Assembly: GCA_001604185.1 (NCBI GenBank)
Contig: LVAV01000113.1
Span: forward strand, 62,001 to 126,000
Source: Clostridiales bacterium Firm_16
Lineage (GTDB): Bacteria > Bacillota > Clostridia > Saccharofermentanales > Saccharofermentanaceae
Length of the DNA: 64,000 bases
Direction of reading: 5' to 3'
The notes beneath the pieces were generated by a model. The model ran no database searches. It saw only the letters and a program-made list of their open reading frames with translations, and was not told the DNA's origin. This document shows positions 1 to 64,000 of this stretch, in pieces (the stretch's first letter is position 1; each line of letters starts with the position of its first letter). The position numbers and the translations under genes are program-made.

Positions 1-61
1 TCAGCGGACGGTGACAACGCTCCTGTCCAAGTTCTTTTCGTAAATCTAAAAAATAGCCCAT
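1..61 (-). CDS. N-terminus of a NUDIX-like hydrolase (cut by window edge)
   Basis: Only 20 codons are inside the window, reading MGYFLDLRKELGQERCHRPL. A good ribosome binding site (GAAAGGAG, 73-80 on the minus strand) precedes the ATG at 61. The pattern of a short LR..LG helix followed by H.PL is how many small NUDIX pyrophosphatases begin, just before their first beta strand, but the Nudix box itself lies outside the window, so the family call is an inference. The gene starts 22 bases after the stop of the MerR-methyltransferase gene on the same strand and is probably co-transcribed with it. Confidence 0.5.
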   Translation of the reverse strand, partial: MGYFLDLRKELGQERCHRPL

Positions 62-83
62 TGTATAAATAGCTCCTTTCGGT

Positions 84-1265
84 TCAGAGGTAACAGTGCG
101 AGAATTGTGTCTCGAACGCGATTCGGATGCCGTCTTCTTCTTCGATCCTGTGACGGAAATAGGCGCAGATCTTATCCTGGTTCTTGCTGAAGAATTTCTC
201 CTGAGCGGGATAGAGATCTTTCATCTTGGCGATCAGTTCATCTGCATCGCTGTAGAGGAATTCATTGCGCACCGGCACGATCTCGATGTGACTGAAGTAC
301 TTCATCAACATAGTTGTGAAGGCGTCACGCCGGATCTCTTGGTCCGCAATGCTTTCGGCGATGAAGGGCATGTCGAGTGACAGTGCCTGAGGAAGCGTGA
401 TGAAAAACCGGTTCCACGAATTGACGGAGGGACCGTTGCAGGAGAAGAAACCGTTCTTGGACAGAACTTTGGCCGATGCATTCACCAGAGCCTCGGGATC
501 CTTCAGCTCATAGTTCAGATAGTGTGCGATGATCCGGTCGTATTTCTTATTCTTGGCGATCTTTCTCCATGTAGATTCTTTCTCCACATCTTCGAATGCA
601 AGATGGATGTCCACGCCTTTCGGAAGAGAGCCGTGGTTCTCGTCGACGTATTTGGCAAAATCGTCCGCCCAGCTGCCATGGATATCGTAGGCGAAGATCT
701 GTGTGCCGGTGGGGATCTCGCTCCAGTTGTTGCGCCAGAGCTTGGCGAAGCCGCATCCGAGATCGAGGACTTTCAAGTCCTTCTTGAAGTGGAGAGAACG
801 GAATATCTTGACATACCAGTCCTCCTTCGAGGTCTGGTGCTGCAGTGTCTCGAGATGTGATCTGTCAGCGCGCTGATCGAGACGGATGCTCTGTACGATG
901 TCGGCTACATCGTCCCAGTCAAGATCGTCGGGGTTGCGTTCCAGGGTCCTTCGGATGGTATCGATGACCTGTGTGATCTCGTCGCGTTTCTGCTCCATTC
1001 CGGCCAGCTGCATCCGGAGTGCAGATCCGATGTCGGCGGCATCCCCGCTCGTAATGTTGTCACGAATCTCTTCCAGAGAGAAACCGATCTGCTTGAGAGC
1101 GACGATCTTCTCCAGGACCTGGAGTGCGCCTTGATCGTAAAGACGGTAGTTGCCTTCCGAGTATTCCGTCGGTTTCAGAAGACCTTTCTCGTCGTAGAGA
1201 CGTACGGCCTTCTGGGACACTCCCGCTTTCTTGGCGATCTCACCTGAAGTCATCTTTTTGTCCAT
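84..1265 (-). CDS. MerR-family regulator fused to a SAM-dependent methyltransferase domain
   Basis: A protein of 393 residues. Residues about 5-75 form a MerR-type winged helix (SGEIAKKAGVSQKAVRLYD, then GNYRLYD and a long dimerisation helix with QIGFSLEEI). From about residue 160 the chain becomes a class I methyltransferase: motif I is VLDLGCGFAKLW, followed by an acidic strand end (FAYDIHG) and a later strand (DRIIAHYLNYEL) before KVLSKNGFF. MerR proteins usually end in a short effector domain, so the C-terminal enzyme domain is an elaboration; it may methylate a small molecule that the protein also senses. The ATG at 1265 is chosen because AAGGAGGT lies 6-7 bases upstream; an earlier in-frame GTG at 1286 lies upstream of that site. 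The ligand and target genes cannot be read from sequence. Confidence 0.8.
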   Translation of the reverse strand: MDKKMTSGEIAKKAGVSQKAVRLYDEKGLLKPTEYSEGNYRLYDQGALQVLEKIVALKQIGFSLEEIRDNITSGDAADIGSALRMQLAGMEQKRDEITQVIDTIRRTLERNPDDLDWDDVADIVQSIRLDQRADRSHLETLQHQTSKEDWYVKIFRSLHFKKDLKVLDLGCGFAKLWRNNWSEIPTGTQIFAYDIHGSWADDFAKYVDENHGSLPKGVDIHLAFEDVEKESTWRKIAKNKKYDRIIAHYLNYELKDPEALVNASAKVLSKNGFFSCNGPSVNSWNRFFITLPQALSLDMPFIAESIADQEIRRDAFTTMLMKYFSHIEIVPVRNEFLYSDADELIAKMKDLYPAQEKFFSKNQDKICAYFRHRIEEEDGIRIAFETQFSHCYL

Positions 1266-1400
1266 TTTCCGGACCTCCTTATCCACTTCATGATACCACT
1301 ATAAAGGGTGCCCCTGGGGGAGAGTCAAGGGGGCGCGGAGAATGTTTTTCTGTGCCGGGGCGGGCTGGTGTGCAAATGACATTCCTGCGGGAAAAACACG

Positions 1401-1474
1401 AAAAACCCCCCTTTGCTCTGCGAGTTCCGCAGGCGCTTCGCGCCGAGGACGGTTCGAAGCCAAGAGCAAAGGGG
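1401..1474 (-). terminator. Intrinsic terminator after tRNA-Arg (long branched loop)
   Basis: Twelve-base arms CCCCTTTGCTCT (1408-1419) and AGAGCAAAGGGG (1463-1474) pair perfectly. Read on the minus strand the stem is followed by GGTTTTTCGTGTTTTT. The 43-base loop can itself fold around GCGCTTCGCGC. It lies directly downstream of the tRNA gene on the same strand. Confidence 0.75.
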
Positions 1475-1484
1475 TGTTTCTGAC

Positions 1485-1559
1485 TGGCGCTCCGAGCAGG
1501 AATCGAACCCGCATTGGCAGTACCGGAAACTGCAGTCCTATCCGTTGAACGATCGAAGC
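1485..1559 (-). tRNA. tRNA-Arg (anticodon CCG)
   Basis: The minus strand folds into a full cloverleaf with encoded CCA: acceptor GCTTCGA/TCGGAGC, D stem GTTC/GGAC, anticodon stem GCAGT/ACTGC with loop TTCCGGT (anticodon CCG, reading CGG), T stem GCGGG/CCTGC with loop TTCGATT, discriminator G and then CCA at 1485-1487. The length is 75 nt including CCA. The variable loop is short (CAAT). It is a stand-alone gene with its own terminator downstream. Confidence 0.93.
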
Positions 1560-1650
1560 GTGTAGAAGTATTATAGCGATACTCTATGTGAAATTCAACA
1601 ACGATGACATATCGACCGGGGCGCGAACCCGCGGTGTTGTCGCCGCGAAC

Positions 1651-2118
1651 TCAGGCCTGAGGTTTTTTTCTGATGATCTCATCGCTGTCCAGCATGATGG
1701 TGAAGGGACCCTGGTTCTCGATGGACACCGCCATGTCCGCGCCGAAGATGCCGGTCTGGACATTCGGGATCTCCGCGGAGCACAGGTCGATGATATACTG
1801 GTACAGTCTCTCGGCCAGGCCGGGATCTCCCGCATTAATAAAGGAAGGCCGGTTGCCGTGGTGGCAGTCCGCATAGAGGGTGAACTGGGAGATCAGAAGC
1901 AGGCTTCCGTTAGTATCGCTGAGGCTGAGATTGGTCTTGCCGTTCTCGTCCCGGAAGATGCGAAGGCCCAGGAGCTTTCTTACCATAGCTACGGCGATCT
2001 CTCTGGAATCAGTGGCGCAAACGCCTATAAATACGAGGAATCCGGGGCCGATGGAGCCGACAGTCTTCCCCTCAACATCAACTTTGGCGGAGGTAACTCT
2101 TTGAATCAGAAAACGCAT
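1651..2118 (-). CDS. dtd: D-aminoacyl-tRNA deacylase
   Basis: 155 residues, the usual length for DTD. The enzyme hydrolyses D-amino acids (and glycine mischarged on tRNA-Ala) from tRNA in the cytoplasm and so protects translation. Both family motifs are present: SQFTLYAD near residue 78 and the cross-subunit loop N.GPFTIMLDSD near residue 136 (the family usually has GPVT; the Phe is a mild variation). The N-terminal MRFLIQRVTSAKVDV is typical. AAGGAG lies 8 bases upstream of the ATG at 2118. It is transcribed divergently from the DUF1846 gene and ends 91 bases from the tRNA-Arg gene. Confidence 0.93.
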   Translation of the reverse strand: MRFLIQRVTSAKVDVEGKTVGSIGPGFLVFIGVCATDSREIAVAMVRKLLGLRIFRDENGKTNLSLSDTNGSLLLISQFTLYADCHHGNRPSFINAGDPGLAERLYQYIIDLCSAEIPNVQTGIFGADMAVSIENQGPFTIMLDSDEIIRKKPQA

Positions 2119-2150
2119 AAAAAAGTACTCCTTTTTGAAGGATTGTTATG

Positions 2151-2178
2151 TAGACAGGATAACAAAATGTGTTATAAT
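2151..2178 (+). promoter_or_regulatory. Promoter for the DUF1846 gene
   Basis: TAGACA (2151-2156), 16-bp spacer, perfect TATAAT (2173-2178). It points at the DUF1846 gene and predicts transcription from about 2185, leaving a leader of about 80 nt. Confidence 0.65.
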
Positions 2179-2204
2179 TGCAAAGAGCCGTTGAAAAGGC
2201 TGAC

Positions 2205-2240
2205 GAGCTTCTCAAGATTTTTCGCGAGGAGCTCTTTTCT
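2205..2240 (+). terminator. Hairpin plus T-run in the DUF1846 leader (possible attenuator)
   Basis: GAGCTTCTC (2205-2213) pairs with GAGGAGCTC (2226-2234) with one G-U, and TTTTCT follows at once. It sits between the promoter and the start codon, so it could act as a weak attenuator rather than end a gene. No anti-terminator partner is obvious. Confidence 0.4.
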
Positions 2241-2266
2241 ATTGTTGAATAAGGGGCGTGAGTTAT

Positions 2267-3751
2267 ATGTTCAAAGAGGGATTTAGTAACGAGAAGTACG
2301 TACAGATGCAGTCGCAGAAGATCCGTGACCGCATAGACCAGTTCGGCGGCAAGCTGTATCTGGAATTCGGCGGAAAACTTTTCGACGATTACCATGCCTC
2401 CCGTGTTTTACCGGGTTTCGAGCCGGACAGTAAAGTGAAGATGCTTCTGGAACTCAAGGACGATGCAGAGGTCGTCATCGCGATCAATGCCGACGCTATC
2501 GAGAAGAATAAGCGCCGTGGTGATCTGGGCATCACCTACGATCAGGAAGTGCTCCGCCTGATCGATGCTTTCACCGAGATCGGTCTTTATGTAGGTTCCG
2601 TCGTGATTACCCAGTATACCAACCAGCCTCTGGCCGAGCACTTCGGCAAGCGCCTGAGACAACTGGGCGTGAAAGTATATAAGCATTATCCGATCGCGGG
2701 CTACCCGATGAATGTACCGCTGATCGTAAGTGATGAGGGCTATGGCAAGAACGAGTACATCGAGACTTCCCGTTCCCTCGTCGTAGTTACCGCTCCGGGC
2801 CCGGGTTCCGGAAAGATGGCGACCTGCCTGTCCCAGCTCTATCACGAGAACCGTCGCGGCATCAAGGCCGGCTACGCCAAGTTCGAGACCTTCCCGATCT
2901 GGAGCATCCCGCTGACTCATCCTGTCAATATCGCCTATGAAGCCGCTACTGCGGACCTCAACGACGTGAACATGATCGATCCTTTCCACCTGGAAGCCTA
3001 CGGCAAGACCACGGTCAACTACAACCGTGACGTAGAAGTATTCCCGGTCGTAAACGCGATCTTCGAGAAGATCTACGGCGAGTCTCCTTACAAGAGCCCG
3101 ACGGACATGGGCGTCAATATGGCCGGTTTTGCCATCGTGGACGACGATGCCTGCCGCGAAGCCAGCAAGCAGGAGATCATCCGCAGATATTATCAGGCCA
3201 AGTGCCTGGTACGTCAGGGTCTCTCTGACGGTTCCGATGTAACCAAGATCGAGCTTCTGATGAATAAGTCCGGAATCGAGACCAATGACCGTCGCGTGGT
3301 CGGCGCAGCACTTGTCCGTTCCGAATCTACCCACGGCCCGGCTGTCGCACTGGAACTTCCGGACGGACAGATCGTGACCGGTAAGAACTCCGAACTGCTT
3401 GGCGCATCGGCCGCCGCCCTTCTTAATGCGTTAAAAGCTCTCGCCGGTGTCCAGCATGAGATTCCGTTGATCTCACCCAATGTCATTGAGCCGATCCAGG
3501 ATCTGAAGGTCAATCACATGGGCAACCATAACCCGAGACTCCATACAGATGAAGTACTCATCGCTCTGGCCATGAGTGCGGCTACCAACCCGGTAGCAGA
3601 ACTGGCGATGCAGCAGATCAATAACCTGCGTCACAGCGATGCTCATTCCACCACGATCCTCAGCAGTGTTGACGAGAATGTCTTCAAGAAACTGGGCGTG
3701 AATATTACCTGTGAGCCGGAGTACCAGAAGAAGAAATTGTATAATAAATAA
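2267..3751 (+). CDS. DUF1846 (UPF0371) family protein
   Basis: A cytoplasmic protein of 494 residues that matches the DUF1846 family over its length: the start [13 protein letters not shown], the signature [10 protein letters not shown], then [26 protein letters not shown], and a glycine-rich [19 protein letters not shown] that looks like a nucleotide-binding loop. The family is widespread in Clostridia and lactic acid bacteria; its reaction is not established as far as I know. The ATG at 2267 is preferred over GTG at 2258 because AAGGGGC (2251-2257) is properly spaced only for the ATG, and because family members begin close to this point. It is followed within 46 bases by the next gene. Confidence 0.85.
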
Positions 3752-3796
3752 GAAATACCTTCTTTAAAGAAGACAATTCCGATCGGAGGAGAAGAT

Positions 3797-4477
3797 ATGG
3801 TGACTTGCAAGCTTTGTAAACATGATAACCCGGATGGCTCGATGTTTTGTCTGAACTGCGGTGCGCTTCTTTCCGGTTCGGAAGAACCGAAGGTCGTAAG
3901 CGGAACAGATGCAGTTACACCTGCACCGACGATCCCGCAGTCCGCACCTTCCCCTGCACAGAATACTACCTCTGCCGCAGCGCCGTCGATCCTTCCGCTG
4001 ACACCGATGACTGTGAATTCCAGTCCGATCCAGCCCCAGGCCCAGGCTCCGGTGCAGGTATCTACCGCTCCTGTTGCACCGGTTCAGCAGCCACAGCCAC
4101 AGCAGCAGGCACCATACGTTGCTGCCCAGGGACCGAACTCTCAGTATTACGGCGCACCCAATACGGTGCCTTTCAATTCCGTTGACCGGCAGGCCTATGC
4201 CCAGAGAATGGCCAACCCTCGGTACGATGCATATGAGAGCGTCAGCATCATGGCATTTGTATTCGGTCTGGTGGGCTTTATTTTCAATCCGCTTTATCTC
4301 ATCAGCCTGGCCGCCATTATCCTGGGTATTATCGGTCAGATCAATAATATTTCCAAGAAGAGCCTGGCGATTGCCGGATGGATCCTGGGTATCGTATCCC
4401 TCATCTGCCAGCTGGCCTTCGACTTCATCTGCGCCGCGTCTACCTGCGGTGTGGGAGCGATCACGATCTTCTTCTGA
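3797..4477 (+). CDS. Zinc-ribbon membrane protein with DUF4190-like C-terminus
   Basis: 226 residues. The N-terminus is a zinc ribbon with two CxxC knuckles (CKLCKHDN at 4-11, CLNCGALL at 20-27). It is followed by a Pro/Gln/Ala-rich linker of about 110 residues, and then by two hydrophobic helices with the glycine-rich pattern of DUF4190 (SIMAFVFGLVGFIF, LAAIILGIIGQI, and AGWILGIVSL). GGAGGAG lies 6 bases before the ATG. Proteins of this layout sit in the membrane with the ribbon in the cytoplasm; no specific function is known. It is 15 bases from the DUF2752 gene and likely in one operon with it. Confidence 0.8.
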   Translation: MVTCKLCKHDNPDGSMFCLNCGALLSGSEEPKVVSGTDAVTPAPTIPQSAPSPAQNTTSAAAPSILPLTPMTVNSSPIQPQAQAPVQVSTAPVAPVQQPQPQQQAPYVAAQGPNSQYYGAPNTVPFNSVDRQAYAQRMANPRYDAYESVSIMAFVFGLVGFIFNPLYLISLAAIILGIIGQINNISKKSLAIAGWILGIVSLICQLAFDFICAASTCGVGAITIFF

Positions 4478-4492
4478 TCGGATCTTCCCGGG

Positions 4493-5026
4493 ATGAATAC
4501 TCTCCGAAAACAACAAAAAAGGCGGTGGATCGGCTTCGGGGCAACGTCCCTGATCCTGATTGCCGCCCTTTTCTATGTCATTCTTCTACGGATGAATTTC
4601 GATCACATCAGTTTCCAGGAAGGAAGCTGTACCTTCTCTCAGAAACTGCATCTATATTGTCCGGGATGCGGAGGGACCCGTGCCGTGAAGTATCTTCTTG
4701 AAGGAAAGATCCTCAGCTCTCTGCTGGCTCACCCGATTCCGATCTACGCCGGCGTGATCCTGCTTCGGATCTGGATCGCGCTGCTGCACAACGTGATCGC
4801 GGGCCGCGCGCGGAAGAAAGGGGCGCAGACTGCCACAAAGGCAGAAGGCACATCACCCGCGCAGGACGCACAGAATAGGGAAGACGCGCCGAAACTCTGG
4901 CCGGTGTTCTGTCATTGGGAGATGTGGTTCATTCTGGTAGTGGTATTCGGATTCTTTATTCTCCGGGATGTCGCGCTGGTGACTCTCAAGTGGGATTTCC
5001 TCGGCGATCTGGCACAGTACTGGTGA
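4493..5026 (+). CDS. DUF2752 family membrane protein
   Basis: 177 residues. The family motif CPGCGGTRAVKYLLEGK is present at about residues 58-74, following a first membrane helix (residues 15-32); a second helix (PIPIYAGVILLRIWIALLHNV) and a third near the C-terminus (FILVVVFGFFILRDVAL) follow. DUF2752 proteins are small membrane proteins of unknown role that often accompany DUF4190/zinc-ribbon proteins, as here. There is no strong ribosome binding site, so translation may be coupled to the gene just upstream. Confidence 0.82.
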   Translation: MNTLRKQQKRRWIGFGATSLILIAALFYVILLRMNFDHISFQEGSCTFSQKLHLYCPGCGGTRAVKYLLEGKILSSLLAHPIPIYAGVILLRIWIALLHNVIAGRARKKGAQTATKAEGTSPAQDAQNREDAPKLWPVFCHWEMWFILVVVFGFFILRDVALVTLKWDFLGDLAQYW

Positions 5027-5068
5027 AGACAGACCTCGATGCACCGCACCCGTGAAGCGGAAGTGCTT

Positions 5069-5713
5069 TTACAGCAGCTCCTTCCAGGATCGTACCGCAA
5101 GAGTCGATTCCTCGCAGATCCGGGGCCAGTCGTTTTCAGACAGAGAATCAAAAATCCCGACAGTCTGGAACCCGCCTTTCCCGGCACCGCGGATGCCGGT
5201 AAGGATATCTTCAAAAACAGCGCATTCCGATGGCGCCACTCCCAGTCGCTCCGCAGCCAGAAGATAGATATCCGGGAAACCCTTTCCGCGGGTCACTTCG
5301 GTAGATAACGTGATGTTCTGAAAAAGCGACTCAATGCCGTGAGAAGAGAGGGATTTCGATATATTTGCCTGAGGCTCCATGGAGGTGGCCACCGCAAGGG
5401 GAATGCCCTTCTCGTGCAGCGCCAGGAGATACTCCTTGGCGAAAGGCTTCATCTCCACGCGGTGGGTGTAGAACTCCTCCGACATATCGAACCAGGCCTG
5501 CATGACCTGCTCCGGAGTCTCGGAGAGGTGGTATTTCTCGATGGTATAGATGGCACCCTCCAGCCAGCCCATGGCCTTGATGGCATTGGTGTATTCCGGG
5601 GTACAGACGCACCCGCGACGAAGCAGAAACTCCTCGTCGATCTTTTTCCAGACCCACATAGAATCGAAAAGCGTTCCGTCCAGATCGAAAATCGCGGCTT
5701 TGGGTGTAAACAT
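5069..5713 (-). CDS. HAD-superfamily phosphatase (beta-phosphoglucomutase-like subfamily)
   Basis: 214 residues. Motif I FDLDGTLFDS carries the nucleophile and acid/base Asp pair, motif II is AVATS (LAVATSMEP), motif III Lys is in TRGKGFPDIYLLAAERLG, and motif IV is AVFEDILTGIRGAGKGGF. The helical cap between motifs I and II is of the size seen in beta-phosphoglucomutase/phosphoglycolate phosphatase enzymes. Substrate cannot be told. The ATG at 5713 has GAAGGAG 7-9 bases upstream; the open frame continues much further upstream, but that part has no family similarity and no ribosome binding site. Confidence 0.88.
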   Translation of the reverse strand: MFTPKAAIFDLDGTLFDSMWVWKKIDEEFLLRRGCVCTPEYTNAIKAMGWLEGAIYTIEKYHLSETPEQVMQAWFDMSEEFYTHRVEMKPFAKEYLLALHEKGIPLAVATSMEPQANISKSLSSHGIESLFQNITLSTEVTRGKGFPDIYLLAAERLGVAPSECAVFEDILTGIRGAGKGGFQTVGIFDSLSENDWPRICEESTLAVRSWKELL

Positions 5714-5886
5714 AGTCCTCTCCTTCAGAATCTGCCCGGAACTCGGACAGAGAATGCCAACATTATACCATGAGTCCCGAAGAACTTGACGGCAAAAGAA
5801 CTTCCGCGCTTTTCTTCCGAGCAGTACTGCGAAGGGCCCCGTCTCGAAATGTTTTACAAATCGTTCACTTATCGTATATACTGTGC

Positions 5887-5915
5887 TTGGAATATACGTG
5901 CAAAATGAGTATATT
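5887..5915 (+). promoter_or_regulatory. Promoter for the first GGDEF/EAL gene
   Basis: TTGGAA (5887-5892), 17-bp spacer, TATATT (5910-5915). It predicts a very short 5' leader of about 15 nt carrying TTGGAG. Confidence 0.45.
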
Positions 5916-5936
5916 ACATGCGTTTGGAGATGGCAT

Positions 5937-7802
5937 ATGGAGGGTGGCAAGCAGAAGGCATCAGGGGATGACAAGAACAGAACGTTCATAGAACGTTTTG
6001 TCGATTCGTCTTTGCATCCTGAAAAAGAACAGAAACATGCCGTATTGTGGATCACGCTGTATGTGATCCTGTTCACCTTTTTTGCGATCCTGAATCCGAT
6101 CGTGGCTACGGTCCCGCAGCTGGGATTCCTGCATTCCGTAAGAGGATGTTTCACACTGGTTCAGCTTCTCCTTTCTGTCCTGATCGTGCAGCTTCTGAAT
6201 AGGAAAGGTTTCCTTGTCGTGTTGATCGTGACGGTCCTTCAGATGGGCATGACGCTGATTAATTTCGTACGATTTAAAGATCAATATGCCGTCAATGGTC
6301 TGGCGACAACTGTGTTAAGTCTCCTGATCGTCTGTATCGTTATTGCCTATAACCGCCGTGTGGCCCAGGAGATGGAGAACGTCCGCAAGAAGACCGAGGA
6401 TCTGGAGAAGGCCAATGCCGAACTGAAGATCCGTGAAGAAGAGACGAAGCGCCAGAATTCCCTGCTTACGGAATATAACCGTGCCATGAAAGAGAATGAG
6501 GAAAGACTGTATCAGATGAACCATTTCGATTCCCTGACCGGTCTTCCGAACCGCATCAAGATCAATTCCAGAATGGACCTGTTGATCAGCCTTCTTTCTC
6601 ATAAGAAGATGTCCTTCGCTCTGGTCTATATCGATCTGGATAACTTCAAGAAGATCAACGATACCATCGGCCACCGTGTGGGTGACCTGATGCTGCAGGC
6701 CGTAAGTACCAGACTTGCTTCCATCATCCATCAGGACGATATGTTAGGAAGATGGGGCGGAGATGAATTCGCCATCCTGGTACAGCGCCCGCTGGAAGGC
6801 AACGACCTTCTGTCTTATGTGGAGCAGATCCGGGATTCCTTCAACCAGATGTTCACGCTGGAGGATTCCGATTACAGAATGAGTGCCAGCTTCGGTATCT
6901 CTCTTTTCCCACAGGACGGAGAGACGGCGGCCGATCTGGTCAAGTGCGCCGAGACCGCCATGTACAAGTCCAAGGAATACGGCAAGAACATGGTGCAGTT
7001 CTATCGTAAGGAAATGAACGATGAGATCATGAAGCGCATCAAGTACGAGAGCAAGCTTCTGACCTCCATCGATAACAACGAATTGTATCTTTGCTTCCAG
7101 CCCCAGTTCGAGACCAAGACGAAGAAACTTCGCGGTTTCGAGGCTCTGTGCCGCTGGAAGACCGAGAAGTTCGGTGAAGTCAGTCCGCTGGAATTTATCC
7201 CGGTTGCGGAGTCGGTGGGATTCATCGTGACCCTGGGTGAGTGGGTCATGGAGACCGCTTTCCGAACACTAAAGACTTACAGTGAGAAGTATAACTGGGA
7301 CGGCGTCATGTCCGTGAATATTTCCGCGGCCCAGCTGATGTCTCCGACATTCCTTCAGTCCGTCAAGCGGATCCTGAGCAAGACTTCCGTCGATCCGAAG
7401 AAGGTGGAATTCGAGGTAACAGAGACCATCATGATGGCCAACGTCGACCGCGCCATCGAGATCATGAACGAAGTATCCGGTCTGGGCATCTCCATTGCGC
7501 TGGACGATTTCGGTACCGGTTATTCCTCCCTCAACTATCTGCGTCAGCTTCCAATCCGGGTACTGAAGATCGACAAATCCTTCATCGATGAACTGCCGAA
7601 GAAAGACGCCCAGCGTCTCATGGTCGGTTCCATCATCAGCCTGGTACATCAGATGAACATGAAGACCGTGGCCGAGGGTGTCGATGAAGAGCGGAAGATG
7701 GAGCTTCTGAACAAGTATGACTGCGACTATATCCAGGGCTTCCTCTGGGGCCGTCCGGTACGGGAGAAAGATCTGGATGCCCTGTTTGAGGAGCATCTGT
7801 AA
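5937..7802 (+). CDS. Membrane GGDEF-EAL protein (cyclic-di-GMP turnover)
   Basis: 621 residues. About five hydrophobic helices (residues 30-145) are followed by a coiled coil rich in E/K (about 145-210), then a GGDEF domain with an intact active site RWGGDEFAIL near residue 274, then an EAL domain with FEALCRWK near 400, ETIMM, DDFGTGYSSLNYL near 522 and the KIDKSFI strand. Both catalytic signatures are intact, so the protein could either make or break cyclic-di-GMP, or one half may regulate the other. The chosen ATG (5937) has GGAG 8 bases upstream; an in-frame start 18 codons earlier lacks one and would precede the predicted transcription start. Confidence 0.9.
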   Translation: MEGGKQKASGDDKNRTFIERFVDSSLHPEKEQKHAVLWITLYVILFTFFAILNPIVATVPQLGFLHSVRGCFTLVQLLLSVLIVQLLNRKGFLVVLIVTVLQMGMTLINFVRFKDQYAVNGLATTVLSLLIVCIVIAYNRRVAQEMENVRKKTEDLEKANAELKIREEETKRQNSLLTEYNRAMKENEERLYQMNHFDSLTGLPNRIKINSRMDLLISLLSHKKMSFALVYIDLDNFKKINDTIGHRVGDLMLQAVSTRLASIIHQDDMLGRWGGDEFAILVQRPLEGNDLLSYVEQIRDSFNQMFTLEDSDYRMSASFGISLFPQDGETAADLVKCAETAMYKSKEYGKNMVQFYRKEMNDEIMKRIKYESKLLTSIDNNELYLCFQPQFETKTKKLRGFEALCRWKTEKFGEVSPLEFIPVAESVGFIVTLGEWVMETAFRTLKTYSEKYNWDGVMSVNISAAQLMSPTFLQSVKRILSKTSVDPKKVEFEVTETIMMANVDRAIEIMNEVSGLGISIALDDFGTGYSSLNYLRQLPIRVLKIDKSFIDELPKKDAQRLMVGSIISLVHQMNMKTVAEGVDEERKMELLNKYDCDYIQGFLWGRPVREKDLDALFEEHL

Positions 7803-7806
7803 GCCG

Positions 7807-7829
7807 TTATCGCAACGATAAGATATTTT
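7807..7829 (+). terminator. Weak intrinsic terminator after the GGDEF/EAL gene
   Basis: TTATCG (7807-7812), loop CAA, CGATAA (7816-7821), then GATATTTTT. The stem is short and AT-rich. Confidence 0.45.
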
Positions 7830-7979
7830 TCTTCTTCTTTTTTGCCTTCTTTCATTAAAACCATAAAGCTTCCATTTCTTTTTCATTTCTTTGGGTGTAT
7901 GCTAGAAACACTCTAAAATGAACGAATTCGCGTAACCCCCTGTTTTCAGGGTGAAATGCAATGACCGGAGGTTTTCGAA

Positions 7980-10592
7980 ATGGCTATGAAACTTGCTTTT
8001 TCAACATTGGCATGCCCCGAGTGGTCCTGGAAGGATATCTATCCGATGGCACACGACCTGGGTTATGCAGGTATTGAGATCCGCGGACTGGGTGAAGAGA
8101 TCACAGCGTCCCATGCAAAACCGTTCCTTCCGTCGGAAGTGGACCGCACCATGGAAAACCTTAGAAAGCTTGGTTTGGAGATTCCATGCTTCTCCTCTAA
8201 CTGCGTACTGGCTTACGAAGAGGGCGCCAAGATCGCTCCTTCCGAGATCGGTGAATATATCGCGTTGGCCAATAAGTGCGGCGCACCTTATATCCGTATC
8301 CTGGCTGATGCCCATCCGGCACCGGAGGGAGAAGTAGACGATGAGAAGATCGCAGCTTCCCTGAAGGATCTGGCAAAGCTTGCCGAGGGCAAGAATGTCA
8401 CATTGCTTGTAGAGACCAACGGTGTCTATGCCGATACTGCCCGTCTGAGAAAACTCATCGAGAAGGTTGATTCTCCTTATGTGAAAGTACTGTGGGACGT
8501 ACATCACCCATTCCGTTACTTCGGTGAGTCCGTAGAGACGACCTGGGCAAACGTTGGCGACATGGTGAAGTACATCCATGTGAAGGATTCCATCCAGGAA
8601 GCCGACGGTACGGTTGCCTATCGTCTGCCGGGTCACGGTGATCTTCCGCTGGAAGCGCTTTTTGACCTGCTGGATAAGAACGGATATGACGGATTCGTAT
8701 CCCTGGAGTGGGTAAAGCGCTGGGCCAAGGAGATCGAGAGCGCAGCTATCGTATTCCCGCAGTTCATCAACTTCGTACGTACCTGGGAGAAGACCAAGGG
8801 TACTAAGAAAGTCATCGAGCCTTCCAAGAAGGAAGGCAAGTCCCAGATGCGCCAGGAGGCACCGATCGAGGTGGTTCCTTCTAACATCAAGTATATCGAG
8901 AAAGGCAAGGGCCAGAGAATGTTCGAGAAGGACGTTCTCGTGGAGATGACTTTCGGTCAGATGCTGGATAAGGTTGCCACCGAGTTCCCGGACCAGACAG
9001 CTTTCGCCTACACCATGCGTGATTATACAAGAACCTACAGTGAGTTCCGTGACGACGTAGACCGTGTTTCCAAGATGCTCATGTCCATGGGCGTCAAGAA
9101 GGATTCCCACGTCGCTCTCTGGGCTACCAACCGTCCGCAGTGGTTCCTGACATTCTGGGCCTGCGTTCGTATCGGTGCGGTTCTGGTTACTGTAAATACT
9201 GCTTATAAGATCCACGAGATCGAGTACCTGCTGCGTCAGTCCGATTCTGATACGCTGGTCATGATGGATGGTTATAAGGATATCAACTACGTAGAGATCG
9301 TGAACGAGATCTGCCCGGAACTGGCCAAGTCCAAGCCGGGTGAGATGGTTTCCGAGAGACTGCCGTACCTCAAGAACGTTATCACCATTGATTCCCGTTA
9401 CGACGGATGCTTCTTCTGGGACGATGAATTCGAGACTGCTGATTCCAAGGTCACAGACGAGGAGCTTCGTGCCCTCATCGACGCGACCCAGCCGGACGAA
9501 GTCTGCAACATGCAGTACACTTCCGGTACCACCGGTTTCCCGAAGGGCGTTATGCTCACACACAGAAACGTTCTTAACAACGGTAAGTGTATCGGTGACT
9601 GCATGAACCTCTCCACCGAGGATCGTCTCCTGATCCAGGTGCCGATGTTCCACTGCTTCGGTATGGTACTGGCCATGACGGCTTCCGTTACTCACGGTGT
9701 TACCATGGTTCCGCTGGATTATTTCTCTCCGCGCAAAGTTCTGGCGTCGATTACTGCGCGTCGTGTTACTGCTATGCACGGTGTTCCGACGATGTTTATC
9801 GCTCTTCTGGAGAATCCGGATTTCGCACAGACTGACTTCTCTTACATGAGAACAGGTATCATGGCCGGTTCTCCGTGCCCGATCCCGGTTATGGAAGACG
9901 TAGTTAATAAGATGAACATGAAGGAGATCACCATCGTTTATGGTCAGACCGAGGCTGCTCCGGGTTGCACCCAGAGCCGTGTCGATGACTCCATCGAGGT
10001 TCGTGTCCAGACTGTTGGTAAGGAGCTCCCGGGTGTTGAGTGCCGTATCGTAGATCCGGCTACCAACGAAGTACTGCCGGATAACGTAGACGGTGAGTTC
10101 TGTGCTCGTGGTTATAACATCATGAAGGGCTACTACAAGATGCCTGAGGCAACAAAGGCTGCCATCGATGAGGACGGCTGGCTCCATACAGGTGACCTGG
10201 CCCGTCGTACACCGGAAGGCTATTACAAGATCACAGGTCGTATCAAGGATATGATCATCCGTGGTGGTGAGAATATCTACCCGAAGGAGATCGAAGAGTT
10301 CATCTATACACATCCGGATGTATCTGACGTACAGGTCATCGGTGTTCCGGACGAGCAGTACGGTGAAGAGATCATGGCCTGCATTATCAAGAAAGAAGGC
10401 TCCACCCTTACTGAGGATGAAGTCAAGCAGTACGTGAAAGATCACATGGCGAAGCACAAGACACCTCGTTACGTCGCATTCGTAGACTCCTTCCCGATGA
10501 ACGCAGCAGGAAAGATCCTGAAGTTCAAGATGAGAGAAGATGCGGTGAAGATGTTGGGCTTGGAGAAGGCTTCGAAGATCGAGACGGCTTAA
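7980..10592 (+). CDS. Fusion: sugar-isomerase-like TIM barrel + acyl-CoA synthetase (AMP-forming)
   Basis: 870 residues in one open frame. Residues 1-270 are an AP-endonuclease-2/xylose-isomerase-like TIM barrel with candidate metal ligands in order (VETNGVY, WDVHHPF, IHVKDS, LEWVKRW). A charged linker of about 40 residues leads into a complete AMP-forming ligase: P-loop YTSGTTGFPKGVMLTH near residue 512, YGQTEAAPG near 653, GWLHTGDLARR near 733, hinge GRIKDMIIRGGENIYP near 751 and the catalytic Lys in NAAGKILKFK near 843. Such ligases activate a carboxylate as acyl-AMP and pass it to CoA. The barrel presumably makes or reshapes a sugar-derived or polyol substrate, but this is inference. CCGGAGG lies 9 bases before the ATG. 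No frame break or internal start is evident, so the fusion looks genuine. Confidence 0.85.
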   Translation: MAMKLAFSTLACPEWSWKDIYPMAHDLGYAGIEIRGLGEEITASHAKPFLPSEVDRTMENLRKLGLEIPCFSSNCVLAYEEGAKIAPSEIGEYIALANKCGAPYIRILADAHPAPEGEVDDEKIAASLKDLAKLAEGKNVTLLVETNGVYADTARLRKLIEKVDSPYVKVLWDVHHPFRYFGESVETTWANVGDMVKYIHVKDSIQEADGTVAYRLPGHGDLPLEALFDLLDKNGYDGFVSLEWVKRWAKEIESAAIVFPQFINFVRTWEKTKGTKKVIEPSKKEGKSQMRQEAPIEVVPSNIKYIEKGKGQRMFEKDVLVEMTFGQMLDKVATEFPDQTAFAYTMRDYTRTYSEFRDDVDRVSKMLMSMGVKKDSHVALWATNRPQWFLTFWACVRIGAVLVTVNTAYKIHEIEYLLRQSDSDTLVMMDGYKDINYVEIVNEICPELAKSKPGEMVSERLPYLKNVITIDSRYDGCFFWDDEFETADSKVTDEELRALIDATQPDEVCNMQYTSGTTGFPKGVMLTHRNVLNNGKCIGDCMNLSTEDRLLIQVPMFHCFGMVLAMTASVTHGVTMVPLDYFSPRKVLASITARRVTAMHGVPTMFIALLENPDFAQTDFSYMRTGIMAGSPCPIPVMEDVVNKMNMKEITIVYGQTEAAPGCTQSRVDDSIEVRVQTVGKELPGVECRIVDPATNEVLPDNVDGEFCARGYNIMKGYYKMPEATKAAIDEDGWLHTGDLARRTPEGYYKITGRIKDMIIRGGENIYPKEIEEFIYTHPDVSDVQVIGVPDEQYGEEIMACIIKKEGSTLTEDEVKQYVKDHMAKHKTPRYVAFVDSFPMNAAGKILKFKMREDAVKMLGLEKASKIETA

Positions 10593-10599
10593 AAGATAT

Positions 10600-10660
10600 A
10601 AAAATCCCCCTGCGGCTTCGAGCAGTTTGCTTCGCAAAACTCGCCGTGCGGGGGATTTTT
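10600..10660 (+). terminator. Strong bidirectional terminator
   Basis: AAAAATCCCCC (10600-10610) pairs with GGGGGATTTTT (10650-10660), continued inward by CGGC/GCCG, with a second small hairpin around GCTTCGC in the loop. It begins 8 bases after the stop codon of the fusion gene. Confidence 0.85.
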
Positions 10661-10785
10661 TATATCCTTTTTTATCCGTTCACTCTTCGAATCCTTACGT
10701 GTTGGGCTGCGAAAGAATTGTCGCAGAGGGGTTTTTTGTTACTCTTTTTTCCTTAATCCGTTCGTTCTGCGAAGCCTTACGGGAT
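10650..10785. repeat. Two imperfect tandem units of about 65-75 bp
   Basis: The stretch after the terminator (GGGGGATTTTTT, TATCC, TTTTTTATCCGTTC, CGAATCCTTACG) is echoed from about 10727 (GGGGTTTTTTG, TTTTTTCC, AATCCGTTC, CGAAGCCTTACG). The second unit is diverged. A small hairpin CTGCGA/TCGCAG (10707-10712, 10721-10726) followed by GGGGTTTTTT forms a second terminator-like element. Confidence 0.5.
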
Positions 10786-10916
10786 GCGAGATCCTACGGG
10801 TTTGGCGGCGTGGGGCAGTTCTGATTCCGCCGACAGGATGTCTGAGGCCGATATCGCCACTTCAAAATGCGGCGGCGGAAACCGATTCCTACTAATCGTT
10901 TAGAATCATAGCAATG

Positions 10917-10952
10917 GAAGGAGGTTTTCAGTTGAAATCTCCTTCTTTTTTC
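10917..10952 (+). terminator. Intrinsic terminator with no assigned gene upstream
   Basis: GAAGGAGGTTTTC (10917-10929) pairs with GAAATCTCCTTC (10934-10945), with one bulge, followed by TTTTTTCG. No coding frame I trust lies between this and the previous terminator, so it may end a short untranslated transcript. Confidence 0.55.
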
Positions 10953-11300
10953 GTTTCTTTCTTTCACGGGTAGGCGTGCTTTCCTACCAAACAGTTCAGA
11001 TCTAATCAAAAGTAGGAGAAATGTCGCCTTAGATGGGTCAGAAACTCCTTCTGAATGGTTGGATTTTTTGTTTTCGAAGGAGTGGTCGAGATTTAGATGC
11101 ATTTCTCCGAGTCGGGCAGGTGACTGATAGCAGGATCAGAACCTGCAAGATATCCCTTCTTCGTGCATCTTATGTATGCCCTATGGCAACTGGCGTCATG
11201 ACCCGTTGAAAGGCCGCGTCTGGGCTGTTATCCTGCCACTTGTAGATTGGAAAAAACGCTTGGGGCGTGATGCTCCTTGCGAAGACAACGGGAGGACAAC
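10953..11300. other. Gene-free stretch upstream of the ABC/LytTR operon
   Basis: About 350 bases without a convincing gene. It holds inverted repeats that could fold: AGATGCA (about 11095) with TGCATCT (about 11164), enclosing GCAGGT/ACCTGC. A frame from ATG 11176 to a TGA at 11302-11304, which overlaps the ABC gene start, would give 42 residues, but it has no ribosome binding site and no recognisable family. It could be a structured leader or a decayed gene end. I see no known riboswitch signature. Confidence 0.4.
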
Positions 11301-12143
11301 ATGATTTCTGTTAAGGATCTTTCGAAAAGCTTCGGTACGAAGAAGGTGCTGGACGGGATCTCCATGACCGTGGAGGACGGGGAGATCTTCGGTCTGCTGG
11401 GACCCTCGGGTGCGGGAAAGACTACCCTCATCCGGGTGCTGACGGGGCAGCTGAAGTTCGAATCGGGCGAAGCTTCTGTTATGGATAAGGACGTCCGCAA
11501 ACTCAGCGGAGAAGATAAGAAGCAGTTCGGCATCATGATGGATGACTTCGGACTGTATGAGAGACTGAACGCATTTCAGAACCTGAAAGTGTTCACGGAT
11601 ATCTACGGCGTCGAGAAGGACGCCATCGACAAAGTCCTTGCGGAGGTGAAGCTGGACCGGGACGCGAAGAAAGAAGTGTCCAAGTTCTCGAAGGGCATGA
11701 AGGAGCGCTTACGCCTGGCACGGGCCCTGGTGACCCACCCGCAAGTTCTTTTCCTGGATGAGCCTACAAGCGGACTGGATCCCCAGACCGCCAACGAGAT
11801 CCACGAGATCATAAGAAACAGGAAAGAAGCGGGATGCATCATCTTCCTGACGACCCACAACATGACCGAGGCGGAGAAACTCTGCGACCATCTGGTACTT
11901 CTCAATGAGGGGAAGATCGTGGAGTCCGGCGCGCCAAAAGAACTCTGTCTTCGCTACGATCACCAGAAGCGGATCGAGGTCACTACGGTAGACGGAGAGA
12001 AGGAATCCCTGAAGTACGAGGCGGCGTCGGCGGAGTACATCGAGCGGATCCTGCGGGAGGGACGTCTGTCGACGATCCATTCCAAAGAACCGAATCTGGA
12101 AACCGTCTTTATGGAACTGACGGGCAGAAAACTGGAGGCATAA
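11301..12143 (+). CDS. ABC transporter ATP-binding protein
   Basis: 280 residues. Walker A GPSGAGKTT, signature FSKGMKERLRLARAL (a common variant of LSGGQ in ABC-2 exporters), Walker B VLFLDEPTSGLD and the switch His in LTTHNM. The extra C-terminal domain of about 70 residues is typical of ATPases paired with ABC-2 type permeases. GGGAGG lies about 6 bases before the ATG at 11301. It is separated by one base from the permease gene; the pair likely exports a peptide, lipid or antibiotic, with the LytTR regulator downstream controlling it. Confidence 0.92.
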   Translation: MISVKDLSKSFGTKKVLDGISMTVEDGEIFGLLGPSGAGKTTLIRVLTGQLKFESGEASVMDKDVRKLSGEDKKQFGIMMDDFGLYERLNAFQNLKVFTDIYGVEKDAIDKVLAEVKLDRDAKKEVSKFSKGMKERLRLARALVTHPQVLFLDEPTSGLDPQTANEIHEIIRNRKEAGCIIFLTTHNMTEAEKLCDHLVLLNEGKIVESGAPKELCLRYDHQKRIEVTTVDGEKESLKYEAASAEYIERILREGRLSTIHSKEPNLETVFMELTGRKLEA

Positions 12144-12144
12144 C

Positions 12145-12843
12145 ATGAGAGAAGCAGCAGCAATCCTTAGAAAACAGATGATCGATACCAGGAAGAACCG
12201 GGCAGTGTTGATCCAGTTTCTCCTGTTCCCGCTGATCACGATCATTATGAGCAAGACCGTGAACATCGAAGACATGCCGCAGAACTTCTACCTGATGCTT
12301 TTCAGCGTGATGTATCTGGCCATGGCGCCTATCTCCGCCATGAGCGCCATCATTTCCGAAGAGAAGGAGAAAGGCACACTCCGGGCCCTCATGATGAGTA
12401 ATGTCAGTCCTTTTTCCTATCTGCTGGGCGTAGGCGTCTATGTGGTTTCCTTCTGCCTGATCGGCACGGTGCTGATGAGCCGGATCTGCGGAATGGGCGG
12501 GGAAGAGTGGAGACATTACATGGCTCTCATGGCCATCGGATTCCTGATCTCCACGTTCCTGGGCGCCGCCATCGGCGTGTGCGCCAAGAACCAGATGGCC
12601 GCCACGAGCCTGCAGGTACCGATCATGTGCATACTTTCCTTCCTGCCCATGATCGCCCAGTTCAATACCACCGTGGCGAAAGTGGCGAAATATTTTTATT
12701 CCGATCAGTTCTATCACCTCTTAGTGGACGGAAAGAGTGATAAGATAAGTACAGAAAGCCTTGTGATCCTCGCGGTCAACGGCGTTCTGATCCTGGGATT
12801 CTTTATTGTGGCGTATAAGAAGAGAGGCCTGAACTACGAATGA
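12145..12843 (+). CDS. ABC-2 type permease
   Basis: 232 residues with about six membrane helices (for example FLLFPLITIIM, LMLFSVMYLAMAPISAMSAII, VYVVSFCLIGTVLM, LMAIGFLISTFLGAAIG, PIMCILSFLPMI, and VILAVNGVLILGFFIVAYK). The charged loop SEEKEKGTLRALMMSNVS after the second helix is the usual ABC-2 coupling region. It follows the ATPase gene by one base and overlaps the LytTR start by four (ATGA), so the three are translationally linked. Confidence 0.9.
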   Translation: MREAAAILRKQMIDTRKNRAVLIQFLLFPLITIIMSKTVNIEDMPQNFYLMLFSVMYLAMAPISAMSAIISEEKEKGTLRALMMSNVSPFSYLLGVGVYVVSFCLIGTVLMSRICGMGGEEWRHYMALMAIGFLISTFLGAAIGVCAKNQMAATSLQVPIMCILSFLPMIAQFNTTVAKVAKYFYSDQFYHLLVDGKSDKISTESLVILAVNGVLILGFFIVAYKKRGLNYE

Positions 12844-13280
12844 AAATATCGTTCAATATCAATCCGGACAACCCGGAGACCGAGATCAATGTGACCTGTC
12901 CTGCGGTGACGCCGGAGGTGGAGAAACTCATGTCTATGCTTCGGGTGCTGGACAGTAAACTGACGGTGAAGAAAGACGGGGAAGTCTTCCTTCTGAACCT
13001 GGCGGATGTCCTGTATCTGGAATCTATGGAACGAAAATGCTTCGTCTATACGGAGAAAGCCGTATATGAATCCGATGCGAAAATGTATGAGCTCGAGCAG
13101 CAGTTAGCTGCCTCGGGCTTTTTCCGTGTAAGTAAATCGACGCTTCTGTCGCTGAAGCACATCCAGTCCCTGCGGGCGGATATCAACCATCGGATCCGGA
13201 TCACGATGGATAACGGGGAGAAACTGATCGCTTCCCGGTTCTACGCAGATGAACTGCGGGAACGTCTGGGACTGAAGTAG
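12840..13280 (+). CDS. LytTR-type DNA-binding regulator
   Basis: 146 residues. Residues about 45-146 form a LytTR domain (ILNLADVLYLESMERKCFVYT-like start, YELEQQLAASGFFRVSKSTLLSLKHIQSL, then RIRITMDNGEKLIASRFYADELRERLG). A short N-terminal part replaces the receiver domain of classical LytTR response regulators, so the protein is probably an autonomous repressor or activator. Genes of this type commonly sit with a DUF3021 membrane protein and an ABC transporter, exactly the order seen here, and the membrane protein is thought to restrain the regulator. Confidence 0.9.
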   Translation: MKISFNINPDNPETEINVTCPAVTPEVEKLMSMLRVLDSKLTVKKDGEVFLLNLADVLYLESMERKCFVYTEKAVYESDAKMYELEQQLAASGFFRVSKSTLLSLKHIQSLRADINHRIRITMDNGEKLIASRFYADELRERLGLK

Positions 13281-13296
13281 GAGCGAGGAGAGAAAT

Positions 13297-13779
13297 ATGG
13301 ATAAGAAACCGATAAGTGAATTTTTCTATTGTGCGTGTATTGCCATGACCATGCAGGTCGTAGTGGCGGTCCTGGTGCTGTGGCTCTCCCCTGCGGATGT
13401 AGCGGCATCCCAGCGTGAGCTGTCCACCATCTATGCTTTTGCCGGCGGTCTTTCGAAAGAGACTCTTCTTCAGTTCCTGATCACCTCCGTGCTGACGGCG
13501 GTCATACGAACGATCTTCATGTCGGATCTTCTGATCAAGAACGCCAAGCCGGCCGTGCGTCTGGCGTGGATGTTCACGGTAGAGGTCATCATGATCAGCT
13601 GCGCGGTCTGGCTCTTCGGCTGGTTCCGTCCCAAGAATCTCATGAGTGTTCTCGGCTTCATCTGCGGTTTCGGGTCCTGCCTTGTACTTTCGATCTTCCT
13701 TTGTATCAAGAACGAGAAGTGGCGCAACGAAGAGATGAACCAGGCGCTGCACCGCGCGCAGAAGGAGGAAAAGAACTGA
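13297..13779 (+). CDS. Four-helix membrane protein, DUF3021-like partner of LytTR
   Basis: 160 residues with four hydrophobic helices (AMTMQVVVAVLVLWLS, LLQFLITSVLTAVI, WMFTVEVIMISCAVWLFGW, LGFICGFGSCLVLSIFLCI) and a charged C-terminal tail. The size, topology and place 16 bases after a LytTR gene match the DUF3021 group; the sequence similarity alone is weak to the eye. GAGGAG lies about 6 bases before the ATG. It is probably the last gene of the operon starting at 11301. Confidence 0.7.
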   Translation: MDKKPISEFFYCACIAMTMQVVVAVLVLWLSPADVAASQRELSTIYAFAGGLSKETLLQFLITSVLTAVIRTIFMSDLLIKNAKPAVRLAWMFTVEVIMISCAVWLFGWFRPKNLMSVLGFICGFGSCLVLSIFLCIKNEKWRNEEMNQALHRAQKEEKN

Positions 13780-13849
13780 AGCTCCGTGGGTTCTGGCGGT
13801 TCCTGTGAGGGGAAATGAAAATTTGTTATAGCTCTCCTGAGGTTTTCGA

Positions 13850-13955
13850 GGATAAAAAAATCCTCACTGTTAGAGCAACCATTGGGGATGAGATGGTCAA
13901 ACCGTGAGGAAGAGGATAATATTGTGTGTCTTACAAACGGGAGAAGTTTGTTGAC
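13850..13955 (-). ncRNA. Candidate small RNA of about 105 nt
   Basis: Between the LytTR operon and the AraC gene, the minus strand has a near-consensus promoter (TTGAAA, 17 bp, TATAAT) and, about 90 bases downstream, an intrinsic terminator: CCTCAC-type arms 13904-13910 and 13861-13867 (TCCTCAC/GTGAGGA) followed on the minus strand by ATTTTTTTA. Inside the loop a further hairpin ACCAT/ATGGT is possible. The only reading frame with an ATG is nine codons without a ribosome binding site, so I read it as non-coding. It matches no RNA family I recognise (too short for 6S, no tmRNA or SRP features). Confidence 0.55.
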
Positions 13956-13961
13956 AACATA

Positions 13962-13990
13962 ATTATAGTGTACAAAACGATTCGTTTCAA
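13962..13990 (-). promoter_or_regulatory. Promoter of the candidate small RNA
   Basis: On the minus strand TTGAAA (13990-13985), 17-bp spacer, TATAAT (13967-13962). Predicted start about 13955. It points away from the AraC gene. Confidence 0.65.
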
Positions 13991-14052
13991 TTAAAATAGT
14001 TCTCAATACTATAACAATATTTCATACTAAGGGTCCAAAACAGGAGAAAACC

Positions 14053-14952
14053 ATGGGATATATTAAAGATAGTTCAATCGAGAGTTCCATCGCGTCGCAA
14101 TATGACGCCACGGAATACCCGGCTACGATACGCAGGGACTGGCTCTCCCACTACCCGAATTACGAGATGGACAGCCACTGGCACGACGAAGTGGAGCTGA
14201 TCGTGATCCTTCGGGGAAAGATGCGATGCATCATTAACGGTGAGATGATCCTGGTCTCGGAAGAAGAAGGGATCTTCATTAATGCAAGACAGGTGCACGA
14301 TGTTTCTTCCGAAGATCGTAAAGAGTGTGAGTTTATCTCCGTTCGTTTCCATCCGATGCTTCTGTGTTCGACCAAGGAGATCGAGGACCGGTTCGTGCTT
14401 CCGGTCATTGAGAATCACAATTTCCCGTATCAGGTATTAAAATCCGATTTCGAATGGCAGCGCACTATACTTGATGCGGTGAGCCGTGTATACTATATGC
14501 GGCATGAGATCACTCTGGAGCTGGGGGCCCAGGGTCAGTTCTTCGCCATCTGGGAACAGCTTTTCCTGCATTCCGGTAAAGTTCCGGCCAAGCGCCGTCC
14601 TGCTTCACCGCAGCTGTCCAGACTGAAGGACATGATCTCCTATATCGCCGCGAACTATAAGGGGAAAGTCACTCTGGAAGAACTGCGACTTGTGGGTAAC
14701 ATGGGGAAGACCAACTGTTGCCAGGTATTCCAGAAGTATCTGAATATGACACCGATCCAGTACATCACCATGTACCGTCTCCGCAAAGGTGCGGAGATGC
14801 TGACGAATACGGACCTGCCGGTGGTAGAAGTCGCGTACGAAGTCGGCTTCTCCGGCGCGAGTTATTTTTCCGAAGCATTCCGGAAACACATGGGTGAGAT
14901 GCCGAGTGAATACAGAAAGAAGCATGCACGGCTCAGTGAGGGTCATCGGTAA
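14053..14952 (+). CDS. AraC-family transcriptional regulator with cupin sensor domain
   Basis: 299 residues. The N-terminal half is a cupin (HWHDEVELIVILRGK, then NGEMILVSEEEGIFINARQVHDVSS), the usual small-molecule pocket of this family. The C-terminal 100 residues carry two helix-turn-helix units (VTLEELRLVGNMGKTNCCQ and LPVVEVAYEVGFSGASYFSEAF, ending RKHMGEMPSEYRK). AGGAGA precedes the ATG. It is followed by a small Cys protein and an exporter pair, which may be its targets; no binding site was identified. Confidence 0.92.
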   Translation: MGYIKDSSIESSIASQYDATEYPATIRRDWLSHYPNYEMDSHWHDEVELIVILRGKMRCIINGEMILVSEEEGIFINARQVHDVSSEDRKECEFISVRFHPMLLCSTKEIEDRFVLPVIENHNFPYQVLKSDFEWQRTILDAVSRVYYMRHEITLELGAQGQFFAIWEQLFLHSGKVPAKRRPASPQLSRLKDMISYIAANYKGKVTLEELRLVGNMGKTNCCQVFQKYLNMTPIQYITMYRLRKGAEMLTNTDLPVVEVAYEVGFSGASYFSEAFRKHMGEMPSEYRKKHARLSEGHR

Positions 14953-14964
14953 GAGGGGAGAAGC

Positions 14965-15135
14965 ATGAGCGATTGCGAGAGATGTTCGAATTATGTATAC
15001 GATGAAATAACCGGCGCGTATTACTGTGAGGCGCCCATCGACCAGGATGCCTGGGAGAGGATGCTGGAAGGCAAGAAGGACTGCCCGTACTACATCGAAG
15101 ACGGAGAATACAAGACCGTCAACAAGCAGATCTGA
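14965..15135 (+). CDS. Small four-cysteine protein (DUF6472-like)
   Basis: 56 residues. Cysteines are spaced as CERC near the start, one in YYCEAP and one in DCPYYIEDGEYK, suggesting a small metal-binding or disulphide fold. Short clostridial proteins of this pattern are annotated as DUF6472, from memory; no function is known. GAGGGGAG lies about 5 bases before the ATG at 14965. It fills the gap between the AraC gene and the exporter genes and is probably co-transcribed with them. Confidence 0.75.
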   Translation: MSDCERCSNYVYDEITGAYYCEAPIDQDAWERMLEGKKDCPYYIEDGEYKTVNKQI

Positions 15136-15144
15136 GGGGGTCCC

Positions 15145-16908
15145 ATGAAGAAATACAGAAACCTGTTCCAGGAGATGCGGGATTTCCGCAAAGAATTCAT
15201 CATCGGACCTACGGCCAAGCTTTTCGAAGCGGTGCTGGAAGTAATGCTGCCGATCCTCATGGTCCGGCTTGTGAACAGCACACTACCGTCCGGTTCCAGA
15301 GCCACTACGGTCCAGATCGCTTTGATCATGATCGGCATGGCCTTCATGGGCGTCTGTGCGGCTGTCATATGCCAGTATTGCGCGGCCCGGGCCTGCAGCG
15401 GTGTCAGTCGAAACCTGCGTGACCGCCTGATGACGAAAGTCAATTCTTTTACCGTAGCCCAGCAGGAGAAATGCGGTGTCTCGTATCTGGGAGTCGCGAT
15501 GACCAGTGACGTCAACCAGGTCTCACTGGGCGTGTCTATGTTTATCCGACTGGTGTTCCGTGTTCCGTTTATTACCATTGCCGGTGTGCTCTCTGCCATG
15601 TCCATCGATGCACCGCTGTCCGGTGTGATCGCGGTGGGCGCGGCCATGTTCCTGCTGACCCTTCTTCTTATTATTCGAGTTACCTTTAAGAAATATAAGG
15701 TCGTACAGAAGAAACTCGACCACATCAGCCGGGTCGTGAATGAGCGGCTTTCCGGCATCCGTGTGATCCGGGCTTTCTCCCGGGAGAAGCATCACGAGGA
15801 GCTGACGGACGAGGCCGCCGGTGCCTATGCTCAGGAAGCAATCTCCGTGTCGCGCTATGCATCCCTTATGCGGCCGCTGACGATCCTTCTGACGAACTTC
15901 GCCGTGGTCTTCATCCTCTGGGTCGGCGGATATCGGATCAATGTGGGACGGATCACGGGCGTGCAGCTTTTCGCATTCATCCAATATATCTTTACTATAT
16001 TCGATGCACTGAATATCCTGGGTAACCTGGTGGTCATCTTCTCCCGTTCCTTCGTCTCGGCGGAGCGTATCGAGGGGATCCTGGAGATCGAGCCGGATAC
16101 CCGGGTGATCGAGGCTTCGGAGAAAGATATGCTCCATGACGATAAGGCCATCGTAAAGTGGAAGGATGTTTCTTTCTCCTACCTGCAGGATAAGGAAGAT
16201 AAAGAAGAATACTATGCGCTCCGGGATGTGTCCTTCGAGCTTCGGAAAGGGGAGAAACTGGGCGTTATAGGTACGACCGGTTCCGGTAAATCCACCATCG
16301 TCTCCCTGATGCTGAAGCTGTATGACACCACGAAGGGCAATATCTATATCGACGGGCGGCCGATCACATCCATCAACGAGACGGAGCTCCGAAGAAGGAT
16401 GTCACCGGTATTCCAGACTACGGTACTTTTTGCCGGAACGATCCGGGAGAATCTGCTTCTGGGAAATCCGGAGGGACTTTCCGATGAGGAGATCGCCGAG
16501 CGCTGCCGTGCGGCCCAGGCATGGGACTTTATCGAAGAGAAGGGCGGCCTGGACGCTATCGTGGAGCCGAGGGGAAAGAACTTCTCCGGAGGTCAGAAAC
16601 AGCGACTTTCCATCGCCCGTGCCCTGTGCGCGGAGGGAGATATCCTCCTTCTGGACGATGCGTCCGCGGCGCTGGATAAGGATACTTCCGCCCGACTTCA
16701 GGAAGCACTGAAATTGCATAAAGAGAAGACATCCCGGACCATGCTGGAGATCTCGTCGAAAATCTCGGAGATCATGGATTCGGACTGGATCATTGTGCTG
16801 GATAACGGTATGGTGGTCGGACAGGGTAAGCACGATGACCTGCTCAAGGAGTGCGATGCCTATGCCAAGATCGCAAGATCTCAGGAGATGGGAGGTGTGG
16901 AAGGATGA
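15145..16908 (+). CDS. ABC exporter half-transporter with degenerate ATPase site (subunit 1)
   Basis: 587 residues: a six-helix exporter membrane domain (about 1-310) and an ATPase domain. Walker A is GTTGSGKST and the signature FSGGQKQRLSIARAL is canonical, but Walker B reads LLLDDASAALD (Asp in place of the catalytic Glu) and the switch region reads EISSKISEI where His is expected. This is the pattern of the non-hydrolysing half of a heterodimeric exporter. GAGGGGG precedes the ATG, and the stop overlaps the start of subunit 2 (ATGA). Substrate unknown; multidrug or peptide export is the family norm. Confidence 0.9.
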   Translation: MKKYRNLFQEMRDFRKEFIIGPTAKLFEAVLEVMLPILMVRLVNSTLPSGSRATTVQIALIMIGMAFMGVCAAVICQYCAARACSGVSRNLRDRLMTKVNSFTVAQQEKCGVSYLGVAMTSDVNQVSLGVSMFIRLVFRVPFITIAGVLSAMSIDAPLSGVIAVGAAMFLLTLLLIIRVTFKKYKVVQKKLDHISRVVNERLSGIRVIRAFSREKHHEELTDEAAGAYAQEAISVSRYASLMRPLTILLTNFAVVFILWVGGYRINVGRITGVQLFAFIQYIFTIFDALNILGNLVVIFSRSFVSAERIEGILEIEPDTRVIEASEKDMLHDDKAIVKWKDVSFSYLQDKEDKEEYYALRDVSFELRKGEKLGVIGTTGSGKSTIVSLMLKLYDTTKGNIYIDGRPITSINETELRRRMSPVFQTTVLFAGTIRENLLLGNPEGLSDEEIAERCRAAQAWDFIEEKGGLDAIVEPRGKNFSGGQKQRLSIARALCAEGDILLLDDASAALDKDTSARLQEALKLHKEKTSRTMLEISSKISEIMDSDWIIVLDNGMVVGQGKHDDLLKECDAYAKIARSQEMGGVEG

Positions 16909-18638
16909 GCAAAGACACCTCTATGTTAAGCGGAATGGGCAACCTTTCTCCGGATGCGGCGAAGATGTCGAAGAATAAGGGCAAGGTCTCGCTTAAGGAT
17001 TTAACCAGACTTCTTTCTTTCACCGGTACCTCTAAATTCCAGATGTTCCTTCTGATCCTGGCAGCAGTCCTCAGCGGAGGTATTACGGTGGTGGCGCCTG
17101 TCTTTATCGGACGGACCATCGATAACATGGGCGAGGCGGGAAGCGTGGACTTCTCGTATCTTGCGACCCACGCGCTGATCCTTCTGGGTATGTATCTCGG
17201 AGCTTCGGTCTTCGCCTGGGCGGTCAGTTATTTCGCCAATATCGTGGCGGCCAAGACGGCGCAGGAAGTGCGTCGCGCCTTGTCCCACAAGCTTTCCCGC
17301 CTGCCGGTATCTTTCTACGATACCCATCCTCAGGGAGATACGGCTACGCATTTCATCAACGACGCCGATGCCATCTCGGACGGTATGCTCCAGGGACTGC
17401 TGAACCTGTTTACGGTCCTTGTGACGATCCTGGGTACTGTCGGCTTCATGATCGCCATGAGTATCAAGATGACGCTCATCATCCTGCCGATGGCGGTCCT
17501 CATGATCTTCGTGGCCACTCGTATCACCAAGAGTACGACAAAGTATTTCAGAAAACAGCAGAACCTGGTCGGTTCCCTTCAGGCGGATATGGACGAGAAC
17601 CTCTATGGAAGAAAAGAAGTGAAGGCTTTCGTCTGTGAGGAGAAATTCCTTGCACGTTTCCGCGAGAAGAATGCGGAACTGAATCAGGCGTCGGTCACGG
17701 CGCAGTTCGCGTCTTCGCTTCCGAACCCCATCACGCGTTTCCTGAACCATACCACCAGTATCCTGATCGGTGCTCTGGGTATCTGGTTCGGCGGTCTCAC
17801 GGTAGGCGGAATCTCGACATTCGTCATGTACTGGAACAACTTCAGTAAGCCCATCAACGACCTGACCAATATCACGACACAGATCATGGCGGCCTTTGCC
17901 TCGCTGTCGCGTGTGTTCGCGATCCTCGAGATGGAGGAAGAAGAAAGCGGCGTGGGTGAGGAAACGAAGGAGAACACCGAAGTGCGCGGGGAAGTGCTTT
18001 TCGAGAATGTGACCTTCGGATATGTTCCGGAGAAGAAGATTTTCGACGATTTCAGTCTCTCGGTAGAGCCGGGGCAGAAAGTAGCGATCATCGGTCCTAC
18101 GGGATGCGGTAAGACGACTCTCATGAATCTCCTGATGCGTTTCTACGAGGTGGATTCCGGACGGATCCTCATCGATGGAAAGGATATTACGAAGATGCCG
18201 AGGGCAGAGCTGCGCAGGATGTTCGGTATGGTGCTTCAGGAGACCTGGCTTCTGGAGGCGCCGATCCGTGAAAACATCGCGTACGGCAAGCCGGATGCGA
18301 CAGAAGAAGAGATCATCGCTGCGGCCAAGGCTGCCCGAGCCCACGGATTCATCATGCGTCTTCCGAACGGATATGATACGGTACCGGGTAAGGACATCTC
18401 CCTTTCTGAAGGACAGAAGCAGCTGCTTTGTATCGCACGTGTGCTTCTCATGAGACCTTCGCTCCTGATTCTGGACGAGGCCACCAGCGCCGTAGATACT
18501 CTTACAGAGAAGCGTATTGTCGAGGCTTTCGATAACATGACGAAGGGCCGTACCGGATTCATCATCGCCCACAGGCTTTCCACCATTGCCGGTTCCGATC
18601 AGGTGATCAAGCTGGGCAAGCAAGGTGCAAAGTCCTGA
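16905..18638 (+). CDS. ABC exporter half-transporter with active ATPase site (subunit 2)
   Basis: 577 residues. Membrane domain residues about 35-330, ATPase domain after that with Walker A GPTGCGKTT, Walker B LLILDEATSAVD and switch His IAHRLSTI all intact; its signature is LSEGQ instead of LSGGQ. Combined with subunit 1 this gives one competent ATP site (A/B of this subunit, signature of subunit 1) and one degenerate site. The chain stops about 13 residues after the H-loop, shorter than usual, where most relatives continue another 15-30 residues. The ATG at 16905 has GGGAGGTGTGGAAGG upstream; earlier in-frame codons lie inside subunit 1. Confidence 0.9.
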   Translation: MSKDTSMLSGMGNLSPDAAKMSKNKGKVSLKDLTRLLSFTGTSKFQMFLLILAAVLSGGITVVAPVFIGRTIDNMGEAGSVDFSYLATHALILLGMYLGASVFAWAVSYFANIVAAKTAQEVRRALSHKLSRLPVSFYDTHPQGDTATHFINDADAISDGMLQGLLNLFTVLVTILGTVGFMIAMSIKMTLIILPMAVLMIFVATRITKSTTKYFRKQQNLVGSLQADMDENLYGRKEVKAFVCEEKFLARFREKNAELNQASVTAQFASSLPNPITRFLNHTTSILIGALGIWFGGLTVGGISTFVMYWNNFSKPINDLTNITTQIMAAFASLSRVFAILEMEEEESGVGEETKENTEVRGEVLFENVTFGYVPEKKIFDDFSLSVEPGQKVAIIGPTGCGKTTLMNLLMRFYEVDSGRILIDGKDITKMPRAELRRMFGMVLQETWLLEAPIRENIAYGKPDATEEEIIAAAKAARAHGFIMRLPNGYDTVPGKDISLSEGQKQLLCIARVLLMRPSLLILDEATSAVDTLTEKRIVEAFDNMTKGRTGFIIAHRLSTIAGSDQVIKLGKQGAKS

Positions 18639-18680
18639 TTTGTCAGTTGATACCGTCAAAAAAATCAAATTGAAAAACGC

Positions 18681-18712
18681 ACGCATACACGATATACTCA
18701 ATCTGTATGCGT
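18681..18712. terminator. Nine-base-pair hairpin between exporter operon and surface-protein gene
   Basis: ACGCATACA (18681-18689) pairs perfectly with TGTATGCGT (18704-18712). On the plus strand GTATTTATAT follows; on the minus strand GCGTTTTTCAATTTGATTTTTTT follows, so it looks better as a terminator for minus-strand reading, though no gene there needs one. Confidence 0.5.
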
Positions 18713-18828
18713 GTATTTATATATGTATACGGTTGTATTTGTATAAATTTTTAAGGTGTATTTCGCCGGGTTGAGGAAAGGTGAGCAGATTGGGGCTGCT
18801 GATGGCGGGTATACCGTGGAGGAAAACC

Positions 18829-21800
18829 GTGAGAAAAGTTCGTTTTTGGACAATGTTTCTGTCCCTGATCCTTGTACTGTCCATGTTCCCGGTCGGGATG
18901 CTGGCAGCGGCCAGTAAAACCACACTAGATTATAACAGTGAGCTCTCGCTGGGATATGGTAATACGATTACGAATGTCCCCTTCAGTTTCACATTATCTT
19001 CGGGCTATAACTTCGCCACAATGGAAGTGACGGCAGTTGACGGGAAACTGGTTAATGAGAATGGTGACATACTTCCTTTCACATTGAGCTGGGATTCAGA
19101 TTCGGCGGCAGCTACAAAGTTGACTCCGGATTATGAATCAGAATCCTATCAGCGGTTAAAAGCCGGTACCGGTGATTTCTGTGTCCGAGTCAAGGAAAGC
19201 GATTGGAAGAATAACGCAGTAGCCGGAACGACTTACGAAGGTACGATCAACGTCACACTTTTCTCATATACTACGACCAATGGGTACACGGAAGATAAGG
19301 CAACTGCAACTATCAATGTTAAGGCAGTGATCCCCGGAGAGGGCCCGTCTCTTGCCTTTACGATCACTCTGAATTCCGGAATCGGAGAAGGCGATCCTAT
19401 CTCCTTTAAGGACGATGACAAGGATCGTTTCGACAGCAGAAAGCGCAGCTCCATCGATGCCTATGCCAAGGATACATTGTTTGACTGGACAGAAGGCGAA
19501 GAAACAAAGCGAATCTATAAGTTCGGCGATTGCCCGGATTCATTTACGGCACCTGCCGGAAGAGTCTTTACAGGCTGGAGAGTAAACAACAAGTCTTACC
19601 ATCCGGGTGAGTGGACGTACGTAACAGGTAACCTGGATGTGACAGCTATTTTCGCTACAGAAGATGCTTCGGAGATCGAGCTCACGATGATCGACAAGTT
19701 TGATCTGGAACCAGGTGAAACAGTTGTCGAGATTCCGTTTAATCTGAAAGTTGCCGGAAATCCATATATCACTTTCGAAGTAGATACGATCAGCAACGGA
19801 ACCGATGAGCCGCTTCCGCTCGCTATTTCCAAGAATTACGATCAGTATGCAACAACCAAAAAGGTCCAGCGTGGAATGAATGGTGAAATGTCACTGTTCC
19901 TGGTATTCCACCCGGATACCGTCGACCAGTATCGTCTGGGTACGACGTATACCGGTCTGATCCACTATGTGGCAGAAGACCGTAAGAACCTGGTTTCCAT
20001 CGAGGGCGATATTGAGATCACCGTTACTGTTCCGGAGCTTGTTCTGACTCTTGATCCGGGTCTGGGTAAAGGAACACCGATCACATATTCTACAGCAGAT
20101 GAGACACTTCTGTGGAGCGGAACTTCTGAGAAGGATTGCCCGGAGGGAATGTTCTTCTACAAGGATGGAAAACTGCCGCTCCGTTTCAAGGTGCCTTCTT
20201 ATCCGGATACATTTACGATCCCTTCTGAAGAGGCAGCATTCTTGAGATGGAGCTTCGGAGACCGTACACTTATGCCGGGAGAAAATATCCAGATGACATG
20301 GTTCTTCAGATATAGAAACATGTTGGGATCGAGTGTTACACTGACAGCGAACTATCAGTCCTGTGCAGCACCTACACCTACTCCGTCTCCGAGTCCTAAG
20401 CCGACGATCACTCCGACACCGAGAGCAACCGCGACACCTACACCTACGTCGAATGTTACGGCTACACCTACGCAGAAGGTAACACCTACTCCTACGAAGA
20501 AGGTTACGCCGACAAAACGACCGACGAATACCCCTCATCCGACAAGTACAACTCGTCCGACGAACACCCCTCATCCGACAAGTACAACTCGACCGACGAA
20601 TACACCAAGGCCGACAAATACAACGCGTCCGACAAACACACCGACGAATACACCAACGAAGAAGGTGACGATTACTCCGACACCGACCAAGAAGGTGACG
20701 AACACACCAACTAATAGTCCGACGCCGACGAAGAAAGTGACAGTTTCACCTACGCCGACCAAAAAGCCGACGGCAACGAATACGCCAACTCCGACGAAGA
20801 AGGTGACGAATTCACCTACGCCGACCAAGAAACCGACGGCGACAAATACACCGACACCAACAAAGAAGCCTACGGCGACGAATACGCCAACGCCGACGAA
20901 GAAGGTGACGAATTCACCTACACCGACTAAGAAGCCGACGGCAACCAATACGCCGACACCAACGAAGAAGGTGACGAATACACCTACGCCGACGAAGAAA
21001 CCGACGGCGACAAATACACCGACACCGACCAAGAAGCCGACGGCAACCAATACGCCTACGCCAACTAAGAAGGTGACAAATTCACCTACACCAACTAAGA
21101 AACCGACGGTAACGAATACGCCTACGCCGACGAGCAGACCTACACCAACAAGCAAGCCTACTCCGACGACGAGACCGACACCTACAACAAAACCGACTCC
21201 TACGACCAGACCTACCCCGACGGAGAGACCTACACCTACGACAAAACCGACCCCGACGACCAGACCTACCCCGACGGAGAAACCGACTCCTACGGTTGGC
21301 CCTGGCACGCCTACGCCGACAAATAAGCCTACCCCGACGGAGAGACCTACACCTACGACAAAACCGACTCCGACAACAAGGCCAACGCCGACGACAAGAC
21401 CAACACCTACAACAAGACCTACTCCAACAGTCACAGTAGGCCCTGGCACACCTACACCTACTCCTACGAAGAAGGTAAATACTCCTACTCCGACCAAGAA
21501 GGTAAATACACCAACACCTACTAAGACACCTACCAGTAAGCCGACTCCTACGGAGAGACCTACTCCGACAGTAGGACCTGGTACGCCTACGCCTACCAAC
21601 AGACCTACTCCGACAAGCAGACCGACGCCGACAAGCAAGCCTACACCGACGACGAGACCGACTCCGACGACGAAGCCGACTCCTACGGAGAGACCTACAC
21701 CTACAACTAAACCAACACCGACGACCAGGCCGACACCGACAGAGAGACCAACTCCGACAGTTACAGTTGGACCTGGCACGCCTACACCTACACCTACGAA

Positions 21801-22572
21801 GAAGGTGAATACTCCTACCCCGACTAAGAAGGTGAATACACCTACACCTACTAAGACACCTACCAGTAAGCCGACTCCTACGGAGAAGCCTACTCCGACA
21901 GTAGGACCTGGTACGCCTACGCCTACCAACAGACCTACTCCGACGACCAAACCTACACCTACAACGAGACCGACTCCGACCACGAAGCCGACTCCTACTG
22001 TAAAACCTGGTACGCCGACACCAACGACGAAGCCTACACCTACAACAAGGCCGACTCCGACCACGAAGCCGACTCCTACGGTAAAGCCTGGCACGCCGAC
22101 ACCAACGACGAAGCCTACACCTACAACAAGGCCGACTCCAACCACGAAGCCGACGCCTACGGTAAAGCCTGGCACGCCGACACCAACGACGAAGCCTACA
22201 CCTACAACGAGGCCGACTCCGACCACGAAGCCGACGCCGACTGTAGGACCTGGCACGCCGACACCAACGACGAAGCCTACACCTACAACAAGGCCGACTC
22301 CGACCACGAAGCCGACTCCTACGGTAAAGCCTGGCACGCCGACACCAACGACGAAGCCTACACCTACAACGAGACCGACTCCGACACCAACGACGAAGCC
22401 TACACCTACAACGAGACCGACTCCGACCACGAAGCCGACGCCGACTGTAGGACCTGGCACGCCGACACCAACGACGAAGCCTACACCTACAACGAGACCA
22501 CGCCGACACCAACGACGAAGCCTACACCTACAACGAGACCGACTCCGACCACGAAGCCGACACCGACTGTAG
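18829..22572 (+). CDS. Giant secreted surface protein, N-terminal part (frame broken in the linker)
   Basis: Signal peptide at the start ([25 protein letters not shown]), then about 480 residues of beta-rich modules with GW-containing repeats ([16 protein letters not shown]), then a Pro-Thr linker of over 700 residues. Near 22499 the reading frame changes: compared with neighbouring repeat units about 40 bases are missing, the frame slips and ends in an Arg/His-rich tail at 22572. The remainder of the expected protein (PASTA-like and DUF4214) continues in another frame to 24134. The start GTG 18829 is chosen because GGAGG lies 6 bases upstream and because the intact paralogue at 26761 also begins GTG-AGA just before an equivalent signal peptide; an earlier GTG at 18781 is possible. 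Lacks LPXTG or SLH motifs. Confidence 0.8.
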
Positions 22573-23095
22573 GACCTGGCACGCCGACACCAACGACGAA
22601 GCCTACACCTACAACGAGACCGACTCCGACCACGAAGCCGACTCCGACCACGAAGCCGACTCCGACTGTAGGACCTGGCACGCCGACACCGACGACGAAG
22701 CCTACACCTACAACAAGGCCGACTCCGACCACGAAGCCGACACCGACTGTAGGACCTGGCACGCCGACACCAACGACGAAGCCTACACCTACAACGAGAC
22801 CGACTCCGACCACGAAGCCGACTCCTACCGTAGGACCTGGTACACCGACACCAACACCGGTACCGGTTACATCGACACCTACACCGACTGTAGGACCTGG
22901 TACACCTACACCGACACCGGCACCGATCACATCGACGCCTACACCGACCGTAGGACCTGGTACACCTACACCGACACCGGCACCGATCACATCGACGCCT
23001 ACGCCGACCGTAGGACCTGGTACACCTACACCGACACCGGCACCTGTCACATCGACACCTACGCCGACTGTTGGACCTGGCACACCTACACCTGT
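20370..23095 (+). repeat. Long Pro-Thr-coding repeat array (about 2.7 kb)
   Basis: Degenerate triplet-phased repeats built from CCTACACC, CCGACTCC and ACGACGAAG blocks, encoding [13 protein letters not shown]-type units; from about 21960 the period is near 81 bases (27 residues ending in GPGTPTPT or KPGTPTPT). A junction at about 22499 joins AACGAGACC to ACGCCGACACC and lacks about 40 bases relative to neighbouring units. From about 22850 the unit changes to one with the residues [18 protein letters not shown]. Confidence 0.85.
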
Positions 23096-23111
23096 CCCAG
23101 AGTATGTTCTG

Positions 23112-24134
23112 ATGCCGGATGTTGCGGATAAGAATTACCTTGAGGCAGAGGAGATCATTAAAGAAGAACTGGCCAAGGGCGATATTACGGATGTGAAGTT
23201 CCAGATTGCCTGGTTGCCGAATACGGATGAGGCGAAGGCCGGCAAAGTACTCGATCAGAGTCCGAGTGCGGAATCGAAGATCGAGGTTGGAACAAAGGAT
23301 CTGACAGTAACACTTTATGTTCTGGAAGAACTGAATACGCCGACACCTTCTGTAGCTCCTTCTCCGACACCTGGTCCGGAGTCACAGACATTCGAAGGAT
23401 TCGTAGAGCGTCTGTACACCGTAGCCTTGAACCGTGAATCTGACCCACAGGGTAAGAAGTACTGGGTCAAGAAGGTTGTCGATGAGGGTGCGACCGGTGC
23501 AGATTGTGCAAGATACTTCTTGCTGGATGCACCTGAGTTCATGAATCGTGGCCTCAACGACGAAGACTTCGTCGAGACGTTGTACAAGACATTCTTTGAT
23601 CGTGAGTCGGATGCTGCCGGAAAGAGAGGCTGGGTCAACAACCTCAAGCGTGGCAAGATGACTCGGGCAGAAGTAGTGAATAACTTCATTGAATCCACAG
23701 AGTGGTGCAATGTCTGCGCAACCTATGGAGTCAAGTCCGGATCGAAGTATTACAAAGCAACGATCGCATCGAAGAATGCAATCGATTTTGCGACAAGACT
23801 GTATACATGCTGTCTCATGCGTGATCCGGATCCATCCGGTGTACAGTATTGGAGCCTGGCACTTACGAACCTTGAGAGAACCGGTTGCGATGCAGCTCGT
23901 GAGTTCTTCGAGAGTGACGAGTTTATCGGCAAGCATACTTCAGATAAAGAGTATGTGAAGAGACTCTACACGACGTTCATGGGAAGAGAAGCTGCCGAAA
24001 GCGAGATTAATTACTGGATCAGCGAGATCAGTAACGGCAAGCAGACGCGCAGAAGCGTAATGGAATTCTTCGGTCAGTCCAAGGAGTTCACGAAGATCTG
24101 TAAGCAGTACGGTATTGATCGAGGAACGATCTGA
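23112..24134 (+). CDS. C-terminal part of the frame-broken surface protein: PASTA-like + DUF4214
   Basis: From MPDVADKNYLEAEEIIKEE the frame encodes a PASTA-like domain (about 75 residues, with KVLDQSPSAESKIEVG), a short PT spacer, and about 250 residues of four repeating units of DUF4214 type (FVERLYTVALNRESDPQGKKYW, FVETLYKTFFDRESD, FATRLYTCCLMRDPD, YVKRLYTTFMGREAA), ending KQYGIDRGTI. There is no ribosome binding site before 23112 and the same frame is open upstream through PT repeats, so this is most likely the tail of the gene beginning at 18829 rather than an independent gene. The paralogue at 26761 carries the same tail in frame. Confidence 0.75.
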   Translation: MPDVADKNYLEAEEIIKEELAKGDITDVKFQIAWLPNTDEAKAGKVLDQSPSAESKIEVGTKDLTVTLYVLEELNTPTPSVAPSPTPGPESQTFEGFVERLYTVALNRESDPQGKKYWVKKVVDEGATGADCARYFLLDAPEFMNRGLNDEDFVETLYKTFFDRESDAAGKRGWVNNLKRGKMTRAEVVNNFIESTEWCNVCATYGVKSGSKYYKATIASKNAIDFATRLYTCCLMRDPDPSGVQYWSLALTNLERTGCDAAREFFESDEFIGKHTSDKEYVKRLYTTFMGREAAESEINYWISEISNGKQTRRSVMEFFGQSKEFTKICKQYGIDRGTI

Positions 24135-24160
24135 GAAGTCATTGTAAGTAAAAAACGAGA

Positions 24161-24200
24161 GCAGCCGCGAAGCATGAAAATGCCGAGCGGCTGCTTTTTT
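24161..24200 (+). terminator. Intrinsic terminator after the DUF4214 tail
   Basis: GCAGCCGC (24161-24168) pairs with GCGGCTGC (24187-24194), followed by TTTTTT. Confidence 0.85.
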
Positions 24201-24388
24201 CCGCATGTGTGTTATTTGATATATTTCCAAATTGAAAAGAAACGTAAGATATAGCGAAAACAATAGTGTTTGGCTTGTATATTGCGGGTAGCTTATGTTC
24301 TTTTTTGAGAAGAATTCTGATATTCTGTGTGTGATGATGGATAGAATTTGAACTTTTAGATGACAAGGGCATAGGGAGGTTGATATAT

Positions 24389-26509
24389 ATGAAACGGAAG
24401 ATATGGATAACCTTTGCAGTCTCCGCGATGATGGTCGTTGCGACAATGACTTTGGCAACTACAGGTAAGCTTCTCCGTGCGCAAGAGAATAAACAAGAGA
24501 ATAAAGAAGATACTGTAGAGCAACAGAAGAATAGTATTTCGGCTCAAGATTTAAAGGCTCCGAATCTTCATGTCGTGTGCGTAGAGTCGGAAATTCCGTA
24601 TGAGGCGGGTTTTGGATGGGTCGTGAGCTATGCATGGGATGAAGTGAGTGGTGCAGATCAGTATGAGTATGAAATGGAAGGTGAAATTCAAGGGTGCAGT
24701 GGCACCACAAAGGAAACGAGTCTGGTTTTCTCCATTGTTACTTGCGACGGAGAAAAAAGCCAAACAGTAAAAGTTCGTGCAATCAAGACGGTGAATGGAG
24801 AAATAACCTACGGGCCGTATAGTGAAATAAGTGTTTCTCCGAAAGAGATAATCGATAGACCATCGAATTTGAAAGTTTCAACAACGGGAGACGAAGTAAC
24901 GCTTTCCTGGAATAAAGTGAACGGAGCTGAAAGTTATATAATCTGGAAGGGAACAGGCTCGGGATTATTGCATGAACCGTATGAACTAATCGATGATGTG
25001 ACTACGACGAGTTATTCTTTTGGCAAATTGCCAGTGGGGACATATTCTTTCTGGGTGTGCGCGTGCAAAAAAACAGATGGATATCTAATGTGTGGGTACT
25101 ATGGTGTGGGTGTGAAATATGAAGTGTATGATGTCATTCCGAAGAATGTTCAGGCTATGCAGGCATCCGCAACAAGGCTGAGAGTTGTTTGGAATCCGGT
25201 AAATGGAGCGACAGGATATCAGGTATGGAGAGCGACATCGGAAGAAGGACCTTTTACTGCACTGGGATCTGTTACCGGAACGGAGAGAGTGTGTGTCGGA
25301 CTTACAACAGGAAATACATATTATTTTAAAGTTCGATCCTATGTTGAAAACAATGGCGCACGAAAATATAGCGATTTCAGCGAAGTGGTAAGCGGCATTC
25401 CCCGAGCGATAAACCCGGAGAACGTCAAAGTTAACGGGATATCCTCAACCAAGGCCCTGGTTTCCTGGAGTGAAACAGACGGTGCAACAGGATATCAGGT
25501 ATGGAGAGCGACATCGGAAGAAGGACCTTTTACAGCACTGGGATCTGTTTCCGGAACAGAAAGGTTGTGTATCGGACTGACAAGTGGTACGACATACTAT
25601 TTTAAAGTCCGTGCCTTCAATGATCTGAACGAAACAAAAGCATATAGTGCATTTAGCGAAGTGGCCAGTTTTACAACTGGCAGTGTGAGTCCTTCGAATG
25701 TAACGGCGACCACCTCGACCAGAGTAAACCTCACTTGGGAGAAAGTCGATGGAGCAACAGGGTATCAAGTATGGCGAGCAACTTCCGAAGAGGGACCATA
25801 TACTGCATTGGGTTCTGTTTCTGAGACAGAGAGATTGTGTGTCGGACTGACACTCGGAACAACATATTATTTCAAAGTCCGGGCATACTACTTATGTAAC
25901 GGGACGAAGCATTATAGCGAATATAGTGATGTAGTAAGTGCTGTTCCCCGAATGATGCCCCCGGAGAACGTCACAATTGACTGGATAGCCGCAACAAGGC
26001 TGAGAGTTGTTTGGGATCAGGTAGATGGAGCGACAGGATACCAGTTATGGCGAGCAACATCAGAAGAAGGTCCATATACTGCACTCGGATCTGTTACCGG
26101 AACGAAGAGAGTGTGTGTCGGACTTACAACAGGAAATACATATTATTTTAAAGTTCGATCCTATTTTGATAATAATGGCACACGAAAATATAGCGATTTC
26201 AGCGAAGTAGTGAGCGCTGCTCCAATTCCGCCGAATCCTCCAACCAATTTCAAGGCTAAGATGTATCGGAGAATCTGGTGTGATCCTTTTTCGTTGATGT
26301 TTTCTTGGGAAGGGGATATTGATGAAGATAGATTGGTGTATGAGATATTTTTTGCTACTTCGGAAGAAGGACCATACGAAAAACTGTGTTCCAGCAGAGG
26401 AAATTGGGTAGAGTGGCCAACCGGGAAAGGGATATATTACAAGATCCGAACCGTTGATTGTGGCGTTTACAGTGATTTCAGTGAAGTGGTAACTCCAGAG
26501 AAGTGGTAA
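24389..26509 (+). CDS. Secreted protein made of seven fibronectin-III-like units
   Basis: 706 residues. An N-terminal hydrophobic signal (WITFAVSAMMVVATMTLATTG) is followed by a short charged spacer and seven FN3-like units of about 90 residues. Units 3-6 are near copies of one another, sharing GATGYQVWRATSEEGP, a TALGSV strand and TTYYFKVR; their DNA is also nearly identical in blocks, implying recent duplication. Unlike its neighbours it has no PT linker, PASTA or DUF4214, and no sorting signal, so it is probably released or held by another protein. The DNA is visibly more AT-rich than flanking genes. GGGAGG lies 9 bases before the ATG at 24389. Confidence 0.82.
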   Translation: MKRKIWITFAVSAMMVVATMTLATTGKLLRAQENKQENKEDTVEQQKNSISAQDLKAPNLHVVCVESEIPYEAGFGWVVSYAWDEVSGADQYEYEMEGEIQGCSGTTKETSLVFSIVTCDGEKSQTVKVRAIKTVNGEITYGPYSEISVSPKEIIDRPSNLKVSTTGDEVTLSWNKVNGAESYIIWKGTGSGLLHEPYELIDDVTTTSYSFGKLPVGTYSFWVCACKKTDGYLMCGYYGVGVKYEVYDVIPKNVQAMQASATRLRVVWNPVNGATGYQVWRATSEEGPFTALGSVTGTERVCVGLTTGNTYYFKVRSYVENNGARKYSDFSEVVSGIPRAINPENVKVNGISSTKALVSWSETDGATGYQVWRATSEEGPFTALGSVSGTERLCIGLTSGTTYYFKVRAFNDLNETKAYSAFSEVASFTTGSVSPSNVTATTSTRVNLTWEKVDGATGYQVWRATSEEGPYTALGSVSETERLCVGLTLGTTYYFKVRAYYLCNGTKHYSEYSDVVSAVPRMMPPENVTIDWIAATRLRVVWDQVDGATGYQLWRATSEEGPYTALGSVTGTKRVCVGLTTGNTYYFKVRSYFDNNGTRKYSDFSEVVSAAPIPPNPPTNFKAKMYRRIWCDPFSLMFSWEGDIDEDRLVYEIFFATSEEGPYEKLCSSRGNWVEWPTGKGIYYKIRTVDCGVYSDFSEVVTPEKW

Positions 26510-26552
26510 CGATATTAGTGATCGAACCTTGTAAGTAGAAATGAATGAGTAC

Positions 26553-26590
26553 GCCTGGGGAGGAGATAATCCTTCTCAGGCTAATTTTTT
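26553..26590 (+). terminator. Intrinsic terminator after the FN3 protein
   Basis: GCCTGGGGAGGA (26553-26564) pairs with TCCTTCTCAGGC (26570-26581) including two G-U pairs; TAATTTTTT follows. Confidence 0.8.
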
Positions 26591-26760
26591 CCTTCCGCCT
26601 GATATATTAGTATAAAATCGCAAATTTGATTGTTTTCTTCATGCTGAGCCTTTATACTTGAAGTGTTATTTTCCCCGAAAGCGGGGAGTGGTTTGGTTTA
26701 TTGGAACAGGCGTCGGATGATCGGGGCTTGTTTCAAGACATGTTTTAGGAGGTTTGGGAA

Positions 26761-29700
26761 GTGAGAACGAAATGGTTCTGGGGGGCTTTTCTCTCGATTA
26801 TTCTGTTATTTTCGATGCTGCCGAAAGATATGCTGCGTGCGGCGGATGACTATGTTGTCGATTCGCCGGAAAGTGTCCAGTTGCAGTACGGCAATGCGGC
26901 GACATATGTTGACTGTTCTTTCGATGGGAAGTCGGAATACACAATGTACAACTTTAGCGCTACCTGCAACAGCATGTACTTGATGAATGAGAATAACAAG
27001 TATATTACATTCTATTTGTCCTGGAAAGCGACCGGGTATAAGGACACATACGTGTCTGCTTACTATTCTTCTGCGATGTCGGAACAGGAGAAAAAAGTAT
27101 ATGAGGGTGACTGGGGCTTCTATGCACGTATCGATCCCAAGGATTGGGAAGAAGCGAATATTGAACCCGGAACGACTTATTCCAGTACGATTCGCATTTC
27201 TTACCAGTTGAAGAAGGGTAATTCGTATTGCGACTATCAGCAGATCATTATTCCGATCTCCATTACACTTCCGGAAACTATTCCTACGGAAAACAAGGTC
27301 ACGATCAAGCCGGGTCAGGGTGCATCCGGAAGTACGATCACTTTTACCGACAGTGACAAGACTCGTTTCGATGACCGTCAGCTGGATGATTTCTCCCAGT
27401 ATGCCAATGATACGATCTTCGTAGGCGCTGACAACGTGAAGTACTACAAGCTTCCGTCCTGCCCGTCTTCTTTTACGGCACCTTCCAACAAGAAGTTTGC
27501 TGCCTGGGAATTATATGGTGAATCCCATCTGCCGGGTGATGTTGTTCCGTTGAACGGCAACCTGACACTTACGGCACTCTGGGTTTCGAAAAACGAGACA
27601 GAACTGTCATGTACAATGCCGTCCCAGATTACCTTCAATGTCGGAGATAAAACTGTTCCGTTCTCATATACTATCGGTGCACAGGGCCCTGTGTCAGTCG
27701 AATTCCAGGCTGCAAACCTGAAGAGCCCGGACGGAAAATCTGAGATTCAGTATAGACTTGCTGCGAATCAGTATGAGGCAGAAAACAACTATTACAATTG
27801 CACGACTACGCTCAATAAATTTTCGAGCGGCCAGAATACGGCTTATATGACACTTACTGACGTATACAATTCCTGGTACAAATTAAGACCTAATACCACG
27901 TATACAGGAAAGATAACCTATACAGTCAAGGATCTTACTTATAATATCGTCAAGACGGGAACGATCAATGTTACCGTAAAATCTCCGCACTTCAAGGTTA
28001 CGATCGATGCAGGAGAGGGAACGGGAACAACGAGAGTTTATTCGACCAGTGACAGCTCTTTGATCTTTACGGGGGCAGACTACAAGGATTGTCCTGAAGG
28101 TATGTTCTTTTACAATCCCTATGGCGAGTTGTGCTTCAGAACCCCGCATTATTTCTCGAACTTTACTCCACCGGAGGGCTATGAGTTCGTTGTGTGGAAG
28201 AATATTGATTCAACATATGATGTAGATCCGGAGTATTCTCCAGATTTCTGCGTAATGAGTTGTTTCTACTATAATACGCTTGAAACCAGATTAACTCCTG
28301 TATATGAACCGATCTTCCCGATAACGACAACCTTGTCAGAGTACGAAAAGATCGAGTTGCCGTATCATCAGAATGTATTCCAGGTGCAGGCTCAGCTGGA
28401 CGGAAGAAGCAATTTCAGCGGAGTGCAGGTCTACTATGGCATCAATACAACACCGGAACTCAATGGTGAGAAGATCGACCTGAAGTTATCCACATCTTCG
28501 TCATACGGATCGAATAATTATCTGTATATTAAGAACAGTGCCTATGTATCTTTCTATATCCATACAACGGATGCAGACTGGAGAGACAAGCCGGCCGGAA
28601 CCTACAAAGGCAAACTGTCTTGTTCGATTACCGATACTACAGCGACGGGAGAATACAGAAATTACAGGAACTTTCTTATCCCGATCGAGATCGTCATTCC
28701 GGAGAAGACGTACACTGTTTCCTATGACCCGAACGGTGGAAGCGGCAGCCAGCCTTCAGATACCTATTCTCCGAATTTCGCACTGAAGCTTCCAACCTAT
28801 ACAACCTTAAAGGGCCCGGATGGATACGAATTTGGTTCTGTGTGGAGTGTACAGGTCGGCGATGCTGAACCTGTAGAACAGAATGCCGGATCCACTGTCA
28901 TGATCACAGATGATGTCATCCTGAGACCGGTCTGGAGAGCAAGAAGAAATTACATTACCTATTATCTGGATGGTGGTACGAATAACCCTTCGAACCCGAA
29001 TAATTTTACATGTGAATCAGATACGATCATTCTTCAGGATCCGTCGAAGTACGGCTATGACTTCAAGGGATGGTTCACTGATAGTGGTTTTACAAAGCCG
29101 ATCACTGAGATCCCTCACGGAACAACTACTTCCAATATCATAGTTTATGCGAAGTGGGAGTTGAGATCGGATACGACTTTCTGCACGGTATCCTTCGACG
29201 CCAACGGCGGAACAGGTACCATGGCATCGCAGCAGGTAGTAGAGAACAGTAAGTACAGACTGCCGAGTTGTGGTTTTACCGGAAAGACGGGCTATGGCTT
29301 CCGAATCTGGCAGGTTCAGATCGGTGACGCTGAACCGCAAGAGATGAGGTACAATACAGAGATCACAGTAACTGCAGATGTGAAAGTGACCGCATTGTGG
29401 AAGGCTAACTCTTACAGAATCTGGGCATACTATGAGCTTGATCACGGTCATTATCCGGGCCCGACTTACTATACTATCGAAGATCACGTTGTCTTCGAGG
29501 ATTCGATTCCGGATGAACCGGATAAGTGGGCCTTCGGTGGATATTATAAAGACCAGCAGTTTACGATTCCTGTCACAGAGATCCCGAAGGGATCGACCGG
29601 TTCATTTGAGATGTACATCAAGTGGGTCGAGGTCAATCCTATAAAGAAATATACCATCACGTGGCAGTACGAAGATGGAACAGAATTTGCAACTACTGAA

Positions 29701-32250
29701 GTTGAAGAAGGAACAGTACCGGACCATTACGCTCCGAGCAAGCCGTCTACAGTAGATAAGGTCTACGAATTTGCAGGCTGGTCTCCGACACCGGTAGCGG
29801 CTTCAGCAGATGCATCTTACAAAGCTACATATAAAGCAACACCCAGAAAGTATACGGTGCGCTTCCTGAATGGAGATACTGTGCTGCAAAGTGGCAGTGT
29901 TGAATACGGTAAGACTCCGGAGTATACGAAGGCGACGCCAACAAAGGCTCCGACCAACCAGTATACATATACCTTCAAGGGATGGGATAAGGAACTTTCC
30001 GCCGTAACCGGAGATGTGGATTACTATGCTACATTCACATCGAAGAAACGTGCCTATGCCATTACCTTTAAGAGTGAAGGCAAGACGATCCGTACTGTGA
30101 ACTTCGACTATGGCGAAATGCCTGAATTCACAGGTGATGCTCCGGTCAAGGCAGCCACTGTGGATAAGGAGTACACGTTTACCGGATGGACTCCGGAGCT
30201 TGAAAAGGTTACAGGTGAGGCGACCTACGAAGCTGTATTCAAAGAGTCTACAAGAAAGTACACCATCAAGTTTATCAATGATGATGGCACGAATCTCCAG
30301 AGCAGCAAAGTCGAATACGGCAAGCTTCCGCAATATACAGGAACTACCCCGAAGAAGGCGGCTACGGCAAGTGAGCACTATACTTTCGCCGGATGGCATA
30401 CAGCAATCGTGAAGGTCAGCGGAGATGCGACATATCGTGCAACATATACCGCAGAGCCGAACGAGTATGTTGTCAAGTTTGTCATGAATAATCACGGAAG
30501 CCAGGTGGCTTCTCAGACCATCAAGTATGGTGATAAGGTAACCAAGCCTTCCGCACCGAAAGCGGACGGTTGGACCTTCAAGGGCTGGTATTCAGACAAG
30601 GATCTGAAGACTTCATATGATTTCAGTAAAGCAGTAACTGCGGATCTGACATTGTATGCGAAGTGGGTAAAGAATGTAACCCCGACTCCGACGGATACAC
30701 CTACACCGACTCCGTCTAATACGCCGACCCCGACAAACACACCGACCCCGACGAAGAAGCCTACTCCGACAAAGAAGCCGACTCCGACGAAGAGACCGAC
30801 AAACACACCGACTCCGACGAAGAAGCCGACTCCTACAAAGAAACCGACGAACACGCCGACCCCGACAAAGAAGCCGACGAGTACGCCGAAGCCGACCAAC
30901 ACGCCGACTCCGACAAAGAAGCCGACGAGTACGCCGAAGCCGACCAACACGCCGACTCCGACAAAGAAGCCGACAAGTACACCGAAGCCGACCAATACGC
31001 CGACTCCGACAAAGAAGCCGACGAGTACGCCGAAGCCGACCAACACGCCGACTCCGACAAAGAAACCGACAAGTACACCGAAGCCGACCAACACGCCGAC
31101 TCCGACAAAGAAACCGACGAGTACGCCGAAGCCGACCAATACGCCGACTCCGACAAAGAAGCCGACGAGTACGCCGAAGCCGACCAACACGCCGACTCCG
31201 ACGAAGAAGGTAACACCTGTTCCTGGAACCGTTGTTATGCCGGATGTAATCGACATGCAGTATCAGGATGCACAGAAGACGATCAAGGCTGCCTTCAAGG
31301 AAGCCAAGATCACAAACTATGAGATCCAGATCGCCTGGATGAATAATACCGATCTGAAGAAGGCGGGAAGAGTCATCGACCAGTCTCCGTCCGGTGGAAA
31401 GACCATCAAATCAGGCGATAAGAAGATCACGGTAAGACTTTATGTACTTGCAGGCAAGAATACACCTACACCGACCAAGGTACCGCCGACTCCGGGTGAC
31501 AAGACCTTCGAAGGTTTTGTTGAGAGACTTTACACAGTTGCTTTGAACCGTGCTTCCGATCCTGCCGGCAAGAAGTACTGGGTCAACAGAGTTGAGAATG
31601 AGGGTGCTACAGGTGCGGATTGCGCAAGATTCTTCCTGCTGGATTCTCCAGAGTTCCTCAACCGTGGACTGAAGCCGGAAGATTTTGTTGAGACACTTTA
31701 TAAGACATTCTTCGACCGCGCTTCGGATGCTGCCGGTAAAAAAGGCTGGGTAAATGCAATAAAGAGTGGTACAATGTCTCGAGAAGAAGTGGTCAACAAC
31801 TTTATCGAGTCTACCGAATGGTGTAATGTCTGTGCTTCCTATGGCGTGAAGTCCGGAGCGAAATACCATAAGGCAACCGAGGCTTCCGGAAAGTCTGTAG
31901 AGTTTGCGATAAGACTTTATACCTGCTGTCTGAATCGTGATGCTGATGCGGCCGGTGTGAAGTACTGGTCACTGGCTCTGACAAATCTGGAGAAGACCGG
32001 TTGTGACGCGGTTCGAGAGTTCTTCACAAGCAAGGAGTTCGTTAGTGCCAAGACATCGAACGAAGAGTACGTGAAGAGACTTTATACTACCTGCATGGGT
32101 AGAGAGGCATCTGCCGGTGAAATCCAGTACTGGGCCGGGCAGATCAAGAGTGGTCAGAAGACCCGTCAAGATGTTCTCAACTTCTTTGGTCAGTCCGAAG
32201 AATTTACCAATATCTGTAAGAAATACGGTATTGATAGAGGAACCATCTGA
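26761..32250 (+). CDS. Giant secreted surface protein: InlB-like repeats, PT linker, PASTA-like, DUF4214
   Basis: 1829 residues, intact. Order: signal peptide (WFWGAFLSIILLFSMLP...MLRA), about 620 residues of beta-rich modules shared with the gene at 18829, then about 650 residues of InlB B-repeat/Listeria-Bacteroides-type units (SYDPNGGSGSQPSD, YGYDFKGWFTDSGF, and KPTSTPKPTN later marking the linker), a PT linker (about 1305-1483), a PASTA-like domain (MPDVIDMQYQDAQKTI...RVIDQSPSGG) and four DUF4214 units ending KKYGIDRGTI. The GTG start has AGGAGG 8 bases upstream. No LPXTG or SLH; surface retention through PASTA (cell-wall binding) and/or DUF4214 is an inference. Role as adhesin or matrix component is likely but unproven. 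Confidence 0.9.
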   Translation: MRTKWFWGAFLSIILLFSMLPKDMLRAADDYVVDSPESVQLQYGNAATYVDCSFDGKSEYTMYNFSATCNSMYLMNENNKYITFYLSWKATGYKDTYVSAYYSSAMSEQEKKVYEGDWGFYARIDPKDWEEANIEPGTTYSSTIRISYQLKKGNSYCDYQQIIIPISITLPETIPTENKVTIKPGQGASGSTITFTDSDKTRFDDRQLDDFSQYANDTIFVGADNVKYYKLPSCPSSFTAPSNKKFAAWELYGESHLPGDVVPLNGNLTLTALWVSKNETELSCTMPSQITFNVGDKTVPFSYTIGAQGPVSVEFQAANLKSPDGKSEIQYRLAANQYEAENNYYNCTTTLNKFSSGQNTAYMTLTDVYNSWYKLRPNTTYTGKITYTVKDLTYNIVKTGTINVTVKSPHFKVTIDAGEGTGTTRVYSTSDSSLIFTGADYKDCPEGMFFYNPYGELCFRTPHYFSNFTPPEGYEFVVWKNIDSTYDVDPEYSPDFCVMSCFYYNTLETRLTPVYEPIFPITTTLSEYEKIELPYHQNVFQVQAQLDGRSNFSGVQVYYGINTTPELNGEKIDLKLSTSSSYGSNNYLYIKNSAYVSFYIHTTDADWRDKPAGTYKGKLSCSITDTTATGEYRNYRNFLIPIEIVIPEKTYTVSYDPNGGSGSQPSDTYSPNFALKLPTYTTLKGPDGYEFGSVWSVQVGDAEPVEQNAGSTVMITDDVILRPVWRARRNYITYYLDGGTNNPSNPNNFTCESDTIILQDPSKYGYDFKGWFTDSGFTKPITEIPHGTTTSNIIVYAKWELRSDTTFCTVSFDANGGTGTMASQQVVENSKYRLPSCGFTGKTGYGFRIWQVQIGDAEPQEMRYNTEITVTADVKVTALWKANSYRIWAYYELDHGHYPGPTYYTIEDHVVFEDSIPDEPDKWAFGGYYKDQQFTIPVTEIPKGSTGSFEMYIKWVEVNPIKKYTITWQYEDGTEFATTEVEEGTVPDHYAPSKPSTVDKVYEFAGWSPTPVAASADASYKATYKATPRKYTVRFLNGDTVLQSGSVEYGKTPEYTKATPTKAPTNQYTYTFKGWDKELSAVTGDVDYYATFTSKKRAYAITFKSEGKTIRTVNFDYGEMPEFTGDAPVKAATVDKEYTFTGWTPELEKVTGEATYEAVFKESTRKYTIKFINDDGTNLQSSKVEYGKLPQYTGTTPKKAATASEHYTFAGWHTAIVKVSGDATYRATYTAEPNEYVVKFVMNNHGSQVASQTIKYGDKVTKPSAPKADGWTFKGWYSDKDLKTSYDFSKAVTADLTLYAKWVKNVTPTPTDTPTPTPSNTPTPTNTPTPTKKPTPTKKPTPTKRPTNTPTPTKKPTPTKKPTNTPTPTKKPTSTPKPTNTPTPTKKPTSTPKPTNTPTPTKKPTSTPKPTNTPTPTKKPTSTPKPTNTPTPTKKPTSTPKPTNTPTPTKKPTSTPKPTNTPTPTKKPTSTPKPTNTPTPTKKVTPVPGTVVMPDVIDMQYQDAQKTIKAAFKEAKITNYEIQIAWMNNTDLKKAGRVIDQSPSGGKTIKSGDKKITVRLYVLAGKNTPTPTKVPPTPGDKTFEGFVERLYTVALNRASDPAGKKYWVNRVENEGATGADCARFFLLDSPEFLNRGLKPEDFVETLYKTFFDRASDAAGKKGWVNAIKSGTMSREEVVNNFIESTEWCNVCASYGVKSGAKYHKATEASGKSVEFAIRLYTCCLNRDADAAGVKYWSLALTNLEKTGCDAVREFFTSKEFVSAKTSNEEYVKRLYTTCMGREASAGEIQYWAGQIKSGQKTRQDVLNFFGQSEEFTNICKKYGIDRGTI
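30840..31205 (+). repeat. 48-bp in-frame tandem repeat in the PT linker
   Basis: About seven near-identical units encode KKPTSTPKPTNTPTPT. The period is a multiple of three, so loss or gain of a unit keeps the frame, unlike the disrupted array at 22.5 kb. Confidence 0.85.
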
Positions 32251-32266
32251 CAAGAGTAAAAACAAA

Positions 32267-32320
32267 TTGAAAAAGGCTGTCTCAAAGGCGAGAAAAACTG
32301 CTTGAGAGACAGTCTTTTTT
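32267..32320 (+). terminator. Intrinsic terminator after the giant surface protein
   Basis: GGCTGTCTC (32275-32283) pairs with GAGACAGTC (32306-32314), followed by TTTTTT. Confidence 0.8.
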
Positions 32321-32321
32321 C

Positions 32322-32350
32322 TTGTTTTGCTCCAATATTTCGGGTATACT
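32322..32350 (+). promoter_or_regulatory. Promoter of the oxaloacetate decarboxylase operon
   Basis: TTGTTT (32322-32327), 17-bp spacer, TATACT (32345-32350); predicted start about 32357, leaving a leader of about 78 nt. Confidence 0.55.
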
Positions 32351-32434
32351 TTAAAAGGAAAAAGTTGGGTTTCTCACACCACTTTTCCGTAAAGATATAT
32401 TCAAATTTATTAAATATAAGGAGAGACGCATCGT

Positions 32435-33820
32435 ATGAAAGTAAACATTACAGAGACAGTATTGCGTGATGCGAATCAGTCGCTTATCGCAACAAGAATG
32501 CCGTTTTCGGATTTCGAAGCCATTCTTGAGAAACTCGATGAAGCGGGCTATTATTCGCTGGAGTGCTGGGGAGGCGCTACCTTCGATTCCTGCCTCCGCT
32601 ATTTGAATGAGGATCCGTGGGAGAGACTTCGCAAGATCAAGGCGAAGGTTAAGAAGACTCCTCTGCAGATGCTCCTTCGTGGACAGAACATCCTTGGATA
32701 TAAGCATTATCCGGATGACGTAGTACGTCTCTTCATTAGAAAGTCTGCCGAGAACGGCATGGACATCTTCCGTATCTTCGATGCGTTGAACGATTTCAGA
32801 AACATTGAAGTGTGCATTGACGAAGTAAAGAAGTGCGGCAAGCATGCACAGGGTTGCATCTGCTACACCACATCTCCTGTACATACACTCGAGAAGTATG
32901 TTGAAATGTGTAAGGAACTCGAGGGCATGGGCGTTGACTCCATCGCCATCAAGGATATGGCGGGTATCTGCTCTCCTAAGGAAGCTTACGATCTCGTAAA
33001 GGCTATCAAGGATGCTAAGATCTCTGTTCCGCTCTTCTTCCATACTCACCATACAACAGGTATGGGTCCGATGACTCTTATGAAGGCGATCGAGGCCGGT
33101 GTTGACGGTATCGACTGTGCCATCTCTTCTTTCGCAGGCGGTACATCACAGCCTTGCACAGAGACCATGGCTTTCACAATGGGTCAGTTCGGTTATGAGT
33201 CCGGTCTTGATACAGATAAGCTCAAGGAAATCGCTGATTTCTTCGTTCCGGTAAGAAAGAAGTTCCTCGACAATGGTACACTCAATCCTACCGTTATGGG
33301 CATCAAGGCTGACATCCTCAAGTATCAGGTTCCGGGTGGTATGCTTTCTAACATGATCGCTAACCTCAAGGACATGAACGCTCTTGATAAGTTCGACGAA
33401 GCTCTGGCTGAGATCCCGGCAGTACGTAAGGATATGGGTTATCCGCCGCTCGTTACACCTCTTTCCCAGATGGTTGGTAACCAGGCAGTACAGAACGTTC
33501 TCCTCGGTCAGCGTTACAAGAACATCTCCAAGGAGATCAAGGCTTATCTCCGCGGTGAATACGGTAGAGCTCCGGGCGAAGTAAACCAGGAACTCATCGA
33601 CAGATGCTGGAAGCCGGAAGAAATCGTTAAGGGCAGATTTGCAGATACCCTTGAACCGGCTTTCGAGAAGACTAAGGCAGAACTCGGCAAGAGAGCACGT
33701 TCTGATGAGGATGTCCTCTCCTACATCGCTTTCCCTCAGGTAGCGGAGAAGTACTTCGATTATCGTGAAGAGCAGGAGAGCAACACCGTGAACTACACCA
33801 TCGAGAAGAAGGAGGATTGA
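32435..33820 (+). CDS. oadA: Oxaloacetate decarboxylase, carboxyltransferase (alpha) subunit
   Basis: 461 residues. HMGL-like barrel with the start ETVLRDANQSLIATRM, the catalytic Lys in AIKDMAGIC and the metal-binding HTHHTTG, followed by the PYC/OADA conserved domain. It moves the carboxyl group of oxaloacetate to biotin. Classical OadA is about 600 residues with a C-terminal biotinyl domain; here the chain stops before it and the biotin carrier is a separate gene two places downstream. Pyruvate carboxylase subunit B has a similar core, but the OadG and OadB genes in the same operon argue for the sodium-pumping decarboxylase. AAGGAGAG precedes the ATG. Confidence 0.92.
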   Translation: MKVNITETVLRDANQSLIATRMPFSDFEAILEKLDEAGYYSLECWGGATFDSCLRYLNEDPWERLRKIKAKVKKTPLQMLLRGQNILGYKHYPDDVVRLFIRKSAENGMDIFRIFDALNDFRNIEVCIDEVKKCGKHAQGCICYTTSPVHTLEKYVEMCKELEGMGVDSIAIKDMAGICSPKEAYDLVKAIKDAKISVPLFFHTHHTTGMGPMTLMKAIEAGVDGIDCAISSFAGGTSQPCTETMAFTMGQFGYESGLDTDKLKEIADFFVPVRKKFLDNGTLNPTVMGIKADILKYQVPGGMLSNMIANLKDMNALDKFDEALAEIPAVRKDMGYPPLVTPLSQMVGNQAVQNVLLGQRYKNISKEIKAYLRGEYGRAPGEVNQELIDRCWKPEEIVKGRFADTLEPAFEKTKAELGKRARSDEDVLSYIAFPQVAEKYFDYREEQESNTVNYTIEKKED

Positions 33821-33824
33821 TTCC

Positions 33825-34223
33825 ATGAATCCTACATTATTCACGCTTAGCGCTGAGGTTGCCGAGAAGGCCGGCGATAAGGTGTACGGAGTTTTGGAGG
33901 CACTCGGCGTAGCTCTGTTTACATGGGCTGTCGTTTTCGGAGTCCTTTTCCTGATCTTCGTATGTATCCGTATTTTCGGTGCGGTAGTCGGCTCTTTCAG
34001 CAAGAAACCGGAAGCTCCTGCAACTCCTGCCGCAGCTCCGGCAGCTGCTCCTGCAGCCGGTGCCACAGAGGATGCCGGCGAAGAATTCTCTTCCGGCTCA
34101 CTGAAACTCAAGGGTTGTGATGAGAAGACAGCGGCGATGATCATGGCGATCGTAAGTGACAACACGGGCATTCCGCTCAATGAACTTATCTTTAAGTCCA
34201 TCACGCTTGTGGAAGAAAAGTAA
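33825..34223 (+). CDS. Oxaloacetate decarboxylase small membrane (gamma/OadG-like) subunit
   Basis: 132 residues: one membrane helix (ALFTWAVVFGVLFLIFVCIRIFG), an Ala-Pro linker and a small acidic C-terminal domain (LKLKGCDEKTAAMIMAIVSDNTG). OadG-type subunits tether the carboxyltransferase to the membrane pump. It is longer than classical OadG (about 85 residues) because of the C-terminal domain. AAGGAGG precedes the start, only 4 bases after oadA. Confidence 0.85.
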   Translation: MNPTLFTLSAEVAEKAGDKVYGVLEALGVALFTWAVVFGVLFLIFVCIRIFGAVVGSFSKKPEAPATPAAAPAAAPAAGATEDAGEEFSSGSLKLKGCDEKTAAMIMAIVSDNTGIPLNELIFKSITLVEEK

Positions 34224-34238
34224 AGGAGAAACGGCAAT

Positions 34239-34631
34239 ATGATTTATAACGTAACGATCAACGATAAAGTATATGAAGTAGAAGTAGAGAAGGGTAAGGC
34301 AAACCTTCTTAAGACCACAGCAGTTGTTGCAGCTCCTGCTGCAGCTCCGGCTGCTGCACCTGCCGCTGCTCCGGCAGCACCTGCTGCAGCTCCGGCCCCG
34401 GCTGCCGGCCCTGTATCCGGTACTCCGGTTCCGGCTCCGCTCCCGGGCACGATCCTGAAGGTCCTTGTTACCGCCGGTCAGGCAGTCAAGGAAGGCGAAC
34501 TGCTGGTTGTCCTCGAGGCTATGAAGATGGAGAACGAGATCTATGCACCTTGCGCAGGTACAGTCAATCAGATCCTCACTTCCAAAGGCGCGACGGTTGC
34601 TACCGGCGACGTGCTCTTGAGTCTTTCATAA
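34239..34631 (+). CDS. Biotin carrier (biotinyl domain) protein of the decarboxylase
   Basis: 130 residues: a short N-terminal strand region (YNVTINDKVYEVEVEKGK), an Ala-Pro-rich flexible linker and a biotinyl domain with the canonical EAMKMEN whose Lys carries biotin. Carries carboxyl groups from the alpha subunit to the membrane beta subunit. AAAGGAG precedes the ATG; it is 15 bases after the OadG-like gene. Confidence 0.93.
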   Translation: MIYNVTINDKVYEVEVEKGKANLLKTTAVVAAPAAAPAAAPAAAPAAPAAAPAPAAGPVSGTPVPAPLPGTILKVLVTAGQAVKEGELLVVLEAMKMENEIYAPCAGTVNQILTSKGATVATGDVLLSLS

Positions 34632-34649
34632 GATGGGAGGAGCGAAACC

Positions 34650-35828
34650 GTGTTTATTGATGCATTGAAAAAATTATGGGAGAGCAGCGGCATTGCCGGA
34701 ATGGCATGGCAGAATGGTGTCATGATCCTGGTTGCTTTCGTGCTGATCTATATGGCGATCGGCAAGAAGTGTGAGCCGCTTCTTCTGCTCCCGATTGCTT
34801 TTGGTATGTTGTTGAGTAACCTTCCGATCGCCGGTCTTTATCACCCGGCTATCTTCGAAGGTGGACATGTTCACTGGGACATCATCGGAGGTGCGGATGC
34901 CAATGTAGCACCGGGTCTTCTGGACTATATCTACCTGGGTGTTAAGTTAGGTATTTTCCCATGTCTCATCTTTATGGCTGTTGGTGCCATGACTGACTTC
35001 GGACCACTGATTTCCAGACCGTCGTCTCTGTTCATGGGTGCCGGCGCACAGTTCGGTATTTCCTTCGCTTTCGTTATGGCTTCTCTCCTGGGCTTTACAG
35101 GATCCGAAGCAGCCTCCATCGCCATCATCGGTGGTGCTGACGGCCCGACAGCGATCTATCTGACATCGAAACTCGCACCTCATCTTCTCTCGGCTATCGC
35201 CATCGCAGCTTATTCCTACATGGCGCTGATCCCGATCATCCAGCCGAAGATCATGAGATTAATGACTACGAAGAAGACCAGAAAGATCAAGATGAAGCAG
35301 ACAAGAAACGTTTCCAAGGTCGAGAAGGTATGCTTCCCGGTCATCGTTACTGTAATCTGCACATTGATCCTGCCTTCTGTAGGTGCTCTGCTTGGTATGC
35401 TTATGCTGGGTAACATCTTCAAGGAGTCCGGTGTAACCGAGCGTCTCTCCGATACAGCTCAGAATGCTCTGTGCAATATCGTTACTATCTTCCTCGGTGT
35501 TACCGTTGGTGCTACTGCTCTGGGTGAGAACTTCCTGCAGCTCGATACACTGAAGATCATTCTCCTTGGTCTGATCGCATTCTCTTTCTCCACATTCGGT
35601 GGTCTCCTGATCGGAAACCTCATGTGCTGGCTGACAAAGGGCAAGATCAACCCGCTTATCGGTTCCGCCGGTGTATCCGCTGTTCCGATGGCTGCCCGTG
35701 TTTCGAACGTAGAAGGCCAGAAGGCTGACCCGTCCAACTTCCTGCTCATGCACGCTATGGGCCCGAACGTTGCCGGTGTTATCGGCTCCGCAGTTGCAGC
35801 AGGCGTTCTGCTCAACCTCTTCGGCTGA
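34650..35828 (+). CDS. oadB: Sodium-pumping oxaloacetate decarboxylase beta subunit
   Basis: 392 residues, highly hydrophobic with about ten membrane segments. The family hallmark GGADGPTAIYLTSKLAP near residue 165 is intact, as is the early PIAFGMLLSNLP. This subunit decarboxylates carboxybiotin and exports Na+. Start is GTG (34650) with GGGAGGAG upstream. The four genes together make a complete primary sodium pump driven by oxaloacetate decarboxylation to pyruvate. Confidence 0.93.
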   Translation: MFIDALKKLWESSGIAGMAWQNGVMILVAFVLIYMAIGKKCEPLLLLPIAFGMLLSNLPIAGLYHPAIFEGGHVHWDIIGGADANVAPGLLDYIYLGVKLGIFPCLIFMAVGAMTDFGPLISRPSSLFMGAGAQFGISFAFVMASLLGFTGSEAASIAIIGGADGPTAIYLTSKLAPHLLSAIAIAAYSYMALIPIIQPKIMRLMTTKKTRKIKMKQTRNVSKVEKVCFPVIVTVICTLILPSVGALLGMLMLGNIFKESGVTERLSDTAQNALCNIVTIFLGVTVGATALGENFLQLDTLKIILLGLIAFSFSTFGGLLIGNLMCWLTKGKINPLIGSAGVSAVPMAARVSNVEGQKADPSNFLLMHAMGPNVAGVIGSAVAAGVLLNLFG

Positions 35829-35856
35829 TAGAGAAAATTAATCACAGAAACACTCA

Positions 35857-35888
35857 GGACCGTTCCTTCGAGGGACGGTCCTTTTTTT
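35857..35888 (+). terminator. Terminator of the oxaloacetate decarboxylase operon
   Basis: GGACCGTTCC (35857-35866), loop TTCGA, GGGACGGTCC (35872-35881), then TTTTTTT. Confidence 0.9.
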
Positions 35889-35955
35889 GTTTTCATTTAA
35901 AGTTGGTTTTAGGTAGGGCCGATATACTGAAGACAACAGAACGGAGGAAACGACC

Positions 35956-36711
35956 ATGAATCACCAGTATGTATTTGAAAGATATGAATTGAAATATATC
36001 TTGGATCCGACGCAGAAGAGTGCTCTTCAGCAGGTGATGGATGGTCGTATGGAGATAGACGGTTACGGACGGACCACCATCCGAAACATCTACTTCGATA
36101 CGAAAGACTATCGCCTGATCCGCACTTCGATCCTGGCTCCGGAGTATAAAGAGAAGCTTCGGGTAAGAAGCTATAAATGCGTGAATGCAGACGAGAATGT
36201 CTTTGTGGAACTGAAGAAGAAATACGAGAAGATCGTATATAAAAGAAGGATCGAGATTCCGGAGTTCGACGCCATGGACTGGCTCGCAGGCGGAGCGGAA
36301 AGACCGGAAGATTCCCAGATCGCAAGAGAGATCGATTACTTCTGCCACTTCTATGAAGATGCAGAACTGGCACCGAAAGTATTCCTTTCTTATGAGAGGG
36401 AAGCCTTCTCTCCGATCGGAGAAACCGCCACGGAGAACCCGGGACTTCGTATCACTTTCGACAACAATATCCTGGCAAGAGATTACGATCTCTCCCTTCG
36501 GAAAAGTCCTTACGGCGAGAGAGTTCTCGCTCCGGATCAGACCGTGATGGAGATCAAGATCCCGAAGAATGCCGCGATGCCGATGTGGCTGGTCAGATGC
36601 CTTTCAGAGAACAAGATATTCAAGTCTTCTTTCTCCAAGTACGGCACATATTACCAGAACCACGAGAATGCACCCGACAAAGTATCCCAAGGAGGACTGT
36701 TATATGCTTAA
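35956..36711 (+). CDS. VTC-domain polyphosphate polymerase family protein
   Basis: 251 residues. The tunnel-type VTC fold is indicated by FERYELKYILD at the start, IRNIYFDTKDY, EKLRVRSYK, FVELKKKYEKIVYKRR, and VMEIKIPKNAAMPMWL. VTC-domain proteins polymerise polyphosphate from ATP in yeast; in bacteria the domain commonly occurs beside DUF4956 and a Cthe_2159-type surface protein, as here. CGGAGG precedes the ATG; the stop overlaps the next gene by 8 bases. Confidence 0.9.
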   Translation: MNHQYVFERYELKYILDPTQKSALQQVMDGRMEIDGYGRTTIRNIYFDTKDYRLIRTSILAPEYKEKLRVRSYKCVNADENVFVELKKKYEKIVYKRRIEIPEFDAMDWLAGGAERPEDSQIAREIDYFCHFYEDAELAPKVFLSYEREAFSPIGETATENPGLRITFDNNILARDYDLSLRKSPYGERVLAPDQTVMEIKIPKNAAMPMWLVRCLSENKIFKSSFSKYGTYYQNHENAPDKVSQGGLLYA

Positions 36712-37390
36712 TGATCTATATACTACATTGATGGGGAATACCACGATCTCCATGACGAATTTCCTGATCCCCATCGTCTGTTCACTGTTTCTGGGCGTAA
36801 TCTTCGCCTTCGCTTATAAGTTCAAGACCCATTCCAGCAAAAGCTTCATCGCTACGTTATCGATCCTTCCGGCTATCGTCTGTGTCGTGATCATGGCGGT
36901 GAACGGAAATATCGGAGCAGGCGTAGCCGTGGCCGGAGCTTTCAGTCTCGTACGGTTCCGTTCCGCACCGGGCACAGCCAAAGAGATCGGTGCCCTTTTC
37001 ATCGCGATGACGACCGGACTTCTGACCGGTATGGGATTTGTGATCTATGCGGCGATCTTCGTAGTGATCATGGGCCTGGTCATGATGGTCCTGAGCTACG
37101 CGGCCTTCGGAGAAGAAGTGGATGAGCGCAACAAGAGCCTCCGCATCGCGGTTCCGGAGAACATGAATTATACCAGTGTTTTTGACGAAGAATTCTCGAA
37201 ATACACTTCCGGTCACAAGCTGCTTGCGGCCAAGACCGCCGGTATGGGATCTGTATTTCACCTGACGTACTCCATCACGTTGAAGGACGTCAATGTGGAA
37301 AAAGAACTGATCGATGCGCTGCGTTGTAAGAACGGTAATCTGGAGATCTCATGCTCCACGAAGATGCCGAAACAGAACGAGGAACTCTGA
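36704..37390 (+). CDS. DUF4956 membrane protein
   Basis: 228 residues with four membrane helices in the first 135 (IPIVCSLFLGVIFAFAY, FIATLSILPAIVCVVIMAV, IGALFIAMTTGLLTGMGF, IYAAIFVVIMGLVMMVLSY) and the conserved glycine-rich VAVAGAFSLVRFRSAPG between them, then a soluble domain of about 90 residues. Partner of the VTC-domain protein; role unknown. AAGGAGG lies 8 bases before the ATG at 36704. Confidence 0.9.
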   Translation: MLNDLYTTLMGNTTISMTNFLIPIVCSLFLGVIFAFAYKFKTHSSKSFIATLSILPAIVCVVIMAVNGNIGAGVAVAGAFSLVRFRSAPGTAKEIGALFIAMTTGLLTGMGFVIYAAIFVVIMGLVMMVLSYAAFGEEVDERNKSLRIAVPENMNYTSVFDEEFSKYTSGHKLLAAKTAGMGSVFHLTYSITLKDVNVEKELIDALRCKNGNLEISCSTKMPKQNEEL

Positions 37391-37456
37391 TAGAAGGAGA
37401 ACCAACGAAAGAAAGATAAGAATCTAATGTTCAATTAGATCGAAAGGAGAAAGAAC

Positions 37457-38950
37457 ATGGCAAACGGAAAAAACAGAAATAAGATACTGGTTATGAGCAT
37501 CCTGGCTTCGGTCCTGGTCGCCGGCGGTGCCGGACTGGTAATATATAAAGTCGCATCCGGCGATAGCGAAGGTGAGAAGACGATCCCGAAGGTCACATAC
37601 AGTGCAGAGGACAATAAATCGGATAATAAGACGAACACGACCCAGAATAACACGAATTCTGCATCCTCATCTGCAACGGTTGAGACACTGAAGGTAACGG
37701 AGAAGGATCAAGACGCCACCTATAACGAAGCCGAGAGTGAGAAAATCGAGCTGACAGACAATATCGGTAAGATCAACATTACCAAGGCCGGAACCTATAT
37801 CGTGACCGGATCTACCAATAACGGCATGATCATCATCAACGTAGATAAGGAAGAAGATGTCCATCTGGTACTGCGGGATGCATCCATCACCAGCCCGACA
37901 TCCGCTGCGATCTATGTGATGTCTGCAGACGAAGTATATATCACTCTGGAAGGAGAGAATACCCTCGCTAATGGCGGTAATTTCGTTGCCATCGACAGCA
38001 ACGATATCGACAGTGTAGTCTATTCGAAGGATGACCTTTCCTTCAACGGAGACGGCAAAGTAACGATCGATTCTCCTGCGGGACACGGTATTGTGTGCAA
38101 GGACGATCTGGTCATGGCCGGTGGTACCTTTACTATCTCTGCCAAGGATGACGGCATCAACACCAATGAATCCGTGGCATTCGTGAAAGGCGTGTACACC
38201 GTGGACTGTCAGGACGATGCGATCCATACTGACGGCATGCTGCAGATCGATGGCGGTACTTTCAACATCAACGCCGCAGAGGGCCTAGAAGGCACCTATG
38301 TGCTGGTAAACGATGGAGATATCACCATCAGTGCCAGTGACGACGGCATCAATGCAGGACAGAAGTCTGACGCGTATTATCCTACAATCGAGATCAACGG
38401 TGGTAATCTTAAGATCACCATGGCACAGGGAGATACAGACGGTCTGGATTCGAACGGTAACCTCTACATTAACGGTGGTACCGTAGATGTAACCGGACAA
38501 TTCCCCTTCGACTACGATGGTGAGGGCAAGTACACAGGCGGTACCCTGATCGTGAACGGAGAAGAGACAACAGAACTGACTAACCAGTTTGGTGGCGCCG
38601 GCGGCTTCGGCCGCGGGGGCCGCCCCGATATGCAGGGTCAGGACGGACAGAATGGCTTTACTCCACCTGACGGCATGACACTTCCGGACGGTATGACCTT
38701 CCCGGATGGCGAGGGTAACGGATTTACCCCACCGGAAGGATTTAATCCACAGGATGGAAACGGTAAGGGTTTCACTCCACCGGATGGCATGCAGCTTCCT
38801 GACGGCATGACACCGCCGGAAGGTTTCACACCACCGGACGGCTGGGACGGACAGCAAGGTTCCAAGGGACAGAAGGGCCAGCGTGGTCAGAAGGGTCAGG
38901 ATACTCAGCAGACCAACACCACGCAGCAGAATGCAACAGACAAAGTATGA
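37457..38950 (+). CDS. Cthe_2159-like carbohydrate-binding surface protein
   Basis: 497 residues. An N-terminal membrane anchor or signal (ILVMSILASVLVAGGAGLVIY) and a Ser/Thr/Asn spacer are followed by a parallel beta-helix of the carbohydrate-binding Cthe_2159 type (residues about 80-375), with repeating DDGINT, DDAIHTDG and SDDGINAG turns that look like calcium sites. The C-terminal 120 residues are low-complexity, with a glycine-rich knot and PPDGM repeats ending in a GQK-rich tail. It completes the VTC/DUF4956 cluster. A perfect 7-bp inverted repeat (ATCTAAT, 37422-37428; ATTAGAT, 37434-37440) lies in the short gap before it. AAAGGAG precedes the ATG. Confidence 0.88.
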   Translation: MANGKNRNKILVMSILASVLVAGGAGLVIYKVASGDSEGEKTIPKVTYSAEDNKSDNKTNTTQNNTNSASSSATVETLKVTEKDQDATYNEAESEKIELTDNIGKINITKAGTYIVTGSTNNGMIIINVDKEEDVHLVLRDASITSPTSAAIYVMSADEVYITLEGENTLANGGNFVAIDSNDIDSVVYSKDDLSFNGDGKVTIDSPAGHGIVCKDDLVMAGGTFTISAKDDGINTNESVAFVKGVYTVDCQDDAIHTDGMLQIDGGTFNINAAEGLEGTYVLVNDGDITISASDDGINAGQKSDAYYPTIEINGGNLKITMAQGDTDGLDSNGNLYINGGTVDVTGQFPFDYDGEGKYTGGTLIVNGEETTELTNQFGGAGGFGRGGRPDMQGQDGQNGFTPPDGMTLPDGMTFPDGEGNGFTPPEGFNPQDGNGKGFTPPDGMQLPDGMTPPEGFTPPDGWDGQQGSKGQKGQRGQKGQDTQQTNTTQQNATDKV

Positions 38951-39000
38951 TCATGAAGAATAGCGAGCTTCATATTCCATATAACTTCTCAGCATATAGA

Positions 39001-39040
39001 GAGAGCGCCGGGATGAACGATCACCCCGGCGCTTTCTCTG
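39001..39040 (+). terminator. Terminator between converging genes
   Basis: GCGCCGGG (39005-39012) pairs with CCCGGCGC (39025-39032), extended by GAGA/TTTCTC; TCTCTGTTT follows on the plus strand. On the minus strand there is no T-run. Confidence 0.6.
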
Positions 39041-39078
39041 TTTATGTGGACACGTATTTCTTAATTGCTGTTTTATGT

Positions 39079-40206
39079 TCAAGCGGCATAGGAATACTCG
39101 ACTCTTGCGCCGATCTTGTTCTCGTAGATGATCAGATGGTCCTCACGGTCCATTCCGATATAGGTACCATCCCACAGATCACTATAGCGATCATCGGTGG
39201 CTTCGAACTTGAGTTTCTGACGACTTTCGTCGCCTTGCGCTCCGATCTGATAATCTTTGGGAGCGGCACCGTCGCGTGTTTCGCGGATCTTATCGGTCAT
39301 CATGAAATAGGTAAGCGGCGTGCAGTCATATCCGCCGGCCCAGGTCGGATCGATATGGTAAGACTGGCCGTCGATCGTTACAAATACCCAGGAATGACCG
39401 TCTCCGGTGCCATCGCCCTGGTCGATGAATCCGCCGATCTCTTCTGAATCGACACCTGCCTGCAGAAGCAGATAACTGTATAAAGAAGCTAATTCACAGC
39501 AGATGCCTTGCTTCTCCTGGAGACAACGGTATACGGACAACTCATCCATCCGATCCACCAGATTATCCAGCTTCGAATAGTCGTAAGTGAAATTCAGAGT
39601 CATATACTCATAGAGCGCCAGAGTTTTTTCAAAATCGGAATAGTCATCGGAAAGGCAGTCATCGAGAATGTCTACGATATCCTTCTCGAACTGTTCCTGT
39701 TTCTTCAGGAATTCCTCTTTCGGGATCGAATAACAGATCCGTCCCTTGCCGTTCGCGTAAGGTACCTCGCCGACGGTATTGGCATTGACTACGAATTTCG
39801 CGGCCATCGGGCAGAAATCGAATGCGAAGTTTCCGACACACCATCCGTACGTATCTTCGTCCGGGCAGTCGAAATAGTCTTCACCGGCCCGCACGGCTTC
39901 GCAGAAACGGAAGAAGGCTTCCTTCTTTTCCTTGCCGAAGGCCTCCTCGTATTTGGTGCCGAAAACACAGGGATTGAAGGTATAATGACCTTCTACGTTG
40001 TTCTTGATGTTCTCGATCTTCGGTGTAGGAGAAGGAGTAGGTGTGAATGTGGGTGTAGGTGTATTTGTCGGAGCCGGTGTCGTCGCTTCCGTAGTCGTCT
40101 GCTCGACACTGCTGTTTCTACTGTCCTCTGTACCCTTACCGGTGGAGCAGCCCGTCAACAAAACCGATGCGATCAGCATTATTGTCACAAATCGTTTGAT
40201 CCTCAT
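39079..40206 (-). CDS. Transglutaminase-like lipoprotein
   Basis: 375 residues. A lipoprotein signal ends in LLTGCSTG, followed by a Thr/Pro linker (TNTPTPTFTPTPSPTP) like those of the large surface proteins. The C-terminal half is a transglutaminase-like/papain-fold domain with all three catalytic residues in place: Cys in QGICCELASLYSYLLL, His in DGHSWVFV, Asp in HIDPTWAGGYD. Members of this family act on surface proteins as proteases or cross-linkers; the substrate here is unknown. It converges on the Cthe_2159-like gene. Confidence 0.88.
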   Translation of the reverse strand: MRIKRFVTIMLIASVLLTGCSTGKGTEDSRNSSVEQTTTEATTPAPTNTPTPTFTPTPSPTPKIENIKNNVEGHYTFNPCVFGTKYEEAFGKEKKEAFFRFCEAVRAGEDYFDCPDEDTYGWCVGNFAFDFCPMAAKFVVNANTVGEVPYANGKGRICYSIPKEEFLKKQEQFEKDIVDILDDCLSDDYSDFEKTLALYEYMTLNFTYDYSKLDNLVDRMDELSVYRCLQEKQGICCELASLYSYLLLQAGVDSEEIGGFIDQGDGTGDGHSWVFVTIDGQSYHIDPTWAGGYDCTPLTYFMMTDKIRETRDGAAPKDYQIGAQGDESRQKLKFEATDDRYSDLWDGTYIGMDREDHLIIYENKIGARVEYSYAA

Positions 40207-40304
40207 GATGTTTGCCTCTTTTCATTTTTCTAGTCAACCCTAATGTCATCTCGGGTATTCTAACACTGAAGAATGCGGTGGAAACTAACCATCCTGTCAC
40301 AATC

Positions 40305-40346
40305 GGAAAAAGACCGTTCCCGGGTGATGATCCTCAGGAAACGGTC
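40305..40346 (-). terminator. Terminator of the COG0523 operon
   Basis: GACCGTTCC (40312-40320) pairs with GGAAACGGTC (40337-40346) with a one-base bulge; on the minus strand TTTTTCC follows. Confidence 0.7.
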
Positions 40347-40418
40347 CTTCTTTATTTCGTAAATGTGAGTTTTATGTCGGGAAAAACTCTGGCGCCGTGC
40401 CGAGGCTTCCCGGAGAGA

Positions 40419-41627
40419 TCAGAGACCGAAGAGTGCTTTGACTTCGTCCTTCTTTACGTTGGAACCGATGATGCAGAGCTTGCCGGTTACATCGGCTGCT
40501 CCGGTTCTGACATCAGACTCACCCGGTACATAGTCGAAGTGGATCCAGCTGTCGCCTTCGCCGGCTACGATACCCTTCGCACGCAGGATCATGCCGAAAT
40601 CGCCGCTGTCCAGTTCTTCCAGAGCCGCGCGGATCGCTGCTTCGGAGAAACGCTTGGATGTCTCAAATCCGACACTGTCGAATACTTCGTCTGCATGATG
40701 GTGACCCTCGTGGTCATGGTCATGACAGCCACAGGTGCAATCCGGGCCGTGATCATGGTGATGCTCATGCTCGTGGTCATGATCATGGTGGTGTTCGTGT
40801 TCGTGATCATGGTCATGATGATGTTCATGATCGTGATCGTGGTGATGATGCTCGTGCTCATCCTCGTCGTCATCATCGTCATGGTCGTGGCAGCCGCAGG
40901 TGCAGTCCGGACCGTGGTCGTGATGATGTTCATGGTCGTGGTCATGGTGATGCTCGTGCTCGTCATCGTCGTGGTGGTGATGGTGGTGAGCATGCTCTTC
41001 TGCTTCGAGAAGCGCAGCTGCCATATCGTCAGCCGTCAGCGGGCTCTCGATAGCCTTGAGGATCTGTACACCGGAGAGCTGTTCCCAAGGTGTCGTGATG
41101 ATCTGGCTGTGATCGTTGATCTCACGGATCAGGGAGATGGCTGTATCCAGCTTCTCCTGAGCGATATTGCCTGTACGGGACAGGATGATGGTGCCGGCAT
41201 ACTTGATCTGGTTCTCATAGAACTCCTTGAAATTCTTCAGATAGATCTTGCACTTGCTGGCGTCGATAACCGTTACGGTACCGCAGATCTCTGTGCCCTC
41301 GACCTTCTCCACTGCCGCGACGACATCGGAAAGCTTACCGACACCGGATGGCTCGATGAGGATACGGTCAGGGGAGAACTTCTCGATGACTTCCTTCAAT
41401 GCAGTGCCGAAATCTCCGACGAGAGAGCAGCAGATGCATCCGGAATTCATCTCGGTGATCTCGATGCCGGCTTCCTTCAGAAAACCGCCGTCGATACCGA
41501 TCTGACCGAATTCATTCTCGATGAGGACCAGCTTCTGGCCGTTATATCCATCGGAGATCAGCTTCTTGATCAGCGTGGTCTTACCTGCGCCGAGAAAGCC
41601 TGAGAAAATATCTACTTTAGTTGCCAT
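40419..41627 (-). CDS. COG0523-family GTPase/metallochaperone with very long His-rich loop
   Basis: 402 residues. G1 loop SGFLGAGKTTLI, the metal-binding CxCC motif in MNSGCICCSLVGDFG, G3-type LIEPSG, and a C-terminal CobW_C-like domain. Between them residues about 211-317 are almost entirely His, Asp and Glu, with a duplicated block HGPDCTCGCHDHD. COG0523 proteins move zinc, cobalt or nickel into target proteins; the extended loop could bind many metal ions and act as a store. The GTPase G4 motif is unclear (SRTG in place of NKxD). It lies 51 bases after the second COG0523-type gene in one operon. Confidence 0.92.
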   Translation of the reverse strand: MATKVDIFSGFLGAGKTTLIKKLISDGYNGQKLVLIENEFGQIGIDGGFLKEAGIEITEMNSGCICCSLVGDFGTALKEVIEKFSPDRILIEPSGVGKLSDVVAAVEKVEGTEICGTVTVIDASKCKIYLKNFKEFYENQIKYAGTIILSRTGNIAQEKLDTAISLIREINDHSQIITTPWEQLSGVQILKAIESPLTADDMAAALLEAEEHAHHHHHHDDDEHEHHHDHDHEHHHDHGPDCTCGCHDHDDDDDEDEHEHHHHDHDHEHHHDHDHEHEHHHDHDHEHEHHHDHGPDCTCGCHDHDHEGHHHADEVFDSVGFETSKRFSEAAIRAALEELDSGDFGMILRAKGIVAGEGDSWIHFDYVPGESDVRTGAADVTGKLCIIGSNVKKDEVKALFGL

Positions 41628-41678
41628 TGTTTATTCCTTCTTTCTGATAATGAAGTCATTGTTTAGGGGGATCACTAC

Positions 41679-42629
41679 TTAGCTGAAGTAGATGATCTCG
41701 TTTTCCGGTTCATCCGTCAGGCGGTAGTGCTCGACCTGAAGACAGGGGATAGCCACAGGAGTGCCCTGGGAATCATCCCGGAAGAATCCGATCTTTCCGG
41801 TGACGGAAAGCCACTTTCCGGCAGGAAAACTGGGGCGGATCTTCAGAAGACAGAGGATGGAGATCATGCCGATATCGTTGGCGCAACAGGTATATGCTTT
41901 ACGCTGCAGAACGAAGGCTTCATCTCTATGCTCACGCATCAGTGTGGCCTGACCGGTGAGGGTGACGCGCTTACCGTTATAACGCTTCACGTTATCCAGT
42001 GCGTCGGTATAGAAAAGTCCGAAATCGTCCGGTGCGACGACGCAGGGAGACTGGGACAGATCGTAGGGGAGATAATCACCGATGTCGATCATGTTGCCGT
42101 CCATACTAAAGAAGGACAGGTTCATGGCGGGGTTCAGAGATTTGACTGAGCCACGCAGCTTCGGGATATTGTTGACCTCGGGATCCACACGGTTGAAGAT
42201 CACGTTGTCGCAGTAGCGGTAGTAGTCGGCAAAAATCGTCTGCATGTTGCGGTAGTAGTCGGAGTAGGTGGAGGCATCCACGATGGTGATGGCAGCAGCC
42301 AGCGCCCAGCGCTCCGGAACATCGACTTCGTCGAAAAAGGAAGCCGGAGATACGGAACCGTTCCACTCGATCAGTACGACATCCGGATGATACTCTTTCT
42401 CGAGCTTATAAGTGAAATCTTTGTTGATCTCTTCTGTTTCTGCAGAGACGACCTTCAGGGATTTGCAGGGCGCGCCCTTCTCCGGAGGGAACTCGACCTC
42501 GCCTTCCTCGGTCTGAAGGATCAGGACATTCTTACCCTGGAAACTTCCGTCTGCGAGCCAGGAGATAATAAAAGACGTTTTCCCGCTGTCGAGAAAACCT
42601 GTAAAGAAATATACAAGACAATCTTCCAT
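41679..42629 (-). CDS. CobW-type GTPase domain joined to a DUF1980-like C-terminal domain
   Basis: 316 residues. The N-terminal 190 residues resemble a COG0523 GTPase: P-loop FTGFLDSGKTSFI, VLIEWNGS, ITIVDASTY, IFNRVDP. The CxCC metal motif is missing; the equivalent region reads SAETEEINKDF. From about residue 195 it carries a small beta domain with RKAYTCCANDIGMISILC, very like the CCAAD motif of YcgQ/DUF1980 (TIGR03943) proteins, partners of YcgR-type permeases. This looks like a fusion of two families that usually occur as neighbours; a role in metal delivery is inferred. AAAGGTG precedes the ATG. Confidence 0.75.
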   Translation of the reverse strand: MEDCLVYFFTGFLDSGKTSFIISWLADGSFQGKNVLILQTEEGEVEFPPEKGAPCKSLKVVSAETEEINKDFTYKLEKEYHPDVVLIEWNGSVSPASFFDEVDVPERWALAAAITIVDASTYSDYYRNMQTIFADYYRYCDNVIFNRVDPEVNNIPKLRGSVKSLNPAMNLSFFSMDGNMIDIGDYLPYDLSQSPCVVAPDDFGLFYTDALDNVKRYNGKRVTLTGQATLMREHRDEAFVLQRKAYTCCANDIGMISILCLLKIRPSFPAGKWLSVTGKIGFFRDDSQGTPVAIPCLQVEHYRLTDEPENEIIYFS

Positions 42630-42694
42630 GTGCTTTTCACCTTTCTACCAAATAGTATTTTCTTATGGAATGCGAAGTTTTTCAAGCATAAAAA

Positions 42695-42723
42695 TGCACA
42701 AATTGTCATTAGCATTGTATAAT
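42695..42723 (+). promoter_or_regulatory. Promoter of the second GGDEF/EAL gene
   Basis: TGCACA (42695-42700), 17-bp spacer, TATAAT (42718-42723); start about 42730. Confidence 0.5.
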
Positions 42724-42802
42724 TAAAATATCTATGGCAAGATGCCGGTTCATCGGTGATCTGCTTTCTGTTTTAGGGACAGCTGATGGGGAGGAGACAG
42801 AA

Positions 42803-44779
42803 TTGTTAAGCGTACTGGCCGTACAAGTTGCATTTCTTCTTTTTGAGGCGGTTTTCTGTGTGATCGCTGCAATTGTTTCGGCCGTGAAGAACAGTCGGGA
42901 TATAAGATCCAAGCGCGCAGTAACGCTCCTGAACATTCTGGCCGGCGCCCTCATGTTCTCTGATTTTGTGCAGTATATTTCGGAAGGCAAGACGACCCGG
43001 ACCGGGTTCTTCATATATCGCGTCGCCCACTTAAACATCTTCATTCTCTGTTATCTGATCCTGCTGGCGTATCTGATGTATCTTTCAGGCACGTTACTGG
43101 TCGATCTGGAAAAAAGACAGTACAAGATCCCGTGTAAGATCCGTATGCTCGTATGCACCATACTCTGCTATCTGGGAATGGTATTGGTACTGATCTCCCA
43201 GTTCACAGGTATTTTCTATACCATTGACGAGTTCAATATTTACCATCGAGGCCGGTATTTCTTCGTGTCCGTCCTGATCCCGGTGGCGGTCATGATCATC
43301 ATCGTGTCGATCCTCATCCAGAGCAGAGGGCAGATGGGAAAGAACCGCTTTGTGACTATGTTTTCCTATATCCTGTTGACTTTGCTCGGTCTGGCTGTCC
43401 AGCTTGTCCTGGCGGATTTCGTCTATATGGATCTGGGTATCGCGATCTCCATCCAGATCATGTTCATTGAGAATATCATTCACCAGAACCGGGAGATCCG
43501 ACGGGCAGAACGTACGGATATACGAACGGGCCTTGCCAACGAACACAGTTGTATCGAGTGGATCCGTACCCTCCGCGGCTCGGAGAAACTGGAAGAATAT
43601 GCTTCGGTATCCTTTAATCTGACCAAGTTTGCCTTGATCAACCGAAGATACGGAATCGAAACAGGAAACGAGATCCTCAATATCTATGCGAAAACTTTTG
43701 CCGAAGAACTGGACGAAGATGAGATCCTGGGCAGACAGCACGGAGACCAGTTTGTGGCTATCGTGAAGAAGAGTAATCTGCCCAAGCTGCTGGATATTCT
43801 TTCAGGTCAGAAGATCTCCTTCAAGAACACCATGACGGGTGCGATCCAGGAAGAAGTAGTGTCCGCGAAAGTCGGCGTATATGAGATCGAGAGCAGTGAG
43901 ATCATCGCAGAAGATGTCATCACCTATGCCGGCACGGCGCTGGACCACGCCCGTTCCATGAGCGGCCGACCGGTGGTCTATATGACCCGTGAACTGATGG
44001 AGTCCCAGGAAGAGAGAAAGCGTTTCGAGATCGAGATCCGCAAAGCCCTGGCCAAAGGAGAATTTGTTCCGTATTACCAGCCCAAGGTCAACAGTACCGG
44101 CGGGAAGCTCTGCGGTGCAGAAGCACTCTCCCGCTGGAACCGTAAAGGGGAGATAGTGGGACCTTCTGCTTTTATCCCCTTCATGGAAATGAACGATACC
44201 ATCTGCGAACTAGACCTGCATATCCTGAAGTCGGTCTGCGAAGATATCCGGAAATGGCAGGAGGAAGGTATCCCGGTGGTGCCGGTCTCCGTGAATTTCT
44301 CCAGAAGAAATCTGGCAGATCCGCAGATCACCGAGAAGATCGACAGCATTGTAACCGAGAAGGGAATCAAGAAAGAACTGATCGAGATCGAGATTACAGA
44401 GACCATAGACGAATTCCCCATCAGTGTTCTCAAAGAATTCGTTGATTCGCTGCATGCGAAAGGATTCTCTGTTTCCATCGACGATTTCGGCTGCGCCAGT
44501 TCCTCCCTTGCACTTCTTCGGGAAGTCCCCTTCGATACGATGAAGATCGATAAGGGCTTCATCGACCATGACCATCCGAAGGATCTGACGATCCTGGACC
44601 ATATCGTAAAGATGGCCCAGGCCATCGGATTGACAATCGTAGCAGAAGGTGTGGAATCCCGTTCTCAGGTAGATACGCTTCAGTCATTCGGTGTGGCGAT
44701 CATCCAGGGATACTTCTATGACCGTCCGCTTCCGCGGGAAGAAATGCGCAAGCGCATTCAGTCACCGACCTACTCCTGA
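42803..44779 (+). CDS. Membrane EAL phosphodiesterase with degenerate GGDEF domain
   Basis: 658 residues from the TTG at 42803, which has GGGGAGG 8 bases upstream; an ATG 23 codons earlier (42734) has no ribosome binding site and lies almost at the predicted transcription start. About seven membrane helices (residues 1-225) precede a GGDEF domain whose signature is GRQHGDQFVAIV, so cyclase activity is unlikely, and an EAL domain with GAEALSRWN near 439, EITETIDE, DDFGCASSSLALL and KIDKGFIDH, which appears intact. The protein is therefore probably a cyclic-di-GMP phosphodiesterase. It converges with the flavodoxin gene, 17 bases from its stop. Confidence 0.87.
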   Translation: MLSVLAVQVAFLLFEAVFCVIAAIVSAVKNSRDIRSKRAVTLLNILAGALMFSDFVQYISEGKTTRTGFFIYRVAHLNIFILCYLILLAYLMYLSGTLLVDLEKRQYKIPCKIRMLVCTILCYLGMVLVLISQFTGIFYTIDEFNIYHRGRYFFVSVLIPVAVMIIIVSILIQSRGQMGKNRFVTMFSYILLTLLGLAVQLVLADFVYMDLGIAISIQIMFIENIIHQNREIRRAERTDIRTGLANEHSCIEWIRTLRGSEKLEEYASVSFNLTKFALINRRYGIETGNEILNIYAKTFAEELDEDEILGRQHGDQFVAIVKKSNLPKLLDILSGQKISFKNTMTGAIQEEVVSAKVGVYEIESSEIIAEDVITYAGTALDHARSMSGRPVVYMTRELMESQEERKRFEIEIRKALAKGEFVPYYQPKVNSTGGKLCGAEALSRWNRKGEIVGPSAFIPFMEMNDTICELDLHILKSVCEDIRKWQEEGIPVVPVSVNFSRRNLADPQITEKIDSIVTEKGIKKELIEIEITETIDEFPISVLKEFVDSLHAKGFSVSIDDFGCASSSLALLREVPFDTMKIDKGFIDHDHPKDLTILDHIVKMAQAIGLTIVAEGVESRSQVDTLQSFGVAIIQGYFYDRPLPREEMRKRIQSPTYS

Positions 44780-44796
44780 CGACTGGTCGATTGATA

Positions 44797-45222
44797 TCAG
44801 ACAGACAGATCAGATCCGAGTTTTTTGCAAGCGCGGATTGCCTCATCATCAGGGGCTTCGTTGCAGATAACGAAATCGGAAACGAGGTTCGCGCCGGCAG
44901 TTTTGCAGCGTTCTTCCCAAGATCTCATCCATTCTCCGTCGCCCCATCCGTAAGACCCGAAGAGTGCGATCTTCTTTCCGTTCAGAGAAGATTCGAGTTC
45001 AGAGAACATCGGTTCAAACTCGGATTCCTCCAGTTCCTCTGCACCCATAGCCGGGCATCCAAAGGCGACAGCGTCAAATTCGGAGAGTTTGTCGGAATTG
45101 AACTCGGATGACGTGAGGATAGAAGCCTCCGATCCTGCATCTGTGACGCCAATGGCGATGGCCTTTGCCATTTCCTCGGTGTTGCCTGTGCCGCTCCAGT
45201 AAACGATTGCGATTTTGCTCAT
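44797..45222 (-). CDS. Flavodoxin
   Basis: 141 residues, the standard length of short-chain clostridial flavodoxins. The phosphate loop is YWSGTGNTEEMA, the FMN-flanking loops are GCPAMGAEELEE and FGSYGWGDGEWM. Carries electrons in place of ferredoxin when iron is scarce. The ATG at 45222 has GAAAGGA upstream; the open frame reaches further but without family similarity. It lies 32 bases downstream of the DUF3793 gene in the same operon, under a promoter overlapped by a GTTAG-N6-CTAAC operator, which fits repression by a metal-sensing regulator. Confidence 0.95.
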   Translation of the reverse strand: MSKIAIVYWSGTGNTEEMAKAIAIGVTDAGSEASILTSSEFNSDKLSEFDAVAFGCPAMGAEELEESEFEPMFSELESSLNGKKIALFGSYGWGDGEWMRSWEERCKTAGANLVSDFVICNEAPDDEAIRACKKLGSDLSV

Positions 45223-45254
45223 ATGATAATCCTTTCTATGATAACTTGTGTATA

Positions 45255-45833
45255 TTACAGACCTGAAACGAGTAGTTGTTCCAGGGAACTGCCTTCTTTT
45301 AAACGCCTTAGATAGCAGGCGGTGCACTGCCTGTATCTTTTAAAGAGTTTTTCGGCCTTGTCGGGTTCCGAGTAGACTTTCCAGCATCCCTTGCATGCAA
45401 ACGCACAGTTCGGATTCCAGATGAAACCTTCCACGTCTTTGGGAGGATATCCCAGAAAAAGTCCAATCTCGTGAGGAAAAGAGCTTCCCTCACGAAGTCT
45501 ACTGCAGAGATGTAGGATGCAGTGTGTCGTATCAGAGGAACTATATCCGAATCTATTCAGGATCCTTGCCGCAAGAGGATCCTGAAGATCCTGCTTTAAG
45601 CAGTTCGGACGATACAGATACAGAAGCGCGAAGTCATCTGTTTTCTTAAGAGGGATGAGGAGAAGACCGGATGAACGGAACTTGCGGTTGAGGTCACATA
45701 TTTCTGAGATCAGACTGCAAGGAGAAAAACCTCGAAGGGAGAAGAGACTTCCTGTTTTTAGTCCGGCAAGTGTAGGAGCACACTGCTCAACGACACGTTT
45801 CTCAAGAAGTGAAATATGGTTTTTATTCTTCAC
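45255..45833 (-). CDS. DUF3793 family protein
   Basis: 192 residues from GTG 45833, which has GAGGAGGAG about 6 bases upstream. Conserved family features include the start LEKRVVEQCAPTLAGLKTGSLFS, LLYLYRP, LHLCSRLREGSSFPHEIGLFLGYPPKDVEGFI and a Cys-rich CAFACKGCWKVYS followed by CTACYLR. The four to six cysteines could bind a metal or cluster. In Clostridia this family is often next to flavodoxin and iron transport genes; function unknown. First gene of the operon with flavodoxin. Confidence 0.85.
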   Translation of the reverse strand: MKNKNHISLLEKRVVEQCAPTLAGLKTGSLFSLRGFSPCSLISEICDLNRKFRSSGLLLIPLKKTDDFALLYLYRPNCLKQDLQDPLAARILNRFGYSSSDTTHCILHLCSRLREGSSFPHEIGLFLGYPPKDVEGFIWNPNCAFACKGCWKVYSEPDKAEKLFKRYRQCTACYLRRLKEGSSLEQLLVSGL

Positions 45834-45872
45834 TGGTCTCCTCCTCGATTTATTAGACATGAACGGCTTGCG

Positions 45873-45888
45873 GTTAGCCACGGCTAAC
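45873..45888. promoter_or_regulatory. Operator 1, GTTAG-N6-CTAAC palindrome
   Basis: GTTAGCCACGGCTAAC, perfect 7-bp arms around AC. It abuts the -10 box of the DUF3793/flavodoxin promoter, a position suited to repression. Confidence 0.75.
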
Positions 45889-45915
45889 TATATCACGACA
45901 AAATGATAGTGTCAA
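45887..45915 (-). promoter_or_regulatory. Promoter of the DUF3793-flavodoxin operon
   Basis: On the minus strand perfect TTGACA (45915-45910), 17-bp spacer, TATAGT (45892-45887). Operator 1 overlaps its downstream edge. Confidence 0.8.
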
Positions 45916-45951
45916 GCAAGTCACGGAAGCTGAAATTTCAGGAAAATAAAA

Positions 45952-45967
45952 GTTAGCAAAAACTAAC
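45952..45967. promoter_or_regulatory. Operator 2, GTTAG-N6-CTAAC palindrome
   Basis: GTTAGCAAAAACTAAC, ending 9 bp upstream of the -35 box of the rightward promoter and 36 bp upstream of the leftward one. Confidence 0.7.
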
Positions 45968-45976
45968 TAAAAAGTG

Positions 45977-46005
45977 TTGACAGCGCAATTTTGCTCTGCT
46001 ACAAT
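45977..46005 (+). promoter_or_regulatory. Promoter for the phosphoglycerate mutase leader
   Basis: Perfect TTGACA (45977-45982), 17-bp spacer, TACAAT (46000-46005); start about 46012. It is bracketed by operators 2 and 3. Confidence 0.85.
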
Positions 46006-46013
46006 CTGTCATG

Positions 46014-46029
46014 GTTAGCGGATGCTAAC
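46014..46029. promoter_or_regulatory. Operator 3, GTTAG-N6-CTAAC palindrome
   Basis: GTTAGCGGATGCTAAC, flanked by matching G and C (18-bp palindrome), at about +3 to +18 of the rightward transcript. Confidence 0.75.
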
Positions 46030-46197
46030 CAGTTTGTGTTCCTTGATATTATACCTGACGAAGATGAGACATTGCATCTTTCCAACAGTGATGACCAACT
46101 CCCCTTTCTTAATGTTATCGGTGTGTGTCCCGTCTTCCTGCAAGCATCTTTATTGCTACCACTTTCATGCTTGCAACAGTATAAACAGGTATTGATC

Positions 46198-46234
46198 GAA
46201 GCGCCGCGGTTCAACGGGCTGCGGCGCTTCTTTT
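46198..46234 (+). terminator. Intrinsic terminator in the leader of the mutase gene
   Basis: GAAGCGCCGC (46198-46207) pairs perfectly with GCGGCGCTTC (46221-46230), followed by TTTT. It ends 21 bases before the start codon. Confidence 0.75.
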
Positions 46235-46255
46235 AAGGACGAAAGGAGATTACTT

Positions 46256-47002
46256 ATGATGAAACTTGTTTTGATCCGTCACGGTGAAAGTGAATGGAAT
46301 AAACTCAACCTCTTTACCGGATGGACAGATGTCGATCTAAGTGAAAAAGGAAGAGAAGAGGCAAGAAATGCAGGAAGAACCCTGAAGGCAGAAGGATATG
46401 ACTTTGACATCTGCTTTACTTCTTATCTTAAGCGTGCGATCCATACGTTGAATATCACGCTCGACGAGATGGATCGTGCCTGGCTTCCTGTCGAAAAGTC
46501 CTGGAAACTCAATGAACGTCACTACGGTGCGCTTCAGGGACTGAATAAGTCGGAGACTGCGGAGAAGTACGGTGAAGAGCAGGTCAAGATCTGGAGACGT
46601 TCTTTTGACGTCAAACCGCCGGAACTGGAAGTCTCTGATGAAAGATCCGCGATCCATCAGGCAATGTACAGGAATGTTGATGCGTCTTTGCTTCCCGCAC
46701 ATGAGAGCCTCGAGACAACGATCGAACGAGTAGTTCCTTACTTCGAGGAAGTAATCAAGCCTGAGATGAAGGCCGGAAAACGTGTCGTGATTGCGGCACA
46801 CGGTAATTCACTCCGTGCTCTGGTGAAGTACTTCGATAACTTAAGCAACGAAGAGATCATCGGGGTCAATATCCCGACAGCAGTTCCACTGGTCTACGAA
46901 TTCGATGATGATTTCAAAGTCATCCGGAGTTACTACCTCGGCGATCAGGAAGCACTGAAAGCGAAGATGGAAGCGGTCGCCAATCAGGGAAAGAAGAAAT
47001 GA
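46256..47002 (+). CDS. gpmA: 2,3-bisphosphoglycerate-dependent phosphoglycerate mutase
   Basis: 248 residues, typical for dPGM. The catalytic RHGESEWN with the phospho-His is at the start, [14 protein letters not shown] follows, then [14 protein letters not shown] and the second catalytic His in [13 protein letters not shown]. It interconverts 3- and 2-phosphoglycerate in glycolysis without a metal, in contrast to the manganese-dependent iPGM common in Clostridia. AAAGGAG lies 7 bases before the ATG. Its control region has operators 2 and 3 and a terminator in the leader, so expression seems tied to metal status; this fits a metal-sparing isoenzyme. Confidence 0.95.
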
Positions 47003-47125
47003 TCCGGTGACTGCATTTGAGACTGTGTATTTCTGGCATCCGGCTTTTCCGAAGTGATATCGGATCATCACGATACCAAGCCCTGGATCGCTGTACTTGC
47101 AAAGAAGTAAACATTTTAATTTGCG

Positions 47126-47141
47126 GTTAGCGATATCTAAC
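47126..47141. promoter_or_regulatory. Operator 4, GTTAG-N6-CTAAC palindrome
   Basis: GTTAGCGATATCTAAC, extended by CG on both sides (47124-47143). It lies 35 bp before the first ABC gene of the uptake operon. No strong promoter boxes were found around it. Confidence 0.72.
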
Positions 47142-47175
47142 CGATAAAACTACATAATCTAACGGAGGAGATTAT

Positions 47176-49002
47176 ATGAAAAAGAGAGGATTGTTTTCCT
47201 GGATCCTTGAGTTTGCGGGAAGAAAACGTACATTTTTCGGTGGCAGTGTCATGCTCGCCATCTTTGGTGTTGCAGCGTCTTTCGTTCCGTACCTCATTAT
47301 TTCGAAGATCGTTGAACAGCTTCTGGCCGGAAACGACGACTGGGATTTCTACCTCAAGCAGGTGCTTCTTATGGGCGTGTTCTGGGTCATCCGAATGACA
47401 CTGCATTCACTGTCGACATCGCTTTCTCACGTGGCAACATTTACAGTTCTTGGAGGAATCCGAACACAGCTTTGTGAGAAGCTTTCACGTATCCCGCTCG
47501 GATCGGTGCTCGATGACAACAGCGGAAGCTACAAGAACATCATCGTGGAGCGTGTCGACTCGATGGAGACGACGCTGGCGCATATCGTGCCGGAGTTTAC
47601 CGCGAACCTTCTGCTTCCGGTCGTGATGTTTATTTACCTTGTGACGATCGACTGGAGACTCGGTCTCAGCAACCTGATCGGTGCTGCGATCGGCCTCGTG
47701 TTCATGGCCGTCATGATGTATAAGAGCCGTGGCGGTTATGAACTGTCGGTACAGAAAACAAAGAAACTGAACGATACTGCTGTCGAGTACATCAACGGTA
47801 TCGAAGTCATCAAGGCATTCGGTAAGACCGGCGGTTCTTACGAAAAGTTCGTTGTCGCCGCAAGAGAGGGCGCGGATGTTTTCATCGACTGGATGAGAAG
47901 ATGTATCTGGCCGCAGTCGGGCACGATGTCCTTCCTGCCGGCGACTTTCCTGGGTGTGCTTCCGGTGGGACTTCTGCTGGTAAGAAACGGCACGCTGACA
48001 CCTGTTGATTTCATCACGGGCATCATCCTTTCCGCGGGCCTGATCACACCGCTGGTCGTTGCGTTCTCTTATACAGATGACCTTCTCAAGATGAAGACGA
48101 TCTTCGGAGAAGTTACGGAGATTCTCGAAAGGGACGACATGGAGAGACCTTCGGTCGTCAGAGAAACACCTTCGGGTTCCGATATCGAACTGAAAGATGT
48201 CCGCTTCACATACAAGGATCAGGAAGTCCTTCACGGAATCAATATGAAGATCAAGCAGGGCGAAGTGGCCGCGATCGTTGGTCCTTCCGGATCCGGCAAA
48301 AGCACTATCGCGAGACTGATCGATTCCCTGTGGGATGTGGATTCCGGCTCGATCACATATGGCGGTGTCGATATCCGGAAACTTCCGCTGACATACTATG
48401 CCGGGAAAATCGCGTACGTCGCACAGGATAACTATCTTTTCGATCTGTCGGTAAAAGAGAATATCCGTCTCGGCCGTGCGGGAGCTTCTGATGAAGATGT
48501 ATATAACGCGGCGAAAGCGACTGGGTGCCACGAGTTTATCCTTGGTCTGGAAAACGGATATGACACGATCGTCGGTGGTGCCGGCGGACATCTGTCCGGT
48601 GGTGAGCGTCAGAGGATCTGTATTGCCAGAGCGATGCTTAAAGACGCGCCGGTCGTTATCCTCGACGAAGCGACGGCCTATACCGACCCGGAAAATGAAG
48701 CGCTGGTACAGTCCAGTGTGGCCAAACTCGTAAAGGGAAGGACCCTGATCGTTATCGCGCACCGTCTCTCTACGATCGTCGACGCGGACAAGATATTTGT
48801 GATCAATGACGGAAACGTCGAGGCTGTCGGTACGCAGGAAGAACTCCTTGAAAACTGCGAACTTTATAAGAAGATGTGGGAAGCACACAGTATGGCGAAG
48901 GATGAAGACGAAGACGCAGTTGCGGAAGCAATCTCCGCAGTGAAAATGTCGGAGGTATCTGGTACGAGTGCTTTTACCAAGGAGGTGGCCGCACATGTTT
49001 AA
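47176..49002 (+). CDS. ABC transporter (exporter fold, IrtA/YbtP-like), subunit 1
   Basis: 608 residues: six-helix membrane domain (about 15-310) plus ATPase with Walker A GPSGSGKST, signature LSGGERQRICIARAM, Walker B VILDEATAYTDPENE and switch His IAHRLSTI. The DPENE ending of the D-loop is a feature I associate with IrtAB/YbtPQ-type siderophore importers, which have an exporter fold but import. A charged C-terminal tail of about 30 residues follows. ACGGAGGAG precedes the ATG. Operator 4 is immediately upstream. Import of a metal chelate or haem-like compound is inferred from context. Confidence 0.88.
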   Translation: MKKRGLFSWILEFAGRKRTFFGGSVMLAIFGVAASFVPYLIISKIVEQLLAGNDDWDFYLKQVLLMGVFWVIRMTLHSLSTSLSHVATFTVLGGIRTQLCEKLSRIPLGSVLDDNSGSYKNIIVERVDSMETTLAHIVPEFTANLLLPVVMFIYLVTIDWRLGLSNLIGAAIGLVFMAVMMYKSRGGYELSVQKTKKLNDTAVEYINGIEVIKAFGKTGGSYEKFVVAAREGADVFIDWMRRCIWPQSGTMSFLPATFLGVLPVGLLLVRNGTLTPVDFITGIILSAGLITPLVVAFSYTDDLLKMKTIFGEVTEILERDDMERPSVVRETPSGSDIELKDVRFTYKDQEVLHGINMKIKQGEVAAIVGPSGSGKSTIARLIDSLWDVDSGSITYGGVDIRKLPLTYYAGKIAYVAQDNYLFDLSVKENIRLGRAGASDEDVYNAAKATGCHEFILGLENGYDTIVGGAGGHLSGGERQRICIARAMLKDAPVVILDEATAYTDPENEALVQSSVAKLVKGRTLIVIAHRLSTIVDADKIFVINDGNVEAVGTQEELLENCELYKKMWEAHSMAKDEDEDAVAEAISAVKMSEVSGTSAFTKEVAAHV

Positions 49003-50731
49003 GATGGTACAGAAGTTCTTCGGATTCTGCAGCAGGAAGAACAGGAATAAATTCTATAAATCCGCAGCGCTTGGTGTCCTCGAGGCGATGTTCACGGCCA
49101 TGAGGATCCCGGCAGCATTCTTCGCGATCAAGGCGGTGCTTGCGGACGATGTTACTACGCAGTCGATCCTGATCGTTATCGGTCTGATGCTCGTCAGCAC
49201 TCTCGGAAAGATGGCCGTTAACCGTTTCTCCTCGATGCTTCAGACAGAAGCGGGTTACGATACCTGTGCGCTGAAAAGAATCGAGATCGGCGAACACTTG
49301 AGATATCTTCCGATGGGATACTTTAACGACACAAGTCTCGGTCACATCACATCGGTCGCGACCAACACCATGGAGCAGGTCGGAGATATCGCGACTCGCG
49401 CCATCATGATGGTCCTGCAGGGAAGTATCACGACCGTGGTCGTTATCCTTTTCATGTTTATCTTCGATTATCGGATCGGTCTGATTGCGATTCTCGGCCT
49501 CGGAATCTTCCTTCTGGTCAATCAGTGGACCAACCATTCTGTCGCTAAAGTTGCCGATGAGAAACTTGCATCTGACAAGGATATGGTCGGTGTCATTCTC
49601 GAATACATCCAGGGCATTTCCGAGATCCGGAATTACAACATTATCAGCCAGAACCAGTCCCGTCTGAATAAGGCGATCGACCGTAAAAAGAGGGCCGATA
49701 TCGCAGCGGAACTGGCAGCAATTCCTGCAGTAGGCGTGCAGATGCTGATCAGTAAACTGTCCGGTGTTGCGATCGCTGGCGCATCCCTCTGGTTCTACTT
49801 TGACGGAAGTATGGAACTTGAACACACGATCACGATGCTTCTGTGCTCCTTCATGATCTTCGAATCCATGGATCTGGCAGGTATCTATACGGCACTTCTA
49901 AAGGTCATCGGTAAGGGCGTGGACCTGGCCAACGAGATCCTCGAGACCGAGCAGATGGATATCGACGGAGAAGATATTAAACCGGAAAACAGAGACATCC
50001 ATCTGGAGCATGTTTCCTTCGCGTACGAGAACAGAAAGATCATTGACGATGTCACACTCGATATCAAGGAGAATACGACCACGGCGATCGTCGGACCTTC
50101 CGGTGGCGGTAAGACCACGATCACTTCTCTGATCGCACGTTTCTGGGATGTACAGGAAGGTGAAGTCACGATCGGCGGAAGAAACGTAAAGGACTACAGC
50201 TTCGACTCGCTGATGGAGCAGTTCAGTTTCGTGTTCCAGAGAGTATATCTCTTTGAGGATACGATCGCGAATAACATCCGTTTCGGACGTCCGGAGGCAT
50301 CGATGGAAGAAGTCATTGACGCGGCGAAGAAGGCTGCATGCCATGACTTCATCATGGAGCTTCCAGATGGATATGACACGGTTGTAGGCGAGGGCGGTGC
50401 GACACTGTCCGGAGGTGAGAAGCAGAGGATCGCGATTGCAAGAGCCATTATGAAAGACGCGCCGATCATCATCCTCGATGAGGCGACGGCGAATGTCGAT
50501 CCGGAAAATGAAAAAGAACTGACCCAGGCGATCGATAATCTCACGAAGCAGAAGACGATCATCATGATCGCGCACCGTTTAAAGACCGTAAGACACGCTG
50601 ACCAGATCATCGTGGTCGACAAGGGACGCATCGTGCAGAAGGGTAAGCATGATGATCTCGTCAATCAGGAAGGTATTTATAAGAACTTCATCACCGGAAG
50701 AAAACAGGCAGTCAGCTGGAAGATCGGCTGA
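48995..50731 (+). CDS. ABC transporter (exporter fold, IrtB/YbtQ-like), subunit 2
   Basis: 578 residues. Membrane domain about 1-300; ATPase with GPSGGGKTT, LSGGEKQRIAIARAI, ILDEATANVDPENE and IAHRLKTV, all intact, so both ATP sites of the heterodimer should work. ATG 48995 has AAGGAGG 9 bases upstream and overlaps the end of subunit 1 by 8 bases. Partner of subunit 1. Confidence 0.9.
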   Translation: MFKMVQKFFGFCSRKNRNKFYKSAALGVLEAMFTAMRIPAAFFAIKAVLADDVTTQSILIVIGLMLVSTLGKMAVNRFSSMLQTEAGYDTCALKRIEIGEHLRYLPMGYFNDTSLGHITSVATNTMEQVGDIATRAIMMVLQGSITTVVVILFMFIFDYRIGLIAILGLGIFLLVNQWTNHSVAKVADEKLASDKDMVGVILEYIQGISEIRNYNIISQNQSRLNKAIDRKKRADIAAELAAIPAVGVQMLISKLSGVAIAGASLWFYFDGSMELEHTITMLLCSFMIFESMDLAGIYTALLKVIGKGVDLANEILETEQMDIDGEDIKPENRDIHLEHVSFAYENRKIIDDVTLDIKENTTTAIVGPSGGGKTTITSLIARFWDVQEGEVTIGGRNVKDYSFDSLMEQFSFVFQRVYLFEDTIANNIRFGRPEASMEEVIDAAKKAACHDFIMELPDGYDTVVGEGGATLSGGEKQRIAIARAIMKDAPIIILDEATANVDPENEKELTQAIDNLTKQKTIIMIAHRLKTVRHADQIIVVDKGRIVQKGKHDDLVNQEGIYKNFITGRKQAVSWKIG

Positions 50732-50771
50732 ACAGTTAAGCAAAATGAAAATGTCCTCAGGAGGGGTATAT

Positions 50772-51368
50772 ATGAGTAACAGTAGTAACAAACTTCAGGC
50801 AAAAGACTTTATCACGATCGGTATATTTACCGCGCTTCTTTTCGTGGTAGAATTCGCATGCGGTATGCTCGGATTCATCCATCCGTACATCGTCGCGTCC
50901 TATGTGATCATGATCCCGCTCGTCGGCTCGGTCCCGATGATGCTTTTCTACACGAAGGTCGAGAAGTTCGGCATGATCTCTATCATGTCGGTCCTTATGG
51001 CGATCATCATGTTCGTCACAGGTATGGGCTATCTCGGAGCACCTCTCATTATCGCATCCGGTGTGATCGCAGATCTGATCGCGAAGTCCGGAAAATACAA
51101 GAGTGCTAAGAAGACCATATTCAGCCACGGTGTATTCTGTCTTTGGATCTGCGCGAATTATTTCCCGGTCGTTGTGACAGCGGATTCCTACAGACAGGAT
51201 CTGCTCGATGGCGGTTATTCCAAAGAATACTGCGATAACCTTTTCCGCGCGATCAACAGTCGTACGTTCGCCGTGCTTCTGATACTGTGCTTCGTATTCG
51301 GTCTGATCGGTGCTTTGATCGGAAAAGCAGTCGTTAAGAAACACTTCGAGAAAGCCGGTATTGTGTAA
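50772..51368 (+). CDS. ECF transporter substrate-binding (S) component, Trep_Strep/MptD-like
   Basis: 198 residues with about five to six membrane helices (for example TIGIFTALLFVVEFACGMLGFI, SVPMMLFY, MISIMSVLMAIIMFVTGMGYL, GAPLIIASGVIADLIAKSG and ILCFVFGLIGALIGKAVV). Length and the A/G-rich GYLGAPLIIASGVIADL segment match the Trep_Strep/MptD-type S components. It decides substrate specificity, which is not known for the family. AGGAGGGG precedes the ATG at 50772; the T gene overlaps its stop by one base. Confidence 0.82.
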   Translation: MSNSSNKLQAKDFITIGIFTALLFVVEFACGMLGFIHPYIVASYVIMIPLVGSVPMMLFYTKVEKFGMISIMSVLMAIIMFVTGMGYLGAPLIIASGVIADLIAKSGKYKSAKKTIFSHGVFCLWICANYFPVVVTADSYRQDLLDGGYSKEYCDNLFRAINSRTFAVLLILCFVFGLIGALIGKAVVKKHFEKAGIV

Positions 51369-52069
51369 TGCATATCCGACTTGATCCGAGAACCAAACTG
51401 TACATGATATTCGTGATCTCCGCGATCGTCATGATGAGCGCGACGACACCGTTTCTGTGGGGTGTCCGGATCCTGATGACCATGATCCCGATTGCTCTCC
51501 TTATTCTTGAGAAGCACTATGCCTCGGCATTCCGCTTCCTGATCCTGTATACTCTGGCACTGTACTTAAACTTCTCGTTCATTACATCAGAATCAACGGG
51601 ATTCCTCATGGCGTTTCTGGTCGGATACTGCAGCATCATCGTGCAGTTCATGCCGGCCGTGATCACTGCGTGGTATGTGGTCCGGACCACGAAGATCGGA
51701 GAGTTCGTGTCGGCGATGCAGAAGATGCACATCCCGGACGGGATCACGATCTCACTGGCTGTCGTGATGCGTTTCTTCCCGACGATCAAGGAAGAGTACA
51801 CGTCGATCCGTGACGCCATGAAGATGCGTGGTATCATGCTCGGTGGCGGAAATGCAGCGAAGATGGTGGAGTACAGGATGATCCCGCTTCTTTTCTCGTG
51901 CGTGAATATCGGAGATGAATTATCCGCGGCCGCCATAACACGTGGCCTCGGAGGAAAGGTGAAGAGAACCAGTGTGGAGACTTTGAAGTTACGGGCGCAG
52001 GACTGTTTCCTCGCGCTGTTCTTCACGGCAGCTGCCACTGTTTTCATAGTCTTCAAGTATTTTCTGTAA
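51368..52069 (+). CDS. ECF transporter transmembrane (T) component
   Basis: 233 residues, CbiQ/EcfT family: start IRLDPRTKLYMIFVIS, about five membrane helices, and two coupling motifs AMKMRG and AAITRG (the A-R-G signatures that dock on the ATPases). It overlaps both neighbours by a single base, so S, T and A are made together. Confidence 0.93.
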   Translation: MHIRLDPRTKLYMIFVISAIVMMSATTPFLWGVRILMTMIPIALLILEKHYASAFRFLILYTLALYLNFSFITSESTGFLMAFLVGYCSIIVQFMPAVITAWYVVRTTKIGEFVSAMQKMHIPDGITISLAVVMRFFPTIKEEYTSIRDAMKMRGIMLGGGNAAKMVEYRMIPLLFSCVNIGDELSAAAITRGLGGKVKRTSVETLKLRAQDCFLALFFTAAATVFIVFKYFL

Positions 52070-53640
52070 TGGAACCCTTAGTAGATATATGTAATGTCAC
52101 CCACAAGTATAAGGGTGCCGGGGAAGACTCGATCGAAGGTGTCTCTCTTTCCGTAACGAAAGGAGAGACGCTTCTTCTGTGTGGTGCGTCCGGTTCCGGA
52201 AAGACTTCCGTGATCCGCCTGATCAACGGACTTATCCCACATTACTACCATGGAGAGATGTCAGGCGATGTCTTCGTTAAAGGTCTGGACGTCGGAAAAA
52301 TCGAACTTCACGAGCTGGCAGGCATTGTCGGGACGGTGTTCCAGAACCCGAGAAGCCAGTTCTTTTCCGTCGATACCGATGGGGAGATCGTCTTCGGCCC
52401 GGAGAATATCGGCCTTGCTCCGGAGAAGATCCTCGACCGCAAGAATATGGTCGTGGATCAGATGGATCTGGAAAAACTTCTGGGTAGAAGCCTGTTCGAA
52501 CTGTCGGGTGGCGAGAAGCAGAGGATCGCCTGCGCGTCCGTCGCGGCACTTCTTCCGGAGATCATCCTGCTCGATGAACCTTCCTCGAATCTGGATTTTG
52601 AGGCGATCGCGAAACTCCATGAGATCATCCGCGAATGGAAGGAACAGGGTAAGACGATCATCATATCTGAGCACCGTCTGTGGTATCTCAAGGACCTGGT
52701 CGACCGCGTCATCTATATGGACAACGGGAAGATCTCTCACGAATGGACGAGAGAAGAATTCTCCGCTCTCTCTGAGTCCGAGACAAAAGCACTGAAACTT
52801 CGCCCGACGGAGGTGGGAGAGCATTTCTCGAAGCTCTTTATGGAAGAAGAAAAAAACACAGATCCTGCATCGGGAAAATTTCGCGTCGGAAGAAGTGCTT
52901 TTCCCGAAGAACGAACCGCAGCACAACCAGCTTCAAGAGACGGGATCAAACTGAAGGATTTTTATTTCTCTTATCAGCATAAGCCCTATATTCTGTGGAA
53001 ACAGAAGTTTACGGAAGCAGACGGGGATTCCTTAAGTTTATGCATCCCGGAACTGGTGCTTCCCAAGGGTAAAGTAATCGCAGTGGTTGGAAGAAACGGC
53101 ACAGGTAAGTCCACGTTCCTCCGCTGTGTCTGTGGCCTCGAGAAGGATTGCTCCGGAACGATCGAAATCGATGGAAAGACGTATCGAGGAAAGCAGCGCA
53201 TCAGGGTTTCCTATATGGTCATGCAGGATGTGAATCATCAGCTTTTCACCGATAGTGTTGTGTCAGAAGTGATGCTCTCCATGAAAGAAAAAGATGAGCG
53301 CAGATGCCAGGAGATACTTGACACTCTCGGACTTTCCACTTATAAGGACACTCACCCGATGGCACTGTCAGGCGGTCAGAAACAACGTGTTGCGATTGCC
53401 TCGGCCATTGCGGCGGAAGCACAGATCCTGCTTTTTGACGAACCGACATCCGGTCTGGATTTTGCACATATGGAGAAAGTAGGGGTACTTCTGCGAAGAC
53501 TTGCGGCTTCAGGGAAAACCGTACTGGTCAGTACACACGATCCGGAACTGATCGAGCAGTGCTGCGATTACGAACTTTACATCCGAAAAGGAAGAGTCGT
53601 CTCGCTCGAAAGCTGCCGTCAAATCGAAACCCTAAGATAA
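52069..53640 (+). CDS. ECF transporter ATPase with two fused ATP-binding domains
   Basis: 523 residues. Domain 1 (about 5-250): Walker A CGASGSGKTS, signature LSGGEKQRIACAS, Walker B IILLDEPSSNLD. Domain 2 (about 290-523): VGRNGTGKST, LSGGQKQRVAIAS, ILLFDEPTSGLD. One chain supplies both EcfA and EcfA' functions. With the S and T genes this makes a complete dedicated (group I) ECF importer, in the same operon as the IrtAB/YbtPQ-like pair. Confidence 0.93.
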   Translation: MEPLVDICNVTHKYKGAGEDSIEGVSLSVTKGETLLLCGASGSGKTSVIRLINGLIPHYYHGEMSGDVFVKGLDVGKIELHELAGIVGTVFQNPRSQFFSVDTDGEIVFGPENIGLAPEKILDRKNMVVDQMDLEKLLGRSLFELSGGEKQRIACASVAALLPEIILLDEPSSNLDFEAIAKLHEIIREWKEQGKTIIISEHRLWYLKDLVDRVIYMDNGKISHEWTREEFSALSESETKALKLRPTEVGEHFSKLFMEEEKNTDPASGKFRVGRSAFPEERTAAQPASRDGIKLKDFYFSYQHKPYILWKQKFTEADGDSLSLCIPELVLPKGKVIAVVGRNGTGKSTFLRCVCGLEKDCSGTIEIDGKTYRGKQRIRVSYMVMQDVNHQLFTDSVVSEVMLSMKEKDERRCQEILDTLGLSTYKDTHPMALSGGQKQRVAIASAIAAEAQILLFDEPTSGLDFAHMEKVGVLLRRLAASGKTVLVSTHDPELIEQCCDYELYIRKGRVVSLESCRQIETLR

Positions 53641-53641
53641 A

Positions 53642-53676
53642 CAAAAACCCGAAAGTCTGAAACCAGACTTCCGGGT
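53642..53676 (-). terminator. Terminator of the tRNA-Val gene
   Basis: ACCCGAAAGTCTG (53647-53659) pairs with CAGACTTCCGGGT (53664-53676) with one mismatch; on the minus strand TTTTTGTTT follows. It may also slow plus-strand transcripts leaving the ECF operon. Confidence 0.75.
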
Positions 53677-53687
53677 CTTACGTTAAG

Positions 53688-53762
53688 TGGTGGAAACTAT
53701 GGGGTTTGAACCCATGACCCCTCCCCTGTGAAGGGAATGCTCTCCCGCTGAGCTAAGCTTCC
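53688..53762 (-). tRNA. tRNA-Val (anticodon CAC)
   Basis: Cloverleaf on the minus strand: acceptor GGAAGCT/AGTTTCC, D stem GCTC/GAGC, anticodon stem TTCCC/GGGAG with loop TTCACAG (anticodon CAC, reading GTG), T stem ATGGG/CCCAT with loop TTCAAAC, discriminator A, encoded CCA at 53690-53688. 75 nt. Confidence 0.95.
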
Positions 53763-53883
53763 GCTCATTATGATACCACAAATCTGACTATGTGTGTCAA
53801 AGAATGCAAAAAACGCCACAATCAGTTACAATGGTGGGGAGAGCCACGGGCTTTCGATCTGAAGGAATAAGAGGAGAGCAGAC

Positions 53884-54600
53884 ATGAGCGACGAATTGCG
53901 TGAACAGGAAGACGCCATCGAGCAGGAAGCACAGGATATCGTAGACGAAGCGGAAGAGACCGTATCGGATGTGTCCGATGAAGTTACGGAATCGGAAGAC
54001 ATCGAGGATGAAGACGAAGAGGATTCCGATGAAGACCTCGAAGAAGATGACGAGGACGATGAGGACTACGAATACGAAGACGAGGATGAAGAAGAGGAAG
54101 AGATCCCGCCGGAGGAAGTGAAGTTTACGACCACATCGGATATCACACTGGAAGAATATAAGCGCATGACACGCAGTATTCCCTGGAGTGTACTGATGCC
54201 GCCTTTCCTGAAGGCCATGATCTTCGTTGCGGCATTAAGTTTCGCGTTGAGTTTCGTTTCCAGCATGCTGATCATACCGCTGGTCTTCATACCGGGTATG
54301 CTCCTGGTATGTGTGGCCCTATGGGCGCTGAAAGGATTCCTGGCGGATCGTGCCTATGGCAAGATGATGCTTAAGAGCGACATGGATACTGTACGTACCT
54401 ATGATTTCTGTGAGACTTATCTCCTGAGTAAAGGTGCGGTTTCCACAACGAAGATCCACTACAGCATGGTGAAGAAGATGATCGAGACCGAACTCAATAT
54501 CTACCTGCAGATCCGTGGTGTACGTATGGTAGTGATCCTTGTGAAAGAGAACTGTTCCGAGGATCTGATCGCTTTTCTCAAGGAAAGATTTCCTATGTAA
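53884..54600 (+). CDS. Membrane protein with long acidic N-terminus (YcxB-like C-terminus)
   Basis: 238 residues. Residues 1-80 are almost purely Asp/Glu with a few Ser and Tyr; then a short TTTSDITLEEYKRMTR segment, two adjacent membrane helices (residues about 110-160), and a soluble domain (SDMDTVRTYDFCETYLLS...IRGVRMVVILVKENC) with the look of a YcxB-like C-terminal domain. The acidic tail may bind cations or basic proteins. Function unknown. GAGGAGAG precedes the ATG. Confidence 0.72.
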   Translation: MSDELREQEDAIEQEAQDIVDEAEETVSDVSDEVTESEDIEDEDEEDSDEDLEEDDEDDEDYEYEDEDEEEEEIPPEEVKFTTTSDITLEEYKRMTRSIPWSVLMPPFLKAMIFVAALSFALSFVSSMLIIPLVFIPGMLLVCVALWALKGFLADRAYGKMMLKSDMDTVRTYDFCETYLLSKGAVSTTKIHYSMVKKMIETELNIYLQIRGVRMVVILVKENCSEDLIAFLKERFPM

Positions 54601-54727
54601 AAGAAGGGTATCTGAGGTTACAGAATATACATAATTCCCTGATAGAATAATACGTGAGTGACACGCCCGGACACGCGCCGGATCCAGAAGTGACCGTACT
54701 TCTGAAGTGAAGGAATGGAGGTAAAAC

Positions 54728-55555
54728 ATGAGGACGAATATCATAGGATTCCACCGTGAATATGAAGAAAACGGTTGTTTCTGCAACTGGTACCCGGCTG
54801 AGTTCGACTATGCCGGAAGGCATTACCTGCATTCTGAGCAGTTCATGATGTACCAGAAAGTCATGATGTTCGGCCAGCAGGAACTGGGCGATGAGATCAT
54901 GCGTACCCCGGATCCGGAACAGTGCAAGATCCTGGGGCGTGAATTTTTCGAAGGATTCGATGCAGACCTATGGAAAAGAACTCGCTACGCGGTAGTAAAG
55001 CGTGGCATTCGTGCGAAGTTCGCCCAGAATCCTTCCATGATGGAGACACTTTTCGAGACGGGAACAGCCTTGCTGGCGGAGTGCTCGCCTCGTGACAAGG
55101 ACTGGGGCATCCTGCTTTCCACATCCGATCCGGAGGTGCAGGATGTGACGAAGTGGAGAGGTACCAATCTTCTGGGCCAGATGCTGATGGATATCCGCGA
55201 GGATCTGCGTCTGGAGCTGATGCTGACAGGTACCGGAGAAGTGATCCCCTATAGCGATGCGAAAGAGAAAGAAGCGATCCCAGAGTGGGAGTTCTGTGCC
55301 GGAGAAATGCTTCGCATTCCGGCCTTCAATAAGACGGTCTGTGCCTATAGCGATACCATCGGATGCGTAAAGGGCGACGAAGCAACACGCAATGCGTTCC
55401 TTTTCGACAAATCCATGGCAGACTGGGAAGCCCTGATCCGTGCAGGATCGCCTTCGGCAGAAGGACTGCCTGTACCGGGATTCTTCGAGCTGAAACAGGA
55501 TGTGTACGATATCGCAGACCGGATGGCATTAATTCGAGACGAACAGGAAGAATAA
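54728..55555 (+). CDS. NADAR-family protein (YbiA-like) with C-terminal extension
   Basis: 275 residues. The first 160 form a NADAR/YbiA domain: GCFCNWYPAEFDYAGRHYLHSEQFMMYQKVMMF, GREFFEGFDADLWKRTRYAVVKRGIRAKF, and KWRGTNLLGQMLMDIRE. Characterised YbiA-type enzymes hydrolyse the N-glycosidic bond of riboflavin-pathway intermediates, and NADAR proteins act on ADP-ribose derivatives. The extra 110 C-terminal residues (beginning LMLTGTGEVIPYSDAK) are unlike the single-domain family and I do not recognise them. GGAGGT precedes the ATG. It is followed within 5 bases by the patatin-like gene. Confidence 0.8.
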   Translation: MRTNIIGFHREYEENGCFCNWYPAEFDYAGRHYLHSEQFMMYQKVMMFGQQELGDEIMRTPDPEQCKILGREFFEGFDADLWKRTRYAVVKRGIRAKFAQNPSMMETLFETGTALLAECSPRDKDWGILLSTSDPEVQDVTKWRGTNLLGQMLMDIREDLRLELMLTGTGEVIPYSDAKEKEAIPEWEFCAGEMLRIPAFNKTVCAYSDTIGCVKGDEATRNAFLFDKSMADWEALIRAGSPSAEGLPVPGFFELKQDVYDIADRMALIRDEQEE

Positions 55556-55560
55556 CAGGA

Positions 55561-56403
55561 ATGAAAACAGGAATAATTGACGTCGGCGGAGGAATGCGCG
55601 GCGTCTATGGGGCGGGTGTTCTGGATTGCTGTATGGATCACGACATCCGCTTCGATGTGTGTGTAGGTGTATCGGCGGGCGCGGCCAATCTCTGTGCCTA
55701 TCTTTCCGGACAGCGAGGAAGAAATTACCACTACTACTGTGACTATGCTTTCCGTCCGGAATACATGGGCTGGAAGCACTATATCCGTGAGAGAAACTAC
55801 ATCAATCTCGACTATATCTACGGGACCCTGGCCAATCACGACGGGGAAAATCCGCTGGACTTTCCGAAACTGGTGGAGAATCCTGCCGAGTTCATCGTCG
55901 TGACGACAGATGCCGAGACCGGAAAACCGTGCTATTTCAGCAAAGACGATATGGCACAGGATGACTATACGGTGGTGAAGGCATCCAGCAGTGTGCCCAT
56001 CGTGAACCGTCCTTATCCGGTAAAAGGACACCCCTATTTCGATGGCGGTGTGTCGGATCCTGTACCGCTTCCCAAATGTCTGGAACAGGGCTGTGATAAA
56101 GTCGTGGTGATCCTGACGCGTCCGAGTGATTTCCGAAGAGAAGCGAAGACCGACAAGTATTTCGTGAAGATGCTGAGACGGAAATATCCCCAGATGGCGG
56201 AGAGCCTGCAGCGTCGTGCCGACGCGTATAATAACGGTGTAGAACTGGCCCTGGAATATGAGAAGAAGGGAATCGCGAAAGTTATCGCGCCGTCAGATAT
56301 CGGAAAGATGAAGACCCTGAACCGCAGCAAAGAAGATATGGATGCGCTTTATCAGAAGGGGCTCAAAGACGGGGAGAAGATCCTGGATTTCCTGAAGGGT
56401 TGA
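55561..56403 (+). CDS. Patatin-like phospholipase (DUF6363-type C-terminus)
   Basis: 280 residues. Oxyanion loop DVGGGMRGVYGAGVLD, nucleophile GVSAGAANL (GxSxG), catalytic Asp in DGGVSDPVPLP. The C-terminal segment (VIAPSDIGKMKTLNRSKEDMDALYQKG) is that of the YjjU-like patatin group. It is a cytoplasmic esterase or phospholipase of unknown substrate. The ATG 55561 has ACAGGA upstream and starts 5 bases after the NADAR stop, so the two are probably translated together. Confidence 0.9.
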   Translation: MKTGIIDVGGGMRGVYGAGVLDCCMDHDIRFDVCVGVSAGAANLCAYLSGQRGRNYHYYCDYAFRPEYMGWKHYIRERNYINLDYIYGTLANHDGENPLDFPKLVENPAEFIVVTTDAETGKPCYFSKDDMAQDDYTVVKASSSVPIVNRPYPVKGHPYFDGGVSDPVPLPKCLEQGCDKVVVILTRPSDFRREAKTDKYFVKMLRRKYPQMAESLQRRADAYNNGVELALEYEKKGIAKVIAPSDIGKMKTLNRSKEDMDALYQKGLKDGEKILDFLKG

Positions 56404-56552
56404 GGCTCGAAGAGCAGGACCGGTCGGTGTCGCAAATGGAGCGCCCCCACAGCCGGAAGGCGAAGCACAACCCCCATTAGTATAGTTCTTTTCAAGCGAA
56501 ATGAAGCAACAAAAACTGCACAAATCGGCACCCGGATTTCTGTGCAGGATTA

Positions 56553-56579
56553 TTAGCACTCTCGCCTTGACAGTGCTAA
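56553..56579. promoter_or_regulatory. CIRCE element (HrcA operator)
   Basis: TTAGCACTC (56553-56561), 9-base spacer, CAGTGCTAA (56571-56579), one mismatch from the consensus GAGTGCTAA. It overlaps the -35 box of the Hsp20 promoter. Confidence 0.93.
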
Positions 56580-56594
56580 TTTCGGACCTATAAT
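56567..56594 (+). promoter_or_regulatory. Promoter of the Hsp20 gene
   Basis: Perfect TTGACA (56567-56572), 16-bp spacer, perfect TATAAT (56589-56594); the -35 box lies inside the CIRCE element. Confidence 0.85.
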
Positions 56595-56682
56595 AGGAGA
56601 CGAACAAAGGAACGAAGATCCAAATAGAAGATAAGACCTCCGCCCCCAAAGTTCGATAACATTAAGATTGGAGGAATGATGT

Positions 56683-57120
56683 ATGTTATCGTTATTTGGT
56701 GAGAACTTATTTGATGATTGGATGGGCTTCCCGATGAGAGAGCTCGCAAACGTGGACCGCAGGCTTTATGGTAAGAATGCCGGTCATGTCATGAAGACGG
56801 ATGTAAACGAGACGGACGAGAACTATGAACTCGAGATCGATCTTCCTGGCTTTAAGAAGGACGAGATCAATGTCAAACTCGAAGACGGCTACATGACCAT
56901 CAGTGCGACCAAGGGTCTGAATCAGGAGAAGAAGGACAGAAAGGGCAAGATCATCCGCCAGGAGAGATATGCAGGTGCCATGTCCAGAAGCTTCTACGTA
57001 GGCGCAGGCGTTCGTAATGAAGACGTCAAAGCGAAGTTTGAAGATGGTGTCCTGAAGCTGGATATCCCGAAGAAAGAGATGAATCTCCCGGGCAATAACA
57101 CGATCAATATCGAAGGCTGA
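56683..57120 (+). CDS. Hsp20/alpha-crystallin small heat-shock protein
   Basis: 145 residues. The crystallin domain runs from about residue 38: TDVNETDENYELEIDLPGFKKDEI, then EDGYMTISATK, and the A.FEDGVLKLDIPKK region; no IxI motif is obvious at the end beyond NTINIEG. An ATP-independent holdase that binds unfolding proteins. GGAGG lies 8 bases before the ATG. Control by the CIRCE element implies HrcA repression and heat induction. Confidence 0.95.
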   Translation: MLSLFGENLFDDWMGFPMRELANVDRRLYGKNAGHVMKTDVNETDENYELEIDLPGFKKDEINVKLEDGYMTISATKGLNQEKKDRKGKIIRQERYAGAMSRSFYVGAGVRNEDVKAKFEDGVLKLDIPKKEMNLPGNNTINIEG

Positions 57121-57161
57121 TAATGCATACAGGGGCTTGCCTCCCAAACACTCCCGTGAAA

Positions 57162-57203
57162 AAGAAGGGACCACCTCAAAGATCTTTTGAGATGGTCCTT
57201 CTT
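57162..57203. terminator. Bidirectional terminator between Hsp20 and the minus-strand giant gene
   Basis: AAGAAGGGACCACCTCAAA (57162-57180) pairs with TTTGAGATGGTCCTTCTT (57186-57203); plus strand continues with GTT and the minus strand with TTTTTCAC. Confidence 0.8.
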
Positions 57204-57224
57204 GTTATGTAATGAAATCGACGA

Positions 57225-60200
57225 TCAGGAAACATCGATTCCGTTTTCTGCGGCGTATTCCTTGAACTTTTCGATCGCTTTGTTGCGGGATGCTCTGCCG
57301 TGAGAATAATCCCGGGCCATATCCTGGAAGTACGAATCCAAGATCGTATCGTAAGTGCTAAAAGAACCTGCAGAGGTCCTGGATAAAGCTTTCGTAAAGA
57401 TGGAAGCCGGGTTCTGGTTGTTCAGGAGGCCCCAGGAGTACTTGTCACTACTGGTCAGCATATTCATGACGGTCATGGAAGCGATGGTGTCCTTGTGTTC
57501 TGAATTGTAGATCTGGCCGGTAGCCCACTTGTACTGAAGTCCGTCCTTCGAGCAGTCCAGCGTGATGTAGTTGATCAGTTCAGCGACGCCGGCTGCTTTC
57601 TCTGTGCCGAGAACGTTTCTGTTGACCATGATCCATGATCCGCCCCAGTAGAAGTGGAAAGGAGCTTCGCAGACGGCCCAGTCACCATATCCGGTCTCCG
57701 CGGAAGTACAGTATCCGCCGATTACGTAACTAACAAGCCATGCAGGACCGAAGAATCCAAATACCTTTCTTTCACCGGTGCCCATAATGTCGCCTGTCCA
57801 GTCTGCGCTCCACTGGAAACTGTCTGTGCAGTAGTTGCTATCGATCATCTTCTTGGATGTGTCAAGGAACTGTTCGCGTACCGGATCGATATTGAGCTTG
57901 CCGTTTACGACCCAAGGAGTTTTGGCGGCCTTATTCGATCCGATCCAGAGGTCGGAGAGGGAAGAAGCCATGGCATATCCCTTAGCCTTGAGCTTCTCAG
58001 CTGCAGCAAGGTATGTATTCCAGCTGTTGGTGTTGGCGCCGATGGCTTTCTCGATGGTATCAGGAGAATCGGAACCGAATACTTCCTTAGCGATAGAACG
58101 TCTGTAAATGAATACACCTGCGTTGGACTGATAAGACAGTCCGAGGACTTTGCCGTCGGAATTACGGGTACCGAGGCTGACGATATAAGGTGCGATCGCT
58201 GCTTTCTGGGCGCGGGATGCATAATCCGAGAACAGCTGATCGTACGGTGCGGCATACTGCGAATAATCACCATTGATATACGCATATCTGTAGTCTGCTT
58301 CTGCGCAGTAAATGTCCGGACCACCGCTCTTGAGGAGGCTATTCAGAGTCTTCTCGTAATTCTGGTTATCGTTGTTCGTGTAAGAACTCGTGATCTTATA
58401 TTTTGCCGCGAAATCCGGATGGGTATTGTAATAGGACATGACCTGATCATAGAGTTCGCTGGACATGGAGAACAGATTGATCTCGATCTTGCCGGGCTTG
58501 GTCGGAAGCGTTCCGCGATCGATGCCGTACTGCTTACAAAGTGCAGTGAATTCCGGTGATTCAGAGAACCACTTCAAGGCTTCGTAACGGGTCGTGCCCT
58601 GTGAAAGTGCCGATACCCAGTAATCCAGTCCGCCTTCGTCTGCGTCTCTTCCCATGAAGGTGCGATACAGACGGGCAACATATTCGGTGTCACTTGTTTT
58701 GAATCCGACAAACTCATCAGAGCTGAAGAAAAGGTCTGCGGCTTCCGCTGCATTCTTCTCGAGGTTGGTCAGAGCCAGGGCCCAGTAGTTAAGACCACCT
58801 TTCTCCGGCTGACGCTTGAGGCATTCTGTATAAAGTCTTGTGGCAAAAGCCAGTGCATTGGCGGATGGTGTGGTAGCTTTGTGATACTGCGCACCGGACT
58901 TGACTCCGTAGCTGGCGCAGACATTACACCATTCGGTTGATTCGATAAAGCCGTTTACGACATCGGATTTCGGGGTGCCGGACTTGAGCTGGCCTAGCCA
59001 GAAATCCTTACCGCCCTGCTCGGACTGACGGTCGAAGAAGACGGAATACAGTGTCTCGACGAACTGATCGTCATTCAATTTACGGTTCATGAATTCAGGT
59101 GCATCCAGCAGGAAGAAACGAGCGCACTCGGCACCTGTGGCACCATCTTCTACTACGTGCTTGACCCAGAAAGCTTTACCCTCAGCTTCCGGTTCACGAT
59201 TCAGAGCGATCTTGTAAAGTCTCTCGACGAATCCCTCGAATCCTTTGTTTCCAGGAACAGGAGACGGTGTCGGAAGAGGTGTTGTGGTAGGCACCTTTGT
59301 CGGAGTAGGTGTCGCCTGTGCAGTCGGTGTCGGTGTTTTGATCGGAGGTACCAGTTCGGTGTCTCTGTCGAAAGAGAAGAGTATATCGCCCTTCTCCGGA
59401 TCGACATATGCGAGGTATGTATCTTTGGATACCAACTTGCCGTATTCCATCGCATCTACAATGGACGGACAGTTGCTGACATCCAGCTTCTTGATCTTGT
59501 TGGTGTGCGTCTCAAGAGTACAGAGATTCTCACAGGTGCTCAGATCCAGAGCAGATAACTGGTTCCTGCTGCAGTCCAGAATATAAAGACGACACTTGGA
59601 TACGTTGAGAGAAGTCAGCTTGCAATTCCGACAATACAGGCTGCCAAGATCCGTGTTCTTGGACAGGTCCAGGCTGGTGATCGGATTGTCGGAACAATTC
59701 AGACGGTCGAGCTTGCTCAGCGCAGTGACGTTCAGGGACGAGAGGTTATTGTTCCCACATGCAAGGATCATAAGATTGGTATTCTTGCTCAGATTCAGAG
59801 AAGTAAGTTTATTGTTCGAACAGTCGACCGAAGTCAGGGACGGATTCTTACTGAGATCCAGGGAAGTCAGCGCAAGATCAGTACAACGCAATTCGGACAA
59901 CTTGGTATTCTTACTTGTATCAACAGACTTCAGATTGTTACGGCCATAGTCGATAGACATAAGGTTGGCATTCTTCGTGACGTTCAGAGAAGTCAGCCCG
60001 CAATCGTTGCAATTCAGGCTCTGCAGATTGGCATTCTTGCTGACATCCAGAGACGAGAACTTGTTTCCGGAACATACAAGCACGCGAAGCTTGGTCAGCA
60101 TGGAAACATCCAATGAAGTGAGCGCATTATAGTTACAATACAGTACTTCAAGATCGGTGTTTTTGCTTACATCCAGAGATTTCAGAGAACTGCACTGGAA

Positions 60201-60740
60201 GCTGGCCTCTACGAGTTTGGTATTCTTACTGATATCCAGAGAAGACAGATTCCTGTCGAAGTCACAGTACAGTCTGGTCAACTCTGTATTCTTACTGATG
60301 TCCAGTTCGGAAAAATACTGGCAATCCGAGAAGCTTAATTGCTTCAGTGCGGTGAAATACTCAATGCCTTTGGCATCCAGGATCTCTGAATCGAAGAAAC
60401 TGATCGTGTTGATGTTTTCGATCTCTTTCTCACTGAATTTCCCGTTGCCGTCCGTATCGAACTTGGTCACATAACTACGGAAGTGCTGGTCCGGGAAATT
60501 CGTCTCGTTGATGGCTACTTCCTTCGCCTGCGGATCCAGATCGAGAATGGATTTCTCTTCGTCGGAGGCAGGATCTTCGACCTTGTCATCCGAAGTAATA
60601 TCCCTCGGTTCATCCACAGTAACTGACGGAATCTCACTGTCAGCATTCACACTGGAATGAATCGGGGAATAACTACTGAAACTAGATAAAGATAAACTGG
60701 CTACAAGAACCATAGCCAGCGCATGGCGTCTGCGCATCAT
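57225..60740 (-). CDS. Secreted fusion: leucine-rich repeat + DUF4214 + ABC-type solute-binding domain
   Basis: 1171 residues. Signal peptide (RRHALAMVLVASLSLSSF), an acidic spacer, a short EF-hand-like KFDTDGNGKFSEKE, then about 18 leucine-rich units of about 21 residues of the type LTSLDLSKNPSLTSVDC (residues about 85-470). A PT spacer follows (about 470-498), then four DUF4214 units (500-747) ending GIDRGTLP, and a type-1 solute-binding domain (748-1171) with GGPDIYCAEAD, YQSNAGVFIYRRSIAKEVFG, FGFFGPAWLVSYV, and CEAPFHFYWGGSWIMV. Solute-binding proteins are normally lipoproteins of about 430 residues; here there is no lipobox and no transporter gene nearby, so the domain may have become an adhesin or glycan-binding part. 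ATG 60740 has AAGGAGGG upstream. Confidence 0.88.
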   Translation of the reverse strand: MMRRRHALAMVLVASLSLSSFSSYSPIHSSVNADSEIPSVTVDEPRDITSDDKVEDPASDEEKSILDLDPQAKEVAINETNFPDQHFRSYVTKFDTDGNGKFSEKEIENINTISFFDSEILDAKGIEYFTALKQLSFSDCQYFSELDISKNTELTRLYCDFDRNLSSLDISKNTKLVEASFQCSSLKSLDVSKNTDLEVLYCNYNALTSLDVSMLTKLRVLVCSGNKFSSLDVSKNANLQSLNCNDCGLTSLNVTKNANLMSIDYGRNNLKSVDTSKNTKLSELRCTDLALTSLDLSKNPSLTSVDCSNNKLTSLNLSKNTNLMILACGNNNLSSLNVTALSKLDRLNCSDNPITSLDLSKNTDLGSLYCRNCKLTSLNVSKCRLYILDCSRNQLSALDLSTCENLCTLETHTNKIKKLDVSNCPSIVDAMEYGKLVSKDTYLAYVDPEKGDILFSFDRDTELVPPIKTPTPTAQATPTPTKVPTTTPLPTPSPVPGNKGFEGFVERLYKIALNREPEAEGKAFWVKHVVEDGATGAECARFFLLDAPEFMNRKLNDDQFVETLYSVFFDRQSEQGGKDFWLGQLKSGTPKSDVVNGFIESTEWCNVCASYGVKSGAQYHKATTPSANALAFATRLYTECLKRQPEKGGLNYWALALTNLEKNAAEAADLFFSSDEFVGFKTSDTEYVARLYRTFMGRDADEGGLDYWVSALSQGTTRYEALKWFSESPEFTALCKQYGIDRGTLPTKPGKIEINLFSMSSELYDQVMSYYNTHPDFAAKYKITSSYTNNDNQNYEKTLNSLLKSGGPDIYCAEADYRYAYINGDYSQYAAPYDQLFSDYASRAQKAAIAPYIVSLGTRNSDGKVLGLSYQSNAGVFIYRRSIAKEVFGSDSPDTIEKAIGANTNSWNTYLAAAEKLKAKGYAMASSLSDLWIGSNKAAKTPWVVNGKLNIDPVREQFLDTSKKMIDSNYCTDSFQWSADWTGDIMGTGERKVFGFFGPAWLVSYVIGGYCTSAETGYGDWAVCEAPFHFYWGGSWIMVNRNVLGTEKAAGVAELINYITLDCSKDGLQYKWATGQIYNSEHKDTIASMTVMNMLTSSDKYSWGLLNNQNPASIFTKALSRTSAGSFSTYDTILDSYFQDMARDYSHGRASRNKAIEKFKEYAAENGIDVS

Positions 60741-60935
60741 ATTCAACCCTCCTTCTGGTGCGTTAATACGCACACAAAATACCCATACCTCGATTATAGA
60801 CCCGCCAATTTTCAGTTGGTAGGGCGGAGGGCTAAACTTAACAGAATATTAAAATTTTCTTGCGGACTCATTCTTTGAGGCATAGTCGAAAAAAGAGATT
60901 GGTTGCATAACAAAACTTCTTGGTAATATGAACAC

Positions 60936-63098
60936 TTATCGACTGCCATGCGTTCGCTCAGTCAGCAAGTCATCGTTAACTACTTGTTTTGCAAAACTCG
61001 TTAATTCCGCAAAAACATCGTTTTTGGATAAACTGTCGTGTGCATACTGATAGATCAATTCGAAAAAACGGTTGTTAAGAATGTCATCATATGGCTTGAT
61101 GAATAATGAATCTATTTCTGATGTGACCTTTTTAAAGATTTGAGAAGGATTCTGACCTCCAAGGATTCCCCAAGAATAATTATCCAGCATGTTCATGACA
61201 GTCATTGACGAGACTGTGTCTTGGGTACCTGATTCTCTGATCTGACTGGTGGACCATTTATACTGAAATCCTTTTTTTGTGCAGTCTAAAGTAATGTAGT
61301 TAATCAACTTCGCAACACCGGTTGCTTTCTCTGTGCCGAGAACACTCTTGTTGGCCATGATCCATGTACCGCCCCAATAGAAATGAAACGGGGCTTCACA
61401 TACGGCCCAGTCTCCTAAAGATTTCTGATTGTTGTCTTGAATCAGATTATTGATGAACCAGACTGGACCGAAGAATCCCATTACTTTTCTGCTCACATTT
61501 TCTCTTATGTCGTATAGCCAATTCTCTGACCATAAGATGCTGTCTTTACAGTATTTGTTCTGAATCATTTTTCGTGATACGTCAAGAAAATCCTCATAAA
61601 TCGGGTCGATATTGAGTTCACCGTCAAGGATCCAAGGAGATTTAGATGCCTTCCCTGTAACGATCCATAGGTCGGAGAGAGAAGAGGCGATAGCGTAACC
61701 TTTGGCATTGAGTTTCTCGGCGGCGGCTAGATAGGCATCCCAACTGTTGGTATTAGCTCCGATAGCTTTCTCAATTGTATCGGGGGAATCGGACCCGAAG
61801 ATATCCCTGGCGATGGATCGTCTGTAAATGAATACACCGGCAGTGGACTGATAAGACAAAGCTACGATCTTTCTATCAGCACTACGTGTTCCAAAGTTGA
61901 CGATATAAGGAGCGATAGCCGATTTTTGAACCCGAGATGCACAATCTGGGAGCAGTTGATCATAGGGTGCGGCGTATTGTGAAAGAATTCCATTGACGTA
62001 TGGATACAGATTCTCGGTTTCCATCAAATAAATATCTGGTTCACCGTGTTCTAGGGAGTGCTTGAGATTGTTGGAGTATGGATTATCATTCATATATTTA
62101 TTGATGATCTTATACTTCGAGGCGAACGAAGGGTGAGTACTATAATACGATTCAACCATTGAATATACTTCGTCAGTCATGGATAAAAAACTGATTTCTA
62201 TCTTCCCGGGCTTGTGTGGTAGGGTACCATATTCGATTGAGTAGTCATCGCATTTTTTCGAGAACTCTGATGATTCCATGAATTGTTTTAGTACTTCATA
62301 CCGCGTTGTTCCCAAAGAAAGCATCTTTACCCAGTAATCCTTGCTGCTCGCTTCTGCGCGTTCATTCAAGAAAATGCGATAGAGGCATGATACATATTCG
62401 ACGTTGGATATCTCTGATCCTTTGTATTGCTCAGAACCAATAAAATGATATGCAACATCTGAGACGCTTGCTCTTTGTGTTAAGAGAGCCATGATCCAAG
62501 AGTGAAGGTTGTCGTTTGGTTGTAAATCATTGCAACATATCTTGTGAAGTTCATTAACGAAACTCTCAGCAAATTTAACTCTGTCAATATATTCCTTTGT
62601 TATTAAGCTCTTCTTCATGCCCGTTTTTGTACTTTTCGTATAGGCTATGACATAAGCTAATACGCCTCCAATAAACGATACGTTGTTCTCTGAATTAAAT
62701 GTATCACAAGAATAAAGGTCGGACTTCCTGTAATTGTTGAATAAATCTATTATTGTATCTTTACTGATTGTTGAGTCCTCAATGATGATTAGTTTCAAGA
62801 GGATAACAAAGAGGTCGGTCCCATTTAGATACTTGTTTGCATACTTATTCAGTTTTGCTTGTATTTCATTGTGATTCGTGGTGCTTTGGGCACGCTTCCT
62901 AGTTAAGCTTGGAATTTCCAGGTGGGCGTTGACATATTTTGAGATGCAATCCTTATCGTTAAATTTCGAATACACAGAAGCTGAATCTGTTTCGAAGCAT
63001 AAAAGGAGCTCGCCAATTAGATCCTGCTGAGTGAATTTTCCGTATAGATTTAGCATGATACCAGCATAGGTGGTAAAACATAACTTCAAATTTCTCAA
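60936..63098 (-). CDS. DUF4214 + solute-binding domain protein with unusual N-terminus and no visible signal peptide
   Basis: 720 residues. Residues about 300-705 are a close paralogue of the solute-binding domain of the gene at 57225 (shared IFGSDSPDTIEKAIGAN, CEAPFHFYWGG). Residues about 172-300 are two diverged DUF4214 units. Residues 1-170 are unrelated to the other protein, AT-rich in DNA and not a signal peptide: FTQQDLIGELLLCFETDSASVYSKF, ISKYVNAHLEIP, IIIEDSTISKDTI. I recall a similar N-terminal layout on some cytoplasmic defence-type proteins of Firmicutes, but this is unverified. The start TTG 63098 has GGGGAG 9 bases upstream. Either the start of a secreted relative was replaced by recombination or the protein is not secreted. 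Confidence 0.8.
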   Translation of the reverse strand: MRNLKLCFTTYAGIMLNLYGKFTQQDLIGELLLCFETDSASVYSKFNDKDCISKYVNAHLEIPSLTRKRAQSTTNHNEIQAKLNKYANKYLNGTDLFVILLKLIIIEDSTISKDTIIDLFNNYRKSDLYSCDTFNSENNVSFIGGVLAYVIAYTKSTKTGMKKSLITKEYIDRVKFAESFVNELHKICCNDLQPNDNLHSWIMALLTQRASVSDVAYHFIGSEQYKGSEISNVEYVSCLYRIFLNERAEASSKDYWVKMLSLGTTRYEVLKQFMESSEFSKKCDDYSIEYGTLPHKPGKIEISFLSMTDEVYSMVESYYSTHPSFASKYKIINKYMNDNPYSNNLKHSLEHGEPDIYLMETENLYPYVNGILSQYAAPYDQLLPDCASRVQKSAIAPYIVNFGTRSADRKIVALSYQSTAGVFIYRRSIARDIFGSDSPDTIEKAIGANTNSWDAYLAAAEKLNAKGYAIASSLSDLWIVTGKASKSPWILDGELNIDPIYEDFLDVSRKMIQNKYCKDSILWSENWLYDIRENVSRKVMGFFGPVWFINNLIQDNNQKSLGDWAVCEAPFHFYWGGTWIMANKSVLGTEKATGVAKLINYITLDCTKKGFQYKWSTSQIRESGTQDTVSSMTVMNMLDNYSWGILGGQNPSQIFKKVTSEIDSLFIKPYDDILNNRFFELIYQYAHDSLSKNDVFAELTSFAKQVVNDDLLTERTHGSR

Positions 63099-63224
63099 TT
63101 AAATCGTCTCCCCTGCCTCAAAAAGTACTTACTTGTATTATTGTAGTTTTGCAACTTATTTGCAACTTTTTTTCGTCTACTTTCGTGGGCTGTAAGCGTA
63201 TTCTGAAAGCACAAAGAATGACCC

Positions 63225-63429
63225 ACCCGAGGAGATAACGGATAGTTATAAACAGTATATAGACCACTTTACTGGTTAGTCGAGGGTGGATGGGTTAAAG
63301 GGAGGCGATAACATGAACGAAGGCAACGTTCAGGATTAAGAAGACCAGTACTTCTTTCCTTTCAAAAAAACAGGCACTTCATCCCGCCCGTTTCGGCGGG
63401 CGGGATTTATCACAAAAGGGGGCTTTACT
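63225..63429 (+). promoter_or_regulatory. Structured leader of the M23 peptidase gene with eight-codon mini-frame
   Basis: CCACCC (about 63223) can pair with GGGTGG (about 63286) around a smaller ACCA/TGGT hairpin. Next comes GGGAGG, then ATG 63313 and MNEGNVQD with stop at 63337-63339, a well-placed mini-frame. A GC-rich hairpin follows directly before the peptidase ribosome binding site. The arrangement resembles a leader that could control translation or read-through. I do not recognise a known riboswitch class in it. Confidence 0.4.
63381..63406 (+). terminator. Perfect 10-bp GC-rich hairpin in the M23 leader
   Basis: ATCCCGCCCG (63381-63390), loop TTTCGG, CGGGCGGGAT (63397-63406), then TTTATC. 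It may be an attenuator; it lies 8 bases before the ribosome binding site AAAGGGGG. Confidence 0.55.
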
Positions 63430-64000
63430 ATGAAATCTTTCAAATATTCTCTTGCGCTTCTGAGCGTTTGTACTCTTCTTTTCTCCACAGTTTCTTCTGT
63501 TTTCACAACTAAGGCAGTTTCTGCAAATGCGACTGAAGGGTGGTTCTGGCCGGCTGAAACCTATTACATTGTATCTAATTACGGTCTGAGAGATTTGGAC
63601 AATAACAAGAATACGGGCGTTAATGGTCTCGAAAACAAGCATACCGGCATCGATATCAGTGCACCGTCCGGTTCTCCTGTGCATGCGACCAAGAGTGGTA
63701 CGATCGTTGAAGGTGTCCGCGACATTCCTAACGGAACTAAGTATAAGGACAAGACTAAGAAGGAGTTCGGGAATTATACAACGATCAAGCATGATGATGG
63801 TTCTGGCTATTCTACATATATGCACATGCTTCCCAACAATCTGATTTCCGGACATGTGGAGCAGGGCGATATTATTGGCTACTGCGGTCTTACGGGTAAT
63901 ACCGGTGGCTACCATATCCACTTTGAAGTCGTTAATGATCCCAACGATCGATATAATACATCTGTGAATACTATGCCGACGAATAGTAATATTCAGGTCA
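63430..64000 (+). CDS. Secreted M23 (LytM-type) peptidase, cut by the window edge
   Basis: 190 codons are visible. Signal peptide (FKYSLALLSVCTLLFSTVSSVFTTKAVSA), then the LytM zinc site: HTGIDIS (His and Asp ligands), YMHMLP and HIHFEV. Such enzymes cut peptidoglycan cross-links or stem peptides outside the cell. The frame is still open at base 64000, so the rest is outside the window. AAAGGGGG lies 7 bases before the ATG. Confidence 0.9.
   Translation, partial: MKSFKYSLALLSVCTLLFSTVSSVFTTKAVSANATEGWFWPAETYYIVSNYGLRDLDNNKNTGVNGLENKHTGIDISAPSGSPVHATKSGTIVEGVRDIPNGTKYKDKTKKEFGNYTTIKHDDGSGYSTYMHMLPNNLISGHVEQGDIIGYCGLTGNTGGYHIHFEVVNDPNDRYNTSVNTMPTNSNIQV

What the first reader, a model, noticed from the sequence alone, without database searches (positions are those of the whole stretch)
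45255..53640. A compact regulon marked by GTTAG-N6-CTAAC palindromes, joining flavodoxin, dPGM, DUF3793 and two transport systems
Four 16-bp copies (45873-45888, 45952-45967, 46014-46029, 47126-47141) occur in the control regions of three adjacent transcription units and, as far as I saw, nowhere else in the window. Three of them touch or flank textbook promoters. Half-sites resemble DtxR/IdeR/MntR boxes but the spacing is unusual (5-6-5). Flavodoxin (iron sparing), metal-independent phosphoglycerate mutase, and IrtAB/YbtPQ-like plus ECF importers all make sense as genes switched on in metal limitation.
Basis: partly seen in the sequence, partly recalled or inferred. Interest (0 to 1): 0.8.

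Follow-up and report, generated by a model that had tools for sequence, protein, structure and literature searches.

The report
Clostridial iron regulon with new sRNA
The repeated palindromes mark an iron-saving gene set found in many Clostridia, probably switched by a short DtxR-type repressor instead of the usual Fur protein, and one of them starts a small regulatory RNA that we found nowhere described.

Summary
In detail: four exact GTTAG-N6-CTAAC sites, 0.02 expected; 14 in the genome, 2 for a control pattern. Other sites precede feoA-feoA-feoB, a FeoB-associated protein, a second DUF3793-flavodoxin operon and ABC transporters: probably an iron regulon. The spacing is not unusual: the 19-bp DtxR box is two overlapping TTAG-N6-CTAA sites. 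Sites lie within 500 bp upstream of DUF3793 in 63 of 80 loci. The likely regulator is a short DtxR relative without an SH3 domain: its homologues have their own site at 21 of 35 places, and strong matches occur in 17 of 19 site-rich but 2 of 34 chosen site-free genomes; strong Fur matches run the other way (2 of 19, 27 of 34). It is found in 15 of 23 genus genomes, with covarying helices and an unpaired C-rich stretch; I read it as an iron-sparing sRNA. Its targets were not found. All evidence is computational; iron response and binding are inferred.

The parts
44797..45222 (-). flavodoxin gene, second gene of the DUF3793 operon
   Evidence: PF00258 E 9e-19; TIGR01753 above cut-off; also next to DUF3793 in kin
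45255..45833 (-). DUF3793 gene (function unknown; 192 aa)
   Evidence: PF12672 E 7e-55; AlphaFold2 model pLDDT 87.5, no PDB fold match at E<=0.001
45873..45888 (.). operator site 1, over the -10/start of the DUF3793 promoter
45887..45915 (-). promoter of DUF3793-flavodoxin, TTGACA-17-TATAGT
45952..45967 (.). operator site 2, between the divergent promoters, 9 bp upstream of the sRNA -35
45977..46005 (+). promoter of the small RNA, TTGACA-17-TACAAT
46012..46235 (+). putative small RNA, about 220 nt (start and end predicted, not measured)
   Evidence: family search; folding z -5.8; covariation; no SD-led small ORF in 18 copies
46014..46029 (.). operator site 3; in the RNA it would form the 5' terminal hairpin
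46098..46105 (+). conserved unpaired C-rich stretch ACTCCCCT of the small RNA
   Evidence: invariant columns in 13 sequences; unpaired in predicted ensembles
46198..46230 (+). intrinsic terminator stem of the small RNA, followed by TTTT
46256..47002 (+). dPGM gene, directly after the terminator; membership by read-through possible
   Evidence: NF010713 above cut-off
47126..47141 (.). operator site 4, 34 bp before the ABC-ECF operon
47176..49002 (+). ABC half-transporter; nearest solved half-size relatives YbtP and IrtA
48995..50731 (+). ABC half-transporter, partner of the former; its solved half-size relatives listed are exporters such as Sav1866 and MsbA
50772..51368 (+). ECF S component, Trep_Strep/MptD family
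51368..52069 (+). ECF T component (CbiQ)
52069..53640 (+). ECF double ATPase

Best explanation
GTTAG-N6-CTAAC is the single-dimer operator of a short DtxR-family repressor (own copy on contig C32, L020 1300-1674 -) that binds when iron is plentiful and blocks promoters of iron uptake and iron-sparing genes. When iron is short it lets go. FeoAB, siderophore-type ABC importers, flavodoxin and DUF3793 are made, and from the promoter at 45977-46005 a ~220-nt RNA whose first nucleotides are the operator itself folded as a hairpin. The RNA's unpaired ACUCCCCU most likely pairs with Shine-Dalgarno sequences of mRNAs and lowers their translation, as FsrA and IsrR do. dPGM is probably co-expressed at a low level by read-through. 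Shown: sites, their distribution, the gene contexts, the regulator's linkage and co-occurrence, and the conserved RNA sequence. Inferred: binding, iron as the effector, transcription, and base pairing with targets.
For: Sites. Contexts: feoA-feoA-feoB, FeoB_associated PF12669 with the site exactly in the 17-bp spacer TTGACA/TATACT, second DUF3793-flavodoxin operon, ABC operons. Sites within 500 bp upstream of DUF3793 in 63 of 80 loci, 102 sites in 38.7 kb against 67 in 818 kb of the rest; only spacing 6 counts (101, against 5 for all other spacings from 0 to 12). Regulator: DtxR-family homologues with a site within 450 bp upstream at 21 of 35 places, 12 of 22 when only the 80 DUF3793 loci are counted; strong matches (E<1e-40) in 17 of 19 site-rich and 2 of 34 site-free genomes, Fisher p 8e-10; Fur at E<=2e-34 in 2 of 19 and 27 of 34. 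Metal site: DACRIEH aligns with DtxR EACRWEH, not with MntR NDVEGIEH. RNA: 18 copies in 15 of 23 genus genomes; 17 of 42 pairs with changes on both sides, 0 of 500 shuffles as high; C-rich stretch more unpaired than the RNA's mean in 15 of 15 sequences folded, by a small margin in one (L034, 0.43 against 0.37); terminator in the consensus of 13.
Against: No binding, transcription or iron data. 17 of 80 DUF3793 loci have no site within 500 bp; two of these have only 13 and 75 bp of upstream DNA. Over 196 class genomes the pattern total is only 486 against 374 for the control; the signal lies in 19 genomes with at least 6 sites and 3 times the control, against 5 the other way round. G209 has 11 sites but no DtxR match. 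8 of 23 genus genomes gave no sRNA match. A review passage says SH3-less DtxR relatives reported so far do not respond to Fe2+ in vivo (PMC7762939); the best NCBIfam hits of the regulator are MntR models, below cut-off. The own copy has Asn where DtxR has Met and MntR Asp. The own DtxR gene has no site in the 3.2 kb fetched around it. sRNA targets were not found: 0 of 2 non-self AAGGGGAGTT places lies at a ribosome site, and ranking 681 ORFs gave no class of iron proteins.
Confidence: 0.7

Rival explanations
1. The regulator is right but the metal is manganese (MntR-like); the genes respond to Mn, which would also explain the metal-independent dPGM.
For: Best NCBIfam models for the own protein are MntR (83 and 60 bits, cut-offs 153 and 138); short SH3-less architecture as in MntR; best PDB hit of the profile is MntR.
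Against: Targets are FeoA, FeoB, FeoB-associated protein and flavodoxin, the classical iron set; MntR's Glu (NDVEGIEH) is Cys here (DACRIEH) as in DtxR; I saw no Nramp or Mn-type ABC gene among those beside the genome's 14 sites.
Confidence: 0.15
2. The + strand transcript is not an sRNA but the 5' leader (attenuator or riboswitch) of dPGM.
For: In the window dPGM starts 25 bp after the terminator stem and in its nearest relative dPGM also follows directly.
Against: dPGM follows directly in only 2 of 18 copies; leaving out ORFs that overlap the RNA, the next ORF of at least 90 aa is on the other strand in 12 of 18; no Rfam match reached its gathering score.
Confidence: 0.1
3. Another regulator (Fur-, MarR- or Rrf2-type) reads the palindrome; the DtxR gene is only a regulated neighbour.
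For: Site-linked genes need not be the regulator; the genome also has two Fur-family genes; G209 has sites without a DtxR match.
Against: The two Fur genes sit beside rubrerythrin (PerR-like) and in a zinc-type ABC-3 operon (Zur-like); strong Fur matches are anti-correlated with sites; the half-site TTAG and the N6 spacing match the DtxR box. MarR and Rrf2 families were not tested for co-occurrence.
Confidence: 0.15

Closest known systems
DtxR/IdeR regulon of high-GC Gram-positives (box TTAGGTTAGCCTAACCTAA)
   Same: Half-site TTAG, spacing TTAG-N6-CTAA, Cys-x-x-Glu-His metal motif, iron uptake targets, operator over the promoter
   Different: Regulator lacks the SH3 domain, the operator is a single-dimer site, hosts are Clostridia, and it seems to stand in for Fur
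MntR (Bacillus subtilis, E. coli)
   Same: Short two-domain DtxR-family protein
   Different: Cys instead of Glu in the metal motif; iron rather than manganese genes at the sites
IsrR (Staphylococcus) and FsrA (Bacillus): iron-sparing sRNAs
   Same: Metal-repressor sites at the promoter, genus-level conservation, own terminator, unpaired C-rich stretch fit for Shine-Dalgarno pairing (IsrR paper PMC9410917, passages)
   Different: Not found by Rfam models of known sRNAs at gathering score; DtxR-type instead of Fur site; the operator is the 5' hairpin; targets unknown
MrsI (Mycobacterium), recalled as an IdeR-controlled iron-sparing sRNA
   Same: sRNA under a DtxR/IdeR-type repressor
   Different: Actinobacterial; no relation tested. 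Only a search listing seen

Membership tests
DtxR/IdeR family (regulator) | N-terminal Fe_dep_repress and C-terminal Fe_dep_repr_C domains | tested here: met
   PF01325 36 bits (cut-off 26) and PF02742 51 bits (cut-off 27) for L020
DtxR/IdeR family (regulator) | Cys-x-x-Glu-His metal site of iron-type members | tested here: met
   DACRIEH aligned with EACRWEH of DtxR; the role of the residues is recalled
DtxR/IdeR family (regulator) | C-terminal SH3-like domain | tested here: not met
   Own protein 124 aa; the uncut site-linked ones 122-158 aa, DtxR chains about 226; so not an IdeR in the strict sense
DtxR/IdeR family (regulator) | Fe2+-dependent DNA binding | not testable with these tools
   needs purified protein
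DtxR box | TTAG-N6-CTAA spacing | tested here: met
   101 sites at spacing 6, 5 at all other spacings 0-12; consensus in PMC7762939 (passage)
DtxR box | 19-bp double-dimer box | tested here: not met
   Flanks of 169 sites: R before the 16-mer in 154, Y after it in 154, no strong preference further out; a consensus-level test
Iron-sparing base-pairing sRNA (functional class) | Discrete non-coding transcript with own promoter and terminator | tested here: inconclusive
   Predicted; no RNA data
Iron-sparing base-pairing sRNA (functional class) | Unpaired conserved C-rich or seed region | tested here: met
   Conservation; predicted unpaired
Iron-sparing base-pairing sRNA (functional class) | Targets among mRNAs of iron proteins | tested here: inconclusive
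   None found; about a fifth of the genome ranked
Known Rfam families | Score above a family's gathering threshold | tested here: not met

The most novel reading that the evidence does not exclude
In a broad, scattered part of the class Clostridia a short SH3-less DtxR protein has taken over from Fur as the iron master regulator, with GTTAG-N6-CTAAC as its box and DUF3793 as a very constant target; in one genus it also controls an iron-sparing sRNA born at the operator, so that the same 16 bp serve as repressor site in DNA and as 5' hairpin in RNA. A differently built operator-led stretch in a sister genus (L165, L168) hints that such RNAs arise repeatedly at this box.
Probability: 0.5. Interest if true: 0.75.

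Novelty: new variant of a known kind. Interest (0 to 1): 0.62.

Why it matters
Iron control in low-GC Gram-positives is usually told through Fur. A short DtxR that replaces it in many gut and rumen Clostridia would fill a gap for organisms that are mostly uncultured, would contradict the review's remark that reported SH3-less members do not respond to iron in vivo, and would give DUF3793 (one unrelated paper in the library, listing only) a physiological home. The sRNA would be a new iron-sparing RNA in a group where my searches listed none.

Tried and rejected
Rfam gave nothing at gathering threshold. sRNA targets: exact AAGGGGAGTT in the genome gave 4 places, 2 of them the sRNA copies themselves and 2 inside genes. 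AAGGGGA near a start codon gave 94 places against 52 control; only the first 30 were fetched and looked at, without an iron-protein pattern. Ranking 681 crude ORFs from 0.8 Mb by pairing energy gave a mixed list. The duplex energies look too strong and are not used. The sRNA model finds only the own genome among 391 class genomes, a sample that lists no other member of the genus; so the RNA looks genus-level. Four weak hits in sister genus g5 (E 0.03-0.1): two (L166, L167) lie in or against coding ORFs, two (L165, L168) are a different operator-led stretch. A reading that dPGM is simply the middle gene of the regulon was dropped. Contamination of the genome (5.4%) was considered for the second copy: stretches of contigs C110, C54, C113, C13 and C32 have GC 0.48-0.51 and tetranucleotide correlations 0.96-0.99, and two other genomes also have two copies. 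DUF3793 fold search: no match at E<=0.001.

Literature searched. None of the listings describes this motif, this regulator's regulon or this RNA. Read as passages only: PMC9410917, PMC7762939. RegPrecise could not be consulted, so the motif may be recorded there.

Full report
Observation. The genome has 14 such places against 2 for the reversed pattern. With GTTAGC-N4-GCTAAC and one mismatch there are 16 against 7, which adds a third site before feoA (C54:156302) and one between an ABC operon and a TetR gene (C110:40517); C110:200248 was not followed.

What the sites head. Besides the window: feoA-feoA-feoB (L017; Pfam FeoA, FeoA, FeoB), a 56-aa FeoB_associated membrane protein whose site fills the 17-bp spacer of TTGACA/TATACT (L019), a second DUF3793-flavodoxin operon with a second small RNA (L015), four ABC half-transporter genes in a row (L015/L016, with Pfam run on the first only), a MacB-type ABC pair (L015; Pfam on the permease) and another MacB-like ABC unit (L018; by sequence look only). 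The 14 exact places lie upstream of or between such units. FeoAB plus flavodoxin points to iron; the metal is an inference.

Spacing. The DtxR consensus TTAGGTTAGCCTAACCTAA (PMC7762939, passage) holds TTAG at 1-4 with CTAA at 11-14, and TTAG at 6-9 with CTAA at 16-19: TTAG-N6-CTAA twice, offset 5 bp, which fits the two dimers on opposite faces described in that review. The finding's motif is one of these halves. In the 500 bp upstream of DUF3793 in 80 loci, spacing 6 occurs 101 times and all other spacings from 0 to 12 together 5 times, all five at spacing 10.

Spread. 63 of 80 have a site within 500 bp upstream; 61 of the 76 with a full 500 bp. Over 196 genomes of the class (the own genome included) the total is modest, 486 against 374 control; 65 have none; 19 genomes have at least 6 sites and 3 times the control, 5 the reverse.

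Regulator. Genes next to sites in the fetched loci fall into DUF3793, DtxR-family, ABC half-transporter, FeoB, FeoA, DUF2325, methyltransferase and minor clusters (names by sequence look, Pfam only for a few). A tblastn search (E<=1e-5, so paralogues may be among them) found DtxR-family homologues at 35 places in 110 loci; 21 have a site within 450 bp upstream, 12 of 22 in the DUF3793 loci and 9 of 13 in loci that were fetched because of a site. Six of the loci are near-identical relatives, so these are not independent. In genus kin L041, L042 and L044 the gene follows DUF3793 and flavodoxin on the same strand, 161-182 bp after flavodoxin; in L040 it lies 2.2 kb further on; L051 and the window show none. 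A profile of 12 such proteins matched at E<1e-40 in 17 of 19 site-rich genomes and 2 of 34 site-free ones (Fisher p 8e-10); at E<=1e-30 it is 17 and 6, at E<=2e-30 18 and 6. Fur (PF01475) at E<=2e-34 was in 2 of 19 and 27 of 34 (p 1.4e-6). The 19 are all that met the rule above; the 34 were picked by hand from the 65 site-free genomes among the more complete ones, not all such. Thresholds were chosen after seeing the lists, kinship was not corrected for, and the own genome is in the profile. The two site-free genomes with a strong DtxR match (G153, G188) also lack a strong Fur. G209 has sites but no DtxR match. The own genome's two Fur-family genes lie beside a rubrerythrin and in an ABC-3 operon, as PerR and Zur would. 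The DtxR protein lacks the SH3 domain; its DACRIEH aligns with DtxR EACRWEH and MntR NDVEGIEH. That Cys goes with iron and Glu with manganese is recalled. At the position of DtxR Met10 / MntR Asp8 (numbering recalled) seven of the 12 rows have Met, the four genus kin Asp and the own protein Asn.

The small RNA. Downstream of TTGACA-17-TACAAT (45977-46005) follow site 3, about 170 nt and a terminator (stem 46198-46230). BLAST found it in 11 of 115 family genomes; a covariance model of 13 sequences found 18 clear copies (E<1e-12) in 15 of 23 genus genomes, two copies in three of them, and none in 8 (stricter filters). In 391 class genomes only the own one matched at E<=0.01; that sample lists no other genus member. 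DUF3793 lies next to 14 of the 18 copies within the fetched DNA. There are two subtypes (alignments A4, A5); shared are the operator hairpin, TAGTTTGTGTTC (with a small variant in some), the long-range AUACCU/AGGUAU helix, ACUCCCCU and the terminator. For subtype B, 17 of 42 pairs change on both sides and no shuffle of 500 reaches the covariation score; slid controls pair 37-49% of cells against 91%. The terminator helix carries 8 of the 17; the operator helix hardly varies, as expected of a DNA site. The C-rich stretch is predicted unpaired at 0.43-0.99, against 0.37-0.46 for the whole RNAs (15 sequences). None of the 18 copies has a Shine-Dalgarno-led ORF of 15 codons or more; leaving out ORFs that overlap the RNA, the next ORF of at least 90 aa is on the opposite strand in 12 of 18. 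dPGM is directly downstream in 2; in one of these, L158, the crude ORF list hides it and it is seen. So the RNA looks like an independent non-coding gene, not a dPGM leader.

How it probably works. Iron-loaded DtxR sits on the -10/start region of the DUF3793 and sRNA promoters (sites at about -8 to +7 and +2 to +17). Low iron frees them. FsrA and IsrR act by C-rich stretches on ribosome-binding sites (PMC9410917, passages); the same is inferred here. Targets were not found, and this is the weakest link.

dPGM. Its only visible promoter is that of the RNA, so read-through is the simplest route. In genome G100 a dPGM gene lies behind an HMA-like gene (24.4 bits, cut-off 24.8) headed by two sites, so its link with the regulon recurs.

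DUF3793. Constant partner of the sites; model pLDDT 87.5; no solved fold at E<=0.001 (best 0.042, TM 0.23). Function remains unknown; that it helps the sRNA is a guess without evidence.

Verdict. A real, widely spread operator with an iron-type gene set and a probable short DtxR regulator, plus an sRNA family that I found nowhere described. A new variant of known kinds.

Noticed in passing
window 47003-47110: Remnant of a SAM methyltransferase gene between dPGM and the ABC operon, in two frames; a longer relative lies behind dPGM in L158 and a shortened one in L015 at 18369.
   Followed up: partly
L165 1501-1720; L168 (minus strand): In sister genus g5 an operator-led stretch of about 215 nt with a terminator-like end lies between a nitroreductase-like gene and an NfnA-like gene (names by sequence look); different sequence, same layout.
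   Followed up: partly
L030 about 1500-1590 (minus strand): A stretch with the C-rich motif and GCTACCACTTTC but no operator, 100 kb from that genome's full sRNA copy (L161); perhaps a decayed or rewired copy.
   Followed up: no
L015 12772-14392: ABC operon divergent from a TetR gene with a one-mismatch operator between them (C110:40517).
   Followed up: no
L054 and one further locus: An enolase-like gene is the called gene downstream of a site (cluster of 2), another glycolytic gene beside dPGM.
   Followed up: no
L162: The gene convergent to the sRNA looks like an Rrf2-type regulator by sequence.
   Followed up: no
window 41679-42629: CobW-family GTPase with a DUF1980_C domain on the far side of the GGDEF-EAL gene, without a GTTAG site.
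   Followed up: no
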